NCBI RefSeq assembly: GCF_002844195.1
Contig: NZ_PEND01000008.1
Coordinates: 1-64,000, forward strand
From: Halegenticoccus soli
GTDB taxonomy: Archaea > Halobacteriota > Halobacteria > Halobacteriales > Haloferacaceae
Reading direction: 5' to 3'
Length of the DNA stretch: 64,000 bases
Shown: piece after piece, positions 1-64,000 of the stretch
Position numbering within the stretch: the stretch's first letter is position 1
Layout: every line of letters begins with the position of its first letter
The notes under the pieces: model-generated
What the model saw: only the letters and a program-made list of their open reading frames with translations
What the model was told of the DNA's origin: nothing
Database searches by the model: none
Program-made: the position numbers and the translations under genes

Positions 1-255
1 CATCGACAGCGTCCCCGCGTCGATGAGGTCCGCCGCGTTGCTCGCGACCAGGAAGTCCGCCATCACGTCCTTGAGGACGGCCTCGTCGGCGATCAGTCGG
101 ATCGTCGGTAGGTCGTCGTCGAACTCGGTGGCGACGCCGACCAGTTCCTCGACCGTTTCCGCCGACGGATCAATCACGAGAAGTTCCTCGTCGGCGTCCG
201 AGAGGACTGCCCGGAGGATATCCTCGATTTGGTTCTCCAGTAAATTCGAGCTCAT
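1..255 (-). CDS. N-terminal part of a DUF5821/TbsP-like regulator (cut by window edge)
   Basis: The reading frame starts at an ATG (complement of 253-255) and stays open to the left edge, so only about 85 residues are visible. The protein begins MSSNLLENQIEDIL and continues with a region rich in Asp, Glu, Val and Leu. From memory this resembles the N-terminus of the haloarchaeal DUF5821 family, which includes the sugar-responsive regulator TbsP. The DNA-binding part would lie outside the window, so the function is inferred from the N-terminus only. The 177 bp upstream are AT-rich and also serve the small gene that starts at 433. Confidence 0.55.
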   Translation of the reverse strand, partial: MSSNLLENQIEDILRAVLSDADEELLVIDPSAETVEELVGVATEFDDDLPTIRLIADEAVLKDVMADFLVASNAADLIDAGTLSM

Positions 256-432
256 GACTCTACGGTGATAATCGTGTTTCGAATATTTAATATTAACGCT
301 GTGCGCTTGGTGGAAGCTAGGTCACCGTGGTAATACTCCGACGCGGGAACGAAACCATGTATAACTGTTACGTTATTTGTTTAACATCTTCAGAAAATCA
401 TAAGTCCCACCAGCCCGCAGAACCGGTTGGAT

Positions 433-618
433 ATGCGACAAGCTCGCATTAGCTCAGAAGAGGTGACCGGATTCCTGCTGCGCAACCCGCGCGTCGCGCT
501 GCTGGCAGTACTGTTCGTGCTCATGCTGGCGACGCAGGGAAGCGCCGCCGCGCTGGAGTCCGGCGGGGACCTGCTCGTTAGCCCGCAGAGCAGCCACAGC
601 GCGACGAACGGCCCGTAA
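433..618 (+). CDS. Small secreted or membrane protein, haloarchaeal DUF7503-like
   Basis: This gene encodes a 61-residue protein. A short polar N-terminus with the segment FLLRNPRVALLAVLFVLMLA is followed by one hydrophobic helix with an Ala-Ala signal-peptidase-like end, and the protein finishes in ATNGP. This layout (FL-x-NP, one helix, Gly-Pro terminus) matches a family of tiny haloarchaeal proteins that I remember as DUF7503, and their role is unknown to me. I chose the ATG at 433 over the in-frame TTG at 427. An AT-rich promoter-like stretch lies at about 355-385. The gene is convergent with the CHAT peptidase, 23 bp apart. Confidence 0.55.
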   Translation: MRQARISSEEVTGFLLRNPRVALLAVLFVLMLATQGSAAALESGGDLLVSPQSSHSATNGP

Positions 619-641
619 TCGACGTAACTGAACACCGACCG

Positions 642-2681
642 CTACTTCAGCGTTCTTTTGAGATCGTTCGACCAGTGGATGTCGCCGTCGTAGACGATCG
701 GCATGTCGGCGTGACTGAGAAAGGAGCGTAGTTCGTCGGCGTCGAGGTCGAACTCCAGTTCCGACCCGTAGAGGTGCGACGTCCTGTCGGACTGGAGATG
801 CGACTGGTAGTGCCCGCCGTTCACCCAGGGCGAGTGGACGGAAAACCGCATGCGGAATCGGTCGTCCGATCGGCGTTCCAGATGGGCGTCCGGCGAGACG
901 AAATTATCCGACTGCGCGAGGACGTGCGTTCCGTCGCCGACGACCGCGTAGTCCTTGCCCATGATGATCCTCCGTCGTGCCAGCTGGATCGCCCGTTCGA
1001 TGCAGAACCCGTGCACGAGAAGCCGGGCGAACGCGGTGCCGACCCGCGCCGCGTCGCTGTCGAGCACCTTGTTGAACGTCACCGCCCCCGCGACGCTCCC
1101 CTGTTTCACGAGGTCGACGCCCTCGTTGAACGAGCCGCAGGCGTTGAGGAAGAACGTCTGGGCGTTCGACTCCTCGATGTCGGCGATCGAGAGGTGCCCG
1201 TCGGCGCAGCGGAGCCCCGACTCCTCGCAGTGGCCGATGTAGTGGACCAGGTCGTGCGGCGTCTCGAACACCTCGGCCAGCTCGTCGGTCGTGAGGTACT
1301 CCCGGACGGCGATGTCGATGTCGAGGTCCGTCGCCCGCTGTCGGTAGATGTCCGCCGCCTCCGCGTGCTCGTCGGCCATGTCGCTGTCGTTGAGCACCGC
1401 GACGACCGAGATCGGCTCGTTCGCGCGCCGGTGGTACTTAAACCGGTTCCGGTACGCGCTCGGGACGGCTTTGAACACGTCGATGGGCGCGCCGTCGGCC
1501 AGCCAGCCGTGGACCCGACCGGGGCCGAGTTTGGGCTTGAGGAGCTCGACCGACACCGTGTTGTGCCGCTGTCGACGGTAGAAGTCGTCGAGGGACCGCG
1601 ACAGCCGCTCGTCGCGGGTGAGCGGTTCGGCCTCCGCCAGAAAGAAGTGCGGGACGTTGTGCAGCAGGTACGGCAGCGTGGTTACCTGCTCGGCCCGCGG
1701 TTCGACGTACATGGAGAGGTGCCAGGGGGGAAGCTCGTCCGAAACGTCGTCGAAGGGGGCGTCGATGTACGCCGCCAACCTGGTCGCCACGCCGCGGTCG
1801 TACAGGGCGTCCGCGTCGAGGCCGAGCGCCTCGATGTGGCGCAGTTCCTCCATGTCGGTCCCGTGCGGGCCGGCGTTGCGGACGAGACAGTCGAGGAGGA
1901 AGGTCCGGCGGAGCAGGGACGCGGTCTGCCGCTGGAACGTCGGCTGCGGTTCGAATTCGACGGCCGCGTCGGGCGCTCGGAGCGTCGGCGTCGCGCCCTC
2001 CTCGACGCGGACCGCGGCGCCGAGGTAGTGCGACAGCGAGGCCGCGGGGAACAGGTACTCGAAGGACGGCGGAAGGACGAGTTCGATCCCGGTCTCCTCG
2101 CGCCGCTCGGCGACGAGGTCCGGAACGTCGACCGCGTCGCCGAACTCGACGAGCGGGGGGTGCCCGCGCATCGTCGGGAACGAGCGGTCCGGCGTCGACG
2201 TCCGGTGTCCGGCCGGGAAGTACGTGAGCGCGGTCGCCACCCCCGCCGGCGTTCGCGGGACGACGAGCGTCTCGGGCGGGGAAAGCACGCGGCTGCGGAA
2301 GCCGAGTCCGACCGGGATCCGCTCGGGGAACGACAGCACCGCCCGCTCGTAGTTCGGCTTCTCGATCGTGGCGGGACCGGAGAAGCGGACGTAGGTCAGC
2401 ACGTTGGCGTCGACGCGCACGATGTACTCGCCGGGCGGAAGTTCGATCGGCCCGACCGCGCTCCCGAGTTCGTACGTCGCCTTGCCGTCGAGCCGCTCGG
2501 CGACGAGGAACACCGGCGGGAACCGGAGCGCGCTGGCGCGGCCGCTCACGACGGCGTCGGTCGGTCGCGGGAACGACGGCCGCCCGTCCGTCGGTTGCCA
2601 GTCGTCGGCGACAACCTCGATGGAGGTTTTCGCGGCGTCGACTGCCTGTACGCCCGTCTCGGACGACACCACCTCGATCAT
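642..2681 (-). CDS. CHAT-domain protein (caspase-like peptidase)
   Basis: The protein has 679 residues. The C-terminal half carries the two signatures of the clan CD CHAT fold: a beta-strand followed by HYIGHC (catalytic His near residue 484) and FFLNACGS (catalytic Cys near residue 515). The N-terminal 300 residues are beta-rich with no recognisable domain and may sense a ligand or bind a substrate. No signal peptide is visible, so it is probably cytoplasmic. CHAT peptidases cleave protein partners and in some prokaryotes execute abortive defence. No effector or sensor gene is adjacent. I chose the ATG at 2681 because a TATA-like GAGATATAC lies about 40 bp upstream (minus strand, 2718-2725). 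The gene is divergent from glyA. Confidence 0.8.
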   Translation of the reverse strand: MIEVVSSETGVQAVDAAKTSIEVVADDWQPTDGRPSFPRPTDAVVSGRASALRFPPVFLVAERLDGKATYELGSAVGPIELPPGEYIVRVDANVLTYVRFSGPATIEKPNYERAVLSFPERIPVGLGFRSRVLSPPETLVVPRTPAGVATALTYFPAGHRTSTPDRSFPTMRGHPPLVEFGDAVDVPDLVAERREETGIELVLPPSFEYLFPAASLSHYLGAAVRVEEGATPTLRAPDAAVEFEPQPTFQRQTASLLRRTFLLDCLVRNAGPHGTDMEELRHIEALGLDADALYDRGVATRLAAYIDAPFDDVSDELPPWHLSMYVEPRAEQVTTLPYLLHNVPHFFLAEAEPLTRDERLSRSLDDFYRRQRHNTVSVELLKPKLGPGRVHGWLADGAPIDVFKAVPSAYRNRFKYHRRANEPISVVAVLNDSDMADEHAEAADIYRQRATDLDIDIAVREYLTTDELAEVFETPHDLVHYIGHCEESGLRCADGHLSIADIEESNAQTFFLNACGSFNEGVDLVKQGSVAGAVTFNKVLDSDAARVGTAFARLLVHGFCIERAIQLARRRIIMGKDYAVVGDGTHVLAQSDNFVSPDAHLERRSDDRFRMRFSVHSPWVNGGHYQSHLQSDRTSHLYGSELEFDLDADELRSFLSHADMPIVYDGDIHWSNDLKRTLK

Positions 2682-2782
2682 GCCCCGATTGTACGGACGA
2701 AGGAACCCGCGGCGGACGTATATCTCTGTCGGAGAAACAGGCGCGGGCGGAGGGTGACGCTGCAAGAAGGCGCGTGAAGGAC

Positions 2783-2792
2783 ACACTTATTG
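2783..2792 (+). promoter_or_regulatory. Probable TATA box of glyA
   Basis: The sequence CACACTTATT lies about 28 bp upstream of the glyA ATG at 2816. This is the usual spacing for a haloarchaeal promoter giving a leaderless or near-leaderless transcript. The position was judged by eye. Confidence 0.45.
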
Positions 2793-2815
2793 TGGCACCT
2801 GACCGGAGTGAACGT

Positions 2816-4069
2816 ATGGACTACCGTCACGTCCGCGAGGTCGATCCGGCGGTCGCGGACGCGCTCGAAGGCGAGGTGGACAGACAATGCAACACGCTCG
2901 CGATGATCGCGAGCGAGAACCACGTCAGCCCCGCGGTGCTGGAGGCGCAGTCGAGCGTGCTGACGAACAAGTACGCCGAGGGCTACCCGGGCAAGCGCTA
3001 CTACGCGGGATGTCGGTACGCCGACGAGATCGAAGAGCTCGCGATCGAGCGCGCGAAGGAGCTGTGGGGCGCGGAGCACGTCAACGTCCAACCGCACAGC
3101 GGGACCCAGGCGAACATGGGCGTCTACCTCGCGGTGCTCGACCCGGGCGATAAGATCCTCTCGCTCGATCTCACCCACGGGGGGCACCTGAGCCACGGTC
3201 ACCCGGCGAACTTCACCGGCCAGCTCTTCGAGGTCGAGCAGTACTACGTCGACCCCGAGACCGGCTACATCGACTACGAGGCGCTGGAGGGGAAAGCCCG
3301 CGAGTTCGAGCCCGACGTCATCGTCTCCGGGTACTCCGCGTACCCGCGCGCGGTCGACTGGGAGCGCATCCAGGAGGTCGCCGAGGAGGTCGACGCCTAC
3401 CACCTCGCCGACATCGCGCACATCACGGGCCTCGTCGCCGCCGGCGTCCACCCCTCGCCGGTCGGCATCGCCGACTTCGTCACGGGCTCGACGCACAAGA
3501 CTATCCGCGCCGGCCGCGGCGGCATCATCATGACGAGCGAGGAGTACGCCTCCGACATCGACAAGGCGGTCTTCCCCGGCGGGCAGGGCGGCCCGCTCAT
3601 GCACAACATCGCCGGCAAGGCCGTCGGCTTCGGGGAGGCGCTCCAGCCCGAGTTCCGCGAGTACGCCGAGGGCGTCGTCGCCAACGCGCGGACGCTCGCG
3701 GAGACGTTCCGGGAGCGCGGACTCGAAGTCGTCTCCGGCGGCACCGACACCCACCTCGTGCTCGTCGACCTCCGCGAGTCCCACCCGGACCTCACCGGCG
3801 GCGAGGCCGAGGAGGCGCTCGACGCGACGGGCGTCGTCCTGAACGCCAACACCGTCCCCGGCGAGACGCGCTCGGCGTTCAACCCGAGCGGCATCCGCGC
3901 CGGGACGCCCGCGCTCACCACCCGCGGCTTCGACGAGGACGCCGTCGCCGACGTGGGCGACCTGATCTACCGCGTCGTCGACAACCACGACGACGAGGCC
4001 GTGCTCGACGAGGCGTCCGAGCGCGTGCGGGAGCTGTGCGACGAACACCCGCTGTACGAGGACCTCTGA
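2816..4069 (+). CDS. glyA: Serine hydroxymethyltransferase
   Basis: This PLP enzyme converts serine and tetrahydrofolate to glycine and 5,10-methylene-tetrahydrofolate in the cytoplasm. The 417-residue product has the normal length. Diagnostic stretches are CNTLAMIASENHVS near the start, NVQPHSGTQANMGVY, and the PLP-lysine motif TGSTHKTIRAGRGG with Lys228. The ATG at 2816 fits the conserved MDYxxVREVDP start better than the upstream in-frame codons. folD lies 640 bp downstream on the same strand, so the two steps that make and oxidise methylene-tetrahydrofolate sit together, interrupted only by a UspA gene on the opposite strand. Confidence 0.97.
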   Translation: MDYRHVREVDPAVADALEGEVDRQCNTLAMIASENHVSPAVLEAQSSVLTNKYAEGYPGKRYYAGCRYADEIEELAIERAKELWGAEHVNVQPHSGTQANMGVYLAVLDPGDKILSLDLTHGGHLSHGHPANFTGQLFEVEQYYVDPETGYIDYEALEGKAREFEPDVIVSGYSAYPRAVDWERIQEVAEEVDAYHLADIAHITGLVAAGVHPSPVGIADFVTGSTHKTIRAGRGGIIMTSEEYASDIDKAVFPGGQGGPLMHNIAGKAVGFGEALQPEFREYAEGVVANARTLAETFRERGLEVVSGGTDTHLVLVDLRESHPDLTGGEAEEALDATGVVLNANTVPGETRSAFNPSGIRAGTPALTTRGFDEDAVADVGDLIYRVVDNHDDEAVLDEASERVRELCDEHPLYEDL

Positions 4070-4136
4070 CGGGACGAGGAGACCGGACGGGAGCGAAGAC
4101 CGGACGGCGACGAAGGATCTCCCTCCCGCTCCGTCG

Positions 4137-4568
4137 TCACTCCTCCGGTAGCCGAACCGCGAGCACGGGGACCGGCGACGTTCTAACTACCCGCTCTGTC
4201 ACGCTCCCGAGGAGGAGCCGATCGAGCCCCTGTCTGCCGTGCGTCCCCATCACGACGAGGTCGGCCTCGACGTCCTCGGCGTAGTCGAGAATCGCCGCGT
4301 GAGGGCGGCCCTGTACCACGGCGGTCTCCGTCTCGACGCCGATCGGGGCGCTGTCGCGCGCGAGGTCTTTCACGGCCCGTTCGCCCTCTTCCTCCAGCGC
4401 GTCGATCACGTCGTCGACGCCGATGGTGGTCACGCTGTCGCGTGTCGTGTCCGCCACGTACAGGACGTGCACCGACGCGTCGTACCGCCGCGCGAGGTCG
4501 AACGCGTGGTCGGCGGCCGCGCGGGACCCGTCGCTTCCGTCGGTCGGGAGCAGGATCGTGTCGTACAT
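4137..4568 (-). CDS. Universal stress protein, UspA family
   Basis: A single Usp domain of 143 residues. It starts MYDTILLPTDGSDGS and ends with the ATP-binding signature MGTHGRQGLDRLLLGS followed by PVPVLAVRL, so it is an ATP-binding (UspFA-like) member. Such proteins are soluble dimers linked to stress and energy status. No partner is apparent. It lies between glyA and folD on the opposite strand and is convergent with glyA. A longer paralogue with two Usp domains is at 7219-8115. Confidence 0.93.
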   Translation of the reverse strand: MYDTILLPTDGSDGSRAAADHAFDLARRYDASVHVLYVADTTRDSVTTIGVDDVIDALEEEGERAVKDLARDSAPIGVETETAVVQGRPHAAILDYAEDVEADLVVMGTHGRQGLDRLLLGSVTERVVRTSPVPVLAVRLPEE

Positions 4569-4707
4569 CTCCGGACAACCTACGGGGGAGACTCCCTTTA
4601 GCGATCCGCCCCGGAGATGGCACGACCGTGCATATGTTCGCCCATCGAGATACGAAGATGCGCACGAATCCGCGGATTGATTAGCGTCGAGGTCGCTCTC
4701 TCGGACG

Positions 4708-5601
4708 ATGACGGAACTCATCGACGGCAACGCGGTGGCCGCGGACGTGCGCGCGGGCCTCGAATCGGGCATCGAGACGCTCGCCGACGCCGGCGTGACG
4801 CCCGGTCTCGCGACGGTGCTCATGAGCGACGACCCCGCGAGCGAGACGTACGTTTCGATGAAGCAGCGCGACTGCGAGGAGGTCGGAATCAACGGGATCC
4901 ACGCGGAAATCGACCCCGAGGAGCCCGCCGAGGAGCTGTACGCGACCATCGACGACCTGAACGGGGACCCCGACGTGCACGGCTTTCTCGTCCAGATGCC
5001 CGTCCCGGACCACGTCGACACCCGCGAGGTGATCCGCCGGATCGACCCCCGAAAGGACGTCGACGGGTTCCACCCGGAGAACGTCGGACGGCTCGTCGCG
5101 GGCGACGCCCGATTCAAGCCCTGCACGCCCCACGGCGTCCAGAAGCTGCTCGAAGCGACCGGCGTCGACACCGAGGGCAAGGACGTCGTCGTCGTCGGCC
5201 GCTCCGACATCGTCGGCAAGCCGATGGCGAACCTCCTGATCCAGAAGGCCCCCGGCGGGAACGCGACCACGACGGTCTGTCACTCCCGGACGAAGGATCT
5301 CGCGGCGAAGACCCGCGCGGCGGACGTCGTCGTCGCCGCCGCGGGCGTCCCCGAGCTCGTGACGGGCGAGATGCTGTCCGAGGGCGTCGTCGTGATCGAC
5401 GTGGGGGTGAACCGGGTGGACGCGGACAACGAGAGGGGTTACGAGCTGGTGGGCGATGTGGAGTTCGGGAGCGCGAAGGAGAAGGCCAGCGCCATCACGC
5501 CCGTCCCCGGCGGCGTCGGGCCGATGACCCGGGCGATGCTCCTGTACAACGCGGTGAAGGCGGCGAGCGAGCAGTCGGGCGTGCCCGTCGACCTCCCCTG
5601 A
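4708..5601 (+). CDS. folD: Bifunctional methylene-tetrahydrofolate dehydrogenase/cyclohydrolase
   Basis: A 297-residue FolD with full-length architecture. The N-terminal catalytic domain contains SDDPASETYVSMKQRDCEEV, which includes the catalytic Lys of the YxxxK motif. The Rossmann domain has VVVVGRSDIVGKPMANLL for NADP binding and ends with TPVPGGVGPMTRAML. It interconverts methylene-, methenyl- and formyl-tetrahydrofolate and supplies purine and formyl-transfer reactions. It follows glyA, which makes its substrate. The Nudix gene begins about 20-30 bp downstream and may be cotranscribed. Confidence 0.96.
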   Translation: MTELIDGNAVAADVRAGLESGIETLADAGVTPGLATVLMSDDPASETYVSMKQRDCEEVGINGIHAEIDPEEPAEELYATIDDLNGDPDVHGFLVQMPVPDHVDTREVIRRIDPRKDVDGFHPENVGRLVAGDARFKPCTPHGVQKLLEATGVDTEGKDVVVVGRSDIVGKPMANLLIQKAPGGNATTTVCHSRTKDLAAKTRAADVVVAAAGVPELVTGEMLSEGVVVIDVGVNRVDADNERGYELVGDVEFGSAKEKASAITPVPGGVGPMTRAMLLYNAVKAASEQSGVPVDLP

Positions 5602-5631
5602 AATGGCACAGGGACGGCGACCGTGACAGAG

Positions 5632-6201
5632 ATGACCGACGACCGCCCCGGCGACGCCGATATCGGCGCATCCGTCCCCGCCCGCGTCTCCGTTCCCGCG
5701 CCGGATCCCCGTCCCGAAGCCCTGCTCGACCGCTACGGCGACGCGATCCGAAACGAGAACGCGTTCGAACTCGACGCCGAGGCGTTCGAATCGGCCCGTC
5801 GGCGCGCCGAGCGCGGCTGGGGCGTCGGCGCGTTCGTCGTTCACGAGTCGCGCGCGCTGCTCGTCAGACAGGACGGTACCTGGTTCCTCCCCGGCGGGAT
5901 GCTCGAACCCGACGAGACGCCCGCCGAGGGCGCCGCGAGAGAGGTCAGAGAGGAGACGGGGATCGAGGTCGAGATCGCGGCGAGGCCGTCGATCTCGAAG
6001 CAGACGTTCGTCAGCGGCGAGGACGCCTTCACGTTCTACTTCGCCACGTTCGACGCGACGCCCGCGACGACCGAACCCGCCGAGGATCCCGGACTCGACG
6101 GCGAGGGCATCGCCGCGGTCGAGTGGCGCGAAACGATTCCGGCGGACACCTACGATCGGGAACTCGTCCTCGCGCTCCTCGATCGGGGCGAGAGTTCATA
6201 A
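5632..6201 (+). CDS. Nudix hydrolase
   Basis: The complete Nudix box G-x5-E-x7-REVREETGIE lies around residues 104-126 of a 189-residue protein, after the strand WFLPGGMLEP. The family hydrolyses nucleoside diphosphates linked to another moiety, and the substrate cannot be read from the sequence. About 85 residues precede the domain and are rich in Asp, Ala and Arg. The start is either the ATG at 5632 or the GTG at 5623. It lies just after folD on the same strand. Confidence 0.9.
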   Translation: MTDDRPGDADIGASVPARVSVPAPDPRPEALLDRYGDAIRNENAFELDAEAFESARRRAERGWGVGAFVVHESRALLVRQDGTWFLPGGMLEPDETPAEGAAREVREETGIEVEIAARPSISKQTFVSGEDAFTFYFATFDATPATTEPAEDPGLDGEGIAAVEWRETIPADTYDRELVLALLDRGESS

Positions 6202-6383
6202 CGGAAGCCGCGGCCAGAATCCCCGTGAGCTGACGATCGACGCGGGACGGTCGCGGGAGCCACTCCCGGACAGCGGTTGCGCGGCGCGCCGTCCCGCGTT
6301 CCTCGCCCTCGCCGCCTGTTCGCCCCATCGCCAGATCCGACCAGTCGTCGATCTGCGGTCGTCGAGGCGGTCCGCCGCTGCCG

Positions 6384-7094
6384 TCACCCCATCCGCGCCA
6401 GCCGGTCCCGCGCCGCGACGAGCGCCGACTCGTCGCCCTCCCGCAGGTACGCCGCGAGGTCCTTCGCCGACCGGACCAGCGCCTCCGATTCGCCGAGCGG
6501 GACGTCGCCCCGGAGCGCCTTCGCCCGCTTGACGCGGTCTTCGAGGCTTTCGAGCGTCCGCCGGGCTTCGGGATCGGGGTTGTCGTCGAGCCAGGTCCCC
6601 GCGTCCCGCCGGTACGCCTCGACGGCGTTCGCGTACGCGAGCCCCCGGGCGGCGGCCATCGACCCCGGCGCGTCGTCCTTCGCGGGGCGCTCGCCGGCGT
6701 CGGCGCCGCGGAGGAGCGAGAGGACGTACAGCCGTTCGTCGTCGGTTCGGTCGGTCGCCCGCACGTACACGTCCACCGCGTGCAGGAGTTCGTGGGCGGC
6801 GAGGTAGGTGTCGTCGAGGTCGAGGAGGTCGCCGCCGCGGATGAACCCCCGCTTTCGGATGTACGCGCGGAGATCGGATTTGAGGTCGTCCGCCGCGTCG
6901 ACGACTGATCCGTCGCCGACCGCGTTCCGGTGGGGGCTGAGGTCCAGCGTCGCCGGTCCGTCCGTGTGCCGCTTGCGCTCGTCGACGCCGACGCTCCGGA
7001 GGCTCCCGCACGCCGGACAGGCGACGCTGCCGGTGTCGTAGTACGACCAGCGGTTGCCGCACTCCTTGCACTCGCGCTGCCCGCGGATCTTCAT
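6384..7094 (-). CDS. Haloarchaeal zinc-ribbon protein of unknown function
   Basis: A 236-residue protein that starts MKIRGQRECKECGNRW. A four-cysteine zinc ribbon (CKEC, then CPACG about 20 residues later) is followed by an alpha-helical region with many Arg-Ala-Leu and Asp-Asp stretches. It contains HELLHAVDVYVRATDR and no catalytic motif that I recognise. The ribbon resembles TFB/TFS-type ribbons that contact nucleic acid or proteins. I recall it only as a conserved haloarchaeal hypothetical protein. It is convergent with the Nudix gene, with 182 bp between them. Confidence 0.75.
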   Translation of the reverse strand: MKIRGQRECKECGNRWSYYDTGSVACPACGSLRSVGVDERKRHTDGPATLDLSPHRNAVGDGSVVDAADDLKSDLRAYIRKRGFIRGGDLLDLDDTYLAAHELLHAVDVYVRATDRTDDERLYVLSLLRGADAGERPAKDDAPGSMAAARGLAYANAVEAYRRDAGTWLDDNPDPEARRTLESLEDRVKRAKALRGDVPLGESEALVRSAKDLAAYLREGDESALVAARDRLARMG

Positions 7095-7218
7095 GTCCGG
7101 CCGTAGGCGCGTCACCGTCAAAGGTCCGCGGGTCTCGGAGTCGCCCCGCGTCGTTCGCGGGCGTCGGCGTGAATAGGCGACACGAGGTGGAGAGAGGGGA
7201 CGGAGACGGAGACCGACG

Positions 7219-8115
7219 TCACTCCTCCTCCTGCTCGGGCGGTCCACGGACCGTGAGCAGAGGCGCGTCCGCGGTCCGCACGACGCGCTCCGTGACGCTG
7301 CCGAGGGCGTATCGACCGACGCCGGTTCTGCCGTGCGTCCCCATGGCGATCAGGTCGATCCCGTTTTCGGAGGCGTACTCCCGGATCTCCCTGTGCGGCG
7401 TCCCGTGACGGACGTCGGCGACGGCTCGGAGGCCGGCCTCCCGGGCGGTCTCCGCGACCCCCTCCGCGGTCTCCGCCCCCTCGCGGTCGAGCCGCTCGAC
7501 GAACTCCGGCGAGATGCCGCCGGCGTCGAAGAACCCGGCGGCCTCGGTGAGGTCCACGACGTTGAGGGCGTGAACGGTCGCGCCGTACGCCTCCGCCACG
7601 GCGATCGCGCGGTCGGCCGCCGCCCTCGCGTAGTCGCTTCCGTCCGTCGGGACGAGAACGTCGTCGTACGATCCGGTGGGTTCCTCGCCGCCCGTCCGGA
7701 CGGTGACGACGGGAGCGTCGGACAGCCGAACGACCCTGACGGCGACGCTGCCGATCAGAAACCGCTCGACGCCGGTCCGACCGTGCGTTCCCATCACGAC
7801 GAGGTCGACGCCGTTTTCGTCGGCGTACCGCAGGATAGCCTCGTGCGGAGCGCCTTCGACGACTTCGGTGACCAGCGGGCGATTCGCCTCCTCGGCGGCC
7901 GCCTCGATCGGTTCGAACGCCCGCGAACTGCTCTGCGTTCTCACCGCGGATCGATCCACCCCGAGATCGTGGAAGATTGGATCGTACGCGGCCGTGTCCA
8001 CGGCGTGAACGGCGTGGACGGTCGCGTCGAACGTCTCGGCGAGCTGGAACGCGTGCTTCGCCGCCAGCGTCGAGCCCGAACTGCCGTCCGTCGGAACGAG
8101 GATCGTCTCGTACAT
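7219..8115 (-). CDS. Tandem-domain universal stress protein
   Basis: 298 residues containing two complete Usp domains: residues 1-145 starting MYETILVPTDGSSGS, and residues 150-298 starting DDVLVPTDGSDYARA. Each ends with its own ATP-binding signature (MGTHGRTGVERFLIGS and MGTHGRTGVGRYALGS), so both halves should bind nucleotide. The fusion makes an intramolecular version of the usual Usp dimer. A TATA-like stretch is not obvious upstream. It is independent of the single-domain UspA at 4137. Confidence 0.93.
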   Translation of the reverse strand: MYETILVPTDGSSGSTLAAKHAFQLAETFDATVHAVHAVDTAAYDPIFHDLGVDRSAVRTQSSSRAFEPIEAAAEEANRPLVTEVVEGAPHEAILRYADENGVDLVVMGTHGRTGVERFLIGSVAVRVVRLSDAPVVTVRTGGEEPTGSYDDVLVPTDGSDYARAAADRAIAVAEAYGATVHALNVVDLTEAAGFFDAGGISPEFVERLDREGAETAEGVAETAREAGLRAVADVRHGTPHREIREYASENGIDLIAMGTHGRTGVGRYALGSVTERVVRTADAPLLTVRGPPEQEEE

Positions 8116-8230
8116 GGGAGTGGACGGTAGGTACGTTGGGTGTCGAGTGACTTAATCTGGGCGTCGCTCCCCGTCGCCATCGGCACCGAACGGCGACGGA
8201 GCGCGGGGCGATCGACGCGCGGCGGGCGGG

Positions 8231-10522
8231 TCAGAGACGGACCGTCCGCGCGGTTTCCCCCGCGGGCACTTCCACGGTGGTGCGTCCGCGCCGGCTCGAG
8301 AGCGCGATCAACGCCGGATGGGTCGACTCGACCCGCAGTTCGACGGGTGCCGAAGGGTCGATGTTGGCGCCCTCGACGTCGATCGTCGCCGCCGCCGTGC
8401 GCTCCAGCGAAATCACCAGCGCGTTCCGGGCCGGCTCGCCGACGAGCGGCGGCTTCCAGACTGTCCCGCGTTTCGCGTGCGGATCCGGCTCGGTCCCCTC
8501 GCCCTCGTAGTGTGCGGGCCGCGGTGGGGCTTCGCCGAACACGAGCGAACGGGCGTCGACGAGGCCGTCCTCCGCCCCGGCGACGGTTTCGATTTCCGAA
8601 ACCCAGTGGGCTCCGTCGTGGATCAGACCGAACCGCTCGCCGTCGAACGCCGGTAGCCTGCGGTACCTGACCCGCCGCGGGGACCGTTCGACGGTCGCGT
8701 CGCCGAGGAACTCGCGGGCCGGCCCCCACCGATCGCGGAAGGCGAAGGTGAAGTGATCGTATCCGAGGAAGGCGTCGAGTTCGTGTCGGTAGTCGAGCTC
8801 GCGGAGGCGCTCCTCGGTCGCGAGATACACCGGTGCCGGCACGAGCTGGTCGTTGGAGCCGTTCCACATGAGCACCGGCACGTTCCGGAGTCCGTCGAGC
8901 ATCTCGAGGGAAGTCCCCCGGTACGGATCCGCGTCGGTCGCGCTCGCACCGCCGTTGATCGCGAACGCTCTGGCGAAGAGATCCGGATAGAGGGAGCCCA
9001 GTCGGAACGTGCCGAACGCACCCATCGAGAAGCCGCCGATCGTCGTCCGATCGAAGTCCAGGTCGTACCGGGCCGCGACGTCGCCCCACGCCTCGAACAC
9101 GTCGAGTTCGGCCTCCCCCGTGTACCACCCGGCCGGGCCGCGCGCCTCGGGCGTGAGGACGATCGCACCCCTGCGTTCGCCGAACTCGCGGATCAGGTTC
9201 GGGCTCAGGACCGCGTACTCGTTGTAGGTCGATCCGAGCGAGTGGAGCTGGAGGTGCAGCGGCGTCGGCTCCGAGGGGTCGTGGGCGTGCGGGACGTACA
9301 GGCCGTACGGCTGGATACGGCCGCGGAGGACGTCCCGGTCGGCGTCGACGCCCGCGCCGAGATCGTAGTGGGAGGCGTAGAGGCGGGTGAGAAAGCCCGT
9401 CCGGGGGACGTGGCGCTCCGTGGTGCGGGCCCGGAGCTTCCCGAAGTCGACGTCGGCGTGGAACGCGGAGACGTCGCGGGCCGCGAGCGCCTCGGCCTGC
9501 GCGTGGTCACGCCAGTGGCCGTAGCCGACGCCGCGGGCTCCCGTCTCAGTCGCGTCTTCGAGTTCCGACTCGCCCGCCTCGCGGTTGACATTCGGAGCGC
9601 CGACGGGTTCGTCAAACCGGAACCCCACGTTGAAGATCGGCGGCGGGTTCCGGCCGTGCGCGCCGCCGGGTCGACGCTCGTCCGGCGAGTCCCGCACGTC
9701 CCTGAATCGCTTCGCGTCCGCGTCGAAGAGCCCGACGGCGACGTAGTGACGCCACGTCTCCTCTTCGGGGTCCAGCGGGACCGCGACCTCGATCTGGTTT
9801 CGGTCGAGATCGATCGACGACTCGACCGGCGCGCCGTCGAGTTCGGCGCCCGTCCCCCAGGTGACGAGCACGTGATCGAGGCCGAGCGGTCCGAGCGAGC
9901 CGATCCCGTACCCCCACTCGTCCGCGCCGGCCGAGGGATCGCGGTCCACGTCGATCCCGATCGCGACGCCCGCGACGTCGGGCTCGACCATCGTGTTGAG
10001 CGTGATCCGGTAGCGGATCCCTTCCGGGGCCGGTTTCGCGCGAAACTCGAGGAGGTCGGCCGCGTTGTGCCGGAAGGTTTCGGCGTCGGTGGGATAGACG
10101 AGGTCGCCGGTCATCGTCCCGTTCTCCCCGTAGGCCGTCTCGTCATTGGGAGCCGGCTGGGGCGGACCGGGCGCGTCGGTGGTGTTCGCGCCGTAGTCGT
10201 CGTAGACGTAGTCCTGGTAGAGGTACTCACCGTCGACGTAGGCGTCCGTTCCCGCCACGCGAAGCGGCTCGGCCCGCCACGGCGGTTCGTTCTCGAACTG
10301 CGGAGCCGTCGCGGGCTCTCGGTGGAGGACGCGAGGAGCCGAGGTCGGCAGACTCTCCCCGCCGGTCCGCCTCCGCCCGATCGCCGATCCGACGGCCGAC
10401 GCGGCGGTGGATATCCCGACGGTCCCGAGCAGTCCGGCGCTGCGGAGCAGGGACCGCCTGGAAACCGTTGTTCGTCGCACCCCGTCCGTCGTCCGATCGA
10501 GACTGTCACGATTGTTTGACAT
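8231..10522 (-). CDS. Tat-exported protein with C-terminal esterase (alpha/beta-hydrolase) domain
   Basis: 763 residues. A twin-arginine signal (SRRSLLRSAGLLG, then an Ala-rich hydrophobic stretch) directs it to the cell surface. A beta-rich domain of about 300 residues contains IGSLGPLGLDHVLVTWG and resembles glucodextranase-C/DOMON-like sugar-binding modules. An alpha/beta-hydrolase then follows with nucleophile elbow GGFSMGAFG, an Asp in WNGSNDQLVPAP and the His in GYDHFTF, so the Ser-Asp-His triad is complete. The last 100 residues look like a beta-sandwich. A secreted carbohydrate esterase or peptidase is plausible, but the substrate is unknown. The start MSNNRDS at 10522 is preferred to the upstream GTG or ATG. 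Confidence 0.8.
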   Translation of the reverse strand: MSNNRDSLDRTTDGVRRTTVSRRSLLRSAGLLGTVGISTAASAVGSAIGRRRTGGESLPTSAPRVLHREPATAPQFENEPPWRAEPLRVAGTDAYVDGEYLYQDYVYDDYGANTTDAPGPPQPAPNDETAYGENGTMTGDLVYPTDAETFRHNAADLLEFRAKPAPEGIRYRITLNTMVEPDVAGVAIGIDVDRDPSAGADEWGYGIGSLGPLGLDHVLVTWGTGAELDGAPVESSIDLDRNQIEVAVPLDPEEETWRHYVAVGLFDADAKRFRDVRDSPDERRPGGAHGRNPPPIFNVGFRFDEPVGAPNVNREAGESELEDATETGARGVGYGHWRDHAQAEALAARDVSAFHADVDFGKLRARTTERHVPRTGFLTRLYASHYDLGAGVDADRDVLRGRIQPYGLYVPHAHDPSEPTPLHLQLHSLGSTYNEYAVLSPNLIREFGERRGAIVLTPEARGPAGWYTGEAELDVFEAWGDVAARYDLDFDRTTIGGFSMGAFGTFRLGSLYPDLFARAFAINGGASATDADPYRGTSLEMLDGLRNVPVLMWNGSNDQLVPAPVYLATEERLRELDYRHELDAFLGYDHFTFAFRDRWGPAREFLGDATVERSPRRVRYRRLPAFDGERFGLIHDGAHWVSEIETVAGAEDGLVDARSLVFGEAPPRPAHYEGEGTEPDPHAKRGTVWKPPLVGEPARNALVISLERTAAATIDVEGANIDPSAPVELRVESTHPALIALSSRRGRTTVEVPAGETARTVRL

Positions 10523-10593
10523 CGGTCGTGGATCAACGATGGCCAAGTGGAGAGTTCAACGGGGGTCCTAGGACATTAGGGAGGGGGGCCGGA

Positions 10594-11301
10594 ATGGAGG
10601 GGAGTGCCGGGACGTCGTCTCGCTCGCGGACGGAGCGACCCGATGGCGTCTCCGCGCGACTCGTTCCCCGCGAGCCGCTCGGCCGAGCGCGATCACCTGC
10701 GAGACCACCAACGCTTAAATACGGCGACGGCGGAGAGAGAAACGCATGTCACGGAGTACCCACGCTCCTGATCGAGAAATTCTCCGGTCGTGAGACGCGC
10801 GTCCCGAACGAGGGAACCGGAGTCGAGGTATCGACCGACGGCGCGGAACTGGTTTTGAAGCTGGGCGGCGACGAACGCAGGCTCTCGCGCAGAGCCGCGG
10901 CCGAGCTGCGCGACTCGCTCGCGGAGGCGCTCACCCGCCGCGAGGAGTTCTTCCGGACGGCCGGCGAACACCGCGAGGACGGGTGTTACGTCGTCTCCCG
11001 GCGCGGCGCGGACTCGGCGGGCCACAGCAAGGTGTTCCGGAGCTTCCGCGAACTCGAACGGCTGTACGACCGGTTGCCCGAGGAATTCACCGCCGAAGAG
11101 GTCGGCAGAACCGACCTGACGGGCGGGCGGCGACACATGCTCGTCCGCCACTTCGCCGAACACCCCGCGTTCGACTGTCGGCTCGTCAGCCGCCAGCCGT
11201 TGACCGCGCGAAAGGCGGACGCCGACGCCGCGCGGGACGGCGTGGACGGAGCGACCGAGTCCGCACCGGGGCGAAAGGAGGGAGTTCTGCCCGCGGACTG
11301 A
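10594..11301 (+). CDS. DUF7528-like conserved protein with an unclear start
   Basis: The conserved part covers about 10830-11301 and contains LGGDERRLSRRAAAELRDSL, DLTGGRRHMLVRHFAEHPAFDC and a basic C-terminus. Homologues I remember as DUF7528 are about 140 residues and begin just before this part. This frame has no ATG or GTG close to it: the nearest starts are the ATG at 10594 (used here, giving 235 residues) and a TTG at 10855 inside the domain. A TATA-like CTTAAATAC at about 10709-10718 lies downstream of 10594 and points to a leaderless ATG at 10746, which is in another frame and stops after 15 codons. The 5' end may therefore be frameshifted or unconventional. Confidence 0.5.
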   Translation: MEGSAGTSSRSRTERPDGVSARLVPREPLGRARSPARPPTLKYGDGGERNACHGVPTLLIEKFSGRETRVPNEGTGVEVSTDGAELVLKLGGDERRLSRRAAAELRDSLAEALTRREEFFRTAGEHREDGCYVVSRRGADSAGHSKVFRSFRELERLYDRLPEEFTAEEVGRTDLTGGRRHMLVRHFAEHPAFDCRLVSRQPLTARKADADAARDGVDGATESAPGRKEGVLPAD

Positions 11302-11371
11302 ACACGCGGTCGGCGGGAGCCCCGGGCGCGGCCGACAGTACACTTTTGCCGGTCGCTTTCGAGGGGCGGAT

Positions 11372-12292
11372 ATGACGTTCTCCATCGTCGCGCGCGATCC
11401 CGAGACCGGGGCGGTCGGCGTCGCGGTCCAGTCGAAGTTCGTGAGCGTCGGCGCGGTCGTCCCCTTCGCGGCGGCCGACGCGGGGGCGATCGCCACGCAG
11501 AGCTTCGCGAACGTCGCGTACGGCCCCGACGGGCTCGACCTGCTCAGGGAGGGGTACTCGGCCGAGGAGGCGATACGGCGGCTCGTCGCCGACGACGACG
11601 AGGCCGAGTCGCGGCAGGTGGGCGCGGTCGGGCAGGACGGCTCCGTCGCCGCGTTCACCGGCGAGGAGTGCCTCGACGTCGCCGGCGACGTGCAGGGGGA
11701 GAACTACACCGTCCAGGGCAACGTCCTCGAAAACGAGCGGACCCTGACGGCGATGGCCGAAGCGTTCGAGGGCGCGGCGGCGGGCGGCCTCCCCGAGCGG
11801 CTCATTGCGGCGCTGCACGCGGGTAACGACGCCGGGGGCGACAGCCGGGGCGAGCAGAGCGCCGCGCTGTACGTGGCGAGGGAGGCCGGGGGGTACGCCG
11901 GCGGCAACGACCGCTGGATCGACGTTCGGGTCGACGACCACCCGCGCCCGATCGACGAACTCGAACGGGTGTTCAAGCTGTACGACGTGACCCTCCTCCG
12001 GAGGGCGGAGCCCGACGAGACGAGGGCACTGTCGGGCGAGACCGCGGCGGCGGTTCGCGCGGCGCTCGCGGGGCTCGGATTCTACGACGGCGACCCCGGC
12101 GGGGCCGAGGCCTTCGGCGAACGGGATCGCGCGGCCCTCGGGGACTTCCGCGGCGCGAACAACTTCGAGAACCACTCGCTCGCCGCCGTCGAGGACGCGC
12201 TCGCCCGCGGGTGGGACGACGCGGACGGCGAGGGGGCGGACCGGCTCGTCGACGCCATCTGGCGCGGGCTCTCCGAACGGCCGCGGGCGTGA
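11372..12292 (+). CDS. DUF1028 family Ntn-hydrolase-like protein
   Basis: 306 residues. The first 220 match the DUF1028 family: MTFSIVARDPETGAVGVAVQSKF at the N-terminus, then ATQSFANVAYGP and NYTVQGNVL. The family folds like Ntn-hydrolases, but its reaction is not established. Residues 225-306 contain a peptidoglycan-binding-like helical module (LGFYDGDPGGAEAFGERDRAAL), which many DUF1028 proteins carry. No signal peptide is present. A TATA-like ACACTTTTGC precedes the ATG by about 30 bp. The gene stands alone. Confidence 0.88.
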   Translation: MTFSIVARDPETGAVGVAVQSKFVSVGAVVPFAAADAGAIATQSFANVAYGPDGLDLLREGYSAEEAIRRLVADDDEAESRQVGAVGQDGSVAAFTGEECLDVAGDVQGENYTVQGNVLENERTLTAMAEAFEGAAAGGLPERLIAALHAGNDAGGDSRGEQSAALYVAREAGGYAGGNDRWIDVRVDDHPRPIDELERVFKLYDVTLLRRAEPDETRALSGETAAAVRAALAGLGFYDGDPGGAEAFGERDRAALGDFRGANNFENHSLAAVEDALARGWDDADGEGADRLVDAIWRGLSERPRA

Positions 12293-12389
12293 CGCTCCGA
12301 CGGCGTCCCGACGGTCGAACGGGTCGCTCCCCTGCGGTGCCGCGCGGCGGCCGCGGGATACATTACTCGGTGCGCCGAAACCTGTCCGC

Positions 12390-12536
12390 ATGCGCGACGA
12401 GGAGGAGATCCGCGAGCAGTACGAGTTTCTGGAGGCGCAGCTCGAGGACGAGGACATGCGCCACGAGGGCGTGAAGCGGATGTTCACGTACTACAAACGC
12501 GCCCTGGGCTGGGTACTCGAAGAGGAGCACATGTAG
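12390..12536 (+). CDS. Small conserved acidic protein (48 aa)
   Basis: A 48-residue ORF starting MRDEEEIREQYEFLEAQLEDED and ending VLEEEHM. It is predicted to be almost entirely helical and strongly charged, with haloarchaeal codon usage. A TATA-like ATTACTCGG is about 28 bp upstream. I recall similar tiny proteins in many haloarchaea but no function. It lies 97 bp after the DUF1028 gene and just before the probable small RNA. Confidence 0.65.
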   Translation: MRDEEEIREQYEFLEAQLEDEDMRHEGVKRMFTYYKRALGWVLEEEHM

Positions 12537-12565
12537 GGACGATCGGACGGGGCGGGAGAACGTCG

Positions 12566-12577
12566 GTAGTTTTAAGT
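12566..12577 (+). promoter_or_regulatory. TATA box of the probable small RNA
   Basis: GTAGTTTTAAGT lies about 25 bp upstream of 12597 in a region with no open reading frame downstream. This is the normal spacing for a haloarchaeal promoter. Confidence 0.5.
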
Positions 12578-12596
12578 GCGGGCGGGCGATACGACC

Positions 12597-12695
12597 ATGT
12601 GACGCTTCGCTTGGAGGGCCGAAGCGTCAGCGGGGACCAATTCAGGGCGGCAAGCATCCACGCGGTTTCCGCGTGGCTTGCTTACCTTTTCGTTT
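12597..12695 (+). ncRNA. Probable small RNA with two strong hairpins
   Basis: Two near-perfect stem-loops lie between the 48-aa gene and the convergent amphi-Trp gene. Hairpin 1 spans 12601-12628 with a 9-bp perfect stem (GACGCTTCG/CGAAGCGTC) and a 10-nt loop. Hairpin 2 spans 12650-12681 with a 7-bp upper stem (CCACGCG/CGCGTGG), a 3-nt bulge and a 5-bp lower stem (GCAAG/CTTGC). A T-rich run (CCTTTTCGTTTC, about 12685-12696) follows and fits an archaeal terminator. A TATA-like box is placed correctly upstream. I could not assign it to a known family. Alternatively, the hairpins could be only a bidirectional terminator. Confidence 0.5.
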
Positions 12696-12733
12696 CTACC
12701 GCGCGCAGAGCGGCAGTGCGATCGGCGCGCCGA

Positions 12734-13024
12734 TCACTCGATCGACAGCGAGCCGTCGCTCTCGGCGTCTCCGGCTTCGCCTTCGCGCCACTCCAGTTCC
12801 AGTTCGAGGCTGAGTTCGGCCGATCCGCCAGCGCTCGACGTCTCGCGCTCGGCTTTCACCTCGAACGTCGGTTCTGCCGGCACGTCGAGCGTCACGGACT
12901 GTTCGTCGGCGCGGAGCGTGATCGGCTCGCCGGCGTCGAGTTTGTCGGCGACCGCCCGGAGGTACTCGGCGACGGACGCGCGGGTCCGCGTCGATTCGGA
13001 CTCGAAGAGGACTTCCTCTGGCAT
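12734..13024 (-). CDS. Amphi-Trp domain protein
   Basis: A 96-residue protein starting MPEEVLFESESTRTRASVAEYL and ending in a run of alternating Glu/Leu ending ELEW before an acidic tail. This is the amphi-Trp pattern, in which an N-terminal helix is followed by amphipathic strands with a terminal Trp. The function is unknown, and the family is widespread in haloarchaea. The ATG at 13024 is preferred over the ATG at 13051. A possible TATA box (minus strand, about 13083-13090) lies 60 bp upstream. Confidence 0.85.
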   Translation of the reverse strand: MPEEVLFESESTRTRASVAEYLRAVADKLDAGEPITLRADEQSVTLDVPAEPTFEVKAERETSSAGGSAELSLELELEWREGEAGDAESDGSLSIE

Positions 13025-13246
13025 GCGATCCAGTAGGACCGCGTCACGCATAAACGGCGCGTCGGCGCGTCGGCGGGGCGTACATATTTGCTGTCTGAGG
13101 GTGACAGGCGGTGCTATAGTTCACCCACAGTATCCTTTCGGTCTCGGGACGCGAAGCGAGGTGTGCTCCGGGTCGAGGTCGCGAGCTGACGTTTCGGCCG
13201 TCATATTTATTTCAAGTAGACAATAACCTACGGACGGACTTTACCG

Positions 13247-13522
13247 ATGTACGACCTGACAGGATTTCAGCGGGATCTGCTGTACGTAATCGCCGGGCTC
13301 GACGAGCCCCACGGGCTCGCGATCAAAGAGGAGCTCGAAGAGTACTACGAAAAGGAGATCCACCACGGACGGCTGTACCCGAACCTCGACACCCTCGTCG
13401 ACAAGGGGCTCGTCGAGAAGGGGCAGCGCGACAGGCGAACGAACTACTACACGCTGACGCGGCGCGGCCGCCGCGAGATCGAGGCGCGGAAGGACTGGGA
13501 ATCGCGCTACGTCACGGCCTGA
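13247..13522 (+). CDS. PadR-family transcriptional regulator
   Basis: A 91-residue winged-helix protein with the PadR layout: FQRDLLYVIAGLDEPHGLAIKEELE, then HHGRLYPNLDTLVDKGLVEKG and the wing DRRTNYYTLTRRGR. It lacks the long C-terminal dimerisation helices, as is usual for the short haloarchaeal members (a group that includes the oxidative-stress regulator RosR, from memory). TATA-like CATATTTAT lies at 13202-13210. An inverted GTAG/CTAC pair between the TATA box and the start could be an autoregulatory operator. No obvious target gene is adjacent. Confidence 0.9.
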   Translation: MYDLTGFQRDLLYVIAGLDEPHGLAIKEELEEYYEKEIHHGRLYPNLDTLVDKGLVEKGQRDRRTNYYTLTRRGRREIEARKDWESRYVTA

Positions 13523-13579
13523 ATCCGGGACGACGACGCTCGGAAGACCCAACGGGCGTCCGCGACTCCCTCGCCGTTC

Positions 13580-14863
13580 TCACTCACTCCCCGTTCCAGC
13601 CGCGCCGCTCGGCCGCTCCGACCCGGCCTCCGATTCCGACCCGGCCTCCGATTCTGGGCGGGACTTCGCTTCCGAGCCGGACCGCTCGTCCGCGGCGGAT
13701 TCGTCGGTCGAGTCCTCGCTCGGCTCCGATTCCGCTTCGAACTCGCTCTCGCCGCCGGAAGCCGTCGGATCCGCTCCGGCCGGCGGCGCTTCCTCGTCGC
13801 CGAGCAGGTACGGCAGCACGATGCGGGCGAAGTGGACGACGAGCACGAGCAGCATCGGCATGAGGAAGATGCCGTACCAGCCGAAGAGCAGCGGCCCGAG
13901 CGTGTACGCGAGCATCACGGCGCCGACGTGGAGGCTCCGCCCGGAGACGTACGGGCGGAGGACGAGGTCCGGGATCGTGTCGACGATCACGAACGAGACG
14001 AGGACGAACGCGCCGACGAACCACAGCGTCGGGACGCCGGAGACGAAAACGGCGCGGAGGCCCATGTAGAGGGCGACCGGCACGTACACGAGCTTCATCC
14101 CGACGACCGGAATCAGGCTGGCCGCGCCCGTGAGCAGGCCGACGAGAGCGGCCGCCGGGATGCCGAGGCTGGGCGGGGAGAAGACGTTGAGGACGGAGTA
14201 CGCGATGACGCCGATCGTCCCCGTGAGCACGGCGTTGAGGATGTTGCCGAAGAAGATGCTGTTGAAGTCCCGGTCGACGGCCCGGAAGTAGGCCACGACG
14301 ACCCCGTCGTCCGAAACGCGCGACTTCGCCCACCCGGCCAGCTTGTAATCGTCGCGCAGGAGGTAGAAGGCGAGCGCCGTCATCACGAACAGGTGGATGA
14401 GGCCGATGCCGAGGAGCGCGATAGTTCCCGCGGCGGAGCCGAGCGAAGTCACGATCGAGCCGAACGTGTCGAAGGAGACGAACCGGCTCAGGTCCGAGGT
14501 GAGGAGCGTCTCCGGATCCGCGATGCGGTTGAGAAGCTCCTGGTCGATCCCCGGGACGAGCGTGAGGTCGACGTTCGTCGAATCGGTGAGCTTGTCGACC
14601 TCCGTGACGACGATGACGAGCGCGTACGCGACGAGCGCCAGCGCCGGGAGCACGAGCGCGAAGATCGAGACCGCCGCGGCGAGGCTCGGCGACCCGAGTC
14701 GGTCGCGGAGGCGACGGTAGATGGGGCGCGTCGCGTAGTAGATGAAGACGCCGAACACCAGGGTTCCGACGAACGAGTACGCGACGAAGGCCAGGGCGAC
14801 GAACAGCACGAGGCCCAGCGCCCACCACGCCATCCTCGTCCGATCCATCTCGGCGAGAGACAT
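13580..14863 (-). CDS. AI-2E family transporter (putative permease)
   Basis: 427 residues with eight predicted membrane helices in the order typical of PF01594: two N-terminal helices, a soluble segment (residues about 85-150), then six helices including GLLTGAASLIPVVGMK. Members export autoinducer-2 or act as Na+/H+ antiporters, and the substrate here is unknown. The last 70 residues are a low-complexity Ser-Glu-rich tail with repeated ESEAGSE units, a haloarchaeal-type cytoplasmic tail. It is convergent with the PadR gene and divergent from the MgtC-like gene. Confidence 0.88.
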   Translation of the reverse strand: MSLAEMDRTRMAWWALGLVLFVALAFVAYSFVGTLVFGVFIYYATRPIYRRLRDRLGSPSLAAAVSIFALVLPALALVAYALVIVVTEVDKLTDSTNVDLTLVPGIDQELLNRIADPETLLTSDLSRFVSFDTFGSIVTSLGSAAGTIALLGIGLIHLFVMTALAFYLLRDDYKLAGWAKSRVSDDGVVVAYFRAVDRDFNSIFFGNILNAVLTGTIGVIAYSVLNVFSPPSLGIPAAALVGLLTGAASLIPVVGMKLVYVPVALYMGLRAVFVSGVPTLWFVGAFVLVSFVIVDTIPDLVLRPYVSGRSLHVGAVMLAYTLGPLLFGWYGIFLMPMLLVLVVHFARIVLPYLLGDEEAPPAGADPTASGGESEFEAESEPSEDSTDESAADERSGSEAKSRPESEAGSESEAGSERPSGAAGTGSE

Positions 14864-14941
14864 ACCGGAGAACGGGCGGGCGCGAGGAAAAGGCTATCGC
14901 GCCGTCGAGATTAAACGGGGGGGACGCGTAGGTCGTGGGGG

Positions 14942-16237
14942 ATGGAACTGTTCGCGCTGCAATCTGGTTCGTTTCTCTCAACGTTCCTCGACTCGCCGCT
15001 CGGTCGGCTCGTGCTCGCGGCCGCTCTCGGCCTGTTTCTCGGGTTAGAGCGCGAGTGGTCCCAGAAGTCCGCGGGGATCCGCACCTTCTCGCTGACGAGC
15101 CTCGTCGCCGCGGTGTTCACCGTCGCGGTCCGCGACGCGGGCATCGGCGAGTCGCTGCTCGCGATCGGCGGCCTGCTCGTCATCGTGCAGGGGATCCTCC
15201 TCGCGGTCCAGGGGCTCAAAAGCGGCGAGGAGGACGCGCTTTCGCTGACCACCTCCGTCTCGCTGCTCGTCGCCTACGGCGTCGGCGTCCTGGTCGGGGC
15301 GGGGTTCGTCCTCGCCGGCGTCACCGTCGCCGTCGTCTCGTCGCTCCTCCTCGTCCTCAAGCGGGAGCTCCACGGCTTCGCCGGCGGGCTCACGCGCGAG
15401 GAACTGCGCTCGACGACCGAGTTCGCGATCCTCGCGTTCGTCGTCTATCCGGTCCTGCCGGCCGAGCGCGACGTGCTCGGCATCACGTTCGAACCGCGCG
15501 TCGCGTGGCTCATGGTCGTCACCGTCGCCGGCATCGGGATCGTCAACTACGCGCTCATCCGGAGCTACGGCGGGCGAGGAATCGCGGCGACGGGCTTTCT
15601 CGGCGGCCTGGCATCGTCGACGGCGGTCGTCGGCACGATGCTCGACCACGTCAGACAGCGCTCCGAGGCCGCGTCCTACGCCGTCGCCGCCGTGCTCCTC
15701 GCCAACGCGGCCATGGCGGTCCGGAACCTCGCCATCGCGCTCGCGTTCACGCTCTTCGCCGACGGGACGGAGCCGCTCTGGAAGGCGATCCCCCCGCTCG
15801 GCGCGATCGTCCTCGGGAGCTTCGCCATCGCCTGGGCGACCGCCGACTGGCGCGAATCCGTCGACATCGACCTCGAAAGTCCGTTTTCACTCCGGAACGT
15901 GCTCGCGTTCGGCGGGGTGTTTCTGCTCATCCTCGCCGGCAGCACCGTCGCCAAGGCCCAGTTCGGCACCGCCGGCCTCTACGCCGGGGCGATCATCTCC
16001 GGGCTCGTCTCCTCGGCGGGGGTGACGACGGCCACCGTCCTCCTGTACCGCGGCGGCACGGTGACCGGACAGGTCGCGGTCAACACGATCCTGCTGGCGA
16101 CGGCGGCGAGCGTCGTCGTCAAGGCGGGACTCGCGGCCGCCGGGCCGCGAGAGTTCGCCCGCAAGGTGGCGATGTGGAGCGTCGCGCTGCTCTTCGTCGC
16201 GGGCGCGGTCGCCGGCGCGGAGGCAATTTTTGCGTGA
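14942..16237 (+). CDS. MgtC/SapB family membrane protein (DUF4010)
   Basis: 431 residues with about 12 hydrophobic helices. The N-terminal 140 residues match MgtC/SapB (LGLFLGLEREWSQKSAGIRTFSL is diagnostic), and the C-terminal part matches DUF4010 (GFLGGLASSTAVVGTML). MgtC-type proteins affect magnesium homeostasis and ATP synthase, and the long two-domain form is not well characterised. The ATG at 14942 lies 78 bp from the divergent AI-2E gene, so both promoters share that interval. Confidence 0.88.
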   Translation: MELFALQSGSFLSTFLDSPLGRLVLAAALGLFLGLEREWSQKSAGIRTFSLTSLVAAVFTVAVRDAGIGESLLAIGGLLVIVQGILLAVQGLKSGEEDALSLTTSVSLLVAYGVGVLVGAGFVLAGVTVAVVSSLLLVLKRELHGFAGGLTREELRSTTEFAILAFVVYPVLPAERDVLGITFEPRVAWLMVVTVAGIGIVNYALIRSYGGRGIAATGFLGGLASSTAVVGTMLDHVRQRSEAASYAVAAVLLANAAMAVRNLAIALAFTLFADGTEPLWKAIPPLGAIVLGSFAIAWATADWRESVDIDLESPFSLRNVLAFGGVFLLILAGSTVAKAQFGTAGLYAGAIISGLVSSAGVTTATVLLYRGGTVTGQVAVNTILLATAASVVVKAGLAAAGPREFARKVAMWSVALLFVAGAVAGAEAIFA

Positions 16238-16280
16238 AGGATAACGAACGTCTTAACATGCCAGTGTTCGAACGGATTCT

Positions 16281-17624
16281 ATGAACCGAGAGAGCGCCGA
16301 ACCGCTGGTGCAGGAGCTGCCCGGAAGACGGGCGCGGGAATGGGTCGAGTACCACCATCGAGCCGCCGCCCCGAGCACGTACGTGTACGAGTTCGTCTGG
16401 GACCGCTCCGCCCCCGCGGAAGGGCCGTTCTGCACCGACGTCGACGGGAACGTGCTCATGGACTTCACGAGCCACGTCGCCGCCGCGCCGCTCGGGTACA
16501 ACAACCCGAAGGTGATGGACACCCTCCGGGAGTTCGACATCGGCGATCCGCTGAAGATCGCGGGGCAGGACTTCTACGTGAGCAACGGCGGCGATCCCGG
16601 CGACGAGCGGTTCCCCGGTCCGGCGGGGCTCATGAGCCGCCTCACCGAGCTCACGAGCCACTACGACCTGGACACGGTGTTCCTCTCGAACTCCGGCGCG
16701 GAGGCGGTCGAGAACGCGATCAAGATCTGTTACGACCGCGCCGACGGCGCGAAGTACGGCGTCACCTTCGAGGGCGGGTTCCACGGCCGGACGCTGGGCG
16801 CGCTGTCGCTCAACCGCTCGAAGGCGGTCCACCGCCGGAAATTCCCCGAGATCTCGGGGGTCGTCGACGTGCCGTACTGCGACGACCGCACCTGCGCGCC
16901 CGGAACCTGCGACTGCGGATTCTTCGTCGGGGACACCTCCCGCCTGCGCGAGAAACTCGATCCAGAGCGGGGGAACGTCGACCCCGAGGAGGTCGCCTAC
17001 GTCATCGTGGAGCCGATCCAGGGGGAGGGCGGCTACCGCGTTCCGAGCGAGGACTTCACGAGGGAGATCGCCGAGATCGTCGAGGAGTTCGACATCGCGC
17101 TCGTCGCCGACGAGATTCAGACCGGCGTCGGCCGCACGGGGAAGATGTGGGGGTCGGACCACTTCCCCATCGAGCCCGACGTGATCACGGCCGCGAAGGG
17201 GCTCCGCGTGGGGGCGACCATCTCCCGGTCGGACGTGTTCCCGGCGGAGAAGGGCCGCCTCTCGTCGACCTGGGGCGCGGGCGACGTGATCGCGTCGCTG
17301 CAGGGCGCGCTCACGCTCGACGCCATCGAGGAGTACGATCTGCTCGACAACGCGGTGGTGCGCGGTCGGCAGTTCAAAGAGACGATGCGGGACGCCGATC
17401 CGGAGGGCGTCGTCGACGTGCGCGGCAAGGGGCTGATGCTCGCGGTCGAGTTCGACACGAAGGAGCGCCGCGACGCGGTCATGGAGGCGGCGTTCGGGCG
17501 CGGCCTGCTCACCCTCTCGTGCGGGTACAAGGTCCTCCGGATCCTGCCGCCGCTGGACGTGACCGAGCGGGAGATCTCGCTCGGGAGCGACCTGCTGCTC
17601 GAAGCGATCTCGGACGTCGCCTGA
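16281..17624 (+). CDS. Class III PLP-dependent aminotransferase
   Basis: 447 residues, the normal length for the GabT/ArgD-like fold. Visible motifs are FLSNSGAEAVENAIK, FEGGFHGRTLGAL, VIVEPIQGEGG, VADEIQTGVGRTG and the PLP-lysine stretch ITAAKGLRVGA. Closest in feel are archaeal broad-range amino-acid aminotransferases/racemases and 4-aminobutyrate aminotransferases. The amino-group donor cannot be read. Odd: a four-cysteine insert C-x4-C-x4-C-x-C (YCDDRTCAPGTCDCG, residues about 200-215) that most class III enzymes lack and that could bind a metal. It stands alone, with a TATA-like GTCTTAAC upstream. Confidence 0.93.
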   Translation: MNRESAEPLVQELPGRRAREWVEYHHRAAAPSTYVYEFVWDRSAPAEGPFCTDVDGNVLMDFTSHVAAAPLGYNNPKVMDTLREFDIGDPLKIAGQDFYVSNGGDPGDERFPGPAGLMSRLTELTSHYDLDTVFLSNSGAEAVENAIKICYDRADGAKYGVTFEGGFHGRTLGALSLNRSKAVHRRKFPEISGVVDVPYCDDRTCAPGTCDCGFFVGDTSRLREKLDPERGNVDPEEVAYVIVEPIQGEGGYRVPSEDFTREIAEIVEEFDIALVADEIQTGVGRTGKMWGSDHFPIEPDVITAAKGLRVGATISRSDVFPAEKGRLSSTWGAGDVIASLQGALTLDAIEEYDLLDNAVVRGRQFKETMRDADPEGVVDVRGKGLMLAVEFDTKERRDAVMEAAFGRGLLTLSCGYKVLRILPPLDVTEREISLGSDLLLEAISDVA

Positions 17625-17676
17625 CGAAGCGGAGCGAAGGAACCGGCGGTAGACGAAAGCGCACCGGGGCCTCGGG

Positions 17677-17844
17677 TCAGACCTCCACCACGATCTGTTC
17701 GAGGTGTTCCGGAGACGCTTCCGCGTCGTGAGTGTTCCTCGCGTGTTGGCGGGCGAACTCGATCACTTCTCGTTCGTTCTCGGATCGGACCAGGAACTCG
17801 CAGTCTTCGAATCCGGCGTTGATGCAGCTGATCTCTTTCACCAT
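17677..17844 (-). CDS. DUF1059 domain small protein
   Basis: A 55-residue protein starting MVKEISCINAGFEDCEFLVRS. The pattern C-x-x-A-G-x-x-C followed by E-x-E-V and a helix ending RQHARNTHD is diagnostic of DUF1059. The two cysteines could bind metal, and the function is unknown. It is convergent with the aminotransferase gene. Confidence 0.85.
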   Translation of the reverse strand: MVKEISCINAGFEDCEFLVRSENEREVIEFARQHARNTHDAEASPEHLEQIVVEV

Positions 17845-18161
17845 GGTAACGCACCTCAATGGATGGCGGTAGACGTTGGCTTTGCGGTGGCGTAGTTCGT
17901 TCTGTCGGCCGTAGCTCGCCTTCGTCGCTTTCGACTTCGTCGAAACACCATCGGAGTAGGATCGGTGCGCGGCGTCGCGGCGTTCCATCGCCGCGACCCG
18001 TCGCGCGAGGGCTGACCGAGGGAGCGGAGCGACCGAGGGAGGCGGCTGGGGAGGACGAGGCCGAGAGCGTGTCGCGCCGCCGCGCGCGACTCGCGCCGCG
18101 GGCCTGGCGGACATGCAAAGGGCGAGGCGCGCGCCGCCGCCGGGCGCGCGCCGAGGGCTTT
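17845..18161. other. Gene-free interval
   Basis: 317 bp with no convincing reading frame on either strand. The right part holds a short direct repeat (GACCGAGGGAGC and CGACCGAGGGAG near 18012-18038), a typical low-complexity haloarchaeal spacer. The AT-richer left end probably contains the promoter of the DUF1059 gene. Confidence 0.4.
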
Positions 18162-18485
18162 TTACATTTGATATCGCCGCTCGTCGTCCCGCTGTGGGTA
18201 CTGATCGCGCCCGGTCATCTCGTCGTAGGTCATCCCCGAGAGGTACTCGTCGTAGGTCACGTCGTAGCTCCCGCGGAGCTGGAAGTCGAGATCCCCGGTG
18301 TCGACGGTCGAGCGGAAGAGCACGTGGATCCCGCGGCGGACGAGCTCGTCGAAGTCGTCCATGCCGAACGCCGCCGCGAGCATCGCGAGTTCGTTCTTCG
18401 TCTCCCGATCGAGATCGACGGACAGCGTATCGTCGAGGTCGCCGTAAACCGACTTGACGTCGTCGTTCAGCTTGTCGAGGCTCAT
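18162..18485 (-). CDS. Conserved haloarchaeal hypothetical protein (107 aa)
   Basis: The 107-residue product starts MSLDKLNDDVKSVYGDL. The first 60 residues (DLDRETKNELAMLAAAFGMDDFDELVRRGIHVLF) look like a ribbon-helix-helix-type or helical pairing domain. The C-terminus is Tyr/Asp-rich (SYDVTYDEYLSGMTYDEMTG). I do not recognise a named family. It could be a small DNA-binding or adaptor protein. It stands alone, 116 bp from the next gene on the same strand. Confidence 0.65.
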   Translation of the reverse strand: MSLDKLNDDVKSVYGDLDDTLSVDLDRETKNELAMLAAAFGMDDFDELVRRGIHVLFRSTVDTGDLDFQLRGSYDVTYDEYLSGMTYDEMTGRDQYPQRDDERRYQM

Positions 18486-18601
18486 GTGGGGTCGGAAGGT
18501 CGGACGCCGAATACCCCTTTCGGCTTTCCGTTCCGGGAGGCGCGGCGGCGCGGGCGGACGGCGCTCGCGACACGGACCGCCGTCGCTCGCGGGTCGTTCG
18601 G

Positions 18602-18883
18602 TCACGCGTCGTCGTCCTCGGGCGGGAACAGCTGTTCGTCGCAGTTGGGACAGCGATCGAGCGCCGCGGCGATCGTCGCGCCGCACCCGGGGCACTCGAC
18701 GGTCTCGAAGTCCGCGTCGGACGAGCCCTCGCGGAGGTACCGCACGGCCGTGCTCACGAGGATCATCGAGGTGCCGAGGAGAACCCACGCGAACGGCCCG
18801 AAGATCAGGAGCACGAGGAACAGCGCGGGGAGGAGCACGATCCCCACGCCGGTGAGCACGAGCCTGCGAACCAGAGCGCCCAT
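18602..18883 (-). CDS. Small membrane protein with a zinc ribbon
   Basis: 93 residues. Two N-terminal transmembrane helices (residues about 5-45) are followed by a C-terminal zinc ribbon (CPGCGATIAAALDRCPNC) and an acidic tail, so the ribbon should face the cytoplasm. Such membrane-anchored ribbons are common in haloarchaea with no known role. It is divergent from mutY, and the 98 bp between them carry both promoters. Confidence 0.75.
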   Translation of the reverse strand: MGALVRRLVLTGVGIVLLPALFLVLLIFGPFAWVLLGTSMILVSTAVRYLREGSSDADFETVECPGCGATIAAALDRCPNCDEQLFPPEDDDA

Positions 18884-18981
18884 GCGGGCACTCTATGCAA
18901 CGGGCGCATAAGCTTTTTCGAGCGTCGGCGTCGGGCGGGCGAATCAGCACCCCTAAGCGAGGGGCCGACCTAGGTCGGGCG

Positions 18982-19902
18982 ATGACCGAGAGCGCGCCCG
19001 CGCTTGCGGCGGACGCCGACCTCGACGCGATCCGCGAGGCGCTGATCGAGTGGTACGAGGCCGACCACCGGGAGTTTCCGTGGCGGCGCACGGACGATCC
19101 CTACGCGATCCTCGTCTCCGAGGTGATGAGCCAGCAGACGCAGCTCGACCGGGTCGTCGAGGCGTGGGAGGCGTTCCTCGACCGCTGGCCGACGGTGGAG
19201 GCGCTCGCCGCGGCCGATCGGGGGGACGTGGTGGCGTTCTGGACCGGGCACAGCCTGGGGTACAACAACCGCGCGAAGTACCTCCACGAGGCGGCGAAGC
19301 AGGTCGTCGAGAAGTACGACGGGTCGTTCCCGCGGACGCCCGAGGAGCTTCAAGAGCTGATGGGCGTCGGCCCGTACACGGCGAACGCGGTGGCGAGCTT
19401 CGCGTTCAACGAGGGCGACGCGGTCGTCGACACCAACGTGAAGCGCGTGCTCCACCGCGCGTTCGACGTGCCCGACGACGACGCCGCGTTCGAGGCGGCG
19501 GCGCGGGACCTCATGCCGGGGGGGCGATCCCGCGTGTGGAACAACGCGATTATGGAACTCGGTGGCGTCGCCTGCGGGAAGACGCCCCGGTGCGACGAGG
19601 AAGGCTGTCCGTGGCGGCGGTGGTGCAACGCCTACGAGACGGGCGACTTCACCGCGCCGGACGTTCCGACACAACCGAGCTTCGACGGGAGCCGCCGGCA
19701 GTTCCGCGGACGTGTGGTTCGACTCCTCGGCGAACATGACGAGATGGATCTGGACACGCTTGGGCACCGGATTCGAGTGGATTACACACCCAACGGTGAA
19801 CACGGGCGAGAGTGGCTTCGAGATCTCCTTTCAGACCTTTCTGATGACGGTCTCGTCCAGATTGAGGAAGGAAACGATCAGACAACTGCCCGACTCCGAT
19901 AA
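18982..19902 (+). CDS. mutY: A/G-specific adenine glycosylase
   Basis: Base-excision repair enzyme that removes A opposite 8-oxoG. The 306-residue protein has EFPWRRTDDPYAILVSEVMSQQT (catalytic Glu), the HhH motif ELMGVGPYTANAVASFA with catalytic Asp in AVVDTNVKR, and four Cys for the 4Fe-4S cluster, spaced C-x5-C-x4-C-x5-C instead of the usual C-x6-C-x2-C-x5-C. The C-terminal 8-oxoG-recognising MutT-like domain is reduced to a winged-helix-like tail of about 80 residues. From about 19690 the base composition falls sharply, matching the island downstream, so the 3' end may have been replaced by recombination. Confidence 0.93.
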   Translation: MTESAPALAADADLDAIREALIEWYEADHREFPWRRTDDPYAILVSEVMSQQTQLDRVVEAWEAFLDRWPTVEALAAADRGDVVAFWTGHSLGYNNRAKYLHEAAKQVVEKYDGSFPRTPEELQELMGVGPYTANAVASFAFNEGDAVVDTNVKRVLHRAFDVPDDDAAFEAAARDLMPGGRSRVWNNAIMELGGVACGKTPRCDEEGCPWRRWCNAYETGDFTAPDVPTQPSFDGSRRQFRGRVVRLLGEHDEMDLDTLGHRIRVDYTPNGEHGREWLRDLLSDLSDDGLVQIEEGNDQTTARLR

Positions 19903-19944
19903 CCCGGTTCGGATTCGCTGGACTAATCTCCCAGAGCCACAGAC

Positions 19945-19952
19945 CGACTCAC
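19945..19952. repeat. Left copy of 8-bp target-site duplication
   Basis: CGACTCAC directly abuts the left terminal repeat of the 648-bp element and is identical to 20601-20608. Confidence 0.75.
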
Positions 19953-20600
19953 GGCTCTGTTGAAGTCATTTAAATCTGACAATACCGGTGTGCTGAATAG
20001 AGGGCGCGTACGCACCGGAGCGATGGGGAGCACTCTCCCAGTAAGGCTCGCGCTGTTTCAGTCTTCGACCGGGGCGTGTTCATCGTAGTACCGCACGAGA
20101 ATGGCAAGGTACACGAGTTTGCACGTAAGCGCGATCCCACCACCAAGCGCCGTCACCCGTGGATTGCGCTTGTACGCGCCGTAGAGACCATAGCAGTACG
20201 CGACGGCGTTCAGCTCGTTGAGAACACCGGGTAGGTTGGCCTCAAATACCTCGTGATCGTCTTCGAGCCAGAGTTGCTCTCCGAGGACGCTCCGGCTTAT
20301 CCACGCGTCCTTGTTCTCCGGCTCCGGGAAAAGAATTGGATTGATGACGACGTAGAGCAGCGTCAAACCGACCATCCGCCAGTCACGACGGTACAGGCCG
20401 AGTAGTAAGACTGGCCCCATTGGGAGACGGGTATATCCACTCCACGGATTCGTGTGTCGTGCCCAAAACTCATCACTGAGAACGTCGGTAAGCGCCATAG
20501 AGTCAGGTACGCGAAAGCCTCGTATCAATTTGCTGTATACTCCCTCTGCGTTCAACACGATTACTGAAACCTATCACCAATTGAGGGTTTCAACAGAACC
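19953..20600 (-). mobile_element. 648-bp IS6-like non-autonomous element carrying a DUF6653 gene
   Basis: The ends are imperfect 15-bp inverted repeats, GGCTCTGTTGAAGTC at left and GGTTCTGTTGAAACC (complement of the right end), matching at 12 of 15 positions. An exact 8-bp direct repeat CGACTCAC sits immediately outside each end (19945-19952 and 20601-20608). The GG-x-x-CTGTTG terminus and the 8-bp target duplication are the pattern of IS6-family elements. No transposase is present. The only gene inside encodes a membrane protein, so this is a cargo-bearing MITE-like element that would need a transposase in trans. Confidence 0.75.
20058..20498 (-). CDS. DUF6653-like membrane protein carried by the mobile element
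   Basis: 146 residues. The N-terminus DEFWARHTNPWSGYTRLP is followed by three or four hydrophobic helices, one being GLTLLYVVINPILFP. The HANPWSG-like motif and helix order match what I remember as DUF6653, a family of unknown function common in haloarchaea. The ATG at 20498 is preferred over the TTG at 20558, and a TATA-like GAGTATACA lies upstream (about 20536-20544). The gene lies wholly between the terminal repeats of a 648-bp element and is less G+C-rich than the chromosome. It is not a transposase. Confidence 0.7.
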   Translation of the reverse strand: MALTDVLSDEFWARHTNPWSGYTRLPMGPVLLLGLYRRDWRMVGLTLLYVVINPILFPEPENKDAWISRSVLGEQLWLEDDHEVFEANLPGVLNELNAVAYCYGLYGAYKRNPRVTALGGGIALTCKLVYLAILVRYYDEHAPVED

Positions 20601-20608
20601 CGACTCAC
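20601..20608. repeat. Right copy of 8-bp target-site duplication
   Basis: CGACTCAC directly abuts the right terminal repeat of the 648-bp element and is identical to 19945-19952. Joining the flanks restores an uninterrupted sequence. Confidence 0.75.
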
Positions 20609-20668
20609 ATAGGTGATGCGCGTATCAGTAGTACCGTCTGAACGTACTGGTCCACCTCTGGGTGTAGT

Positions 20669-20679
20669 GTGTTTTAATT
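20669..20679 (+). promoter_or_regulatory. Probable TATA box of the Doc/Fic-like gene
   Basis: TGTTTTAATTC is centred about 30 bp before the ATG at 20704, which suggests a leaderless transcript. Confidence 0.45.
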
Positions 20680-20703
20680 CGGTCTATCGCCTACGCTGAT
20701 GGG

Positions 20704-21552
20704 ATGACTGCCCGTGTCTATTACCATCATCCCGAGGATTCTCAATATTCTCTCGCGTATGTCACTCAGAACAGGGATGAGATAACGACATCCGGGCAAA
20801 ATGCGATCATTGAGCACTACGATTTCGATGAGGAGTTCTTTGTGCTGTATACGAATCGTGGGGCGAGTGGTACGGTTGAGGACCTTGACGACGAATTCGA
20901 AGACGTACTCGATGAGATGTCACCACAGGATCGGACGATCACCGTACGGTTGCTCCAGATCTTCGAGGAGATCGTCGAGGAAAAGGAACTGGAAGAAGAA
21001 GAGAAGCTGGAGATCTACAAGCAGATCGAATTAGAGCGGATTCCCGATGCTATCGCACGCGTCGATTGGACCGGTACCGCCGTCGATGTCGCAGGGCAGC
21101 TTATGTCTACGCTTATTCTGAAACACGCGCTGCCCAACGCGAACCACCGGACTTCGATCAGTATAGCTCAGTGGTACTTAGAGAGCATCAAAACCGGGTT
21201 TTCGTTTCCTGACTTTGCGACCGAAGCGTACGACTGGGAGACGTGGGTCAATGAGTACATTACAGAATCGAAGCGGCTTCTCACGGTTCGGCGGAATACG
21301 ACGGCGTTCTCGTTACTCTCTGAGTGGGGGTGTGACACCGTTATACGGAAGAATGGCATCGAGATCGTTCTTGCAGAGTACGACCTCGATTTCACCCGTT
21401 CAGAAGCTTACGTGCACTATGGGGATATGCATACCGAACTCTGTACGGACTTCCTCATTGAATCCGTCACGCGTGCTGGACACGACGAGCTCATCAGTAC
21501 CGAAGGTATCGGAAAAGCGGAGTTTGTCTCGTTTCTCGAAGAGGCAGAATAA
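20704..21552 (+). CDS. Doc/Fic-like protein with a modified active-site motif
   Basis: 282 residues, AT-rich. The central helix pair contains HALPNANHRTSISIAQWYLE, which lines up with the Doc/Fic motif H-x-F-x-D-x-N-K-R-T. The His, Asn and Arg are kept, but the acidic metal ligand is Asn and the Lys is His. Upstream helices are acidic (ELEEEEKLEIYKQIELERI). Fic proteins transfer AMP to targets and Doc phosphorylates EF-Tu. Whether this one is active is unclear. No Phd-type antitoxin precedes it, but a 34-aa gene lies just after it on the opposite strand. The family assignment rests on this one motif. Confidence 0.5.
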   Translation: MTARVYYHHPEDSQYSLAYVTQNRDEITTSGQNAIIEHYDFDEEFFVLYTNRGASGTVEDLDDEFEDVLDEMSPQDRTITVRLLQIFEEIVEEKELEEEEKLEIYKQIELERIPDAIARVDWTGTAVDVAGQLMSTLILKHALPNANHRTSISIAQWYLESIKTGFSFPDFATEAYDWETWVNEYITESKRLLTVRRNTTAFSLLSEWGCDTVIRKNGIEIVLAEYDLDFTRSEAYVHYGDMHTELCTDFLIESVTRAGHDELISTEGIGKAEFVSFLEEAE

Positions 21553-21557
21553 CTGCG

Positions 21558-21662
21558 TTAGTCTTGGAGGTCTGCGACGGTGCGTCCGAGCTCCCGGGCG
21601 TGTTCGCTCTCGCTTACGTCGTACCGCTCTTCTATTGAGCGGAGTTGTTCTTGAAAGGTCAT
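21558..21662 (-). CDS. 34-aa helical protein, possible partner of the Doc/Fic-like gene
   Basis: The ORF encodes MTFQEQLRSIEERYDVSES followed by 15 more residues ending VADLQD, all predicted as two short charged helices. The case for a real gene is unusually good: GGAGG (minus strand, 21671-21675) sits 8 nt before the ATG, and a TATA-like AATTAAAATA (21685-21694) sits about 25 bp upstream of the ribosome binding site. It is convergent with the Doc/Fic-like gene, 5 bp apart. An antitoxin or inhibitor role is only inferred from position and size. Confidence 0.5.
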   Translation of the reverse strand: MTFQEQLRSIEERYDVSESEHARELGRTVADLQD

Positions 21663-22085
21663 CGTTGGTGCCTCCAGTCGAGCCTATTTTAATTGATGCG
21701 GTTCCTGCATAAGAACCTTTTCCGATTACCAAGGGTAGTGTTCAGAAGATCGAAATGTCGGAATCGACATTAAGAGGTCCTCGAAGGCCCCAACCGTCTC
21801 GACTACCGCGGTTCGCTGCAGTCCTCGTCGCCCGCGGTGCTCGCTCCTGCGGTCCTTGCTTCGCCGGGGGTCGTCGAGACGATGGCCCGTTTCATCCCCA
21901 CCATAGGCGGCATCTCGGCCCGCAATCGCTTATCTGAATACCGCCATTATAATGAGATGATGGTCTCATCAGTCTCTCCGGTGTGTCTGCTACATACGTA
22001 CGTGGCAAGCGGTCTTCTAATCGTTTCATCAGAACTCAGTTGTATATAGATCTCAGCCCCCGGATGTGCGGTTGAGCGGATGGCA
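21663..22085. other. Gene-free interval with a GC-rich block inside AT-rich DNA
   Basis: 423 bp with no convincing gene. A GC-rich block (about 21790-21895) is bounded by a 9-bp inverted repeat CGTCTCGAC (21795-21803) and GTCGAGACG (21873-21881), which could be the remains of a small mobile element or a terminator-like structure. The left part carries the promoter of the 34-aa gene. Confidence 0.4.
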
Positions 22086-22334
22086 CTACTGAGTGGCGAG
22101 GGCAAGTAGGCCTAGCCCGAGGACAACACCGATGCCTACGCCTGCCCCGGTAGCAGCAGCACGTCGCACTTCGGGATCGGTATGAATCTCTTCGGCCAGA
22201 GCGTTCCCGACTCGCTTACCAGCTTCTTGACTAAACTCCCGGATAAGCACGTCCAAGGGGTTAGTGCCTTCGTGATGCTCTTGGATGCGGTTCTTGTTCT
22301 GTACCGTCGGAACGGTGGTGTTAGTGTTCTGCAT
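22086..22334 (-). CDS. Small membrane protein of the island (82 aa)
   Basis: 82 residues. A polar N-terminal half with NPLDVLIREFSQEAGKRVGNALAEEIHTDPEVRRAA is followed by one Gly-rich transmembrane helix (GAGVGIGVVLGLGLLALAT). No family recognised. The Gly-x-Gly helix resembles small tail-anchored or holin-like proteins, but that is speculation. Its ATG comes 2 nt after the stop of the damaged upstream gene, so the two were once translationally coupled. Confidence 0.55.
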   Translation of the reverse strand: MQNTNTTVPTVQNKNRIQEHHEGTNPLDVLIREFSQEAGKRVGNALAEEIHTDPEVRRAAATGAGVGIGVVLGLGLLALATQ

Positions 22335-22336
22335 TG

Positions 22337-22629
22337 TTATTCGGAATCATCAGTGGTATCTTCGTCACTATCTACAGAGCCAGACAACGAGCTGTCAAGC
22401 GGTTTCTCGCTATCATCGAACGAGAACCACCATCAGATTCAGTCGTCTCACTACTGTGTGACACTTGCTGCTTGGTCGTTCTCTCAGCGGTAGTAGACTC
22501 GTTAAACAGCCCACGAGCAATTTCTGCCGCTGACGTCTCCCGGTCACGAATACCTTCTGTCTCGATAACCATCCGAGCCAAGAGTCGGTCAACCTCGGTG
22601 ACCTCCTCCAGGGTGGACGCGACTTTCCG
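22337..22629 (-). pseudogene. Beheaded and frameshifted gene at the island edge
   Basis: Reading the minus strand from about 22629, one frame gives RKVASTLEEVTEVDRLLARM and further helical sequence with no start codon ahead of it (a stop codon lies immediately upstream). It continues to about 22430 and then runs into a basic, unnatural end stopping near 22372. A second frame opens at about the same place and gives a natural acidic Ser/Asp-rich tail ending DSDEDTTDDSE, whose stop lies 2 nt before the next gene. This suggests one gene that lost its 5' end at the island boundary and suffered a single-base shift near 22425-22435. The family is unknown. Confidence 0.4.
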
Positions 22630-22730
22630 ATTTTATAACTGATTTCGTGGCGAACGTATCTGCATGCGAAACGACCCAACGTCGCGGGCGAACGCCGCCG
22701 TTTTTGTGCCCCCGCGCCGATCGTTCGCGC

Positions 22731-23312
22731 ATGACGGACGTACACGTCGTCGCCCTCTCCGGCAGCCTCCGGCAGCGGAGCTACACGCGGCTCGGGCTCG
22801 AACGGGCCCTCCGCGGGGTCGAGGAGGCCGGCGGCACCGGCGCGCTGCTCGACCTGCGCGAGTACGACCTGCCGATGCTGAACGCCGATCTCGACGCGCA
22901 GGGGGACAGCGAGGGGCTCGTCGCCGCGGTTCGGGAGGCGGATTCGGTGCTGCTCGGCACGCCGATGTACCACGGCTCCTACTCGGGCGTCCTGAAGAAC
23001 GCGCTCGACTACTGCGGCTTCGACGAGTTCAGCGGCAAGACGGTGGGGTTGCTGGCGGTCTCCGGCGGGGCGTTTCCGGTGACGGCGCTCGAACACCTCC
23101 GGTCGGTCTGTCGGGCGCTCAACGCGTGGGTCATCCCGCACCAGGCCGCGATTCCGCGGGCGTCGAGCGCGTTCGAGGGCGGGGAGTTCGTCGACGACGA
23201 GCTCGAAAAGCGGGTCCGGATCCTCGGCGTCCGCGCCGTCCAGTACGCGCATATCGAACCCGATCCCGCGACGTTCGAGAGCGGGCAGAACACCGGCGCG
23301 CGCGGTAAGTGA
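22731..23312 (+). CDS. NADPH-dependent FMN reductase family protein
   Basis: 193-residue flavodoxin-like protein. It has the phosphate-binding loop ALSGSLRQRSYTRLGLERAL, LGTPMYHGSYSGVLKNALDYC (a family signature) and the strand VGLLAVSGGAFPVTALEHLR. It would reduce FMN, or quinone or azo substrates, with NAD(P)H in the cytoplasm. G+C returns to the chromosomal level here, so the right edge of the AT-rich island is just upstream. It is convergent with the glycosidase gene. Confidence 0.92.
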   Translation: MTDVHVVALSGSLRQRSYTRLGLERALRGVEEAGGTGALLDLREYDLPMLNADLDAQGDSEGLVAAVREADSVLLGTPMYHGSYSGVLKNALDYCGFDEFSGKTVGLLAVSGGAFPVTALEHLRSVCRALNAWVIPHQAAIPRASSAFEGGEFVDDELEKRVRILGVRAVQYAHIEPDPATFESGQNTGARGK

Positions 23313-23348
23313 CGCGTCGGAGGCGGACACGCCCGGCGTCGGTCTCGG

Positions 23349-24455
23349 TCACCCGGCGCGGGTGAGGCCCTCGGGGAGCCACCGCGGCGGCTCCCGGCGC
23401 TCATCGATCTCCAGATCCGGATCGCCCGCGACGGCGCGGGCGTCCGCGGCGCTCCAGACCGCCCCGTCCTCGTGGAAGAGGCCGTTCAGCCGCCCCTTCC
23501 GCCGCTGGTTCGGGAGGTACGCGGGTTTCAGCATCAGCGACCAGAGGAAGTCGCCGTCGACGTCGCCCCCCCGGATCGTCTCCGCGAGCGACGCGTAGTT
23601 CGGGAGCATGGGATGCGGCGGCCGCTTCCGGGTCCGCTGCCACTCCGTGAGCCACACCGGCTTGCCGCGCCGGTCGGCGAACCGCCGCGCATCGGCGAGT
23701 TTCTCACGCACGTCCGCCGCGTCGGGCGGGAGGTTGTGGTGGAACTGGAACGCGTCGAGTTCGGGGTCGTCGTAGTCCTCGTTGAACCGCAGCGCCTTGC
23801 AGCCCATCGTGAGCGGCAGGTCCTCGCGCAGGTCGTCGGCGACGCGCAGCATCCGCCGGGCGAAGTTCACCCGCTTCGGCCAGCCGCCGGGCTCGTTCAT
23901 GATTTCGAGCGCGAGCAGTCGATCGTCGGCGTCGTACCGGCCGACGAACCACTCGACGTACTGGCGGGGGGCGCTCCCGTCCCGCCCGTCTCGTTCGCCG
24001 CCCCGACCGAGACCGAGCGCTCGCCTGGCGGCGTCGAACATCCCGCCGCCGGCACCGGACCACCGACGTTCGTCGCCGATCACGTCGTGCGACGGCGAAC
24101 AGACCGCGCAGGCCGTCTCCGGGTCGCGGTCCGCCAGGTGGTCGCGCGTCGGCTCCCTGCCGGCGCTCTCGAACAGGATCGGCAGCACGCGGATCCCGTT
24201 CGACGCGGCGGCCTCCAGCAGGTGATCGAACGACGCTTCGAGCCCCTCGGGATCGTCCCGCCACCGCTCGTAACTGAGAAAGAGTCGGACGGCGTTCAGG
24301 TTCAGCGTCGAGGCGTAGCCGAGGTCGCGCTCGACCTCGGCCGTGTCGTACCGCTCCCACAGCTGGTAGGCGTTGAACGCCCGCGCCGGGACGTACACCG
24401 CGCCGCGCACGCCGGACAGCGATCGGGAGTCGGCGAGGGAGTGTGCGGAGGACAT
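23349..24455 (-). CDS. GH5-like glycoside hydrolase (cellulase/mannanase fold)
   Basis: A 368-residue TIM barrel. The acid/base Glu lies in LALEIMNEPGGW and the nucleophile Glu in GKPVWLTEWQRT, with LNAVRLFLSYERW as the Arg-containing strand, all typical of clan GH-A. It has no signal peptide after the ATG at 24455, so it is probably intracellular, which is unusual for a polysaccharide hydrolase. The substrate cannot be read. The start sits on an Asp/Ser-rich leader (MSSAHSLADSRS at a nearby in-frame position is an alternative reading). Confidence 0.8.
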   Translation of the reverse strand: MSSAHSLADSRSLSGVRGAVYVPARAFNAYQLWERYDTAEVERDLGYASTLNLNAVRLFLSYERWRDDPEGLEASFDHLLEAAASNGIRVLPILFESAGREPTRDHLADRDPETACAVCSPSHDVIGDERRWSGAGGGMFDAARRALGLGRGGERDGRDGSAPRQYVEWFVGRYDADDRLLALEIMNEPGGWPKRVNFARRMLRVADDLREDLPLTMGCKALRFNEDYDDPELDAFQFHHNLPPDAADVREKLADARRFADRRGKPVWLTEWQRTRKRPPHPMLPNYASLAETIRGGDVDGDFLWSLMLKPAYLPNQRRKGRLNGLFHEDGAVWSAADARAVAGDPDLEIDERREPPRWLPEGLTRAG

Positions 24456-24624
24456 GGCCGGTGCGTCCTGTCCGACGGCGAGCCGTATCAGCCTTTCAGC
24501 CGATCCGGCGGACCGTTTGTTCCGGAGCACCGTTCGAGGCGGCGAGTCGTTCGACCTGTCCGACTCGACGACTCTCCATTCGAGACGACAATCGTTTTGG
24601 CCCTCGCTCGCGCCGACACACTCC

Positions 24625-25212
24625 ATGCACGCGATCACGCGGAGCGGGTGGATCGAGGTGATCACCGGCTCCATGTTCTCCGGGAAGACCGAGGAGCTCC
24701 TCCGCCGCCTCAGGCGCGCGGAAATCGCGGGTCAGGAGATCGCCGCGTTCAAGCCCGCGGTGGACGACCGCTACGGCGAGGCCACCATCGGCTCGCACAA
24801 CGGCCGGCAGTGGGAGGCGCGCGTCGTCGACGCCGAGGGCGAGGGGCTCTGGGACGTGCGCGACGAACTCAACGGCGAGCAGGTCGTGGCGATCGACGAG
24901 GCCAACTTCTTTTCGACCGAGTTAGTCGACGTGTGCGAGGCGCTCGCGGCGGACGGCCGGCGGGTCATCGTCAGCGGGACCGACCAGACGTTCCGCGGCG
25001 AGCCGTTCGAGCCGCTGCCCCAGCTGATGGCGCTGGCCGAGTACGTCGACAAGCTGCAGGCCATCTGCACCGTCTGCGGCGAGCCCGCCTCGCGGAACCA
25101 GCGGCTCATCGACGGCGACCCCGCGCACGTCGACGACCCGACGATCATGGTCGGCGCGGCGGAGTCCTACGAGGCGCGATGTCGGAACTGTCATACCCTC
25201 CTGACCGACTAG
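24625..25212 (+). CDS. tdk: Thymidine kinase
   Basis: Type II (TK1-like) thymidine kinase of 195 residues. It has P-loop GSMFSGKTEELLRRLRR, the magnesium site VAIDEANFF, the lasso region and two zinc-binding CxxC pairs (CTVCG and CRNCH). It phosphorylates thymidine in the salvage pathway. Divergent from the glycosidase gene. The YIP1-like gene begins 7 nt after its stop, so the two are very likely cotranscribed. Confidence 0.95.
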   Translation: MHAITRSGWIEVITGSMFSGKTEELLRRLRRAEIAGQEIAAFKPAVDDRYGEATIGSHNGRQWEARVVDAEGEGLWDVRDELNGEQVVAIDEANFFSTELVDVCEALAADGRRVIVSGTDQTFRGEPFEPLPQLMALAEYVDKLQAICTVCGEPASRNQRLIDGDPAHVDDPTIMVGAAESYEARCRNCHTLLTD

Positions 25213-25219
25213 TACGACC

Positions 25220-25822
25220 GTGACAACGTGGGTCGAAAACCCCCGGGGCGGGCGGGACCGCGGGGCGCGCGGGCTCGCCTGGGCCTGGGTCGAGGTGCTC
25301 GTCCGCCCGCGCCGGTTCTTCCGCAACGGCGTCGCCCCCGGCGATCAGGCCCCCGGCCTCGTGTTCGGCGTCGCGGTCGCGCTCTGTTTCGTCGGCGGGC
25401 TGTTCGCCTTCTCGCCGAGCGAGATCCCCGCGATCGGGGTCGGCCCGGGCCTGTCCGCGTTTCTCGCGCTCCTGCTCGTCGCGCTCATCGTCGCGCCGGC
25501 GGTGCTCCACCTGACCGCCGCGCTCCAGACGGCGCTTTTGATTCTCGCCGTCCGGGACCGCGCCGGCGTGAGCGAAACGGTGCAGACCGTCGCCTACGCG
25601 GCCGCGCCGTGCGCCCTCGCCGGCATTCCGATCCCGGAGCTCCGCGCGCTGTGTGCGGTCTACGGCGCGGTGCTGCTCGCGGTGGGGCTGAGCGTGGTTC
25701 ACCGGACGACGCTGGCGCGCGCGGCGCTCGCGTCGGCCCTCCCGTCGGCGCTCGTGTTCGGCTACGGCTTCCGCGGGTTCGGCGCGATCGCGCACCTCCT
25801 CCGGCAGTGGTACGTTATTTAG
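25220..25822 (+). CDS. YIP1-family membrane protein
   Basis: 200 residues starting at a GTG. Five hydrophobic helices follow a short N-terminus with the signature VEVLVRPRRFFRNGVAPGDQAPGL, seen in haloarchaeal Yip1-domain proteins. Function unknown. It begins 7 nt after tdk, and the next small gene starts 23 nt later. Confidence 0.8.
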   Translation: MTTWVENPRGGRDRGARGLAWAWVEVLVRPRRFFRNGVAPGDQAPGLVFGVAVALCFVGGLFAFSPSEIPAIGVGPGLSAFLALLLVALIVAPAVLHLTAALQTALLILAVRDRAGVSETVQTVAYAAAPCALAGIPIPELRALCAVYGAVLLAVGLSVVHRTTLARAALASALPSALVFGYGFRGFGAIAHLLRQWYVI

Positions 25823-25845
25823 CCGGGAGGGCGTACCCCCGGACG

Positions 25846-26109
25846 ATGCTCACGCTCGACCTCGACGACCTGATGTTCGAACTCAAGGACGGGACGGTAA
25901 AGCACGTCGGCACGGCGACGACGGCCGCGACTGCGAAGCTGTACCACGTCGAGACGGCCGGCGCGCGCGCCTTCGGCGACAGCCAGGTGAAGCTCGCGTT
26001 CGCCGACGGCGAGGGAAACGAGGTCGAGGTGGCGCTCGACCCCGACGCGGCGGAGTCGCTCGTCGAAGATATCGACAGACTGCGCGACGAAGGGCCGGTG
26101 TTCGAGTAG
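25846..26109 (+). CDS. Small conserved haloarchaeal protein (87 aa)
   Basis: 87 residues beginning MLTLDLDDLMFELKDGTVKHVG, with alternating strands and an acidic C-terminal helix (LVEDIDRLRDEG). It has no catalytic motif and no named family that I recognise. It looks like a beta-sheet protein with a short helix. It is the third gene of the tdk transcription unit by spacing. Confidence 0.7.
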   Translation: MLTLDLDDLMFELKDGTVKHVGTATTAATAKLYHVETAGARAFGDSQVKLAFADGEGNEVEVALDPDAAESLVEDIDRLRDEGPVFE

Positions 26110-26204
26110 CGCGTCCGGAGCGCCGGGGTGACTCGGCGCAAGGGCGTTTTCCGGCAGCGGACTTTCGACAACAGTTTTAGTCCGGGGGCATTCTGTCCGC
26201 TCAA

Positions 26205-28340
26205 ATGGGTTCGTGTATCATTTGCGGTACGGACGTCGACGGGAGAATCTGTGAGAGTCACGAGGAGGACGTCGTCTTCGAGTTCCGCGGCGACAGCCCC
26301 GACCAACTGATCCCCGGCCGCTTCTACAGCGGCGTCGTCGACGGGTACGCCGACTTCGGCGTGTTCGTCGACCTCGCGCCCGGGGTCACCGGCCTGCTCC
26401 ACCGGAGCGAGCTCGACCGCCGGCTGGAGAGCCTCGACTGGGAGCCGGGCGACACGGTGTACGTCCAGGTGAAGAACGTCCGGAAGAACGGTAACATCGA
26501 CCTCGGCTGGTCGATCCGCCAGTCCGAGCGCGAGTTCCGCGGCGCGCTCGTACAGGGCGCCGAGGGCGACCGCGACGTGGACGAGACGGAAGGCGACGGC
26601 GAAGCGGAGGACGAAGGCGAAGCAGGAGGCGACGGCGAAGCAGGAGGCGACGGCAAAGCAGGAAACGACGGCGAAGCGGCGGAGTCGACGGCGGGTGACG
26701 AATCCGATTCCGTCGGGGCCGGCGGATCGAGCGAATCCGGCGGATCGGCGTCGGAGGAGAGAAAGCGCGTCACCGACGGCTCCGAGCCGGTCTCGGAGCC
26801 CGAGCGGATCGAGATCCAGTCGCTCTCCGACCGGGTCGGCCAGCAGGTCCGCATCGAGGGCGAGGTCGTGAGCGCGCGCCAGACGGGCGGGCCGACGGTG
26901 TTCGAACTCCGCGACGAGACGGGAGTCGTCGACTGCGCGGCGTTCGTCGAGGCGGGCGTCCGGGCGTACCCCGAGATCGAAGTCGGCGACGCCGTCCGCC
27001 TGGACGGCGAAGTCGAACTCCGCCGCAACGAGATTCAGGTCGAGACCGAGGCGCTCGTCGAACTCGACGGCGCGGAGGCCGAAACCGTACAGCGCCGCCT
27101 CGCGGACGCGCTCACGGATCGCGCGCGGCCCGAGGCCGTGATGCCGCTCGCGCCGCACGAACCCGTCGAGGCGATCTCCGAGCGCCTGCTCGACGCCGCC
27201 GAGGCCGTCCGTCGGGCGGTGCTCGAATCCCGGCCGATCGTCGTCAGGCACGCCGCGACCGCCGACGGCTACGTCGCCGGCGCGGCCGTCGAACGCGCGG
27301 TGCTGCCGCTCATCCGCGAGGAGTACGCGAAGAGCGACGCCGAGTACCACTACTTCGCCCGCCGGCCGCTCGACGGCGCGGTGTACGGCATGGACGACGC
27401 GACGAACGACGTGACGCGCATGCTCCAGGATCGGGAGCGCCACGGCGAGAAGCTCCCGCTCGTCCTGCTTCTCGGGACGGGGAGCACCGTCGAATCGAGC
27501 GACGGGCTCGGCCTGCTCGGCGTCTACGGCGCGAAGCGCGTCGTCGTCGACGCCGAGACCGCCGACGCGGCGGTCGAATCGGACGCCGAGGTGCTCGTCA
27601 GTCCCGGCCTCGACGGCGTCGACGCGTCCGACCTCTCGACGGGCGCGCTGGCCGCCAACCTCGCGGCCGCCGTCAACGAGGACGTGCGCGACGACCTCGC
27701 GCACCTCCCCGCCGTCAGCTACTGGGAGGGCGCGCCCGAGGCCTACCTCGATCTCGCGGCCGAGGCGGGCTACGACGAGGAGCGCGTCGCCCGCCTCCGC
27801 GAGGCGATCGCGCTGGAGGCGTACTACCAGTCCTACCAGGACAAGCGCGAACTCATCGCCGACCTGCTGTTCGGGGACGACGCGTCCGCGGACGCGGGCG
27901 GCGAGCGGTCCGCCGGCCGCGGGCTCGCCAACCACATCAGCGAGCAGTTCCGCGTGAAGCTCGACGACGAGGTCGAAACCGCGGAGGCGAACCTCGAACG
28001 CCGGGAGGAGGGCGGCGTTCGGTTCGCCGTGCTCGACACCGACGCGTTCACCCACCGCTTCGACTTCCCGCCGAAGGCGCTCCTCCTGGAGGAGCTCCAC
28101 CGCCGCAACCGCGACGGCGACGGCCGCTTCGTGACGGTCGGCGTCGCGATGGACGAACTGTACCTCCGGAGCACCGGCGACCTCGACGTGCGCGCGGTCG
28201 CCGCCACGGCCCGCGAACGGGCACCCCGGGCGGACGTGTCCGTCGCCAGCGTCCGCGAGGGGCGCATCGAGTTCCTCTCCGGCGCGCGCGAGGCGGCGAC
28301 GGACGCGGTCGTCGAGGCGGCCGCCGAGCAGTTCGACTGA
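26205..28340 (+). CDS. RecJ-like protein with S1 and OB domains and degenerate DHH motifs
   Basis: 711 residues. In order: zinc ribbon MGSCIICGTDVDGRICESH; S1 RNA-binding domain (GVVDGYADFGVFVDLAPGV, about residues 40-110); a low-complexity acidic linker with repeated GEAGGD units; an OB/tRNA-anti domain (VRIEGEVVSARQTGGPTVF); then a DHH-family fold. The DHH metal sites look lost: HAATADGYVAG where HxDADG is expected, and GTGST and VVDAET at the other acidic and DHH positions. It may be a nucleic-acid-binding, catalytically dead RecJ relative of the Cdc45 kind. A nuclease role is not supported. Confidence 0.85.
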   Translation: MGSCIICGTDVDGRICESHEEDVVFEFRGDSPDQLIPGRFYSGVVDGYADFGVFVDLAPGVTGLLHRSELDRRLESLDWEPGDTVYVQVKNVRKNGNIDLGWSIRQSEREFRGALVQGAEGDRDVDETEGDGEAEDEGEAGGDGEAGGDGKAGNDGEAAESTAGDESDSVGAGGSSESGGSASEERKRVTDGSEPVSEPERIEIQSLSDRVGQQVRIEGEVVSARQTGGPTVFELRDETGVVDCAAFVEAGVRAYPEIEVGDAVRLDGEVELRRNEIQVETEALVELDGAEAETVQRRLADALTDRARPEAVMPLAPHEPVEAISERLLDAAEAVRRAVLESRPIVVRHAATADGYVAGAAVERAVLPLIREEYAKSDAEYHYFARRPLDGAVYGMDDATNDVTRMLQDRERHGEKLPLVLLLGTGSTVESSDGLGLLGVYGAKRVVVDAETADAAVESDAEVLVSPGLDGVDASDLSTGALAANLAAAVNEDVRDDLAHLPAVSYWEGAPEAYLDLAAEAGYDEERVARLREAIALEAYYQSYQDKRELIADLLFGDDASADAGGERSAGRGLANHISEQFRVKLDDEVETAEANLERREEGGVRFAVLDTDAFTHRFDFPPKALLLEELHRRNRDGDGRFVTVGVAMDELYLRSTGDLDVRAVAATARERAPRADVSVASVREGRIEFLSGAREAATDAVVEAAAEQFD

Positions 28341-28466
28341 AAACCCGCCGTTCTGTCCCCGGCCGGGGACGCGCCGCTCTCGACGACGAGAGGAATCGCT
28401 CCCGTTCTAACGGGATCCGTTCTCCGGCACCGGCGGGCGACGCGTCCGGACGGATACGGCGGCGCC

Positions 28467-29315
28467 TCACGCGACGAGGGGCTCCGAGTCGGCCCGGTAG
28501 GTCGCGTACACCCGTTCTGCCCACTCGCGGGCGATCGCGTCGTCCGTGTCGACGAACACCCGCATCGCCCCCGTCTCCTCGTCGTAGCCGCCGATGCCGA
28601 CCCGGTCGTCGAAGATGGCGAGCCCGTACGGGAGCGCCTCGCGGGTGCGGAGCGTGAGGTCGCCGCGTTCGATCGCCGCCCGGGTTCGCTCGCGATCCGA
28701 GGAGAGGAGCGTCTCGGCGGCGTCGGGGAGGTAGATGAGCTCCGCGTCGGTCCCCTCGAACAGCCGGCCGCGGAACTCCTCGACGATCGGCGGCACCATG
28801 TGCGTCGTGTTGAACCCCCGGAACGATCCGCTGTCGCGGAGGAGTGACAGGAACCGCGTCACGGGTCGGTACGGATCGCCGGGGGCCGCGGTCGTGACCA
28901 CGGCGTCGGCGAACGGTTCGACGACGAACTCCTGGTGATCCGGGCAGATACTGTCCAGCAGGGGAGCGAGCCGGCGGGCGGCGCGCACGTTCCGTTCGAA
29001 CCGGCGCAACTCCTCGGCGACGATCTGCCCCTCCCCGGTGAGTTCGAACGATCCGTCGCGGCGCTCGGCGAACCTGAGGTCCTCCAGCCAGCGGGTGAAC
29101 CGGTGGCTGGTCGCTCGCGAGACGTCCAGCCGCTCTTCGATGTCGCGGCGGTCCAGGGGGCCGCCCATCAGCGCCTCCAAGAGCGGTCCGTGGCGGACGA
29201 TCGCCAACAGCTCGTCCGTCTCGATTCGATCGTCGGGATCGTCGTCCGGTTCCGCGGTCCGCCATAGGTCGAGCGAGTTGCGAACCAGCTCGTCGAAGAT
29301 GTGTGATCGGTTCAT
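28467..29315 (-). CDS. Winged-helix transcriptional regulator with FilR1-type sensor domain
   Basis: 282 residues. The N-terminal winged helix (LLEALMGGPLDRRDIEERLDVSRATSHRFTRWLEDL) is followed by a C-terminal domain containing VEPFADAVVTTAAP and GYDEETGAMRVFV, matching the FilR1/PF08350 haloarchaeal-methanogen regulators. The start is the ATG at 29315, although a GTG at 29327 is in frame. It is divergent from the methyltransferase-MFS pair, and the shared 165-bp interval includes a direct repeat of GTCTCACxxxGTGAGAC type (TGTCTCACGGAGTGAGACACGTCTCACTCC region), a plausible operator. Confidence 0.88.
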   Translation of the reverse strand: MNRSHIFDELVRNSLDLWRTAEPDDDPDDRIETDELLAIVRHGPLLEALMGGPLDRRDIEERLDVSRATSHRFTRWLEDLRFAERRDGSFELTGEGQIVAEELRRFERNVRAARRLAPLLDSICPDHQEFVVEPFADAVVTTAAPGDPYRPVTRFLSLLRDSGSFRGFNTTHMVPPIVEEFRGRLFEGTDAELIYLPDAAETLLSSDRERTRAAIERGDLTLRTREALPYGLAIFDDRVGIGGYDEETGAMRVFVDTDDAIAREWAERVYATYRADSEPLVA

Positions 29316-29375
29316 CGCTTTTGACACTCCCCTCTCCGCGTCCCGCTAGAGGTGATGCTGCGTCGCACGATAACG

Positions 29376-29415
29376 GTTGTCTCACGGAGTGAGACACGTC
29401 TCACTCCGCAGCCGA
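29376..29415. promoter_or_regulatory. Palindromic operator-like site
   Basis: TGTCTCACGGAGTGAGACA is a near-perfect palindrome followed immediately by CGTCTCACTCC, which repeats the half-site GTCTCAC. It sits between the divergent regulator and the methyltransferase-MFS pair, upstream of a TATA-like TTAACTATA at about 29447-29455. The half-site repetition suggests the FilR1-type regulator (or another dimeric factor) binds here. Confidence 0.5.
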
Positions 29416-29480
29416 CTGATCGTTGCCTGCTATCGGTCTCAGAAATTAACTATAGACGCCGCCGGAGCGTCCCCCCTCCC

Positions 29481-30617
29481 ATGGGAGAGACGACGACGAT
29501 AGACGAACCGGCCCCTGAAACCGAGGCGTTCGCCGGCCGCCTCCTCGACGCGGCCACCGACACCGTGACGGTGTTCGGCGTGTACCTCGGCGAGCGGTTG
29601 GGACTGTACGACGCCCTCGTCGAAGCGGGTCGTTGCACGTCGGCCGAACTGGCCGCGCGGACCGGCACGGACGAGCGGTACGTCCGCGAGTGGCTCGAAG
29701 CGCAGACCGTCTCCGGCGTTCTCGGCGTCGACGACGAGGCGGCGGCGGCGACCGAGCGGCGGTACTCGGTGCCCGAGGCTCACGTCGAGGTCCTGACCGA
29801 CCGCGACAGCCTGTACTACCTGGCGCCGCTGGGGCGCCTCCTCGCCGGGGCCGTCGCGCCGCTTCCCGACGTCGTCGAGGCGTACCGGACGGGTGCGGGC
29901 GTCCCGTACGCGGCCTACGGCTCGGACCTCCACGAGGGGCAGGCGGCGATGAACCGCCCCTCGTTCCTCCGCCTGCTCGGCGAGGAGTGGCTCCCGTCGA
30001 TTCCGGACATCGACGCGCGGCTCAGGGCCGACCCGCCGGCTCGGATCGCGGACGTCGGCTGCGGCCACGGCTGGTCCAGCATCGGAATCGCCCGATCGTA
30101 CCCGAACGTCCGGGTCGACGGGTACGACCTCGACGAGGCGTCCGTCGAAGCGGCGCGCCGAAACGCCGAGGCGTACGGCGTGGCCGACCGCGTCGGTTTC
30201 GAGGTCAGAGATGCCAGCGATCCGACCCTCGAAGGGACGTACGACTCTCGCGGCGACGCTGCCGCTCGGTCCTACAACCTGGTGACGGCGTTCGAGTGCA
30301 TTCACGACATGGCCGACCCCGTCGGCGCGCTGCGGACGATGCGCCGGCTGTTGACCGACGGCGGCGCGGCGCTCGTCATGGACGAGCGGGTCGGCGACGC
30401 GTTCACCGCCGAGGGGAGCGACGTCGAACGGTTCCTGTACGGCGCGAGCATCCTCCACTGCCTCCCGGTCGGTCGCGCGGACGAACCGTCGGCCGAGACG
30501 GGGACGATCATGCGGACCGACACGTTCCGGTCGTACGCCGAGGAAGCGGGGTTCGGCTCCGTCGAAGTCCTGCCGATCGAGAACTACTTCTGGCGGTTCT
30601 ACCGCCTGGAGCCGTGA
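29481..30617 (+). CDS. SAM-dependent methyltransferase with N-terminal winged helix
   Basis: 378 residues. The N-terminal 90 residues (ERLGLYDALVEAGRCTSAELAARTGTDERYVREWLEAQ) form the dimerisation/winged-helix module seen in plant-type and polyketide O-methyltransferases. The class I fold follows with motif I IADVGCGHGWSSIGIA and VTAFECIHDMADP. It would methylate a small molecule, and the substrate is unknown. Start at the ATG, 26 bp after a TATA-like TAACTATAG. It is followed by an MFS permease with almost no gap, so product export is plausible. Confidence 0.88.
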   Translation: MGETTTIDEPAPETEAFAGRLLDAATDTVTVFGVYLGERLGLYDALVEAGRCTSAELAARTGTDERYVREWLEAQTVSGVLGVDDEAAAATERRYSVPEAHVEVLTDRDSLYYLAPLGRLLAGAVAPLPDVVEAYRTGAGVPYAAYGSDLHEGQAAMNRPSFLRLLGEEWLPSIPDIDARLRADPPARIADVGCGHGWSSIGIARSYPNVRVDGYDLDEASVEAARRNAEAYGVADRVGFEVRDASDPTLEGTYDSRGDAAARSYNLVTAFECIHDMADPVGALRTMRRLLTDGGAALVMDERVGDAFTAEGSDVERFLYGASILHCLPVGRADEPSAETGTIMRTDTFRSYAEEAGFGSVEVLPIENYFWRFYRLEP

Positions 30618-30627
30618 GGTGGCGTCG

Positions 30628-31938
30628 ATGACCGCTACCACCACCGCGGACGAAACCCCCGAGTCGACCGGCGTTCCGTGGCGATCGCCCGCGGTTCAGA
30701 TCGTCCTCCTGAGCACGGCGCTCGCGCCGCTCGGCGTCCCGCTGGTCAGCCCGGCCCTGCCGGTCATCCGCGACACGTTCGGCGTAACCGACGCGACCGC
30801 CAGCCTGCTCATCAGTTCGTACTTCGTCGCGGGGATCGTCCTCTCGCCGTTCATCGGCGCACTCGCCGACCGCCTCGGGCGCAAGCGCGTCCTCGTGTGG
30901 AGCCTCGCCGCCTTCGGCCTGACGGGCGGCGCGGCGGCGTTCGCGCCGACGTTCGAGGCCGTCCTCGCGCTGCGCGCGATCGGCGGCGTCGCCTCCGCCG
31001 GGATCTTCATCTCGACGATCACGCTCATCGGCGACGTCTTCGACGGCGTCCAGCGCAACGCCGTCCTGGGCGCGAACAACGCCGTCCTCTCTGCGGGCGC
31101 CGCGGCGTTCCCCATCCTCGGGGGCGCGCTCGTCGCCGTCGCGTGGAACGTCCCGTTCCTCGCGTACTTCGCGGCCGTCCCGCTCGCCGCCGCGGCGTTC
31201 GCCCTCCTCGACGAACCGGAGCGCGACGGCGCGGAGGTGCGGATCGACCTCGCGTACCTCCGCGGGGCCGCTCGCGCCGTCGCCGAGCCGGCGGTCCTGA
31301 CGATGTACGCGGCGACGTTCGCCGTCGAGTTCCTGCTGTTCGGGGCGGTGCTGACGGTGTTGCCGTTCCTCCTCGAAGCCGAGTACGCCCTCGCGCCGGT
31401 GCTCATCGGCGTCGTCATCACGACGGCCGAGGCGTCGTCGATCGCCGTCTCGATGATCAACGGTCGCCTCGCGAGGCGCTTTTCGAACGGCGGCCTCGTC
31501 GCCGCCGGGTTCGCCTGCTACGGCGTCGGGTTCCTCGGCGCGTGGCTCGCGCCGTCGCCGCTCGCCGTCAGCCTGGCGATGCTCCCCGTCGGTGCCGGCG
31601 TGGGGCTCGTCCTCCCCTGCGTCGACGCGGAAGTGTCCGACGCCGTCTCGGGCACCTACCGCGCGGGCGCGCTGAGCCTCCGCAACAGCACGACGTTCCT
31701 CGGCCGGTCCGCCGGGCCGGTCGCGTTCGCCGGCCTCGCCGCGACGACCGGCTACCCCGCGCTGCTCCTGGCGACCGGCGTGGCCTCCTTCGCGTGCGCC
31801 GTCGGACTGGCGTTCGCGACCCGCGGCGGCGTCGCCGACGGGGCGTCCGAGGTCGACCAGGCGGTCGTCGACGGGATCCCCGCGATCGGCCAGACCGCCG
31901 CCGTCGACGAGGCGGTCGCGGTCGAGGAGGGGCACTGA
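30628..31938 (+). CDS. MFS transporter
   Basis: A 12-helix MFS protein of 436 residues with signature GALADRLGRKRVLVWSL between helices 2 and 3 (the DHA-type motif A) and proline-rich helix ends. It resembles drug:H+ antiporters (DHA1). The ATG at 30628 is 10 nt after the methyltransferase stop, and a GTG at 30619 is also possible. It is an operon with the methyltransferase and is probably controlled by the divergent FilR1-type regulator. A self-made compound or a toxic one could be the substrate. Confidence 0.9.
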   Translation: MTATTTADETPESTGVPWRSPAVQIVLLSTALAPLGVPLVSPALPVIRDTFGVTDATASLLISSYFVAGIVLSPFIGALADRLGRKRVLVWSLAAFGLTGGAAAFAPTFEAVLALRAIGGVASAGIFISTITLIGDVFDGVQRNAVLGANNAVLSAGAAAFPILGGALVAVAWNVPFLAYFAAVPLAAAAFALLDEPERDGAEVRIDLAYLRGAARAVAEPAVLTMYAATFAVEFLLFGAVLTVLPFLLEAEYALAPVLIGVVITTAEASSIAVSMINGRLARRFSNGGLVAAGFACYGVGFLGAWLAPSPLAVSLAMLPVGAGVGLVLPCVDAEVSDAVSGTYRAGALSLRNSTTFLGRSAGPVAFAGLAATTGYPALLLATGVASFACAVGLAFATRGGVADGASEVDQAVVDGIPAIGQTAAVDEAVAVEEGH

Positions 31939-32061
31939 GGCGGTCGACGTCCTCCGGATTGCGGTTCGGCGTCGGGGTCCCCGTCGTTCGCCCTCCGAAC
32001 GGGTCGGTTCCGAGGTCGCGGAGCGACACCCTTAACCCCGAAAGCGCACGAACTCCCTCCA

Positions 32062-32097
32062 ATGACCCGCGTCGCCGCACCGGAGGTGTTCCGATAG
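32062..32097 (+). CDS. Leaderless 11-codon upstream ORF of elp3
   Basis: MTRVAAPEVFR followed by a stop, beginning about 30 bp after a TATA-like CCCTTAACC (about 32028-32036) and therefore near the expected transcription start. Its stop lies 1 nt before the elp3 ATG, and GGAGGTG (32082-32088) inside it is the ribosome binding site for elp3. This could couple or tune elp3 translation. It may have no function as a peptide. Confidence 0.35.
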   Translation: MTRVAAPEVFR

Positions 32098-32098
32098 G

Positions 32099-33760
32099 AT
32101 GAGCTCGGACGCCGCCGAGAGCGCGGAGACCGACGCCTTCGCGGCGGTGTGCGAGGAGCTCGCCGAGCGCATCGTCGCGGGCGAGGTCGGTCGCGACGAC
32201 CTCGAATCGGAGAAGCTGAAGGTGTGCTCGGAGTTCTCCGCGCCGAAAGTGCCGAAGAACGCGGACATCCTGAAGCACGCGCCCGACGCCCACCGCGACG
32301 ACGTGAAGGAGGTCGTCCGCCGAAAGCCCGTCCGGACCGCCTCCGGCGTCTCGCCGGTGGCGATCATGACGAGCCCGCACATGTGCCCCCACGGGAAGTG
32401 TCTGTACTGCCCCGGCGGCCCGGCCTCGGAGTTCCCCTCCTCGCAGAGCTACACCGGCCACGAGCCGGCCGCTGCGCGGGGCGTCCAGAACGATTACGAC
32501 CCCTACGGGCAGGTGACGCTCCGGCTCGAACAGCTGCGACACATCGGCCACCCCGTGGACAAGGTCGAGCTCATCCTCATGGGCGGGACGATGACCGCCA
32601 GGAGCCACGACTACCAGGAGTGGTTCGTGAAGCGAGCGCTGGAGGCGATGAACGACTACGACCTCTCGGCGGAGCCAGACCCGGCCGAGGATCGGAGCTT
32701 CAAGCCGGATCCGGAGGAGGTCGAGTTCCGCTACCTGGAGGACGTGATCGCCGAGAACGAGACGGCCGACGTGCGCAACGTCGGGACGACGTTCGAGACG
32801 AAGCCCGACTGGTGCGACCCCGAGCAGATCGACCGGATGCTCGACCTCGGCGCCACGAAGGTCGAGGTCGGGGTGCAGACCACCTACGAGCGCATCAACC
32901 GCGAGATGCACCGCGGACACGGCAACCGCGCGTCGAAGGACGCGAACCGCCGCCTGCGCGACGCGGCGTTCAAGGTCGGCTTCCACATGATGCCGGGCCA
33001 GCCGGGCATGACGAGGGAGATGTGCGTCGAGGACTTCCGCCAGCTGTTCGAGAACCCCGACTGGCGGCCCGACTACCTGAAGATCTACCCGACGCTCGTC
33101 GTCCGCGGGACGCGCGTCTACGACATGTGGCGGCGCGACGAGTACGAGCCGCTCACGAACGAGGAGGCGGCCGACCTCGTCGCGGAGGTGATGGGGATGA
33201 TCCCGAAGTACACCCGCCTCCAGCGCGTCCAGCGCGACATCCCCGCGGACTTCATCGACGCCGGGGTCTGGAAGTCGAACCTCCGACAGCTCGCCGAAAA
33301 GCGGGCCGAGGAGAAGGGGATCGAACTCCGGGACGTCCGCGCCCGCGAGGTCGGGATGAACGAGGAGGATCCCGACCCAGACGACGTCGAATTGGGCGTG
33401 CTGGAGTACGAGGCCGCCGGCGGCACCGAGCACTTCATCAGCTTCGAGGACGCGGAGCGGGACCTGCTCGTCGGCTTCTGCCGCCTGCGGTTCCCCGGCG
33501 ATCCGGTCCGGCGCGAGCTCCGGGACGCCGCGCTCGTCCGCGAGCTCCACGTCTACGGCAGCGAGGCCGGTATCGGCGCGGGGGAGGGCGACTGGCAGCA
33601 CAGGGGCTACGGCCGGAAGCTCATCCGGAAAGCCGAGGAACTCGCCGCCGACGCCGGCTACGACAAGGTGAGCGTCATCTCCGGCATCGGAGTCCGGCGG
33701 TACTACCGCGACAAACTGGGGTACTACCAGGACGGTCCGTACGTGAGCAAGCGGCTCTGA
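32099..33760 (+). CDS. elp3: tRNA uridine(34) modification enzyme Elp3
   Basis: Archaeal Elp3 of 553 residues. The radical SAM domain has CPHGKCLYCPGG for the 4Fe-4S cluster, followed by motifs HPVDKVELILMGGT and KVEVGVQTTYERI. The C-terminal GNAT domain contains GYGRKLIRKAEELAADAGY and RRYYRDKLGYYQDGPYV. It forms the carboxymethyl group on wobble uridine 34 of several tRNAs using acetyl-CoA and SAM. The length is normal and all key cysteines are present. An 11-codon ORF precedes it directly. Confidence 0.96.
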   Translation: MSSDAAESAETDAFAAVCEELAERIVAGEVGRDDLESEKLKVCSEFSAPKVPKNADILKHAPDAHRDDVKEVVRRKPVRTASGVSPVAIMTSPHMCPHGKCLYCPGGPASEFPSSQSYTGHEPAAARGVQNDYDPYGQVTLRLEQLRHIGHPVDKVELILMGGTMTARSHDYQEWFVKRALEAMNDYDLSAEPDPAEDRSFKPDPEEVEFRYLEDVIAENETADVRNVGTTFETKPDWCDPEQIDRMLDLGATKVEVGVQTTYERINREMHRGHGNRASKDANRRLRDAAFKVGFHMMPGQPGMTREMCVEDFRQLFENPDWRPDYLKIYPTLVVRGTRVYDMWRRDEYEPLTNEEAADLVAEVMGMIPKYTRLQRVQRDIPADFIDAGVWKSNLRQLAEKRAEEKGIELRDVRAREVGMNEEDPDPDDVELGVLEYEAAGGTEHFISFEDAERDLLVGFCRLRFPGDPVRRELRDAALVRELHVYGSEAGIGAGEGDWQHRGYGRKLIRKAEELAADAGYDKVSVISGIGVRRYYRDKLGYYQDGPYVSKRL

Positions 33761-33891
33761 CCGCGAGCGAGACGGTTAGGAGATCGGTTTTTGGTCCAGC
33801 TTTTGCCGAACGACCGAGCGCAGCGAGGGAGTGCAGCGCAAAAGCTCGTCGTGAGCGGATATATTTTCGTTCCTCCCTGCGATCCGACCGT

Positions 33892-34341
33892 ATGAGCGAT
33901 GACACCCCCGCAGATCGCCTCCGCGAGAACGCGACCGAAATCGCGTCCGTTCTCGTCACCGGTCTCTGGCTCGCCGCCCTCGTTTCCGGCCAGAGCTGGT
34001 GGTTCGGGGCGCTTTTCTTCGGATACTTCGTCGTCGTGCCGATCGTCGCCCTCCTGTCCGGAGACGATGACGACAGACGGGAGTGGTGGGACGACGACTG
34101 GTGGGACGGCGATTGGTGGAGCGACTGGTGGGGATCGTCGAAGGCCGAGACGGACGGGACGCGCGCGCCCGCAGAATTGAACGAGACGAGTGAGACGCCG
34201 CTGGAAACGCTGCGGCGACGGTACGCCGCGGGGGAACTGACCGACGCGCAGTTCGAGCGAAAGCTGGAGGTGCTGCTCGAAACGGAGACGCTCGAAAACG
34301 TCGAAGAACGCGCCGCCCGCGAGCGAGTTCGCGAACGGTGA
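33892..34341 (+). CDS. Membrane protein with C-terminal SHOCT domain
   Basis: 149 residues. Two hydrophobic helices (residues 17-60) come first, then a stretch very rich in Trp and Asp (WWDDDWWDGDWWSDWWG), then a C-terminal SHOCT motif (LETLRRRYAAGELTDAQFERKLEVLLETE), which is a short oligomerisation module. Function unknown. A TATA-like GATATATTTT lies about 30 bp upstream. Confidence 0.8.
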   Translation: MSDDTPADRLRENATEIASVLVTGLWLAALVSGQSWWFGALFFGYFVVVPIVALLSGDDDDRREWWDDDWWDGDWWSDWWGSSKAETDGTRAPAELNETSETPLETLRRRYAAGELTDAQFERKLEVLLETETLENVEERAARERVRER

Positions 34342-34411
34342 CGCTGCGAGCGGGCGGTCAGAGCGGCGACGGCGGGGACGCGTCGTCGCCGGGCGATCTC
34401 CCCGGCAGCCG

Positions 34412-35086
34412 TCAGTAGTCCGCACGGTACCGTCCCCAGTCCAACTTCAGGTAGTGGTACAGCGTTCCGGTGAGCCCCAGTTCCCCGATCCGCCGCGGCG
34501 ACGTTTCCACGAGCACGTCCGGGTGGTAGGCGGTCTCCCCGTAGGCCGCCAGCCGGCGGCTGAACGCCGTGTCCTCGTTCGGGACGTTCGGGAAGCCGCC
34601 GACCTCGCGGTAGGCGCCGCTCTCGACGAAGAAGTTGAAGCCGGGGAGGATCGGAGCCGAGAGCCGGGGGAAGACGCGGTTGATCGTCGCCTCCATGACC
34701 GCCGGCCGGAGGCCCGGCATCCGACAGCGCGACGACGCGGCGACGAGGTCGCGCTCGCGGACGAACGACAGCATCGCGTCGAGGTAGTTCGGTTCGACGA
34801 CCGTGTCCGCGTCGACGAACGCGTACCAGTCGCCGGCCGCGTGCCGAGCGCCGAGGTGGCGGGCGTCGCCGATCCCGCGCCCGCGGTTGTCGTACACGTC
34901 CGCCCCGTACGCCGCGGCGATTTCGGGCGTCTCGTCCTCGCTCGCGCCGTCGACGACGACGAGTTCGTACTCGACGTCGGTGTCCATCGCCCGAACGCTC
35001 GCGAGCGTCGAGGGGAGGTACGCCGCCTCGTCGCGCGCGGGGACGATGACGCTCACCGTCGGTTCGTCGGGCGTCTCGGTCCACAT
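34412..35086 (-). CDS. Family 2 glycosyltransferase
   Basis: 224 residues in the GT-A fold. It starts VSVIVPARDEAAYLPSTLAS and has DGASEDETPEIAA, the DxD-like nucleotide-sugar motif WYAFVDADTVVEP and GGFPNVPNEDTAFSRRL (the ED catalytic-base region). No transmembrane helix is seen, so it is soluble or peripheral. The donor and acceptor are unknown. It is not near the large glycan cluster at 46-61 kb. Start at the ATG at 35086. Confidence 0.88.
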   Translation of the reverse strand: MWTETPDEPTVSVIVPARDEAAYLPSTLASVRAMDTDVEYELVVVDGASEDETPEIAAAYGADVYDNRGRGIGDARHLGARHAAGDWYAFVDADTVVEPNYLDAMLSFVRERDLVAASSRCRMPGLRPAVMEATINRVFPRLSAPILPGFNFFVESGAYREVGGFPNVPNEDTAFSRRLAAYGETAYHPDVLVETSPRRIGELGLTGTLYHYLKLDWGRYRADY

Positions 35087-35267
35087 CGTCGAGCACGTAC
35101 AGCGGGACCGCGCTAATGGCTTGTGCCCGAACGGGTCGCCCGATCCGGGCGGACGGCGATGACGAACGCGACAGCGGACGACGAGCGCGGATCGGAACGC
35201 GACGGGTGAGCGCAAATCCGAGCGAGGGGGCCGCGATCGGCTACCGTCCGCGACGATCGAGCGCGAA

Positions 35268-36044
35268 TCAGACCGCGAACACGGTGTCGACGACCATCAT
35301 CGTCACGAAGCCCGAGACGAACGTGAGGGTCGAGAGGTCGGCGTAGCCGTGCCCGTGGCTCGACGGGATCACCTCCCGGAAGATGACGGCCATCATCGCG
35401 CCGGCGGCGACCCCCGCGGCGAACGGGAAGACCCCGGTCACCAGTTCGACGAGGAGAAAGCCGACGAGCGCCGCGAGCGGCTCCGGAACCCCGCCGGAGG
35501 CCGTGGTGTAGAGGAGGGTTTTCGCCCTCGGGACGCCGGCTTGCACGGCGGGCACGGCCATCGCGAACCCGTCGGGGACGTTCTGGATGGCGATCGCCAG
35601 CGCGACGGCGAGGCCGACGCCCTCCAGCCCGCTGGCGAAGGCGATGCCGACCGCGAGCCCCTCCGGAACGTTGTGGATCGTGATCGCCCCGCCGATGAGC
35701 AGCGCCCGGCGGAGCGGCGTCTCGGTCGATCCGTCGCCGACGGGGCCGTGCGGCCGCTCCGCGCCCACCTCCTCGTGGAGGTGCGGGACGAGGCGGTTGA
35801 CCGCGAGGAGGAACCCGCCGCCGACGAACACGCCAGCGATGACCTCGGACAGCGACCCGAGTTCCAACCCCGGGAGGATGAGCGCGAACACCGCGGCGCC
35901 GAACATGATGCCGGCCGCGAGGCCGAGCGCGCCGTCGTAGATCCGGTGGCTGATCCGGGTGGTGGCAAAGAGCGGGAGCGCGCCGATTCCGGTCGCGCCG
36001 CCGGCGAGGAGCGAGACGACGAGAACGTCGGTGAGCGTTGCCAT
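35268..36044 (-). CDS. ZIP family divalent metal transporter
   Basis: 258 residues with eight helices. The metal-binding motif HNVPEG lies in helix 4 and NVPDGFAMAVPA in helix 5. The loop between helices 3 and 4 is rich in His, Glu and Pro (HLHEEVGAERPHG), as expected of a ZIP. It would move zinc, iron or manganese into the cytoplasm. Start at the ATG MATLTDVLV, preferred to longer alternatives. It is divergent from the HAD hydrolase gene. Confidence 0.93.
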   Translation of the reverse strand: MATLTDVLVVSLLAGGATGIGALPLFATTRISHRIYDGALGLAAGIMFGAAVFALILPGLELGSLSEVIAGVFVGGGFLLAVNRLVPHLHEEVGAERPHGPVGDGSTETPLRRALLIGGAITIHNVPEGLAVGIAFASGLEGVGLAVALAIAIQNVPDGFAMAVPAVQAGVPRAKTLLYTTASGGVPEPLAALVGFLLVELVTGVFPFAAGVAAGAMMAVIFREVIPSSHGHGYADLSTLTFVSGFVTMMVVDTVFAV

Positions 36045-36157
36045 CCACTCGGAACTGTTCGCCCGGAGGTAAAACACTCACTGACGCGGTGTCCGGACGG
36101 GCGGCGGCGCTGACGTCGGGGCCGGTAATTAAGCGCGCGGAACCCGACTTCGCGGGT

Positions 36158-36829
36158 ATGCCCGAGGCACTCTGCTTCGACATGTACGGCACGCTGTGCG
36201 ACACGCAGGCGGTCACGACGACGCTCCGCGAGCGCGTGGACGCCCCCGACCGGCTCGTGAGCGAGATCGCGCGCACGTGGCGGGACAGGCAACTGGAGTA
36301 CATGTTCCGCGCCGACGCGATGGACGCCTACCGGCCGCTTTCGGAGCTGACGGTCGACGCGCTCGAGTACGCTCTCGACTTCTACGGTCACGACCTCTCC
36401 GGCGGGGAGATCGAGGCGGTGATGGGAGCGTACCGCGACCTCGATCCGTTCGACGACACGCTCGACGCGCTGGCGTCGATCGAGGACGCCGGTCTCGACA
36501 CGGCGGTGTTCTCGAACGGCGATCCGGAGATGCTCGAACCGCTGGCGGCGAACGCCGGAATCGACGAGCACGTCGACGAGGTGATCAGCGCGGACGGGGC
36601 GGGGACGTACAAGCCCGACCCGGCCGCCTACGCCCACGCCGCGGACAGACTCGGCCGCGACCGCTCCGAGTGCTGGCTCGTGTCGTCGAACGTCTGGGAC
36701 GCGGTCGGCGCGACGGAGGCGGGGATGGGTGCGGCCTGGGTGAATCGGTCGAACGAGCCGTACGACCCCTTCGCCGACGAGCCGAACGCGGTCGTTCGGT
36801 CGCTGTCGGAACTCGTCGACGAGCTCTGA
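36158..36829 (+). CDS. HAD family hydrolase, haloacid dehalogenase type II-like
   Basis: 223 residues. Motif I is FDMYGTLCDT with the nucleophile Asp8, motif II is VFSNGDPEML, motif III is YKPDPAAY and motif IV is SSNVWDAVGA. The type II L-2-haloacid dehalogenase subfamily has this Tyr-containing motif and cap, but HAD members often prove to be phosphatases. A TATA-like GTAATTAAGC lies at about 36124-36133. Confidence 0.9.
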   Translation: MPEALCFDMYGTLCDTQAVTTTLRERVDAPDRLVSEIARTWRDRQLEYMFRADAMDAYRPLSELTVDALEYALDFYGHDLSGGEIEAVMGAYRDLDPFDDTLDALASIEDAGLDTAVFSNGDPEMLEPLAANAGIDEHVDEVISADGAGTYKPDPAAYAHAADRLGRDRSECWLVSSNVWDAVGATEAGMGAAWVNRSNEPYDPFADEPNAVVRSLSELVDEL

Positions 36830-36910
36830 GCGGGCGACGGACCGGGTCGGCAGGGCGGGTCGCCGAGGTGGGCCGCCGGGGTGGGTCGCCGGAACGGGGC
36901 GAGACGGGAC

Positions 36911-36957
36911 GAACGCAGACGGAACGGGACGAAGCGAGGCGAACGCAGACGGAACGG
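36911..36957 (+). repeat. Short direct repeat in spacer
   Basis: GAACGCAGACGGAACGG occurs at 36911-36927 and again at 36941-36957, 30 bp apart, in the gene-free spacer between the HAD gene and the 42-aa gene. No function is apparent. Confidence 0.5.
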
Positions 36958-37051
36958 TGCCCCGCGAGGCGGTCCGTCGACGCGACGCCGCCGTGGGAAA
37001 CAGTTATTTTCACGGATTCAGTAGTTTGATCCGGAATCGAGGTGCGAGCGC

Positions 37052-37180
37052 ATGCCCATCGTTCCCCACTACCCATCGGACGAACCGGAGGACGAGGAGC
37101 GAGCGCCGGACATCGACGAGATCGTCGACCGGATCGTGAACGGCGGGGACTCCCCCTCGCCACCGCCGACCGGCGCGTGA
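37052..37180 (+). CDS. Small acidic protein (42 aa)
   Basis: 42 residues, MPIVPHYPSDEPEDEERAP then a short helix DIDEIVDRIVNGG and a Pro-rich end. It begins 36 bp after an AT-rich TTATTTTCAC that could be a TATA box, and it ends 61 bp before rqcH. Codon usage is haloarchaeal. No family recognised. Confidence 0.5.
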   Translation: MPIVPHYPSDEPEDEERAPDIDEIVDRIVNGGDSPSPPPTGA

Positions 37181-37241
37181 GACGACGCTCGCCCCGTCCG
37201 ACAACGACACGCCTTTTCCGTCGCCGCGGGTAGGCGGGGGT

Positions 37242-39428
37242 ATGGACCCGAAGCGGGAGCTTTCGAGCGTCGACCTCGCCGCCCTCGTCACGGAGCTTGG
37301 CCGCTACGAGGGCGCGAAGGTCGACAAGGCGTACCTCTACGGCGACGACCTGTTGCGGCTGAAGCTGCGCGACTTCGACCGCGGTCGGGTCGAACTGCTG
37401 ATCGAGGTCGGGGACGTGAAGCGGGCCCACGTCGCCGCCCCCGAGCGCGTCCCCGACGCGCCCGGCCGGCCGCCGAACTTCGCCATGATGCTGCGGAACC
37501 GCCTCTCGGGTGCGGACTTCGCCGGGGTCGAGCAGTACGAGTTCGACCGCATCCTCGTGTTCCACTTCGAGCGCGAGGACGCCGACACGCACGTCGTCGC
37601 CGAGCTGTTCGGACAGGGCAACGTCGCCGTGCTCGACGAAAACCGCGAGGTCGTGAGCAGCCTCGAGACGGTCCGCCTGAAGTCGCGGACGGTCGCGCCC
37701 GGGTCGCAGTACGAGTTCCCCACCTCCCGCGTCAACCCGCTCGCGGTGAGCTACGACGCCTTCGCGGCGAAGATGGAGCAGTCCGACACCGACGTGGTGC
37801 GGACGCTCGCGACGCAGCTCAACTTCGGCGGCCTGTACGCCGAGGAGGTGTGCACCCGCGCCGGGGTGGAGAAGACGCTCGCCATCGAGGACGCCGACGG
37901 CGAGGTGTACCGGAAGCTCCACGACGCGATCGAGCGGCTCAAGGAGCCGCTTCGGACGGGCGAGTTCGATCCCCGCGTGTACGAAGCGCCCGTCGACGGG
38001 GGCGGGAGCGGAGACGACGGTGGGAGCGGAAACGGAGGCGGCGACGGCGATGGTGACGGCAGCGAGGAGGGCGGCGGAGCCGGTCGCGTCGTCGACGTGA
38101 CGCCCTTTCCCCTGGAGGAGTACGCCGACCTCAACAGCGTCGCGTTCGACTCGTTCAACGCCGCGCTCGACGAGTACTTCTACCGGCTTGACCGCTCCGA
38201 GGACGGGGACAAGGGCGGGGCCGACCGCCCCGACTTCGAGGCCCAGATCGCAAAGCAAAAGCGAATCATCGAACAGCAGCGCGGCGCGATCGAGGGGTTC
38301 GAGGAGCAGGCGCAGGCCGAACGCGAGAAGGCCGAGCTCCTGTACGCGAACTACGAACTGGTCGACGAGATCCTCTCGACGGTCCGCGGCGCGCGCGAGG
38401 AGGGGGTTCCGTGGGCCGAGATCGCGGAGAAGCTCGAAGCGGGCGCGGAGCGGGGGATCCCCGCGGCCGAGGCGGTCGTCGACGTCGACGGATCGGCCGG
38501 GACGGTGACGGTCGAGATCGAGGGACACCGGATCGACCTGGACGCGTCGACCGGCGTGGAGAAGAACGCCGACCGCCTCTACACCGAGGCGAAGCGAATC
38601 GAGGAGAAGAAGGAGGGCGCCCTCGCGGCCGTCGAAGACACCCGCGAGGAGTTGAAGGCGGTCGAGAAGCGGCGCGACGCGTGGGAGGCCGACGACGAGG
38701 ACGGGGAGGACGACGAGGACGAGGGGCCGAGGGAGGTCGACTGGCTCTCGCGGTCGTCGATCCCGATCCGGCGGGACGAACAGTGGTACGAGCGGTTCCG
38801 CTGGTTCCGCACGAGCGACGGCTTTCTCGTCATCGGCGGGCGCAACGCCGATCAGAACGAGGAGATCGTGAAGAAGTACCTGAACCCGAACGACCTGTTC
38901 TTCCACGCGCAGGCGCACGGCGGGCCGGTCACGGTCGTTAAGGCCACCGGACCGAGCGAGCCCGCGCGGGACGTCGAGATCCCCGAGCGGAGCCGGGAGG
39001 AGGCCGCCCAGTTCGCCGTCTCCTACTCGTCGGTCTGGAAGGACGGGCGGTTCGCCGGCGACGCGTACGTGGTCACGCCGGATCAGGTGTCGAAGACGCC
39101 CGAGAGCGGCGAGTACGTCGAGAAGGGCGGGTTCGTCATCCGGGGCGACCGGACGTACTACCGCGACGTGGCCGTCGGCGTCGCGGTCGGCGTGGCCTGC
39201 GAGCCCGAGACGCGGGTGCTCGGCGGACCGCCCTCGGCGGTCGAACCGCGGACGGAGACGTCGATCCGGCTCGAACCCGGCCGGTACGCGCAGAACGACG
39301 CCGCGAAGATGTGCTATCGGGAGTTCAGAAAGCGGTTCGCCGACCAGTCGTTCGTCCGCAAGGTGGCGAGCCCGGATCGGATCCAGGAGTTCCTCCCGGC
39401 CGGCGGCAGCGAGATCGTCGAGGACTGA
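37242..39428 (+). CDS. rqcH: Ribosome rescue protein RqcH (NFACT family)
   Basis: 728 residues. The N-terminal NFACT-N domain starts KRELSSVDLAALVTELGRYEGAKVDKAYLY. A central coiled-coil follows (EAQIAKQKRIIEQQRGAIEGFEEQAQAEREKAELLY region), then the C-terminal NFACT-R (DUF814) domain with FRWFRTSDGFLVIGGRNADQNEEIVKKYL. The protein binds stalled 60S/50S-peptidyl-tRNA complexes and adds C-terminal tails (alanine tailing in bacteria and archaea). A Gly-Asp-rich linker (residues about 248-275) separates the domains. pelA, another ribosome rescue factor, lies 3 kb downstream. Confidence 0.95.
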   Translation: MDPKRELSSVDLAALVTELGRYEGAKVDKAYLYGDDLLRLKLRDFDRGRVELLIEVGDVKRAHVAAPERVPDAPGRPPNFAMMLRNRLSGADFAGVEQYEFDRILVFHFEREDADTHVVAELFGQGNVAVLDENREVVSSLETVRLKSRTVAPGSQYEFPTSRVNPLAVSYDAFAAKMEQSDTDVVRTLATQLNFGGLYAEEVCTRAGVEKTLAIEDADGEVYRKLHDAIERLKEPLRTGEFDPRVYEAPVDGGGSGDDGGSGNGGGDGDGDGSEEGGGAGRVVDVTPFPLEEYADLNSVAFDSFNAALDEYFYRLDRSEDGDKGGADRPDFEAQIAKQKRIIEQQRGAIEGFEEQAQAEREKAELLYANYELVDEILSTVRGAREEGVPWAEIAEKLEAGAERGIPAAEAVVDVDGSAGTVTVEIEGHRIDLDASTGVEKNADRLYTEAKRIEEKKEGALAAVEDTREELKAVEKRRDAWEADDEDGEDDEDEGPREVDWLSRSSIPIRRDEQWYERFRWFRTSDGFLVIGGRNADQNEEIVKKYLNPNDLFFHAQAHGGPVTVVKATGPSEPARDVEIPERSREEAAQFAVSYSSVWKDGRFAGDAYVVTPDQVSKTPESGEYVEKGGFVIRGDRTYYRDVAVGVAVGVACEPETRVLGGPPSAVEPRTETSIRLEPGRYAQNDAAKMCYREFRKRFADQSFVRKVASPDRIQEFLPAGGSEIVED

Positions 39429-39580
39429 CACGGATAATCTCGCGCTACGGGCGTTGTATCGACGAATTTCCGGAGCTCCGGAGAAATGCTTATCGTCTCA
39501 GCGGTAGTACCTGTCCGGCGAGAACTACCGCTGTAGCGAAACCGACCGGGCCGGCGGAGACTACGTTCTCGGAAACATCC

Positions 39581-40285
39581 ATGATTACCGAATCCATCAC
39601 CTACCTGCGGAACAGCGAGGACTGGGTAAAGACGGTCCTCATCGGAGGACTCCTGAGCCTCCTGAGCTTCCTCGTCGTCCCGACCTTCACGGTCATCGGC
39701 TACCTCCTGCGCGTCCTGCGTTCGACGATGCGCGGCGACGAGACGCCCCCCGAGTTCGGGGAGTGGGGCGACATGACCGTCGACGGCCTGAAGGGGTTCG
39801 TCATCGCGGCGGTGTACGGCCTCGTCCCCGTCGTCGTCGGCCTCGCGCTGGTGCTCTTCGGCGCCGTCGGCGCGTCGGTGGGCAACTCCGACGCGGCCGG
39901 CGTCTTCGGCGGGATCGTCGCGTTGATCGGCGCGCTGATCGCGCTCGTGCTCGGCCTCGCCGCCGCCTACGTCATCCCCGCCGCGCTGGCGAACTACGCC
40001 GAACACGACCGCCTCGGCGCGGGCTTCGCCGTCGGCGAACTCCGACCGGTGCTGACCTCCGGCACGTACGCGACCGGCTGGCTGTACGCCTTCGTGGTCG
40101 TCGTCGCCGGCGGGTTCGTCGCCGGGCTGCTGAACGTCGTCCCGCTCCTGGGCTTCGTCGTCGGCGCCTTCGTGACGTTCTACGCGGCCGTCGCCGCGTA
40201 CTACATCATCGGCCGGACCTGGGGGAAGCTCCACCCGGTCGAGATGCGCGACGAGGACGTGCTCGACGAGCAGCCCGTCGTCTGA
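39581..40285 (+). CDS. DUF4013 membrane protein, first of three
   Basis: 234 residues with five or six helices in the DUF4013 order. It has SEDWVKTVLIGGLLSLLSF, then RVLRSTMRGDETPPEFGEWGDMTVDGLKGF before a large loop, and ends GRTWGKLHPVEMRDEDVLDE. The charged RGDETPPEFGEW signature is the family hallmark. Function unknown. Two paralogues follow directly. Confidence 0.9.
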   Translation: MITESITYLRNSEDWVKTVLIGGLLSLLSFLVVPTFTVIGYLLRVLRSTMRGDETPPEFGEWGDMTVDGLKGFVIAAVYGLVPVVVGLALVLFGAVGASVGNSDAAGVFGGIVALIGALIALVLGLAAAYVIPAALANYAEHDRLGAGFAVGELRPVLTSGTYATGWLYAFVVVVAGGFVAGLLNVVPLLGFVVGAFVTFYAAVAAYYIIGRTWGKLHPVEMRDEDVLDEQPVV

Positions 40286-40327
40286 GGCCGCGGGATCCCG
40301 CGACGCCGTCGACGACTTGTCGACCCC

Positions 40328-40352
40328 GACGTTTTTCGAATCCGGCGCTTTT
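40328..40352 (+). terminator. Probable T-rich terminator
   Basis: Two runs of five T, in CGACGTTTTTCG and GGCGCTTTTTCG, lie 45-70 bp downstream of the first DUF4013 gene. Archaeal termination usually occurs at such U-runs. Confidence 0.45.
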
Positions 40353-40576
40353 TCGCTCCCGCGGGGTTCGCCCGTTCTATCGCCGACTCGATCACCCCCT
40401 CGGTTCGCCCGCCCTCATCGTTCGTCCGTCTCTGCGCCCGTCCACCGCCGAGGATCATCCGCCACCGCCGTTGATCCACCGACGCGGTTCGTCGCCGAAC
40501 TGCTCGGCGAGCGCCGGGTCAGAGTGCCGGCTGAGACACCGTTATGGTACCGCGGTCCCTCCCGGCGGACGAACCG

Positions 40577-41581
40577 ATGCTCACGGACGCTCTGAAGACC
40601 CCGGCGCGGACGGACGACGCCGCCTCGACCGTCCTGATCGGCGGCGCGCTGGCGCTCGTCTCGACCGTCGGGCCGCCGCTTTTCGTCGTCGGCCTCGCGT
40701 CGACCCCGCTGGCGCTCGCGTTCGCCCCCTTCGTCGCGCTGCCGCCCCTCGTCCTTCGGGGGTACCACGTCCGAGTGATCCGCGGCGGGCTCGACGGCGA
40801 CCCCGCGGCCCCGTCGTTCGTCCGGTGGGGCGGCCTCGTCGTCGACGGGGCGAAGTCGCTCCTGCTCAGCGTCGGCTACCTGCTCCCGGTCGCCGTCGCC
40901 GCCGGGATCGTCGCCGCCGCGGCGTCCGCCGTCGACGCGGGCGGGGTCGATTTCGGTCCCGTGGGCGCTCCTCTCGTTTCCGTGGGCGTCACCGTCGTCG
41001 GGCTGTTCGGCGTCGTCTACGGCCTCGCCTTCCTCTACGTTCGGCCGGCGGCGCTCGCCCTTTTCGCCGCGAGCGGCCGGCTCCGGGACGCGTTCTCGCC
41101 CCGACGAGTCCTCCGAGTCTGCCGCTCGGGGGATTACGTGACCGGCTGGCTCGTCGGAATCGGCGTGCTCGCGGTCGGCCTCGCCGTCGCCGTCCCGCTA
41201 CAACTGGTTCTCGTCGGCTTCGCCGTCGCGTTCTACGTCGAAGTCGCGGCCCACTCGGCCTACGGTCGCGGGGCGGCGTCGGCGCTCGGACGGGATTCGA
41301 GGGGGGCGATCGGCACCGGCGGGGTCGACGCGGGCGGGATCGACGGCGACGGAATCCCCGCAGACGGGATCGGTGCGGACAGGATCGGCGGCGACGGAAT
41401 GGAGGGAGCCGCCGATTCCCGAGTCCCGTCCGAGGCACCGCCGAGCGTTCAGACCGGGCGGACGGTCGGCTCACCGGCCGTCTCCGCGAATCGACGCGGC
41501 GGGACGGCGACGAACGGGCGGCAGACGGGGACCGCGGCCGACGGGTTCGTGTGGGACGACGCAGAAGACCCGGACGAATGA
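40577..41581 (+). CDS. DUF4013 membrane protein, second of three
   Basis: 334 residues. The DUF4013 region (residues 1-215) shows TDDAASTVLIGGALALVSTV, a degenerate loop (GGLDGDPAAPSFVRWGGLVVDGAKS) and repeated hydrophobic helices. It is followed by a low-complexity Gly/Asp/Ile tail with repeats of the GIxADGIGxDxIGGDG kind and a Ser/Pro-rich end, absent from the other two copies. Alternative start at the ATG at 40544. The next copy starts 33 bp later. Confidence 0.85.
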   Translation: MLTDALKTPARTDDAASTVLIGGALALVSTVGPPLFVVGLASTPLALAFAPFVALPPLVLRGYHVRVIRGGLDGDPAAPSFVRWGGLVVDGAKSLLLSVGYLLPVAVAAGIVAAAASAVDAGGVDFGPVGAPLVSVGVTVVGLFGVVYGLAFLYVRPAALALFAASGRLRDAFSPRRVLRVCRSGDYVTGWLVGIGVLAVGLAVAVPLQLVLVGFAVAFYVEVAAHSAYGRGAASALGRDSRGAIGTGGVDAGGIDGDGIPADGIGADRIGGDGMEGAADSRVPSEAPPSVQTGRTVGSPAVSANRRGGTATNGRQTGTAADGFVWDDAEDPDE

Positions 41582-41614
41582 GCCGGAACCGGAGCCGGCC
41601 GGCGGGGAGCGGCG

Positions 41615-42280
41615 ATGCTCGCTGAGGCGCTCCGGTACCCGGCGCGCGGAGACGACGCGGTCGAGACGCTGCTCGTCGGCGGCGGGTTGCACCTCCTCGC
41701 AGTCTTCGTCCCGTTCGTGCCGCTCGTGTTCGTCGCCGGGTACCTCGTCCGCGCGCTCGAACGCGCGGCGACCGGCGGACGGGGCGCGCTCCGCGGAGGG
41801 GCCGACCCGCCCGCCTTCCGCGACCTCCCGGCGCTCGCCCGCGACGGCGTCGCCGCCGTCGGGATCGGGGTCGCCTACCTCCTCGTACCGGCCGCGGCGC
41901 TCGCGGTGACCGTCGCGGGCCTGTCCTCGTTGACCGTCCCGGCCGGCGGGGGCGCGCGGACGGGAGTCGGCGTCCTCGTCGGCGGAACGGCGACGCTGTT
42001 CGTCGCGGTCGCGTTCGCGTACCTCCTGCCGGCGGCGCTCGCGAACTACGCCGTCCGCGGGCGCGTCCGGGCCGCGTTCGACGCGCGCGCGCTCCGACGG
42101 GCCGCGACGGACGCGGGTTACTTCGTCGCGTGGTGGACCGGCGTCGCCCTCGCCGCGGTCGCCGTCGCCGCGGCCGCGCCGCTCTCGGCGGTCGTCGTCG
42201 GGTTCTTCCTCGCGTTCTACGCGGAGGTGGCCGTCGTCGCCGTCTGGGGTCGGGGGTTCGCGTCGGCGGTCGGCGAGTAG
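41615..42280 (+). CDS. DUF4013 membrane protein, third of three
   Basis: 221 residues. It has DDAVETLLVGGGLHLLAVFVPFVPL, then ALRGGADPPAFRDLPALARDGVAAVG and four more helices, ending GFASAVGE. It is a divergent paralogue of the two genes before it with no tail domain, and it is translated from an ATG 33 bp after copy two ends. Three tandem copies suggest duplication and divergence. The charged loop is shorter than in copy one. Confidence 0.85.
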   Translation: MLAEALRYPARGDDAVETLLVGGGLHLLAVFVPFVPLVFVAGYLVRALERAATGGRGALRGGADPPAFRDLPALARDGVAAVGIGVAYLLVPAAALAVTVAGLSSLTVPAGGGARTGVGVLVGGTATLFVAVAFAYLLPAALANYAVRGRVRAAFDARALRRAATDAGYFVAWWTGVALAAVAVAAAAPLSAVVVGFFLAFYAEVAVVAVWGRGFASAVGE

Positions 42281-42674
42281 CGGAGGGAGCGGCGGGAGCA
42301 ACGCGCTCTGCGCCGCTTCCAGCGGCGCGGTCACCGAAGCCTGCGGCTTCTGACCCACTTCGTCGCCGTCGCGGCCATCGCCACGACGATCGCCAGCGTC
42401 AACCGCCTCGGAGTCAAGTGGTTCGAGACGCCGACGGCGTCTCGTCATCACGGAAGGCCCTCGGTCTTCCGAACGACCCCGAGGCTTGTCAGTGAACTTA
42501 TCTCGTCCCGAGAACGGGCGTCGGTGACGGGGCGTCGCGCTAACGTCGTTCCTCTGCCAGCCTCGGATACGCTCGATGGGGCGGTCCGCGAAGGCGATCG
42601 GGGCCGACGCAGGGAGCGCGACGGGCGGATCCGAGAAGGCAAGGGTTGTTACCTTCGCGGGCGACCGTCCGCGT
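42281..42674. other. Gene-free interval with four triloop hairpins
   Basis: Four strong stem-loops, each with a 3-nt loop, lie within 160 bp: 42311-42327 (7-bp stem), 42336-42350 (6-bp), 42425-42443 (8-bp) and 42452-42470 (8-bp with one G-T pair). The region between the second and third hairpins reads in one frame as GC3-rich sequence (LTHFVAVAAIATTIASVNRL) with no start codon, so part of it may be a decayed gene. No promoter-like box is clear. The right part carries the pelA promoter. Confidence 0.4.
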
Positions 42675-43742
42675 ATGCGAATCGTAAGCCGCGGTCGCGG
42701 CGAGGAGGGACGCGAGCGCCTGACGGTCGTCCCCGAGAACGTCGACGACCTCTGGCACCTCTCCTACGTGCTCGAACCGGGGGATCTCGTCTCGGGGGAC
42801 ACGACCCGGCGCATCCAGCGCAGCGACGACCAGATGCGCGACACCGGAGGCGAGCGCGAGCACATCAGCGCCACGATCGAGGTCGAGGACGTGGAGTTCG
42901 CCCGCTTCGCCAACCGCCTCCGCGTCGGCGGCGTCATCAGGTCGGCCTCGCGGGAGGACGTGCTCAACCAGCACCACACGCTGAACGTCGAAGAGCACAC
43001 CGAGATCACGATCGAAAAGCGGTTCAAGCCCGACCAGCTGGACCGCATCGAGGAGGCGGAGGAGGCGGCGGAGAACCCGGACGTGGCCATCGCGACGGTC
43101 GAGGAGGGCGAGGCGTACGTCCACACCGTCGCCCAGCACGGCGTCGAGGAGTACGTCTCGCTGACGCGGCCGACCGGGAAGGGCGAGTACGCCCGCCCCC
43201 GCGAGGAACTCTTCGCCGAGCTCGGCTCCGCGCTGTCGCACCTCGACGTCGCGGCCATCGTCCTCGCCGGGCCGGGGTTCACCAAGGAGGACGCGAAGGA
43301 CTACATCGAGGAGAACCACCCGGAGGTCGCAGAGAAGGTGACGACCGTCGACACGAGCGCCGTGGGCGGCCGCGGCGTCCACGAGGTGCTGAAGCGCGGC
43401 GCCTTAGAGGAGATCCAGGCGGAGACGCGCATCGCGCGGGAGGCGACGCTGATCGACGAGCTGATGGAGCGGATCGCCGCGGGCGCGAAGGCGGCCTACG
43501 GGATCGAGGAGGTGGCCGAGGCCGCCGAGTTCGGCGCGGTCGAGGAACTGCTGGTGCTGGACGAGCGACTGCGCGAGGAGCGGCAGGGCCGCGGCGACTG
43601 GGGGGTCGACGCGAACGAGGTCCTCGAGACGGTCGAGCAGAAGGGCGGCGAGATCACCGTCTTCTCCGCGGAGTTCGCCCCCGGCGAGCAGCTGAAGAAC
43701 CTCGGCGGGATCGCGGCGCTCCTGCGCTACCGGCTGCAGTAG
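42675..43742 (+). CDS. pelA: mRNA surveillance protein pelota
   Basis: 355 residues in three domains: an N-terminal Sm-like domain ([22 protein letters not shown] with TTRRIQ), then two eRF1-like domains with central [19 protein letters not shown] and C-terminal [29 protein letters not shown]. It rescues ribosomes stalled on mRNA with ABCE1. It lacks the GGQ motif, as expected. The ATG at 42675 is the start of the conserved MRIVSRGRG sequence. It follows rqcH and the DUF4013 genes on the same strand. Confidence 0.96.
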
Positions 43743-43822
43743 GAGCGCTGAAATCGCGGCCCGACCACGAACCGCGTCCGCGTCGGGGTAATCGTTTACC
43801 GGTTCGGGTCCCGAGTTCCGGC

Positions 43823-44260
43823 GTGGCGCGCCGCTCGAACGACTCCGCGACCGCCCGCTTCGAGCGGCTGCTGGATCACGTTTTCTTCGCGGCCATGGAG
43901 GTGAGCGTGCTCGGGTTGCCGGCGCTGTACCTCCTGCTCTTCGCGCCGAACCCCGTCGAGGTGTCGCTCTCCGCGACGACGGCGCTGGCGGCGACGACGG
44001 TCGGCGTGGCGGTCTTCCGCGGCCGGTACGTCGACGTCGGGCGCTGGCCCTCGCCCGGCGATCCCGTCACGATGCCGATCCGATCGGCGTACTACGGCGG
44101 CGTGCTCGGCGTCGGATCGTTCCTCGGCGGGGCGGTCCAACTCACGACCGGGCTGTGGTGGCCCGGCGTCGTCCTCCCAGCGGTGCTCGCTCCGGGGCTG
44201 CTCGCGCCGTTTCCGCGGCTCCTGGCGCGGTTCCGATCGGCGGCGCTGCGGACGGTGTGA
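43823..44260 (+). CDS. Conserved haloarchaeal membrane protein (145 aa)
   Basis: 145 residues from a GTG, with four hydrophobic helices after a charged N-terminus (FERLLDHVFFAAMEVSVLGLPALYLLLF). A short loop has GRWPSPGDPVTMPIRSAYYGGVLGVG. I recall no name for this family. It lies 80 bp after pelA and ends 102 bp before the convergent ornithine cyclodeaminase homologue. Confidence 0.65.
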   Translation: MARRSNDSATARFERLLDHVFFAAMEVSVLGLPALYLLLFAPNPVEVSLSATTALAATTVGVAVFRGRYVDVGRWPSPGDPVTMPIRSAYYGGVLGVGSFLGGAVQLTTGLWWPGVVLPAVLAPGLLAPFPRLLARFRSAALRTV

Positions 44261-44362
44261 GCGACCTCGCCCGCGTCGACGTCGAACGCTCGAACGGTTC
44301 GGCTTTCGGGGATTCGCGGTACGGCGAGGGGAGCGCCGGCGGTGGGGTCGTCGGACGGCGGC

Positions 44363-45361
44363 CTACTCCCCGGTGAGCGCCTCGCTCGCCGGCGCGAAGT
44401 CGATCGTCCGCCCGAGCCCCGCCTCGCGGGCCTTCTCGTACAGCAGGTGCGCGGCCGCGACGGTTTCGATGCCGGTGCCGCCGCTGTCGAACACCGTGAT
44501 CTCCTCCTCGTCGGTTCGTCCCTCGATCTTCCCGGCGACGACCTCGCCGAGTTCGGCGTGGACGTGGTCCTCGCCGACGGCACCTTCCTCGATCGCGGCG
44601 ATGAGCGATCCGGCGTCGCGCGTCGCGCGGGCGCGGAGGTCGAGCACGTACGTCGACCGCTCGACGGTCGTCGCGTCGAGCTCCCGCTTGTCGGGGTGGT
44701 ACTGACCCATGGCCGTGACGTGCGTGCCGGGGTCGAGGAGGTCGCCGTCGAACACCGGCTCCGACGCCGTCGTCGCCGTGATCACGACGTCCGCGCCCTC
44801 GACCGCGGCGGCGCTGGAGGCGACGGCGGCGACGCTCGCGTCGAGGCGCTCGTTCATCTCGCCCGCGAACCGTTCGCGGTGCTCTTTCGTCGGCGAGTAC
44901 ACCCACGCGGTGTCGAGGTCGCGGACGGTCGCCGTCGCCCGGAGCTGTCCGCGCGCCTGCGCGCCGCTGCCGATCACGGCGACCGTCTCGGCGTCTTCGC
45001 GGGCGAGCGCGTCGACCCCGACGGCGCCGGCCGCGCCGGTCTTGAACGGGTTCATGCTCGCGCCATCGAGGAGGGCGAGCGGTTCGCCCGACTCCGCGTC
45101 GAAGAGCGGCGTCGCGAACCAGGCGTCCGCCGCGCCGAAGCCCGCCGCATAGGTGTACCCTCCCATCGCGCCCGTCTCGGGGAGGATCGCGGCGTAGGTG
45201 GTGAGCATCCCGCGGGGCTCGTCGTTGAGGAGCTTCGTCCGCGGTTCGGCGGGCGCGCCCTCGCCGCGCTGGCGGTACCCTTCGCGGACCGCCTCGACGT
45301 ACTCCGCCGGCGTGGCGAGTCCGGCGACGTCGTCGCTCGTCAGAAACAGCGTCTCCGTCAT
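44363..45361 (-). CDS. Ornithine cyclodeaminase/mu-crystallin family oxidoreductase
   Basis: 332 residues. The N-terminal part has TPAEYVEAVREGYRQ, the Arg/Lys region RTKLLND, and the Rossmann NAD-binding motif VAVIGSGAQARGQLRA. The C-terminal half has ITATTASEPVFD and AMGQYHPDKREL. Members include ornithine cyclodeaminase, alanine dehydrogenase and ketimine reductase, and the substrate cannot be decided here. It stands alone. Confidence 0.9.
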   Translation of the reverse strand: MTETLFLTSDDVAGLATPAEYVEAVREGYRQRGEGAPAEPRTKLLNDEPRGMLTTYAAILPETGAMGGYTYAAGFGAADAWFATPLFDAESGEPLALLDGASMNPFKTGAAGAVGVDALAREDAETVAVIGSGAQARGQLRATATVRDLDTAWVYSPTKEHRERFAGEMNERLDASVAAVASSAAAVEGADVVITATTASEPVFDGDLLDPGTHVTAMGQYHPDKRELDATTVERSTYVLDLRARATRDAGSLIAAIEEGAVGEDHVHAELGEVVAGKIEGRTDEEEITVFDSGGTGIETVAAAHLLYEKAREAGLGRTIDFAPASEALTGE

Positions 45362-45433
45362 GCGTCACAGCACGGAACCGAGAACCAAAACGGTGCGGGT
45401 CGCCGAAACGAAGGAAACGGAGCGACTGGTCGT

Positions 45434-45652
45434 TCAGTCCGCGTTGAAGCCCTTCGTCTTGGGCGACGTCGCGGGCGTCGAGGAGTCGACTGGACCGTTG
45501 ACGAAGAGGGCGTGGCCGATCACGAGCCCAGACACGCTCGCGGCCACGGGCACGGCCGTCGTCAACGGAAAGCCCACGACGCTGAGCATGGTGGTAATTC
45601 CGAGCAGCGCGAGTGGGATCAGGCCGAGCACGTAGTCGTAGTATCCAGTCAT
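45434..45652 (-). CDS. Small two-helix membrane protein (72 aa)
   Basis: 72 residues starting MTGYYDYVLGLIPLALLGIT. Two transmembrane helices with the VPVAASVSGLVIGHALFVNGP pair, then an acidic Thr/Lys tail. It resembles small haloarchaeal membrane proteins of unknown function. It is AT-rich upstream, with a TATA-like TTATATGG (minus strand, about 45680-45688). No partner gene adjacent. Confidence 0.7.
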   Translation of the reverse strand: MTGYYDYVLGLIPLALLGITTMLSVVGFPLTTAVPVAASVSGLVIGHALFVNGPVDSSTPATSPKTKGFNAD

Positions 45653-45868
45653 AATACAATACGTACTATGGACAGGAGCCATATAATTCTTTCCCATAGC
45701 CACCGCGTAGTTGTCAAACAACTTTTCTCGTAGGTACTCATAACTTATGGAGATACGCTGCCGCGCCGGGCGCGAAACCCCGCGAAACCGGCGGTTTACT
45801 CGCGGAGGGGGGCCGTCGCTTGAGTTGGCCGCTCGCCGGCGGGGCGGACGGGCGATCCGAAGTGGCCG

Positions 45869-46798
45869 CTACGCGAGCAAGCGGTCGGCCGCCCGGACTC
45901 CGGGGCGGCCGAACAGCGACGCGAGACACTCGAACAGGTAGTAGGGTCGGTTGTCCGGAGTGTAGTACGCGGCCCGCGCGAAGGCGAGCACCGCCTTCGA
46001 CGACCATCCTCGCTCTTCGAGGTGTTTTCTCGCCGCCTGGACGTGGGTCTCTCTCACCGCCAGTCGACGGACCCGCGGCGGGAACGTCCGATACAGGTCG
46101 TCGTAGGTGTCGATCACCTCCTCGCGGCCCTCGATGTAGGCCCACGACCGCGAGAGGGAGGTGTCGGTCCTGCCCCGCCGGACAAGCGGTTCGTCGACGA
46201 AGTCGAACCGGGTGCTGAGCGCGAGTTCGATCTTCATACCCGTGTCGTCCGCGCCGTGACGGTGCTTCAGCGGGAGCAGGTCGTCGACGACCGCGCGGTC
46301 GACGAGCATCGTCGAGGGGATGCAGGGGAACGTTCTCATCTCCAGGGCCCGCCGCAGCACGTTGCCGCGGACCGCGGGGTTGGGACGCACCTCCCCGCGC
46401 TCCTCGTCGACCATCCCGCAGTAGACGACGCCGACCGGCGGTTCGAGGAGCGGAATCTGCGTTTCGAACTTGGTCGCTTCGAGCCGGTCGTCGTCGTCGA
46501 GGAACTGGACGTACCGCCCGGTGGCCCGCTCGGCCCCGACGCTTCTGGCGGCCTGGGGACCCTCGTCACGTTCGAGTGAGACGTACGCGACGCCCTCGAA
46601 CGTGTCACCCCACTCGTCGGCGAACGCCTCGACGACCGGGCGCGCGTGCGCCCCCGCCGCGCTGTCGACGACGATCACCTCGATCGGTCGGTGCGTCTGG
46701 GCGGCGACGCTCTCTAAGGCCTCCCGCAGGCGGTCGTTTCGGTAGTACGTCGGAACGACGACCGAGACGGTGGCGTTCGGGTTACCGCCCGTGATCAC
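45869..46798 (-). CDS. Family 2 glycosyltransferase, tandem copy A
   Basis: 309 residues. The GT-A domain has ATVSVVVPTYYRNDRLREAL, EVIVVDSAAG, the DxD motif YVQFLDDDDRLEATKF and GADDTGMKIELAL near the catalytic region. The C-terminal 60 residues are a basic helical region ending CLASLFGRPGVRAADRLLA. It starts at a GTG with GGAGGTG (minus strand, 46804-46810) 5 nt upstream. It is a paralogue of the next gene (46942-47871), identical in length, and probably follows it in one transcript (143 bp apart). The donor sugar is unknown. Confidence 0.9.
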   Translation of the reverse strand: MITGGNPNATVSVVVPTYYRNDRLREALESVAAQTHRPIEVIVVDSAAGAHARPVVEAFADEWGDTFEGVAYVSLERDEGPQAARSVGAERATGRYVQFLDDDDRLEATKFETQIPLLEPPVGVVYCGMVDEERGEVRPNPAVRGNVLRRALEMRTFPCIPSTMLVDRAVVDDLLPLKHRHGADDTGMKIELALSTRFDFVDEPLVRRGRTDTSLSRSWAYIEGREEVIDTYDDLYRTFPPRVRRLAVRETHVQAARKHLEERGWSSKAVLAFARAAYYTPDNRPYYLFECLASLFGRPGVRAADRLLA

Positions 46799-46803
46799 GA
46801 GTA

Positions 46804-46810
46804 CACCTCC
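46804..46810 (-). promoter_or_regulatory. Shine-Dalgarno site that decides a GTG start
   Basis: GGAGGTG on the minus strand, 5 nt upstream of the GTG at 46798. No ATG in the reading frame lies close, so this site fixes the start of glycosyltransferase copy A. Confidence 0.55.
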
Positions 46811-46941
46811 ATGTGAGTTTGTACGCGCGGTTCGAAGATAGCCGCCGCGGCAGTCGCGGCGCGGAGACGGGTGCGCCGGGCGCGGCGGTCGCAGCACGGA
46901 GGCGGTGCGGCGACCGCCGTACCCGCGGCGACCCGCGCGAC

Positions 46942-47871
46942 TCACGAAAAGACGGCGTCGGCCGCCCGGAGCCCCGGACGGCCGAACAGCGACGCGAGGC
47001 ACTCGCGGACGTAGTAAGGCCGGTTCTCCGGCGTGTGGTACGCCGCGCGGGCGAACGACAGGACGGCCGACGGCGACCAGACCGCCTCCTCCAGGCGCTT
47101 TTTCCCCTCCCGGTAGTGAGTCTGCCTCGTCGCCGTCGCCCGGACCCCGGGCGGGAAGGACCGATACAGCTCCCGGTACGTCCGAAGGAGCCGCTTTCGC
47201 CCCTCGATGTGCGCCCAGGACTTCGAGAGCGCGCCGCCCGGCTTTCCGCGGTCGACGAGCGGTTCGTCGACGTAGTCGAAGCGGGTCCGCATCGCCAGTT
47301 CGATCTTCATGCCCGTGTCGTCCGCGCCGTGGCGGTGTCTCAGCGGGAGCAGATCGTCGATCACCGCGCGGTCGACGAGCATCGTCGAGGGGATGCAGGG
47401 AAACGTGTTCATCTCCAGGGCGCGCTTCAACACGTGCCCGCTGACCTCCGGATCGGGTCGGATCTCCCCGAGTTCCTCGTCGGCGATCCCGCAGTAGACG
47501 ACGCCGACCGGCGGTTCGATCCTCGGCACCTGCTCGCGCAGCTTCGTCGGCCGGAGCCGGTCGTCGTCGTCGAGGAACTGGACGTACCGTCCGCTCGCCC
47601 GCTCGACCCCGACGCTTCTGGCGGCCTGGGGACCCTCGTCGCGCTCCTGGGCGACGTACGCGACGTCCTCGATCGGGCCGTCGGCTCCGAGAGCCTCCGC
47701 GAACGCCTCGACGACCGGGCGCGCGTGCGCCTCGCCGGAGCCGTCCACGACGACGACCTCGATCGGGCGGTACCGCTGTGCGCGGACGCTCTCCAGGGCC
47801 TCGCGGAGACGCCCGTTTCGGTAGTACGTCGGAACGACGACCGAGACGGTCCCCCCGGAACCGTCGGTCAC
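46942..47871 (-). CDS. Family 2 glycosyltransferase, tandem copy B
   Basis: 309 residues, a paralogue of copy A throughout. Shared blocks include VSVVVPTYYRNGRLREALES, FLDDDDRLRPTK, VVYCGIADEE, MNTFPCIPSTMLVDRAVIDDLLPL and CLASLFGRPGLRAADAVFS. The start is the GTG at 47871 (MTDGSGGTVSVVVP). It is first in the pair, so copy A likely arose from it or a common ancestor by tandem duplication. Divergent from the sulfatase-type gene at 48088. Confidence 0.9.
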   Translation of the reverse strand: MTDGSGGTVSVVVPTYYRNGRLREALESVRAQRYRPIEVVVVDGSGEAHARPVVEAFAEALGADGPIEDVAYVAQERDEGPQAARSVGVERASGRYVQFLDDDDRLRPTKLREQVPRIEPPVGVVYCGIADEELGEIRPDPEVSGHVLKRALEMNTFPCIPSTMLVDRAVIDDLLPLRHRHGADDTGMKIELAMRTRFDYVDEPLVDRGKPGGALSKSWAHIEGRKRLLRTYRELYRSFPPGVRATATRQTHYREGKKRLEEAVWSPSAVLSFARAAYHTPENRPYYVRECLASLFGRPGLRAADAVFS

Positions 47872-48055
47872 GTCGACACCTCGATGCCGCGTTGCGTGTC
47901 CGTGTTCATCGTGGCCTCCCGTGCGGATCTGCCGGCGGTCCTCGTCGCTTCGGCGACGTCCCCTCCACTCTCGAGCGCCCCTAGCGGGAACGATCGGGAA
48001 AACCGCCACGGCCGTTCGCCGCCGGGGGACTTGAGGTTGATATGCCAGCCCGCAC

Positions 48056-48066
48056 GCGTATACTAC
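48056..48066 (+). promoter_or_regulatory. TATA-like box for the plus-strand glycan operon
   Basis: CGCGTATACTA lies about 26 bp upstream of the GTG at 48088, consistent with a leaderless start for the sulfatase-like gene. A second ATG in another frame (48042) is upstream of the box and unlikely to be used. Confidence 0.45.
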
Positions 48067-48087
48067 TACTTCTCGTACCGCGCTACC

Positions 48088-49599
48088 GTGTTCGAAGCGG
48101 TGGCTCGCGCCGCCGGGCGGGCCCCGGACGCGCTCGCCCGACGCGCCGAGGAGTCCTGCGCGCCGATCGTCGATCGGTTCCGGGAGCGGCGCGCCGACGC
48201 GCGGTTCCGCAACCGGTCCCGCCCCCGGACGACCCCCGCGGCGGACGCGCCGCGGCACGTCGTCCTCGTCGTCGTCGACGCCCTCCGCGCCGACGCCGTC
48301 GCGCCGGAGCGCGCGCCGTTTCTCGACTCGCTGTCCGGGACGGACGCCGTCGCCCCGTCGACGTGGACGTTCCCGTCGGTGACGTCGCTCGCGACCGGGC
48401 GGTACCCGCACGCCCACGGGGCGATGCGGCGGACGGACGGGTTCGACGACGCCGTCCTCGACGTGACGCCGCTGCCGCCGAGAGCGGCCCCCGAAGCGTG
48501 GACGCTCCCGGAGGCGCTTTCGAGCGCCGGCTACGAGACGCGCGGGAGCTTCGGGATGCTCGTTCCCTTCCTCGCGCTGGCGGGGCGGTTCGAGGCGCAC
48601 GACCTCCGCGAGGGAGCCGACGCGGGGACGCTCCTTGCGTCGCACCGCGAGTGGCTCACAGACCGGCTCGACCGCCGGACGTTCTCGTACATCCACCTCA
48701 GCGACCTCCACGAGCCGGTCGATCCGCCCGCGCCGTACTGGCGCGAACACGGCGTCGACCCGTCGATCCCCGGAATCCGGACGTGGCGCTACGAGAACGT
48801 CTGTCACGACAGCCCGACCGTCGAGCGGTACCGGACGCACCGACGGGAGCTGTACCGCGCCGCGGTCGAGTACGTGGACAACCGGCTCGAATCGCACCTC
48901 CGACGGCTCCGCGACCTCCTCGGCGACGACGCGCTCGTGTTCGTGGCGGGCGACCACGGCGAGGGGTTCTGGGAGCGCGCGGCGTTCGGCGCGGAGCACT
49001 TCGCCGACCCCCGCCCCGCCTACTGCGTCGGCCACGGCGGCGCGCCCTACGAGGCGATCGCGCGGGTCCCGCTCCTGTGGGACGGGGACGGGGACGGGGC
49101 TGAGGGCCTGCGGAACGGGATCGGCGACCGCGACGATCCGAACGATCGGGACGGTCACGGCGGTCCGGACGGCCCTGCCGGTCACGACGGCCCGGTTTCG
49201 CTCGTCGACGTCGCGCCGACAGTCGCCGACGCGGTCGGCCTCCCGACGCCGGAGCCGGCGGACGGGGTGTCGCTCTTAGGCGGCTCGCCGCGCGAGAGGC
49301 GCGAGGACGACGGCGGCCCGCCGGCCGGTCGACCCGTCCTCGTCGAGGGGGCCCGCTACGGCTACGAGAAGAAGGCGGCGTACGGCGGCGGGTGGAAGCT
49401 GATCGTCTCCCGCGGCGACGGGGTCGAACGCTGGTTCTCGCTCCCCGACGAGGAGCCGGGGGAGCCGCCGGAGGCCGTCAGGGAATCGCTGCTCGAACGC
49501 GTGCCGCCGTGGCCGGAGCGGGGCGATGCGGCCGGAACCGCACGGACGGCGGTCTCCGGCGGCGTCGAGCGGCGGCTCGACCGACTCGGATACGTCTGA
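48088..49599 (+). CDS. Alkaline-phosphatase-superfamily 'sulfatase' 1 of the glycan cluster
   Basis: 503 residues in the AlkP fold. The first metal ligand Asp64 sits in LVVVDALRADA, the nucleophile region reads STWTFPSVTSLATGRYP, and the second metal site is VAGDHGEGFWE with a nearby CVGHGG. Where sulfatases have Cys or Ser (C/S-x-P-S-R), here it is Thr94 with no Arg, so it lacks the formylglycine site. Thr-nucleophile relatives act as phospho- or phosphoglycerol/ethanolamine transferases or phosphodiesterases. The C-terminus is RLDRLGYV. The start is a leaderless GTG. It begins an operon, with a glycosyltransferase starting 7 nt later. Confidence 0.85.
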   Translation: MFEAVARAAGRAPDALARRAEESCAPIVDRFRERRADARFRNRSRPRTTPAADAPRHVVLVVVDALRADAVAPERAPFLDSLSGTDAVAPSTWTFPSVTSLATGRYPHAHGAMRRTDGFDDAVLDVTPLPPRAAPEAWTLPEALSSAGYETRGSFGMLVPFLALAGRFEAHDLREGADAGTLLASHREWLTDRLDRRTFSYIHLSDLHEPVDPPAPYWREHGVDPSIPGIRTWRYENVCHDSPTVERYRTHRRELYRAAVEYVDNRLESHLRRLRDLLGDDALVFVAGDHGEGFWERAAFGAEHFADPRPAYCVGHGGAPYEAIARVPLLWDGDGDGAEGLRNGIGDRDDPNDRDGHGGPDGPAGHDGPVSLVDVAPTVADAVGLPTPEPADGVSLLGGSPRERREDDGGPPAGRPVLVEGARYGYEKKAAYGGGWKLIVSRGDGVERWFSLPDEEPGEPPEAVRESLLERVPPWPERGDAAGTARTAVSGGVERRLDRLGYV

Positions 49600-49606
49600 A
49601 CCACCC

Positions 49607-50773
49607 ATGGCACGAATCGGCGTCGCGCACGCGGACCTGATGGCAAAAGGCGGCGGGGAGGGCGTCTGCATGAACGTCCTGGAGGCGCTGCAGGACGAGC
49701 ACGACCTCGTCCTCCTGACCCTCTTCGACCCGGACATCGCGGAGCTGAACCGGTACTTCGAGACGGACGTGCGCGACCTCCCGGTCCGCCGCCCGCCGCT
49801 CGTCGACGCGCTGCTCGACCGGGTCGACGATCCGCTGTACAACCTGCGGAACGCGCTCCTCAATCGATTCGTCGAGCGGGAGCGCGACGGGTTCGACCTG
49901 GTCTTCGGCACCGACAACGAACTCAGCGTCTCGGGACCGACGATCCAGTACATCCACACCCCTCGATTCGCCCGGCTCGTCGTCTCGAAGCGCGTCGGCG
50001 AGGACAGCTTCGTCGATCACCTCTACGACCGGCTGAGCTACCGGTTCGGGCGATACGACGCCGACGAGGTCCGGTCGAGCGTCCTGCTCACGAACGCCGA
50101 GTGGATGGCCGGCGTCGTCCAGGACGCCTACGGCGTTCGGCCGACGGTCGTCCACCCGCCCGTGGACACGCGGGGGTTCGAAGACCGACCCTGGGGGGAG
50201 CGCGAACCGGGGTTCGTCACTCTCGGCCGGCTCGCGCGCTACAAGAACGTCGAGGCGAACGTCGAGATCGTCGATCGCGTCAGGGAGCGCGGCCACGACG
50301 TACACCTCCACGTGGTGGGGCCCTCGTACGACGAGGCGTACCGGGCGGAACTCGAATCGCTGGCGGCAGACCGCGAATACGTCTCGCTCGACGGCGAACT
50401 CCCCCGCCGGGAGCTCGTGGAGACCGTCTGTTCGCACCGCTACGGCCTGCACGGCAAGCGCCACGAGCACTTCGGGATGGCGGTCGGCGAACTCGTCGCG
50501 GGCGGGACGGTCCCGTTCGTCCCCGACAACGGCGGCCAGCGCGAGATCGTCGGCCGCCGGGACGAACTCGTCTACGACACGGTCCCCGAGGCGGTTGAGA
50601 AGATCGACGCGGCGCTCTCGCGGCCGGACGGCGGGGAGGGGCTCCGCGCCGACCCGGAGAGCGTCGAGCGGCGGTTCGGCCGCGGCCGGTTCCACGCGGA
50701 GATCCGCGAGGTCGTGGCCCGGACCCTCGACGGCCGGGACGAGGGGCTCGCCGCTACCGATCAACGCGTCTGA
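49607..50773 (+). CDS. GT-B (GT4-like) glycosyltransferase
   Basis: 388 residues. The N-terminal acceptor domain begins ARIGVAHADLMAKGGGEGVCMNVLEAL. The C-terminal domain has GFVTLGRLARYKNVEANVEIVDRV and LHVVGPSYDE, then HGKRHEHFGMAVGELVAGG with the GT4 E-x7-E catalytic pattern. It transfers a sugar from a nucleotide donor with retention. It comes 7 nt after the AlkP-type gene, and an oxidoreductase gene follows 45 nt later. Confidence 0.88.
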   Translation: MARIGVAHADLMAKGGGEGVCMNVLEALQDEHDLVLLTLFDPDIAELNRYFETDVRDLPVRRPPLVDALLDRVDDPLYNLRNALLNRFVERERDGFDLVFGTDNELSVSGPTIQYIHTPRFARLVVSKRVGEDSFVDHLYDRLSYRFGRYDADEVRSSVLLTNAEWMAGVVQDAYGVRPTVVHPPVDTRGFEDRPWGEREPGFVTLGRLARYKNVEANVEIVDRVRERGHDVHLHVVGPSYDEAYRAELESLAADREYVSLDGELPRRELVETVCSHRYGLHGKRHEHFGMAVGELVAGGTVPFVPDNGGQREIVGRRDELVYDTVPEAVEKIDAALSRPDGGEGLRADPESVERRFGRGRFHAEIREVVARTLDGRDEGLAATDQRV

Positions 50774-50818
50774 GAGTGGCCGCCACTCCTATTTTCGACA
50801 CCGTGGACCCACTATCCG

Positions 50819-51895
50819 ATGACGCTTCGGACGGGGATCGTCGGCGCGGGCATCGTCTCGGAGAACAACCACCTCCCGGCGGTCGACCGCAACCCGCGGA
50901 CCGAACTCGTCGGGGTCTGCGACCTCGACGCCGACCGGGCGCGGGACGCGGCCGACGAGTACGGCACGGAGGCGTACACCGATCCGGACGCGCTGCTCGC
51001 CGCGGGGCTCGACTGGGTCCACGTGGCGACCCCCGTGGGAACGCACTTCGACCTGGCGAGCGCCGCCGTCGAGGCCGGCGTCCCGGTCACGGTGCAGAAG
51101 CCGGCGACGACGACGCTTGACGAGCTGGAGCGCCTGGCCGAGTGCTCGGCCGAGCGGGGCGTCCCCGTCTCGGTCGTCCACAACTGGCTGTGCTATCCGG
51201 TCGTCCGGAAGCTCAGACGTCGGATCGCCGCGGGCGAGTTCGGCGAGATCCGCGCCGTCGAGGCGGCGTTCGCCGGCGAGGGCCGCCCCGACGAGACGTA
51301 CCGCGGCGACTGGGTGTTCGACCTGCCGGGCGGCGATCTGGAGGAGGGGCTGCCGCACCCGCTGTACCTCGCGCTCGCGCTCGGCGGCTACCCGAGGGAC
51401 CGATCCGAGATCGAGGTCCTGGCGCGGACCGCGGACGACTACGAGCGCGACGTCGCCTACGACGGCACGACCCTCCAGTACGTCGGCGAGGGATCGACGC
51501 TCTGTTCGATCTCGTTTCTCTCCGCGTCGACGCCGAGTCACCGAATCAGCGTCCACGGGACCGACGGCTCGGCGACGGTCGACGTTCCCACGACGATCCT
51601 GGACGCGCACGACGCCGACGAGGGGCCGTACCACCTCCTCTCGAAGCGGTTGGAGCGGGGGTTGCGGACGACGGAAAGCGCGGTTCGGGGGATGGTCGGG
51701 GCCGTAGAGTGGCACGGCCGCGACACCCTGGAGGAGCGGTTCGACCGCCACGCGGAGCGCAGCGCCGACGGCCACTACTACCTGCTCAACGAGGTCGCGA
51801 AGGCGCTCGAACGCGACAGGCGGTCCTTCGAGTCGCTCGAACGGAGCCGGTGGGTCCTGACGCTGATGGAGGAAGTCCGGGCCGCGGCGGAGTGA
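50819..51895 (+). CDS. Gfo/Idh/MocA family oxidoreductase
   Basis: 358 residues. The Rossmann domain has TGIVGAGIVSENNHLPAV and GVCDLDADRARDAA. The catalytic Lys is in the VQKPATTTLDEL motif (EKP in the family), and a later PHPLYLALALGG region supplies His. Members include inositol 2-dehydrogenase, glucose-fructose oxidoreductase and sugar-nucleotide dehydrogenases. In this cluster an inositol or UDP-sugar oxidoreductase role would fit. It closes the plus-strand operon and is convergent with the next glycosyltransferase gene. Confidence 0.9.
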   Translation: MTLRTGIVGAGIVSENNHLPAVDRNPRTELVGVCDLDADRARDAADEYGTEAYTDPDALLAAGLDWVHVATPVGTHFDLASAAVEAGVPVTVQKPATTTLDELERLAECSAERGVPVSVVHNWLCYPVVRKLRRRIAAGEFGEIRAVEAAFAGEGRPDETYRGDWVFDLPGGDLEEGLPHPLYLALALGGYPRDRSEIEVLARTADDYERDVAYDGTTLQYVGEGSTLCSISFLSASTPSHRISVHGTDGSATVDVPTTILDAHDADEGPYHLLSKRLERGLRTTESAVRGMVGAVEWHGRDTLEERFDRHAERSADGHYYLLNEVAKALERDRRSFESLERSRWVLTLMEEVRAAAE

Positions 51896-51944
51896 CGTAG
51901 TCTCCCCGGACTGCGCCGCTCGGCTGCGAGTTCTCCGAACGACC

Positions 51945-53156
51945 CTAGGCGATCCCGAGGTTCTCGACCAGTTCCGCGGCCGCCGCGTCGATCGAGTAGG
52001 TCGATTCGACCGCCTCGCGCGCGTTGCGGCCGATCCGCTCGCGCCGGTCGGGCCGGGAGAGCAGACCGACCGTCGCGTCGACGAACTCGCTCCACGCGTC
52101 GGCGACGAGCAGGTCCTCGCCCGGTCGGGCCTCGACCCCCTCGAAACCGGGGGCGGTCGTCACGACCGGAGCCCCCCAGGCCATCGATTCGAGCACCTTC
52201 AGCCGCGTCCCGCCGCCGACCCGGAGCGGCGCGACGACCGCGGCGGCGTCGCGGACGGCCGATCCGAGGTCGGCCACCTCGCCGACGACGGCGACGCCCG
52301 GCCGGTCGTCCAGCGCCCCGACCGAGTCCGGAGCGCCCCGCCCGGCGACGACGAATTCCGCGTCGGGGCGTCGCGCCCGGATTTCCGGGAAGACGCGCCG
52401 CGCGAAGTACCGGACGGCGTCCTCGTTCGGGAACCACTCGTAGGAGCCGAAAAAGAGGAGGCGGGCGCCGTCGGCGTCGGCCCCCGGCGCGGGGTCGTAG
52501 GCGTCGAGGTCGAGTCCGACGCGCTGGCGGCGAACCGGTCCGGGAACGTGGGGGTCGAGCTCGGCCCGGTCCTCCGCGCCGAGAACCAGCGTCCGGTCGG
52601 ACGCCCGGTAGACGGAGAGTTCCTCTCTGCGGAGCTTCGGGATCTCGTGTCGGAGGTGGAGCCGCGCGAGCGGGTCGTCGACGAGGTCGCGGTACGCCTC
52701 GTGGGCCGCGTACTCGACGACGTGGGCGTTCGTCACGAGCCGCGCGTCCGCGGCGCGCGCCGCCCGCTTCACCTCCCGGTCGAGGAACACCTGCCCCATG
52801 TACGGGTGCTCGGCGAGGACGACGTCGGGCGAGACCGCGCGGATCGCCTCGGCGGCGGCCCGGCGGTACGCGTCCGAGTAGAACATCCGCATGACGTCGG
52901 ACCGCCCGAGGAGCGCGTTCCCGAGCTTTCGAATCCGGGGCGGGAGCGACGTTCCCGGATCGGAGACGAGTCGGACGGTCTCGCAGGGGTCCGAGAGCGC
53001 CGCCGCCCGCGACCGGTCGCCGTCCCCGCCGTACGAGAGGAGGTGGACGGCGTGGTCGCGGGCGGCGAGGCCGCGGACGAACCCGCTGGTGACGATCCGG
53101 TCGCCGGCGTTCGGCGGGTGCGGAACGTCGCGGGTGAGCACGAGGACGTCGCTCAC
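51945..53156 (-). CDS. GT-B glycosyltransferase, MIPS operon copy 1
   Basis: 403 residues. The N-terminal part starts VLVLTRDVPHPPNAGDRIVTSGFVRGLAARDHAV. The C-terminal part has RLLFFGSYEWFPNEDAVRYFARRVFPEI, VVAGRGAPDSV and the E-rich EVADLGSAVRDAAAVVAPLRVGGGTRLKVLESMAWG, typical of GT4. A GTG start at 53156 overlaps the stop of the gene upstream by 4 nt, showing translational coupling. The donor sugar is unknown. Confidence 0.88.
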   Translation of the reverse strand: MSDVLVLTRDVPHPPNAGDRIVTSGFVRGLAARDHAVHLLSYGGDGDRSRAAALSDPCETVRLVSDPGTSLPPRIRKLGNALLGRSDVMRMFYSDAYRRAAAEAIRAVSPDVVLAEHPYMGQVFLDREVKRAARAADARLVTNAHVVEYAAHEAYRDLVDDPLARLHLRHEIPKLRREELSVYRASDRTLVLGAEDRAELDPHVPGPVRRQRVGLDLDAYDPAPGADADGARLLFFGSYEWFPNEDAVRYFARRVFPEIRARRPDAEFVVAGRGAPDSVGALDDRPGVAVVGEVADLGSAVRDAAAVVAPLRVGGGTRLKVLESMAWGAPVVTTAPGFEGVEARPGEDLLVADAWSEFVDATVGLLSRPDRRERIGRNAREAVESTYSIDAAAAELVENLGIA

Positions 53157-54457
53157 CGGCCGGCGTCCCTCCCGTCCTTTTCGTCCCTTTCGTCTCTTCC
53201 GCCTCTCCCGTCGAGGCACTCGCGGTACAGCGCGACCGTCTCGGCGGTGTTCTCGTCGAGGTGCTTCGGCTCGCGGATTCCCCGCCTGAGCCGCTCGATC
53301 AGCGACGGCGACCGGACGACGCGGCGGAGCGTCGCGGCGAGCGCCTCCCGGTCGCCGACCCGGAAGGTCAGGCCGTCGCGGCCGTCGGTCACCAGTTCCG
53401 CCATGCCGCCGACGTCGGCGGTGACGATCGGAACCCGCGAGGCGAACGCCTCCTGCACGACGATGGGGCTGTTCTCGTACCACAGCGACGGCAGCACCTT
53501 GACGTCCATGTGCTCGTACGGCTCGCCGGGTCGGTCGTACTCGCCGTGGAACGCCACGCGGTCGTCGCCGGCGGCCAGCTCGCGCAACCCGGCGTGGTAC
53601 GGATCGGTCGCCGGATCGAACCGGCCGAACACGTGCAGTTCCGCGTCGTCGTCGACGGCTCGAAACGCCCGCAGGAGGAGGTGAACGCCTTTCAGCTCCG
53701 TGATCCGCCCGGCGTACCCGAACCGGACGGGCGAGGACGGGTCGAACCCCGCGTCGGCGAACCGCTCCGTGAGGATGCCGTTGCGGCGCTTGACGATCCG
53801 CTCGGGCGGGGTTCCGAACCTAACGAACGTGTCGCGCAGGAACGCCGACGGGGCGATCAGCCGGTCGAAGCCCCCGAGAGCGTCCGAGAGCCGGGCGGTG
53901 CGGCGTTCGACCGCGCGCTCGGCTGACTCGACAGGGCCGGCCGCGTGCGCTGTGAGCGCGCCGTCGTCGGACGAGCCGCCGTCGGGCAGCCCGCCGCGGC
54001 GGCCCTCGCGCGCCGCGAGGTAGCAGTCGGCGCACTTGCCGACCGACTCGGGACCGCTGCAGATCGTTCCCTCGGGCCGGTAGAGCTGCTCGCGGTGGCA
54101 GATCGTCCAGAAGTCGTGCAGCGTGGCGACGCACGGGATCCCGCGCTCGCGGCAGCGTTCCGGGAGCGTCGCCGAGAGCCGCTTGAGGTGCTGGAAGTGG
54201 ACGACGTCGGGGTCGAACGAGTCGAGCGCGTCGACGAACCGCCGCTCGACGGCCTCGCTATCGACCGCCAGCGGCCCGCGGCCCTCCGGGAGCGGCAGCC
54301 GAACGAACGGGACGTCGAGGCGCGTCCCGTCGCCCTGCGGCGCCGCGACGGCGACGTCGTGCTCCCGCGCGAGCGACTCGCTCAGGTGTTTCGCGTACAG
54401 CTCCGTCCCGCCGAGCGTGTGCGAGGGGACGGCGTGTGCGACCTGCAGGACGCGCAT
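53153..54457 (-). CDS. GT-B glycosyltransferase, MIPS operon copy 2
   Basis: 434 residues. The N-terminal half begins MRVLQVAHAVPSHTLGGTELYAKHLSESLAREH. The GT4 C-terminal part contains RFGYAGRITELKGVHLLLRAFRAV and PSLWYENSPIVVQEAFASRVPIVTADVGG, with the E-x7-E pair. A Cys-rich insert (CHREQLYRPEGTICSGPESVGKC) occurs in the N-terminal half and may bind zinc. A charged Arg/Asp tail ends the protein. It lies 3 nt after inositol phosphate synthase and overlaps the next gene by 4 nt. Confidence 0.88.
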   Translation of the reverse strand: MRVLQVAHAVPSHTLGGTELYAKHLSESLAREHDVAVAAPQGDGTRLDVPFVRLPLPEGRGPLAVDSEAVERRFVDALDSFDPDVVHFQHLKRLSATLPERCRERGIPCVATLHDFWTICHREQLYRPEGTICSGPESVGKCADCYLAAREGRRGGLPDGGSSDDGALTAHAAGPVESAERAVERRTARLSDALGGFDRLIAPSAFLRDTFVRFGTPPERIVKRRNGILTERFADAGFDPSSPVRFGYAGRITELKGVHLLLRAFRAVDDDAELHVFGRFDPATDPYHAGLRELAAGDDRVAFHGEYDRPGEPYEHMDVKVLPSLWYENSPIVVQEAFASRVPIVTADVGGMAELVTDGRDGLTFRVGDREALAATLRRVVRSPSLIERLRRGIREPKHLDENTAETVALYRECLDGRGGRDERDEKDGRDAGR

Positions 54458-54460
54458 CCG

Positions 54461-55711
54461 TCACGACCCCGATCCCTCGGCGTCGCCGCGGGGGGCCGCC
54501 TCCGGCGGCTCGGCGCGCGCCTCGGCGTAGGCGTCGAGCAGGTCGAACTGGTCGGAGAGGCCGTGTTCGTCCACCCCGAGCGGCGACTTGAAGAACGACG
54601 CCAGGTGCGGCTGGAGGCCGCCCTCACCGCGGTCGTCCGCGTACGCGATCAGGCGGACCAGATCGAGGACGAGCGGCGCGGCCAGCGCCGAGTCGGAGCC
54701 CTCCCACGTGAACTGCATCGTCATCTCGGTGCCGAGAAAGCCCTCGAAGCGGACGTAGTCCCACGCGGTCTTCCAGTCGTTCAGCGACGGCGTGTAGTCG
54801 ATGCGGACCCGGTTGTGGAATGGCTCGTCCAGGATGCCTTCGAGGATGTCGCCCTTGCTCTCGACCTTGCCCCGCTTGTTCGTCTCGTCTTCGAGAACGC
54901 GGCCGTCGGTGTTGCCGAGGATGTTGTGGCCGTCCCACGAGCGCACGCGGAGGTTGCGCGCCGCGAACATCGGCCCGAGCGCCGCCTTGACGAGCGACTC
55001 GCCGGTCTTCCCGTCGTTCCCCATGTGCGGTACCGACTCTTCTTCGGCCAGTTGCCGGAGTCCGCCGAGCGAGCTGCCGGTGCTGGGCGTGAAATTGACG
55101 TACGGACGCCCGCCCCGGAGCGCGGCGTACGCGTACAGGACGCTCGCCGGGAGGCCGTCGTCGCCGCCCTTGACGGCGCGCTCGATCGCCTCCCGCGACT
55201 CGTACCGGTCGGGTTCGGAGAGCGGCGGCTCCGTCGAGGCGACGTTGACGACGACCACGTCGTCGAGGTCGTTCTCCAGTTCGAACTCGTCGAGGTCGGC
55301 CCGGAGCCGCTCTGCGATCTCCGGGACGTCGTTGTCGGCTTCGAGGGGCTCGACGTCCGAGAGCGCCGCGACCGACTCGCCGCAGTTGAGCGCCGTCCCG
55401 CGGCGGATCCGGTCGTTGATCGCGGCGAGGTCGTCGCCGGCGGCCGACAGCGCCTCCGGCGACGGCGTCCCGTTGTCCGCCGACAGCTCCCTGGCCCTCC
55501 CCAGAACCGTTCCCGAGCGGATGTCGTGCCCGCCGAAGACGAACTCGCCGACCGACGGCAGATCGAGCCCGCGACAGGGGTCCCGCGCGGTCACCATCCC
55601 GGTCGGCGCCGCCGTCCCGTTCGCGATCGCCTTCGCGCCGATCATCGCCGTCGTGGCGATGTTCCCCCGAACGCCGACGAACCAGACGCCGATCCGGCTC
55701 ACCGCCACCAC
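54461..55711 (-). CDS. ino1: Inositol-1-phosphate synthase (MIPS)
   Basis: 416 residues. The NAD Rossmann loop is GVWFVGVRGNIATTAMIGAK, and the MIPS signatures are VNVASTEPPL, YVNFTPSTGSS, HMGNDGKTGES and SWDGHNILGNTDGRVL. It converts glucose 6-phosphate to L-myo-inositol 1-phosphate in the cytoplasm. The start is one of two adjacent GTGs. A TATA-like GATAAAC (minus strand, 55871-55877) lies 160 bp upstream. As first gene of an operon with two glycosyltransferases it suggests inositol enters the glycan or its lipid anchor. No inositol monophosphatase or archaetidylinositol synthase is in the window. Confidence 0.92.
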   Translation of the reverse strand: MVAVSRIGVWFVGVRGNIATTAMIGAKAIANGTAAPTGMVTARDPCRGLDLPSVGEFVFGGHDIRSGTVLGRARELSADNGTPSPEALSAAGDDLAAINDRIRRGTALNCGESVAALSDVEPLEADNDVPEIAERLRADLDEFELENDLDDVVVVNVASTEPPLSEPDRYESREAIERAVKGGDDGLPASVLYAYAALRGGRPYVNFTPSTGSSLGGLRQLAEEESVPHMGNDGKTGESLVKAALGPMFAARNLRVRSWDGHNILGNTDGRVLEDETNKRGKVESKGDILEGILDEPFHNRVRIDYTPSLNDWKTAWDYVRFEGFLGTEMTMQFTWEGSDSALAAPLVLDLVRLIAYADDRGEGGLQPHLASFFKSPLGVDEHGLSDQFDLLDAYAEARAEPPEAAPRGDAEGSGS

Positions 55712-55868
55712 CCCGCCCTGTCTGCCGTCCCGCCCGGGCGTCGACCGTTCGGCCGCAGCGTCCGTCCGACGGTACCGCCCGCGTCGAGGGTGGGAGTGGT
55801 AACTCTCGTCATAGTTGATCGTCGCCGCAGCAGCGCCTTCGGACGTAGTTCCGTCGACGGGGCGGAAG

Positions 55869-55878
55869 TAGTTTATCG
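55869..55878 (-). promoter_or_regulatory. TATA-like box upstream of inositol phosphate synthase
   Basis: GATAAAC (minus strand) is the best promoter-like hexamer in the 292-bp spacer between the two minus-strand glycan operons. It implies the MIPS operon is transcribed separately, with a leader of about 130 nt. Confidence 0.4.
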
Positions 55879-56003
55879 CCGCCCGAGACGAAAGTTACCC
55901 CGTAGAACCTGTCACGGTAGTAGAAGTAGAAGCGAGTCAATTTGCGAGAGTATTCCGAACGGCCGGTATCGATCCCCGGCGACTCCCCGCGGGTTCGAGG
56001 CGG

Positions 56004-57266
56004 CTACGTCCCCCGGACGACCGACTCCAGGAGGTCGAGGTACCGGTCCACCTGTCGGTCGACCGTGTACCGCGCCGTCACTTTCCGCCGGCCGCGCTCC
56101 CCGAATCGCTCTGCGAGCGCCGGCCGAGCGACGAGCGTCGAAAGCGCCTCAGTCAGCGATTCGACGTCCAGCGGGTTCACCACGAACCCGTTCTCGCCGT
56201 GGTCGACCAGCTCCTTCGCGCCGCCGAACCACGTCGTCACGACCGGCGTGCCGCGGGCGAACGCCTCCAGGTTCACCGTCGGGAAGGGGTCGAGGTGAAC
56301 CGAGGGCGACGCCACGACGGTCGCGGCTTCGAACGCCGCGTCCAGCCGCGCCCGCGGGAGCCACCCCGTCGAGACGATGTCTCCTCCCGCCCGTCCCGCG
56401 GCGCGGCGCATCTCAGGGACGTATTCGTCGTCGCCGGCGACGACGAGTCTGACCGACCGATCGGCGCGCCGGGCGAGGCGGCCGAACGCGTCGGCGAGGT
56501 GACGGCCGCCCTTGTTGTAGCCGGTCCGGCCGGCGAACAGCACGATCGGCGCGTCGCCGAGGTCGTGCTCCTCTCTGAACGCCGCCGCGTCCGCCTCGCG
56601 CGACGGGTCGGGTTCCGGCGCGGGGACGCCGTTGCGTACCGTCCGGTGGCACGGGACCCCGTTCGCCCGCAGCGCCCGCCGGAGCTCGTCGCTCACCGCG
56701 ACGCCGACGTCGACGTGCCGGTCGAGGTGGCGGCGGTTCAGGCGGTTCCTGAGCGGGAAGTACCGGAGCCCCTGCCGGCGGAGCTGCCGCCGGGGGGTGA
56801 CGCGGTAGGCCGACGCCGGAATCCGCTCCTTGCCGGTCGGCGGGTCCGACTCGACGAAACACGTCAGCTCGCCGTACGAGACGGTGCCGGCGTCGTGGAA
56901 CGTCTTGACGACCGGGACGCCCCGCTCGGCGGCCGCCCGGAGGCTGCGGTTCGACAGCCAGTGGACGTTGTGCGCGTGGACGACGTCGGGCGCAATCAGC
57001 GCCAGCGCCCGCTCGCACGCGCGAGCGGTGAACGGGTTGTAGACCGTGAGGTACGGCAGCAGCGCGGGGTACCGCGGCGCGTAGATCCGGTGGACGTCGA
57101 TTCCGCCCCTCCTGATTCTCCCCCGCTCCTTCCGGTCGGTCACCGTCGTGACGACCGACACCTCGTGGCCGCGCCGGGCGTAGCCGTCGGCCAGCTGGGC
57201 GGCGATCTTCTGTGCGCCCCCGTGCTCCCAGGGCGGGTAGCCGTCGGAGAGGACGCAGACGCGCAT
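56004..57266 (-). CDS. GT-B glycosyltransferase of the EreA operon
   Basis: 420 residues. The N-terminus MRVCVLSDGYPPWEHGGAQKIAAQLADGYARRGHEV and the C-terminal IVLFAGRTGYNKGGRHLADAFGRLA with PSVHLDPFPTVNLEAFARGTPVVTTWFGGAKELV are typical GT4. It is immediately adjacent (no gap) to the AlkP-type gene, so the two are cotranscribed. It is the last gene of the operon before the MIPS promoter region. Confidence 0.9.
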   Translation of the reverse strand: MRVCVLSDGYPPWEHGGAQKIAAQLADGYARRGHEVSVVTTVTDRKERGRIRRGGIDVHRIYAPRYPALLPYLTVYNPFTARACERALALIAPDVVHAHNVHWLSNRSLRAAAERGVPVVKTFHDAGTVSYGELTCFVESDPPTGKERIPASAYRVTPRRQLRRQGLRYFPLRNRLNRRHLDRHVDVGVAVSDELRRALRANGVPCHRTVRNGVPAPEPDPSREADAAAFREEHDLGDAPIVLFAGRTGYNKGGRHLADAFGRLARRADRSVRLVVAGDDEYVPEMRRAAGRAGGDIVSTGWLPRARLDAAFEAATVVASPSVHLDPFPTVNLEAFARGTPVVTTWFGGAKELVDHGENGFVVNPLDVESLTEALSTLVARPALAERFGERGRRKVTARYTVDRQVDRYLDLLESVVRGT

Positions 57267-58907
57267 CTACAGGTACCCGAGGTCGTCGAGGTTCTCTCTC
57301 ACGTCGGCCGGGATCGAGCCGGCGGGGTCGGTCCCGTCGTCCGCCGCGTTCCCCGCGCGTTCCGCCTTCGTCGTCCCGTCCGTTTCCGTCGCGCCTCCCG
57401 CTCCGGTCGCGTCCGCCGCGTCCGCAAGCGCCGCGTCGAGGGCGACCAGCACGTCGTCCGGGACCGCCTCCGGCGGCACCTCGCGGGCGCTGTTCGAGCC
57501 CCAGTCGATCCGGGCCGCCCGCCGCGTCCCCCCGACCTCGTCGAGCTTCCACTCGCCCGTGATCGCCGCCCGCCGGGGGACGAACAGCTCGTCCGCGGCG
57601 ACGTCGTCGGGCGGGTGCGAGGCGACGACGCCGGCGTACTCGGCGACGGCGATCGGGCGTCCCCCCTCGCCGTTTCGCGTCGCCGCGCCGTCGCCCGCCG
57701 CGCCGCCGACCGCCTCGTCGCCCCCCTGGCGTCCGTCGGCGTCGCCGTCGAGCAGCGAGCGCGACGGGTCGTGCCGCAGACCGGCGAGCGCGCGGACCGT
57801 CCCGGCCACGGCGTGCGTCCCGACGAGGTCGTCGCGCTCGTCCGCCTCGAATCGGCCGGGGTAGCGGACGAGGAGCGGCACGCGGAGGAGGGGGAGCCGG
57901 ATGGACGTCTGGTGATCGAGCAGCGTGCGTCCGTCCGCGTCCTCTCCCAGGTGCTCGCCGTGGTCGGCCGCGACGATCACCAGCGTGTCCGCCGCGTGGC
58001 CGTGCCGTTCGAGGCTGTCGAGGACGCGGCCGACGACGAAGTCCGCGTAGCCCACCTCGTCCGCGTACCGCGCCCGGAGGTACCGCCGCTCGTCGCCCGT
58101 CAGGCGTCGGTCGCCGAGGCGCATCCGCCAGATGTCGTCCATCAGCGAGGCCATGTACTCGCGCTCCTCGGCGAGGGTGTCGCAGCCGGGCGGCCGGATG
58201 TCGGAGGCGAACTCCTCCGGGACGTAAAACGGGAGGTGCGGATCCATCAGGTGCGCGTACAGGAAGAACGGGCGGTCGTCGTCGGCGAACTCGGCGAACC
58301 GCTCGTCGGCCAGCGCCGCGGCCCGCTCGCTCGCGCGGACGTCGTCGAGCCAGGCGTCGCCCGTCGCCTCCGAGAGCCGGAACGCGGCCGCGTTCGCGAG
58401 GCTGCGGAGCGGCGCGTCGGACGCCAGCGCCCGCTTTGCGACCGCGGCGTACCACGCCGGACCGCGGGCGACCCCCGCGGAGAGCCGGCGGACGTCCTCG
58501 CCGCCCTCGAAGTACCGGTGTCGGGGACCGGTGAACTCGTCGACCCGATCGAAACCGCGGCCCTGCGGCAGCCACTCCCCGATCCACGTCTTCGGCGAGA
58601 GGTGGACGCACCGGTAGCCGGCGTCGGAGAGGTCGCGCGTTATCGTCCGCCCCTCCCGCAGTTCGAACCCGCGGGAGGTCGCCCCGTGTTCGTGCGGGTA
58701 CCGACCGGTGAGGAGGCTCGTGACGCTCGGCAGCGTCCACGGCGCGGGGCTGATCGCCCGCCGGAACACCGTCGCGCCGTCGGCGAACGACCCGAGATTG
58801 GGCGTGTTCGACACGTCGGGGTTGTACGGGGACAGGTAGTCCGCGCGGGTCGCGTCGAGGACGAGGAGCAGGACGTTCGGGGGGTCGCCGCCTCCCCTTC
58901 CGCTCAC
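57267..58907 (-). CDS. Alkaline-phosphatase-superfamily 'sulfatase' 2 of the glycan cluster
   Basis: 546 residues. The metal ligand Asp18 is in LLLVLDATRADYL, the nucleophile region is APWTLPSVTSLLTGRYP with Thr58 in place of the sulfatase Cys/Ser and no Arg two residues after the Pro-Ser, and the second metal site is VAADHGEHLGED. An acidic Gly/Thr-rich insert near the C-terminus precedes the ending ENLDDLGYL, matching the RLGYV ending of the first copy. It may move a phosphodiester or phosphoryl group rather than hydrolyse sulfate esters. It starts at a GTG overlapping the upstream stop by 4 nt. Confidence 0.85.
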   Translation of the reverse strand: MSGRGGGDPPNVLLLVLDATRADYLSPYNPDVSNTPNLGSFADGATVFRRAISPAPWTLPSVTSLLTGRYPHEHGATSRGFELREGRTITRDLSDAGYRCVHLSPKTWIGEWLPQGRGFDRVDEFTGPRHRYFEGGEDVRRLSAGVARGPAWYAAVAKRALASDAPLRSLANAAAFRLSEATGDAWLDDVRASERAAALADERFAEFADDDRPFFLYAHLMDPHLPFYVPEEFASDIRPPGCDTLAEEREYMASLMDDIWRMRLGDRRLTGDERRYLRARYADEVGYADFVVGRVLDSLERHGHAADTLVIVAADHGEHLGEDADGRTLLDHQTSIRLPLLRVPLLVRYPGRFEADERDDLVGTHAVAGTVRALAGLRHDPSRSLLDGDADGRQGGDEAVGGAAGDGAATRNGEGGRPIAVAEYAGVVASHPPDDVAADELFVPRRAAITGEWKLDEVGGTRRAARIDWGSNSAREVPPEAVPDDVLVALDAALADAADATGAGGATETDGTTKAERAGNAADDGTDPAGSIPADVRENLDDLGYL

Positions 58908-59917
58908 CCGAATCTCCCCCCTTCGAACCGCCGTTCTACCGCGTAGAGCCGCCCCATCAGCGCGTCGAACAGTCCGGGCGAGTTCGCGAGCGAGAACAGG
59001 AGCGCCGCCGCCGTGTTCGGCTGGGCCGGGTTCAACCGGAGCGATCGGAGGAGGTACGGCCGGCTCTCGTCGAGGCGGCCCGCCTCGCAGTACGTCACGC
59101 CGGCGTCGCCGAGCAGGCGCGCCAGCGTGCCGCGCGGGAGGTCGTACTCGCGTTCGAGCCGGTCGACCGCCGCGACGAGCGCGTCCGGATCGGCCGAGAC
59201 GTTGTCGCCGCACGTCCCCTTGATCACGAGCGGGGCGTCCACGTACTCGAACGCGTACGCCCGCGCGAGGCGGAGACAGAGCTCCCAGTCCTCGAAACAG
59301 GGCAGCCGCTCGTCGAAGCCGCCGCAATCGGCGAGCGCGGTCCGCGCCACGAGCAGCGTGGAGGTGTACGTCGGGACCGACATGGTCAGGACCTCGCGGT
59401 ACACGTCGCCGGAGGCCCCGTCGCGGCTGTGCGGCTCCCCGTACTCCTTCGCCATCCCGGTGTAGACGACGCCGCAGGCGTCGGTCGCGCGCCGATACGC
59501 CGTCACCTGCCTCCGGAGCTTGTCCTCGCGCCAGCGGTCGTCGGAGTCGACGAACGCCACGAGCTCCCCCGAGGACTCCCGAATTCCGTCGTTGCGCGCG
59601 GCGCTGACGCCCCGCGGGCGGTCGCGTCTGACGTACCGGAGGCGCGGATCGGAGAACGACCGGACGACGGCCGGCGTGTCGTCGGTCGACCCGCCGTCGA
59701 CGACGATCAGTTCGAGGCGCTCGTAGGACTGGGCGAGCACGCTCTCGATCGCTTCGTCGAGAACCGACGCGCGCTCGTACGTCGGGAGGACGACGCTCAC
59801 GAGCGGATCGCTGTCGGTCGGTTCCGGACCTTCTCGATCCGCCGTCGAACCGGCCGGTCCGTCGGTCCGCCGGTCGTTCAGACGACCCGGCGTCCGGCCG
59901 GAAGTCGGCCCGCTCAT
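58904..59917 (-). CDS. Family 2 glycosyltransferase of the EreA operon
   Basis: 337 residues. After a disordered Ser/Thr/Asp-rich N-terminus of about 35 residues the GT-A domain reads VSVVLPTYERASVLDEAIES, LELIVVDGGSTDDTPAVVRS, ELVAFVDSDDRWREDKL (DxD) and CFEDWELCLRLARAY. The last 80 residues are helical and TPR-like (AGRLDESRPYLLRSLRLNPAQPN). Its ATG at 59917 overlaps the EreA-like stop by 4 nt, and its own stop overlaps the next start by 4 nt, so it is translationally coupled on both sides. Confidence 0.88.
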   Translation of the reverse strand: MSGPTSGRTPGRLNDRRTDGPAGSTADREGPEPTDSDPLVSVVLPTYERASVLDEAIESVLAQSYERLELIVVDGGSTDDTPAVVRSFSDPRLRYVRRDRPRGVSAARNDGIRESSGELVAFVDSDDRWREDKLRRQVTAYRRATDACGVVYTGMAKEYGEPHSRDGASGDVYREVLTMSVPTYTSTLLVARTALADCGGFDERLPCFEDWELCLRLARAYAFEYVDAPLVIKGTCGDNVSADPDALVAAVDRLEREYDLPRGTLARLLGDAGVTYCEAGRLDESRPYLLRSLRLNPAQPNTAAALLFSLANSPGLFDALMGRLYAVERRFEGGRFG

Positions 59918-61254
59918 ACGCCCCACGGGTACGTTTCCGGCTCGGTCGCGCCGTGCGGCTCGAGGTGGAGCGGGTGCAGCGCCTCCGACTCCTCGACGTG
60001 GACGAACGCGTCGTAGCGGTCCGGAAGCACCGTCGGGACGTAGTTGCCGGCTTCGCGGGAGGGGTCGTACACGACGCCCACGGCCCGGTGGCCGCGCCGC
60101 TCGGCGAGCGCGCTGTCGTCGCCCAGGTCGTCGAGCGGGAGGAACACGTCGCCCCGGCCGGCGCGGTGGAACGCGTCCTCGTAACTTCCCTTCCGCGCCT
60201 CGGGAAGGGACATCTCCTCCATCTGTGCGCCCCAGCGGTCGCCCGCGACGACCGACCCGCGGTGCGTGCCGAAGCCGACGAGCGCGACGTTGTCGGCGCC
60301 GTGAGACTCCCGGACCAGCTGACCGATGTTCACCTCGCCCCGATCGGCCATCGTCGTCGCCCGGGCGTCGCCGACGTGGGTGTTGTGCGCCCACACGATC
60401 GCCCTGCCGTCGGGACCGTGGCGGTCCAACAGCCGGTCGAGCGTCTCGGCCATGTGGCGGTCGCGGACGTTCCACGACGAGGACCCACCGCGGGCCAGCG
60501 TCCGGTAGTACTCCTCGGCGTTCTTCGCGACGACCGCGTTCTGCTCGGCGGCGAAGTACTCCTCGCCGTCGGGACCCTCAGATTCGTACTCCCGGGCCTT
60601 CCGCCGGAGGTCGGTCAGGATGTCGACTACGTCGCCCTCGCAGTCCTCGGGGACGAGCCGCGTCGACCGGGCGTACTCCCGGGCGTCCCCGCCGTACGGC
60701 TCGAAGCACCGGTAGGCATCCCGCGCTCTGTCCGCCGCCTCGGGGTCGACGTCTTCCAGGTAGTCGACGACGGCCTCCATCGACTCGAACAGGCCGTACA
60801 CGTCGAGCCCGTAGAACCCGACCCGGTCGTCGGCCGGCCGGCCGCGGTTGCGCTCCGCGAGCCAGTCGGCGAACTCGGCGACCTCCCAGTTGGCCCACAT
60901 CCACGTCGGCCAGCGATCGAACCCGTCGAGAACCTCCCTGGCGCCGTCGGCGTCAAGGTCGCCCTTCACGTACCGGTTGACGTCGTAGCAGTCGGTCCAG
61001 TCGCCCTCGACCGCGACGAAGTCGAACCCGCGGTCGCGGACGAGCCGGGCGGTCAGCCGGGCGCGGAGGCGGTAGAACTCCGAGGTCCCGTGCGTCGCCT
61101 CCCCGAGGAGCACGCACTCGGCGTCGCCGAGGCGGTCGACGATCGCGTCGAGGTCGTCGCCGCCGCGGAGCGGGCGGGCGCTCTCCCGGATCTCCTCGAC
61201 GGCGGCGGTCAGCGACTCGTCTGATCCCGCGGTCGTCCGTCGGACGAAGCTCAT
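59914..61254 (-). CDS. Erythromycin esterase family protein
   Basis: 446 residues. The conserved catalytic strand LLGEATHGTSEFYRLRARL (Glu52, His55), VAVEGDWTDCYDVNRYV, RAIVWAHNTHVGDARA and PLDDLGDDSALAERRGHR all match the EreA/DUF2274 family. Resistance enzymes open the macrolide lactone, but most members have other, unknown hydrolase roles. In an operon of glycosyltransferases an ester or lactone hydrolase of a glycan intermediate is possible. It is the promoter-proximal large gene of the operon and overlaps the GT2 start by 4 nt. Confidence 0.88.
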   Translation of the reverse strand: MSFVRRTTAGSDESLTAAVEEIRESARPLRGGDDLDAIVDRLGDAECVLLGEATHGTSEFYRLRARLTARLVRDRGFDFVAVEGDWTDCYDVNRYVKGDLDADGAREVLDGFDRWPTWMWANWEVAEFADWLAERNRGRPADDRVGFYGLDVYGLFESMEAVVDYLEDVDPEAADRARDAYRCFEPYGGDAREYARSTRLVPEDCEGDVVDILTDLRRKAREYESEGPDGEEYFAAEQNAVVAKNAEEYYRTLARGGSSSWNVRDRHMAETLDRLLDRHGPDGRAIVWAHNTHVGDARATTMADRGEVNIGQLVRESHGADNVALVGFGTHRGSVVAGDRWGAQMEEMSLPEARKGSYEDAFHRAGRGDVFLPLDDLGDDSALAERRGHRAVGVVYDPSREAGNYVPTVLPDRYDAFVHVEESEALHPLHLEPHGATEPETYPWGV

Positions 61255-61274
61255 CGGTTCACCACCCCGTCGGC

Positions 61275-61559
61275 TCAGTCCCCGCGGCCGACGAGCTTGC
61301 AGAACCGGCTCTCCTCGCCCTCGTCCGTCTCCTCCTGGTAGAGGAACGCCAGGTCGTTCTCCTCGAACGCCTCGAAGAACTCGTCCCAGGAGATCTCCTC
61401 CAGCGACTCGTCCCCGTCGTCCGCGTCCTCGAAGTCGATTCGGAGCAGTCCGGGGTCGTCGCCGCCGGTTCCCTCGACGTGCGCGGGGTGGCCGTTTCGT
61501 TCCTCGACCCAGTTCCGGATCGTCTCGTGGTCGGTGGTCTGGTCGCTCTCGGCGGACAT
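61275..61559 (-). CDS. Small conserved haloarchaeal acidic protein (94 aa)
   Basis: 94 residues starting MSAESDQTTDHETIRNWVEERNGHPAHVEGTGG. It is acidic, ends in FCKLVGRGD and contains LRIDFEDADDGDESLEEISWDEFFEAFEEND. From memory this resembles a small haloarchaeal family seen beside many unrelated genes. It ends 20 nt before the EreA-like gene and may be the first gene of that operon. A TATA-like GGATATAC (minus strand, about 61607-61614) lies about 50 bp upstream. Confidence 0.75.
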   Translation of the reverse strand: MSAESDQTTDHETIRNWVEERNGHPAHVEGTGGDDPGLLRIDFEDADDGDESLEEISWDEFFEAFEENDLAFLYQEETDEGEESRFCKLVGRGD

Positions 61560-61787
61560 GGGTTCGGTGCGAATCTACCGCACGGTTCCGCATAGCGTCG
61601 GTGCCTGTATATCCAGACCCGTGCCGGCGATCCGCTCACTCGGCGCCGCGGCGACGCCGACGCGGACGGAACCGGCCGTCCCGCCGTCGAGCCGCGGCCC
61701 GTCGCAGATCACCCGGTCCGAGCCGGGACGCCGATCGGCTTGCCCGGACCGGAGGCTTAAACCTCCGCGTCCACCGACTTGCCGAGA

Positions 61788-63107
61788 GTGAACCGGAACG
61801 ATCGCGCCATCGTCGGACTCGTGATGCTCGCCCACGGCATGGTGCACACCTACGAGCTGTCGATCCCGATCTTCGTCACCATCTGGCTCACGCAGTACGA
61901 GCTCATCGACCTCGGCGTGGCGCAGTTCGACGTGACGACGGCGACGCTCGGCGTCGTCGTCACGGCGGGCTACGGCCTCTTCGGCGTCGGGGCGCTCCCC
62001 GGGGGCGTCCTCGTCGACCGCGTCGGCTCGCGGCGGCTCATCACCCTCTGTCTACTCGGGATGGCGGGGTCGTTCCTCCTGCTCGGTCTGGCGCCCAATC
62101 TCGTCGTGATCGCGCTCGCGCTGCTCCTCTGGGGCGCGGCGGCGAGCGTCTACCACCCCGCGGGCCTGGCGCTCATCAGCAAGGGCGTCGAGGAGCGCGG
62201 CACGGGCTTTGCGTACCACGGCATGGCGGGCAACGTCGGCATCGGCCTCGGTCCGCTTTTGACGGCGATTCTGCTCCTCTTTTTCGACTGGGAGACCGTC
62301 GCCGGGCTGCTCGCCGTCCCGGCGCTCGCGGCGGCGGCCTACGCCTCCCGCGCCGAGTTCAACGAGACCGCCGCGGTCGCCGCCGACGGGGGCGAAGCGG
62401 GAACCGGCGGCGATTCGAAGGCCTCGACCGGGGTGAGCTCCCTCGCCGAGTTCCTCTCGGAGTCGCGGACGCTGTTCGCCGGGAGCTTCGTCGCCGTGTT
62501 CGCGATCGTGATGTGCTCGGGGCTCTTTTACCGCGGCGTGCTGACGTTCATGCCGGATCTGCTGGCGGATCTCCCCGGGTTCGATCCGATCCCCCTCGCC
62601 GCCCTCCTGCCGGGCGGGGCGCTCGACGCGGTCGGTGCCGAGGCCTCCGGCGGCCGGCAGCTCAATCCGGAGCGGTACTTCTACTCCGGCCTCCTGATGG
62701 TCGGCGTCGTCGGGCAGTACGTGGGCGGGAAGCTCACCGACCGCATCCCGGTCGAGCGGGGCATCGCCGGCGCGTTCGGCTGTCTCGCCGTCCTGGCGCT
62801 CGTCTTCCTCCCGATGGCGAACCTCGGGATCGCCCCGCTCCTCGCGGTCGGGGCGCTCCTCGGCTTCTTCCTCTTTCTCGTCCAGCCGATGTACCAGGCG
62901 ACCGTCGCGGAGTACACCCCGCCGGGCACGCGCGGGCTCTCGTACGGCTACACCTACCTGGGCGTGTTCGGCGTGGGCGCGCTCGGCGGGGCCGTCGCGG
63001 GAGCGATCCTCGCGTACGCCAACCCGCCGGCGCTGTTTCTGACGCTCGCCGGCTTCGCGGCGGCGGCGGCGCTCATCGCCGTGTACCTGTCGCGGACGCG
63101 GTCGTGA
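61788..63107 (+). CDS. MFS transporter
   Basis: 439 residues with 12 helices. Motif A is GGVLVDRVGSRRLITLCLL, and the loop between helices 6 and 7 is acidic and Ser/Gly-rich (EAGTGGDSKASTG). Other family features are LLWGAAASVYHPAGLALISK and FYSGLLMVGVVGQYVGGKLTDR. The substrate is unknown. The GTG at 61788 is preferred over the TTG at 61779. It is divergent from the small acidic gene and convergent with the DUF3054 gene (14 bp apart). Confidence 0.9.
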   Translation: MNRNDRAIVGLVMLAHGMVHTYELSIPIFVTIWLTQYELIDLGVAQFDVTTATLGVVVTAGYGLFGVGALPGGVLVDRVGSRRLITLCLLGMAGSFLLLGLAPNLVVIALALLLWGAAASVYHPAGLALISKGVEERGTGFAYHGMAGNVGIGLGPLLTAILLLFFDWETVAGLLAVPALAAAAYASRAEFNETAAVAADGGEAGTGGDSKASTGVSSLAEFLSESRTLFAGSFVAVFAIVMCSGLFYRGVLTFMPDLLADLPGFDPIPLAALLPGGALDAVGAEASGGRQLNPERYFYSGLLMVGVVGQYVGGKLTDRIPVERGIAGAFGCLAVLALVFLPMANLGIAPLLAVGALLGFFLFLVQPMYQATVAEYTPPGTRGLSYGYTYLGVFGVGALGGAVAGAILAYANPPALFLTLAGFAAAAALIAVYLSRTRS

Positions 63108-63121
63108 GAAGAAGAGGATGT

Positions 63122-63541
63122 TCAGCGGACGGCGAAGGCGAGGTACCGCCAGGCGCCGAGGCCGACGATCCCGGCGACGAGCGTGACGGCGACGAAGGTG
63201 AGCGCCGCCCCGCCCTCGAAGAGGGGCGTCGCGCGGAGGCCGACGCCGACGAGGTCGGCGGGGACCCACGACCGGATCACGAGGGGGACGGAGGCCTTCG
63301 CCGACTCGCCGGCCCCGGCCGAGTACGCTCCGACGAGCGGCGCGACGAGCACCCACCCGATGAGGAACGGGGCGATCACCCCGAGCAGGTAGAGCGGGTT
63401 TCCGACGACGAAGTCGACGCTGCTGTGGTTGATCGTTCCGAAGGTCAGAAGCGCCGCGATCACGAGCACGTCGCCGACGGCCAGCGGGAGCGTCCCGCGG
63501 TCGACGCGCTGTTCCAACACTGACGCGACTGGGTTCGCCAT
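63122..63541 (-). CDS. DUF3054 family membrane protein
   Basis: 139 residues with four helices and an N-terminal soluble part. LPLAVGDVLVIAALLTFGTINHSS and LVVAPLVGAYSAGAGESAKAS-like order match DUF3054, as does the GAWRYLAFAV ending. Function unknown. Start at the ATG at 63541. Confidence 0.9.
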   Translation of the reverse strand: MANPVASVLEQRVDRGTLPLAVGDVLVIAALLTFGTINHSSVDFVVGNPLYLLGVIAPFLIGWVLVAPLVGAYSAGAGESAKASVPLVIRSWVPADLVGVGLRATPLFEGGAALTFVAVTLVAGIVGLGAWRYLAFAVR

Positions 63542-63808
63542 ATCCGACGTTTCGTCGGGGGGGTAATTACTGGTCGGGTTCCGGTTTCGCGGCGGCGACG
63601 GCGGGAGTGCGAGTCCGACGACCGCGGCCGCGGTCGGAGCGTCCGAAGCCGCGGTCGCGGTTTATCGGCCGCGGGGTTCATCGGTCGCGGTTCGCCACGC
63701 GGTCTTCCGGACCGCGCGTGTCCGCCGATTCGCCGGTTCGTCGGTTCGCCGAGACCCCGGCCGGGGACGAAGCCCTGGGCTCTTACGGCTCCGTCGCATA
63801 ACGGGGAT

Positions 63809-64000
63809 ATGGAGTTCGCCCTGGTCGGCTGGCAGGAGGACGAACCCACGCTCCGGCTCGACTACCGAACGTTCAGTTACGCCGGCAAGTTCGCGATGTC
63901 GAACACCGGGAAGGCCGTCGTCCGCCGCACCGCGGACGGTGCCCCCGGCGGCGGATCGTCCGAGGACGACGGCGAACCGGCCGAGACCGACGAGCAGGCG
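63809..64000 (+). CDS. N-terminal part of a probable GNAT acetyltransferase (cut by window edge)
   Basis: 64 residues are visible, starting MEFALVGWQEDEPTLRLDYRTFSYAGKFAMSNTGKAV. From memory, haloarchaeal GNAT-type proteins begin with the pattern GWxxDxPTLRLDxRxFxYAGKFxMSNTGKAV, before the acetyl-CoA-binding part that would lie beyond the window. The call rests on that N-terminal similarity alone. A TATA-like box is not evident in the 267 bp to its left, which contain a repetitive C/G-rich stretch. Confidence 0.5.
   Translation, partial: MEFALVGWQEDEPTLRLDYRTFSYAGKFAMSNTGKAVVRRTADGAPGGGSSEDDGEPAETDEQA

Follow-up and report, generated by a model that had tools for sequence, protein, structure and literature searches.

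We present a 648-bp unit in the genome of Halegenticoccus soli that is very probably a mobile insertion cassette (MIC), namely a pair of IS5-type ends around a passenger gene, devoid of a transposase of its own and presumably mobilised in trans. Its inverted ends are related to those of an insertion sequence, its passenger gene is unrelated to transposition, the flanking direct repeat is 8 bp long both in the window (the whole stretch of 64,000 nucleotides that was analysed) and in the IS5 partners, and intact relatives with the same ends hold an IS5-type transposase. A sequence-only reading had proposed a transposase-less mobile element of the IS6 type with DUF6653 cargo; the absence of a transposase and the nature of the cargo were borne out, and the family has to be corrected from IS6 to IS5. 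The unit belongs to a large family of one-gene cassettes that is apparently undescribed so far, and related IS5-type elements seem to move such cassettes between genomes.

The element proper occupies positions 19953-20600 and starts 50 bp beyond the stop codon of a mutY-like gene (Table 1). Read inward, its ends GGCTCTGTTGAAGTC and GGTTCTGTTGAAACC match at 12 of 15 positions and at 11 of the first 12, the left end departing from the consensus past base 12. The DUF6653 gene on the minus strand is the sole convincing gene between them, and no transposase-like open reading frame (ORF) is present in the interior. The coordinates, the CGACTCAC flanks, the 12-of-15 ends, the length and the single DUF6653 gene had all been given exactly by the earlier reading.

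Table 1. Features of the element and its left neighbour (positions in the window).
Feature	Position	Strand	Remark
Left neighbour, outside the element: HhH-GPD glycosylase gene, mutY-like	18895..19902	+	Pfam HhH-GPD 69.5 bits
Left target-site duplication CGACTCAC	19945..19952	.	Also at the left junction in G008
Left element end GGCTCTGTTGAA with subterminal motif GTGTGCTGAATA	19953..20012	+	Other cargo elements have the motif at their left ends too
Passenger gene DUF6653, 146 aa from the ATG at 20498	20058..20498	-	Pfam PF20358 81 bits, E 9.7e-23
33-nt block directly upstream of the DUF6653 ATG	20508..20540	-	Identical in G105
Right element end, inward reading GGTTCTGTTGAAACCCTCAATTGGTGATAGGTTTCAG...	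20541..20600	-	47 of 60 bases as in the distal end of L238, an IS5 element
Right target-site duplication CGACTCAC	20601..20608	.	

An alternative GTG start at 20558 would extend the passenger gene to 20058-20558 (166 aa); the ATG is the likelier start because the GTG-initiated frame begins within the conserved end. Comparison with homologs gave dN/dS values of 0.05-0.25, and the protein is therefore under purifying selection. The AlphaFold2 model (mean pLDDT 87.9) is all helical, and the product is likely a small helical membrane protein as far as the prediction goes. Since no PDB structure matched the model with E below 0.001 (best E 0.79), no biochemical function is proposed. The 33-nt block upstream of the ATG is identical in genome G105 despite a dS of about 2.2 for the DUF6653 gene, that is, with synonymous sites near saturation, and it is a possible candidate for a promoter or regulatory site.

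DUF6653 homologs were detected in 91 of the 170 genomes of the host's family. Paired ends were found in three of the 30 fetched DUF6653 loci, namely the window, its counterpart in a congeneric species (G008) and locus L034, the last with 39% identity and a duplication matching at 7 of 8 bases. Because most homologs are devoid of such ends, the element does not explain the general spread of DUF6653, and the suggestion that it does so in haloarchaea finds little support. The predicted second copy does exist: G008 carries the unit with both ends and shares its left junction together with CGACTCAC, and diverged copies at other places in G042 and G333 retain traces of one end; in G105 and G274 the gene stands without ends. 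About 2.1 kb of window DNA is absent from G008 to the right of the element (L028, right of position 2040), the break falling exactly at the element end, and the right repeat is gone there since new bases abut the end. No empty site of this insertion turned up in sequenced DNA. Between the window and G008 the DUF6653 gene has a dS of 0.087 and the neighbouring mutY-like gene one of 0.57, a contrast that, judged from the sequences, could reflect recombination across the region. The 2.1 kb missing from G008 includes a 282-aa ORF at 20704-21552 with sub-threshold Pfam matches only.

The family assignment is carried by the ends. Transposases enclosed by GGCTCTGTTGAA ends belong to the IS5 family (NF033579 217 bits for P0001; DDE_Tnp_1 53 bits), the transposons concerned likewise produce 8-bp duplications, and their plasmid relatives carry the RefSeq annotation names ISHla2 and ISHxa2. 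The autonomous elements that were sampled span 1.3-2.5 kb from end to end; their transposase starts some 52 bp inside one end, and the passenger region between transposase and far end differs each time. One IS5 clade, whose transposases are 67-70% identical to P0001, has the distal end of the window's type: five of its elements combine a transposase-side end GGCCTTGTTGAAACCCTT with such a distal end, flanked by an exact 8-bp duplication in four and a 7-of-8 match in one. The window's right end aligns over 60 bases with the distal end of L238 at a score of 34, and shuffling the subterminal part 300 times never gave more than 11; scores of 28-32 were obtained with L232, L235 and L247, and one of 20, not above the best shuffle there, with L234. 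The left end fits the partner distal ends more poorly (10-16). By sequence comparison, then, the ends of the 648-bp unit are those of the haloarchaeal IS5 lineage to which ISHla2 and ISHxa2 are related.

Traces of this partner clade are present in the same genome. Contig C5 bears the clade's transposase-side end with a broken transposase start, and on C7 a piece of the transposase is joined directly to a distal end of the window's type, matching at 45 of 60 bases. The genome assembly yielded no intact transposase from the cognate clade. These relics, together with the rearrangement in G008 that stops exactly at the element, would also fit a decayed IS5 element whose transposase was removed by an internal deletion, and which came to enclose a host gene through a later rearrangement and does not move as a unit. 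Such a decayed element is unlikely, however, as the ends are recognisable, the duplication is exact and the interior holds no transposase-like ORF. The plan also recurs with other genes in many independent elements, and each time a gene would have to have been gained between two intact ends.

Two candidates were rejected as partners of the cassette, the intact IS5 element on contig C14 of the same genome and ISHtu1 in pHTUR02; both have GGCCTTGTTTAGACGC-type ends and sit inside a solo GGCTCTGTTGAA end. Pattern and homology matches, on which the tally for this genome rests, revealed further transposase-less elements: one of 1207 bp on C11 with an HTH_10/BAT regulator and the exact duplication GGGAGGGA, one of 124 bp on C12 with the exact duplication ATTCGTAC, and one of 2023 bp on C1 with a 441-aa ORF lacking a Pfam match and a repeat CCGATTGT that was read by eye.

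An IS6-type, cargo-bearing MITE, as had first been supposed, would account for the 8-bp duplication and for a GG...TGTT start resembling the IS6 ends in PMC7986276. It is highly improbable on the evidence of the ends, for GGCTCTGTTGAA ends enclose IS5 transposases. The sole match to PF13610 (IS6-type transposase) detected in the window's genome has ends GGCACTGTCTAG or GGTAGTGTTCAG, and so do the delimitable IS6-type elements of the sampled relatives, clear ends being present in some loci only. The intact IS6 element with matching ends that this reading called for was thus not found among the delimitable elements of the genome and sampled relatives, no sharing of ends with IS6-type elements was seen in the sampled loci, and an IS6 origin was rejected. 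Neither does the MITE label fit, for a MITE is short and non-coding and the unit bears a conserved gene; non-coding relatives do nevertheless occur (below).

The repeats by themselves are no proof of transposition, since the window contains 10 cases of an exact 8-bp repeat around a 12-of-15 inverted repeat (span up to 3 kb), against a mean of 1.8 in order-1 Markov sequences. What had been called the full signature of a transposition event is structurally there; its reality follows from comparison with a family of elements. When bacterial and archaeal genomes were scanned for GGCTCTGTTGAAACCCTCA, 83 stretches were obtained, mostly haloarchaeal with some from Methanomicrobiales; 80 of these database loci supplied the 85 pairs of inward-facing GGCTCTGTTGAA-like ends that were examined. 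Exact 8-bp flanking repeats surround 26 of the 85 pairs (0.0013 expected), and none of the pairs has a flanking repeat of a different length between 4 and 12 bp. As GGCTCTGTTGAA-ended elements recur with exact 8-bp duplications, the 648-bp element is real. That a host DUF6653 gene lies between accidental repeats is scarcely credible, although the pattern alone is about as frequent by chance in so GC-rich a window, given the 60-bp match of the right end to IS5 ends, the unit with both ends in G008 and the recurrence of the ends as an 8-bp-duplicating family.

With plasmid and whole-genome loci added, the set grew to 56 distinct elements, mostly from haloarchaea, that combine GGCTCTGTTGAA-type ends with exact 8-bp duplications; their classes were set by length and transposase match and their cargo ORFs verified in part. 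Six are short and non-coding (96-257 bp), 24 including the window's are transposase-less (363-2442 bp), four are compact IS5 elements (937-940 bp) whose ends are related but not the same, and the other 22 are longer (1266-2547 bp) and contain an IS5 transposase, among them one nested pair and one with an inserted IS6-type gene; because the sample was picked by ends, these proportions are no census. L057 and L077 are among the members that interrupt ORFs, and the frame reads through once the element and one repeat are removed. Uninterrupted sites for L222 and L057 were sought among plasmids, and no such record was found. Methanogen bins likewise contain short elements that have GGCTCTGTTGAA ends and exact 8-bp repeats (L073, L078 and L087, on Methanoregulaceae/Methanomicrobiales contigs).

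Similar arrangements are known in other systems. Bacillus cereus has modular IS231-MIC231 elements, which belong to the IS4 family (cited in PMC2266710). Like the window unit, MIC231 combines the inverted ends of an insertion sequence with passengers in a modular cassette devoid of transposase, and both have relatives in which transposase and passenger occur together; MIC231 is bacterial and of the IS4 family, whereas the window unit is archaeal and of the IS5 family. To our knowledge the two are unrelated in sequence. The unit, having no transposase, is not a transporter IS (tIS), in which transposase and passenger share one element, whereas the related L235 and L234 are of that kind.

ISH2 of Halobacterium, mobilised by ISH8 of the IS4 family (PMC10264941, PMC3119063), resembles the unit in being haloarchaeal, without a transposase and provided with a short ORF unrelated to transposition, and it is mobilised in trans; it differs in its 10-bp duplications, ISH8-type ends and one kind of ORF, as against the 8-bp duplications, IS5 ends and many cargo genes of the window's family. 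ISHla2 and ISHxa2 share with that family the transposase lineage and the terminal GGCTCTGTTGAA and, unlike the window unit, encode the transposase. One haloarchaeal transposon passenger has been published as an individual case, Hlac_3088 of Halorubrum lacusprofundi (PMC10544981). It is comparable as a passenger gene, its transposon may be of another family, and it travels with a transposase, unlike the DUF6653 gene. In the literature searched, mostly outside subscription journals, nothing was found on DUF6653, ISHla2 or ISHxa2, nor any earlier description of these IS5 passengers.

What is known of cassettes and passenger-bearing insertion sequences comes chiefly from a small number of IS families in bacteria. 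The archaeal IS5 lineage described here is associated with many single-gene cargos, metabolic and translation genes included, across much of the Halobacteria. A wider reading, which is advanced tentatively and stands slightly below even odds in our judgement, is that this lineage constitutes a haloarchaeal gene-shuttling system, in which autonomous elements, routinely bearing one or another passenger downstream of their transposase, and transposase-less cassettes with the same ends and with cargo exchangeable in place move host genes singly between genera. If mobilisation is true, it would offer a concrete path by which haloarchaea could exchange genes as frequently as they do; the cassette-borne genes are currently annotated as ordinary host genes.

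For the 648-bp cassette, we infer mobilisation in trans, a route of capture and a mechanism of cargo change, which may be envisaged as follows. A DDE transposase of the haloarchaeal IS5 lineage, from the clade with the matching distal end, would bind both ends of the unit in trans and move it, leaving the 8-bp duplication, and the passenger, which encodes a conserved helical, probably membrane, protein under selection, would travel with its own upstream region. The cassette would probably have originated when a transposase paired its own outer end with a distant solo end and took the DNA between them, and interiors could later be replaced with the ends kept.

The variety of passengers in the family is considerable. 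Pfam and NCBIfam matches comprise an HTH_10 regulator, a CAAX protease with DUF5518, a formate/nitrite transporter, an HNH nuclease, GYD, glyoxalase, alpha/beta hydrolase, tyrosyl-tRNA synthetase, a phosphate permease, a pilin, a polyketide cyclase-like protein and periplasmic-binding proteins. Two species of Natrialba carry elements at the same site, with the same flanks and duplication AAACTGAC (L138:374-2043 and L144:3971-4857); about 130 bp of the left end and 116 bp of the right end are nearly identical base for base, and the interior holds a tyrosyl-tRNA synthetase and a small regulator in L138 and an unrelated 170-aa ORF in L144. Recombination in the ends, or different losses from a larger ancestor, would both fit this difference in cargo. 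In pHALXA01 of Halopiger, an ISHxa2-type IS5 element of 2490 bp (L220:2449-4938) contains two passenger ORFs and is flanked by an exact 8-bp duplication. It has a relic IS end just past the transposase and extends on to the distal end, and this one case suggests, from the sequence, capture by skipping of the inner end.
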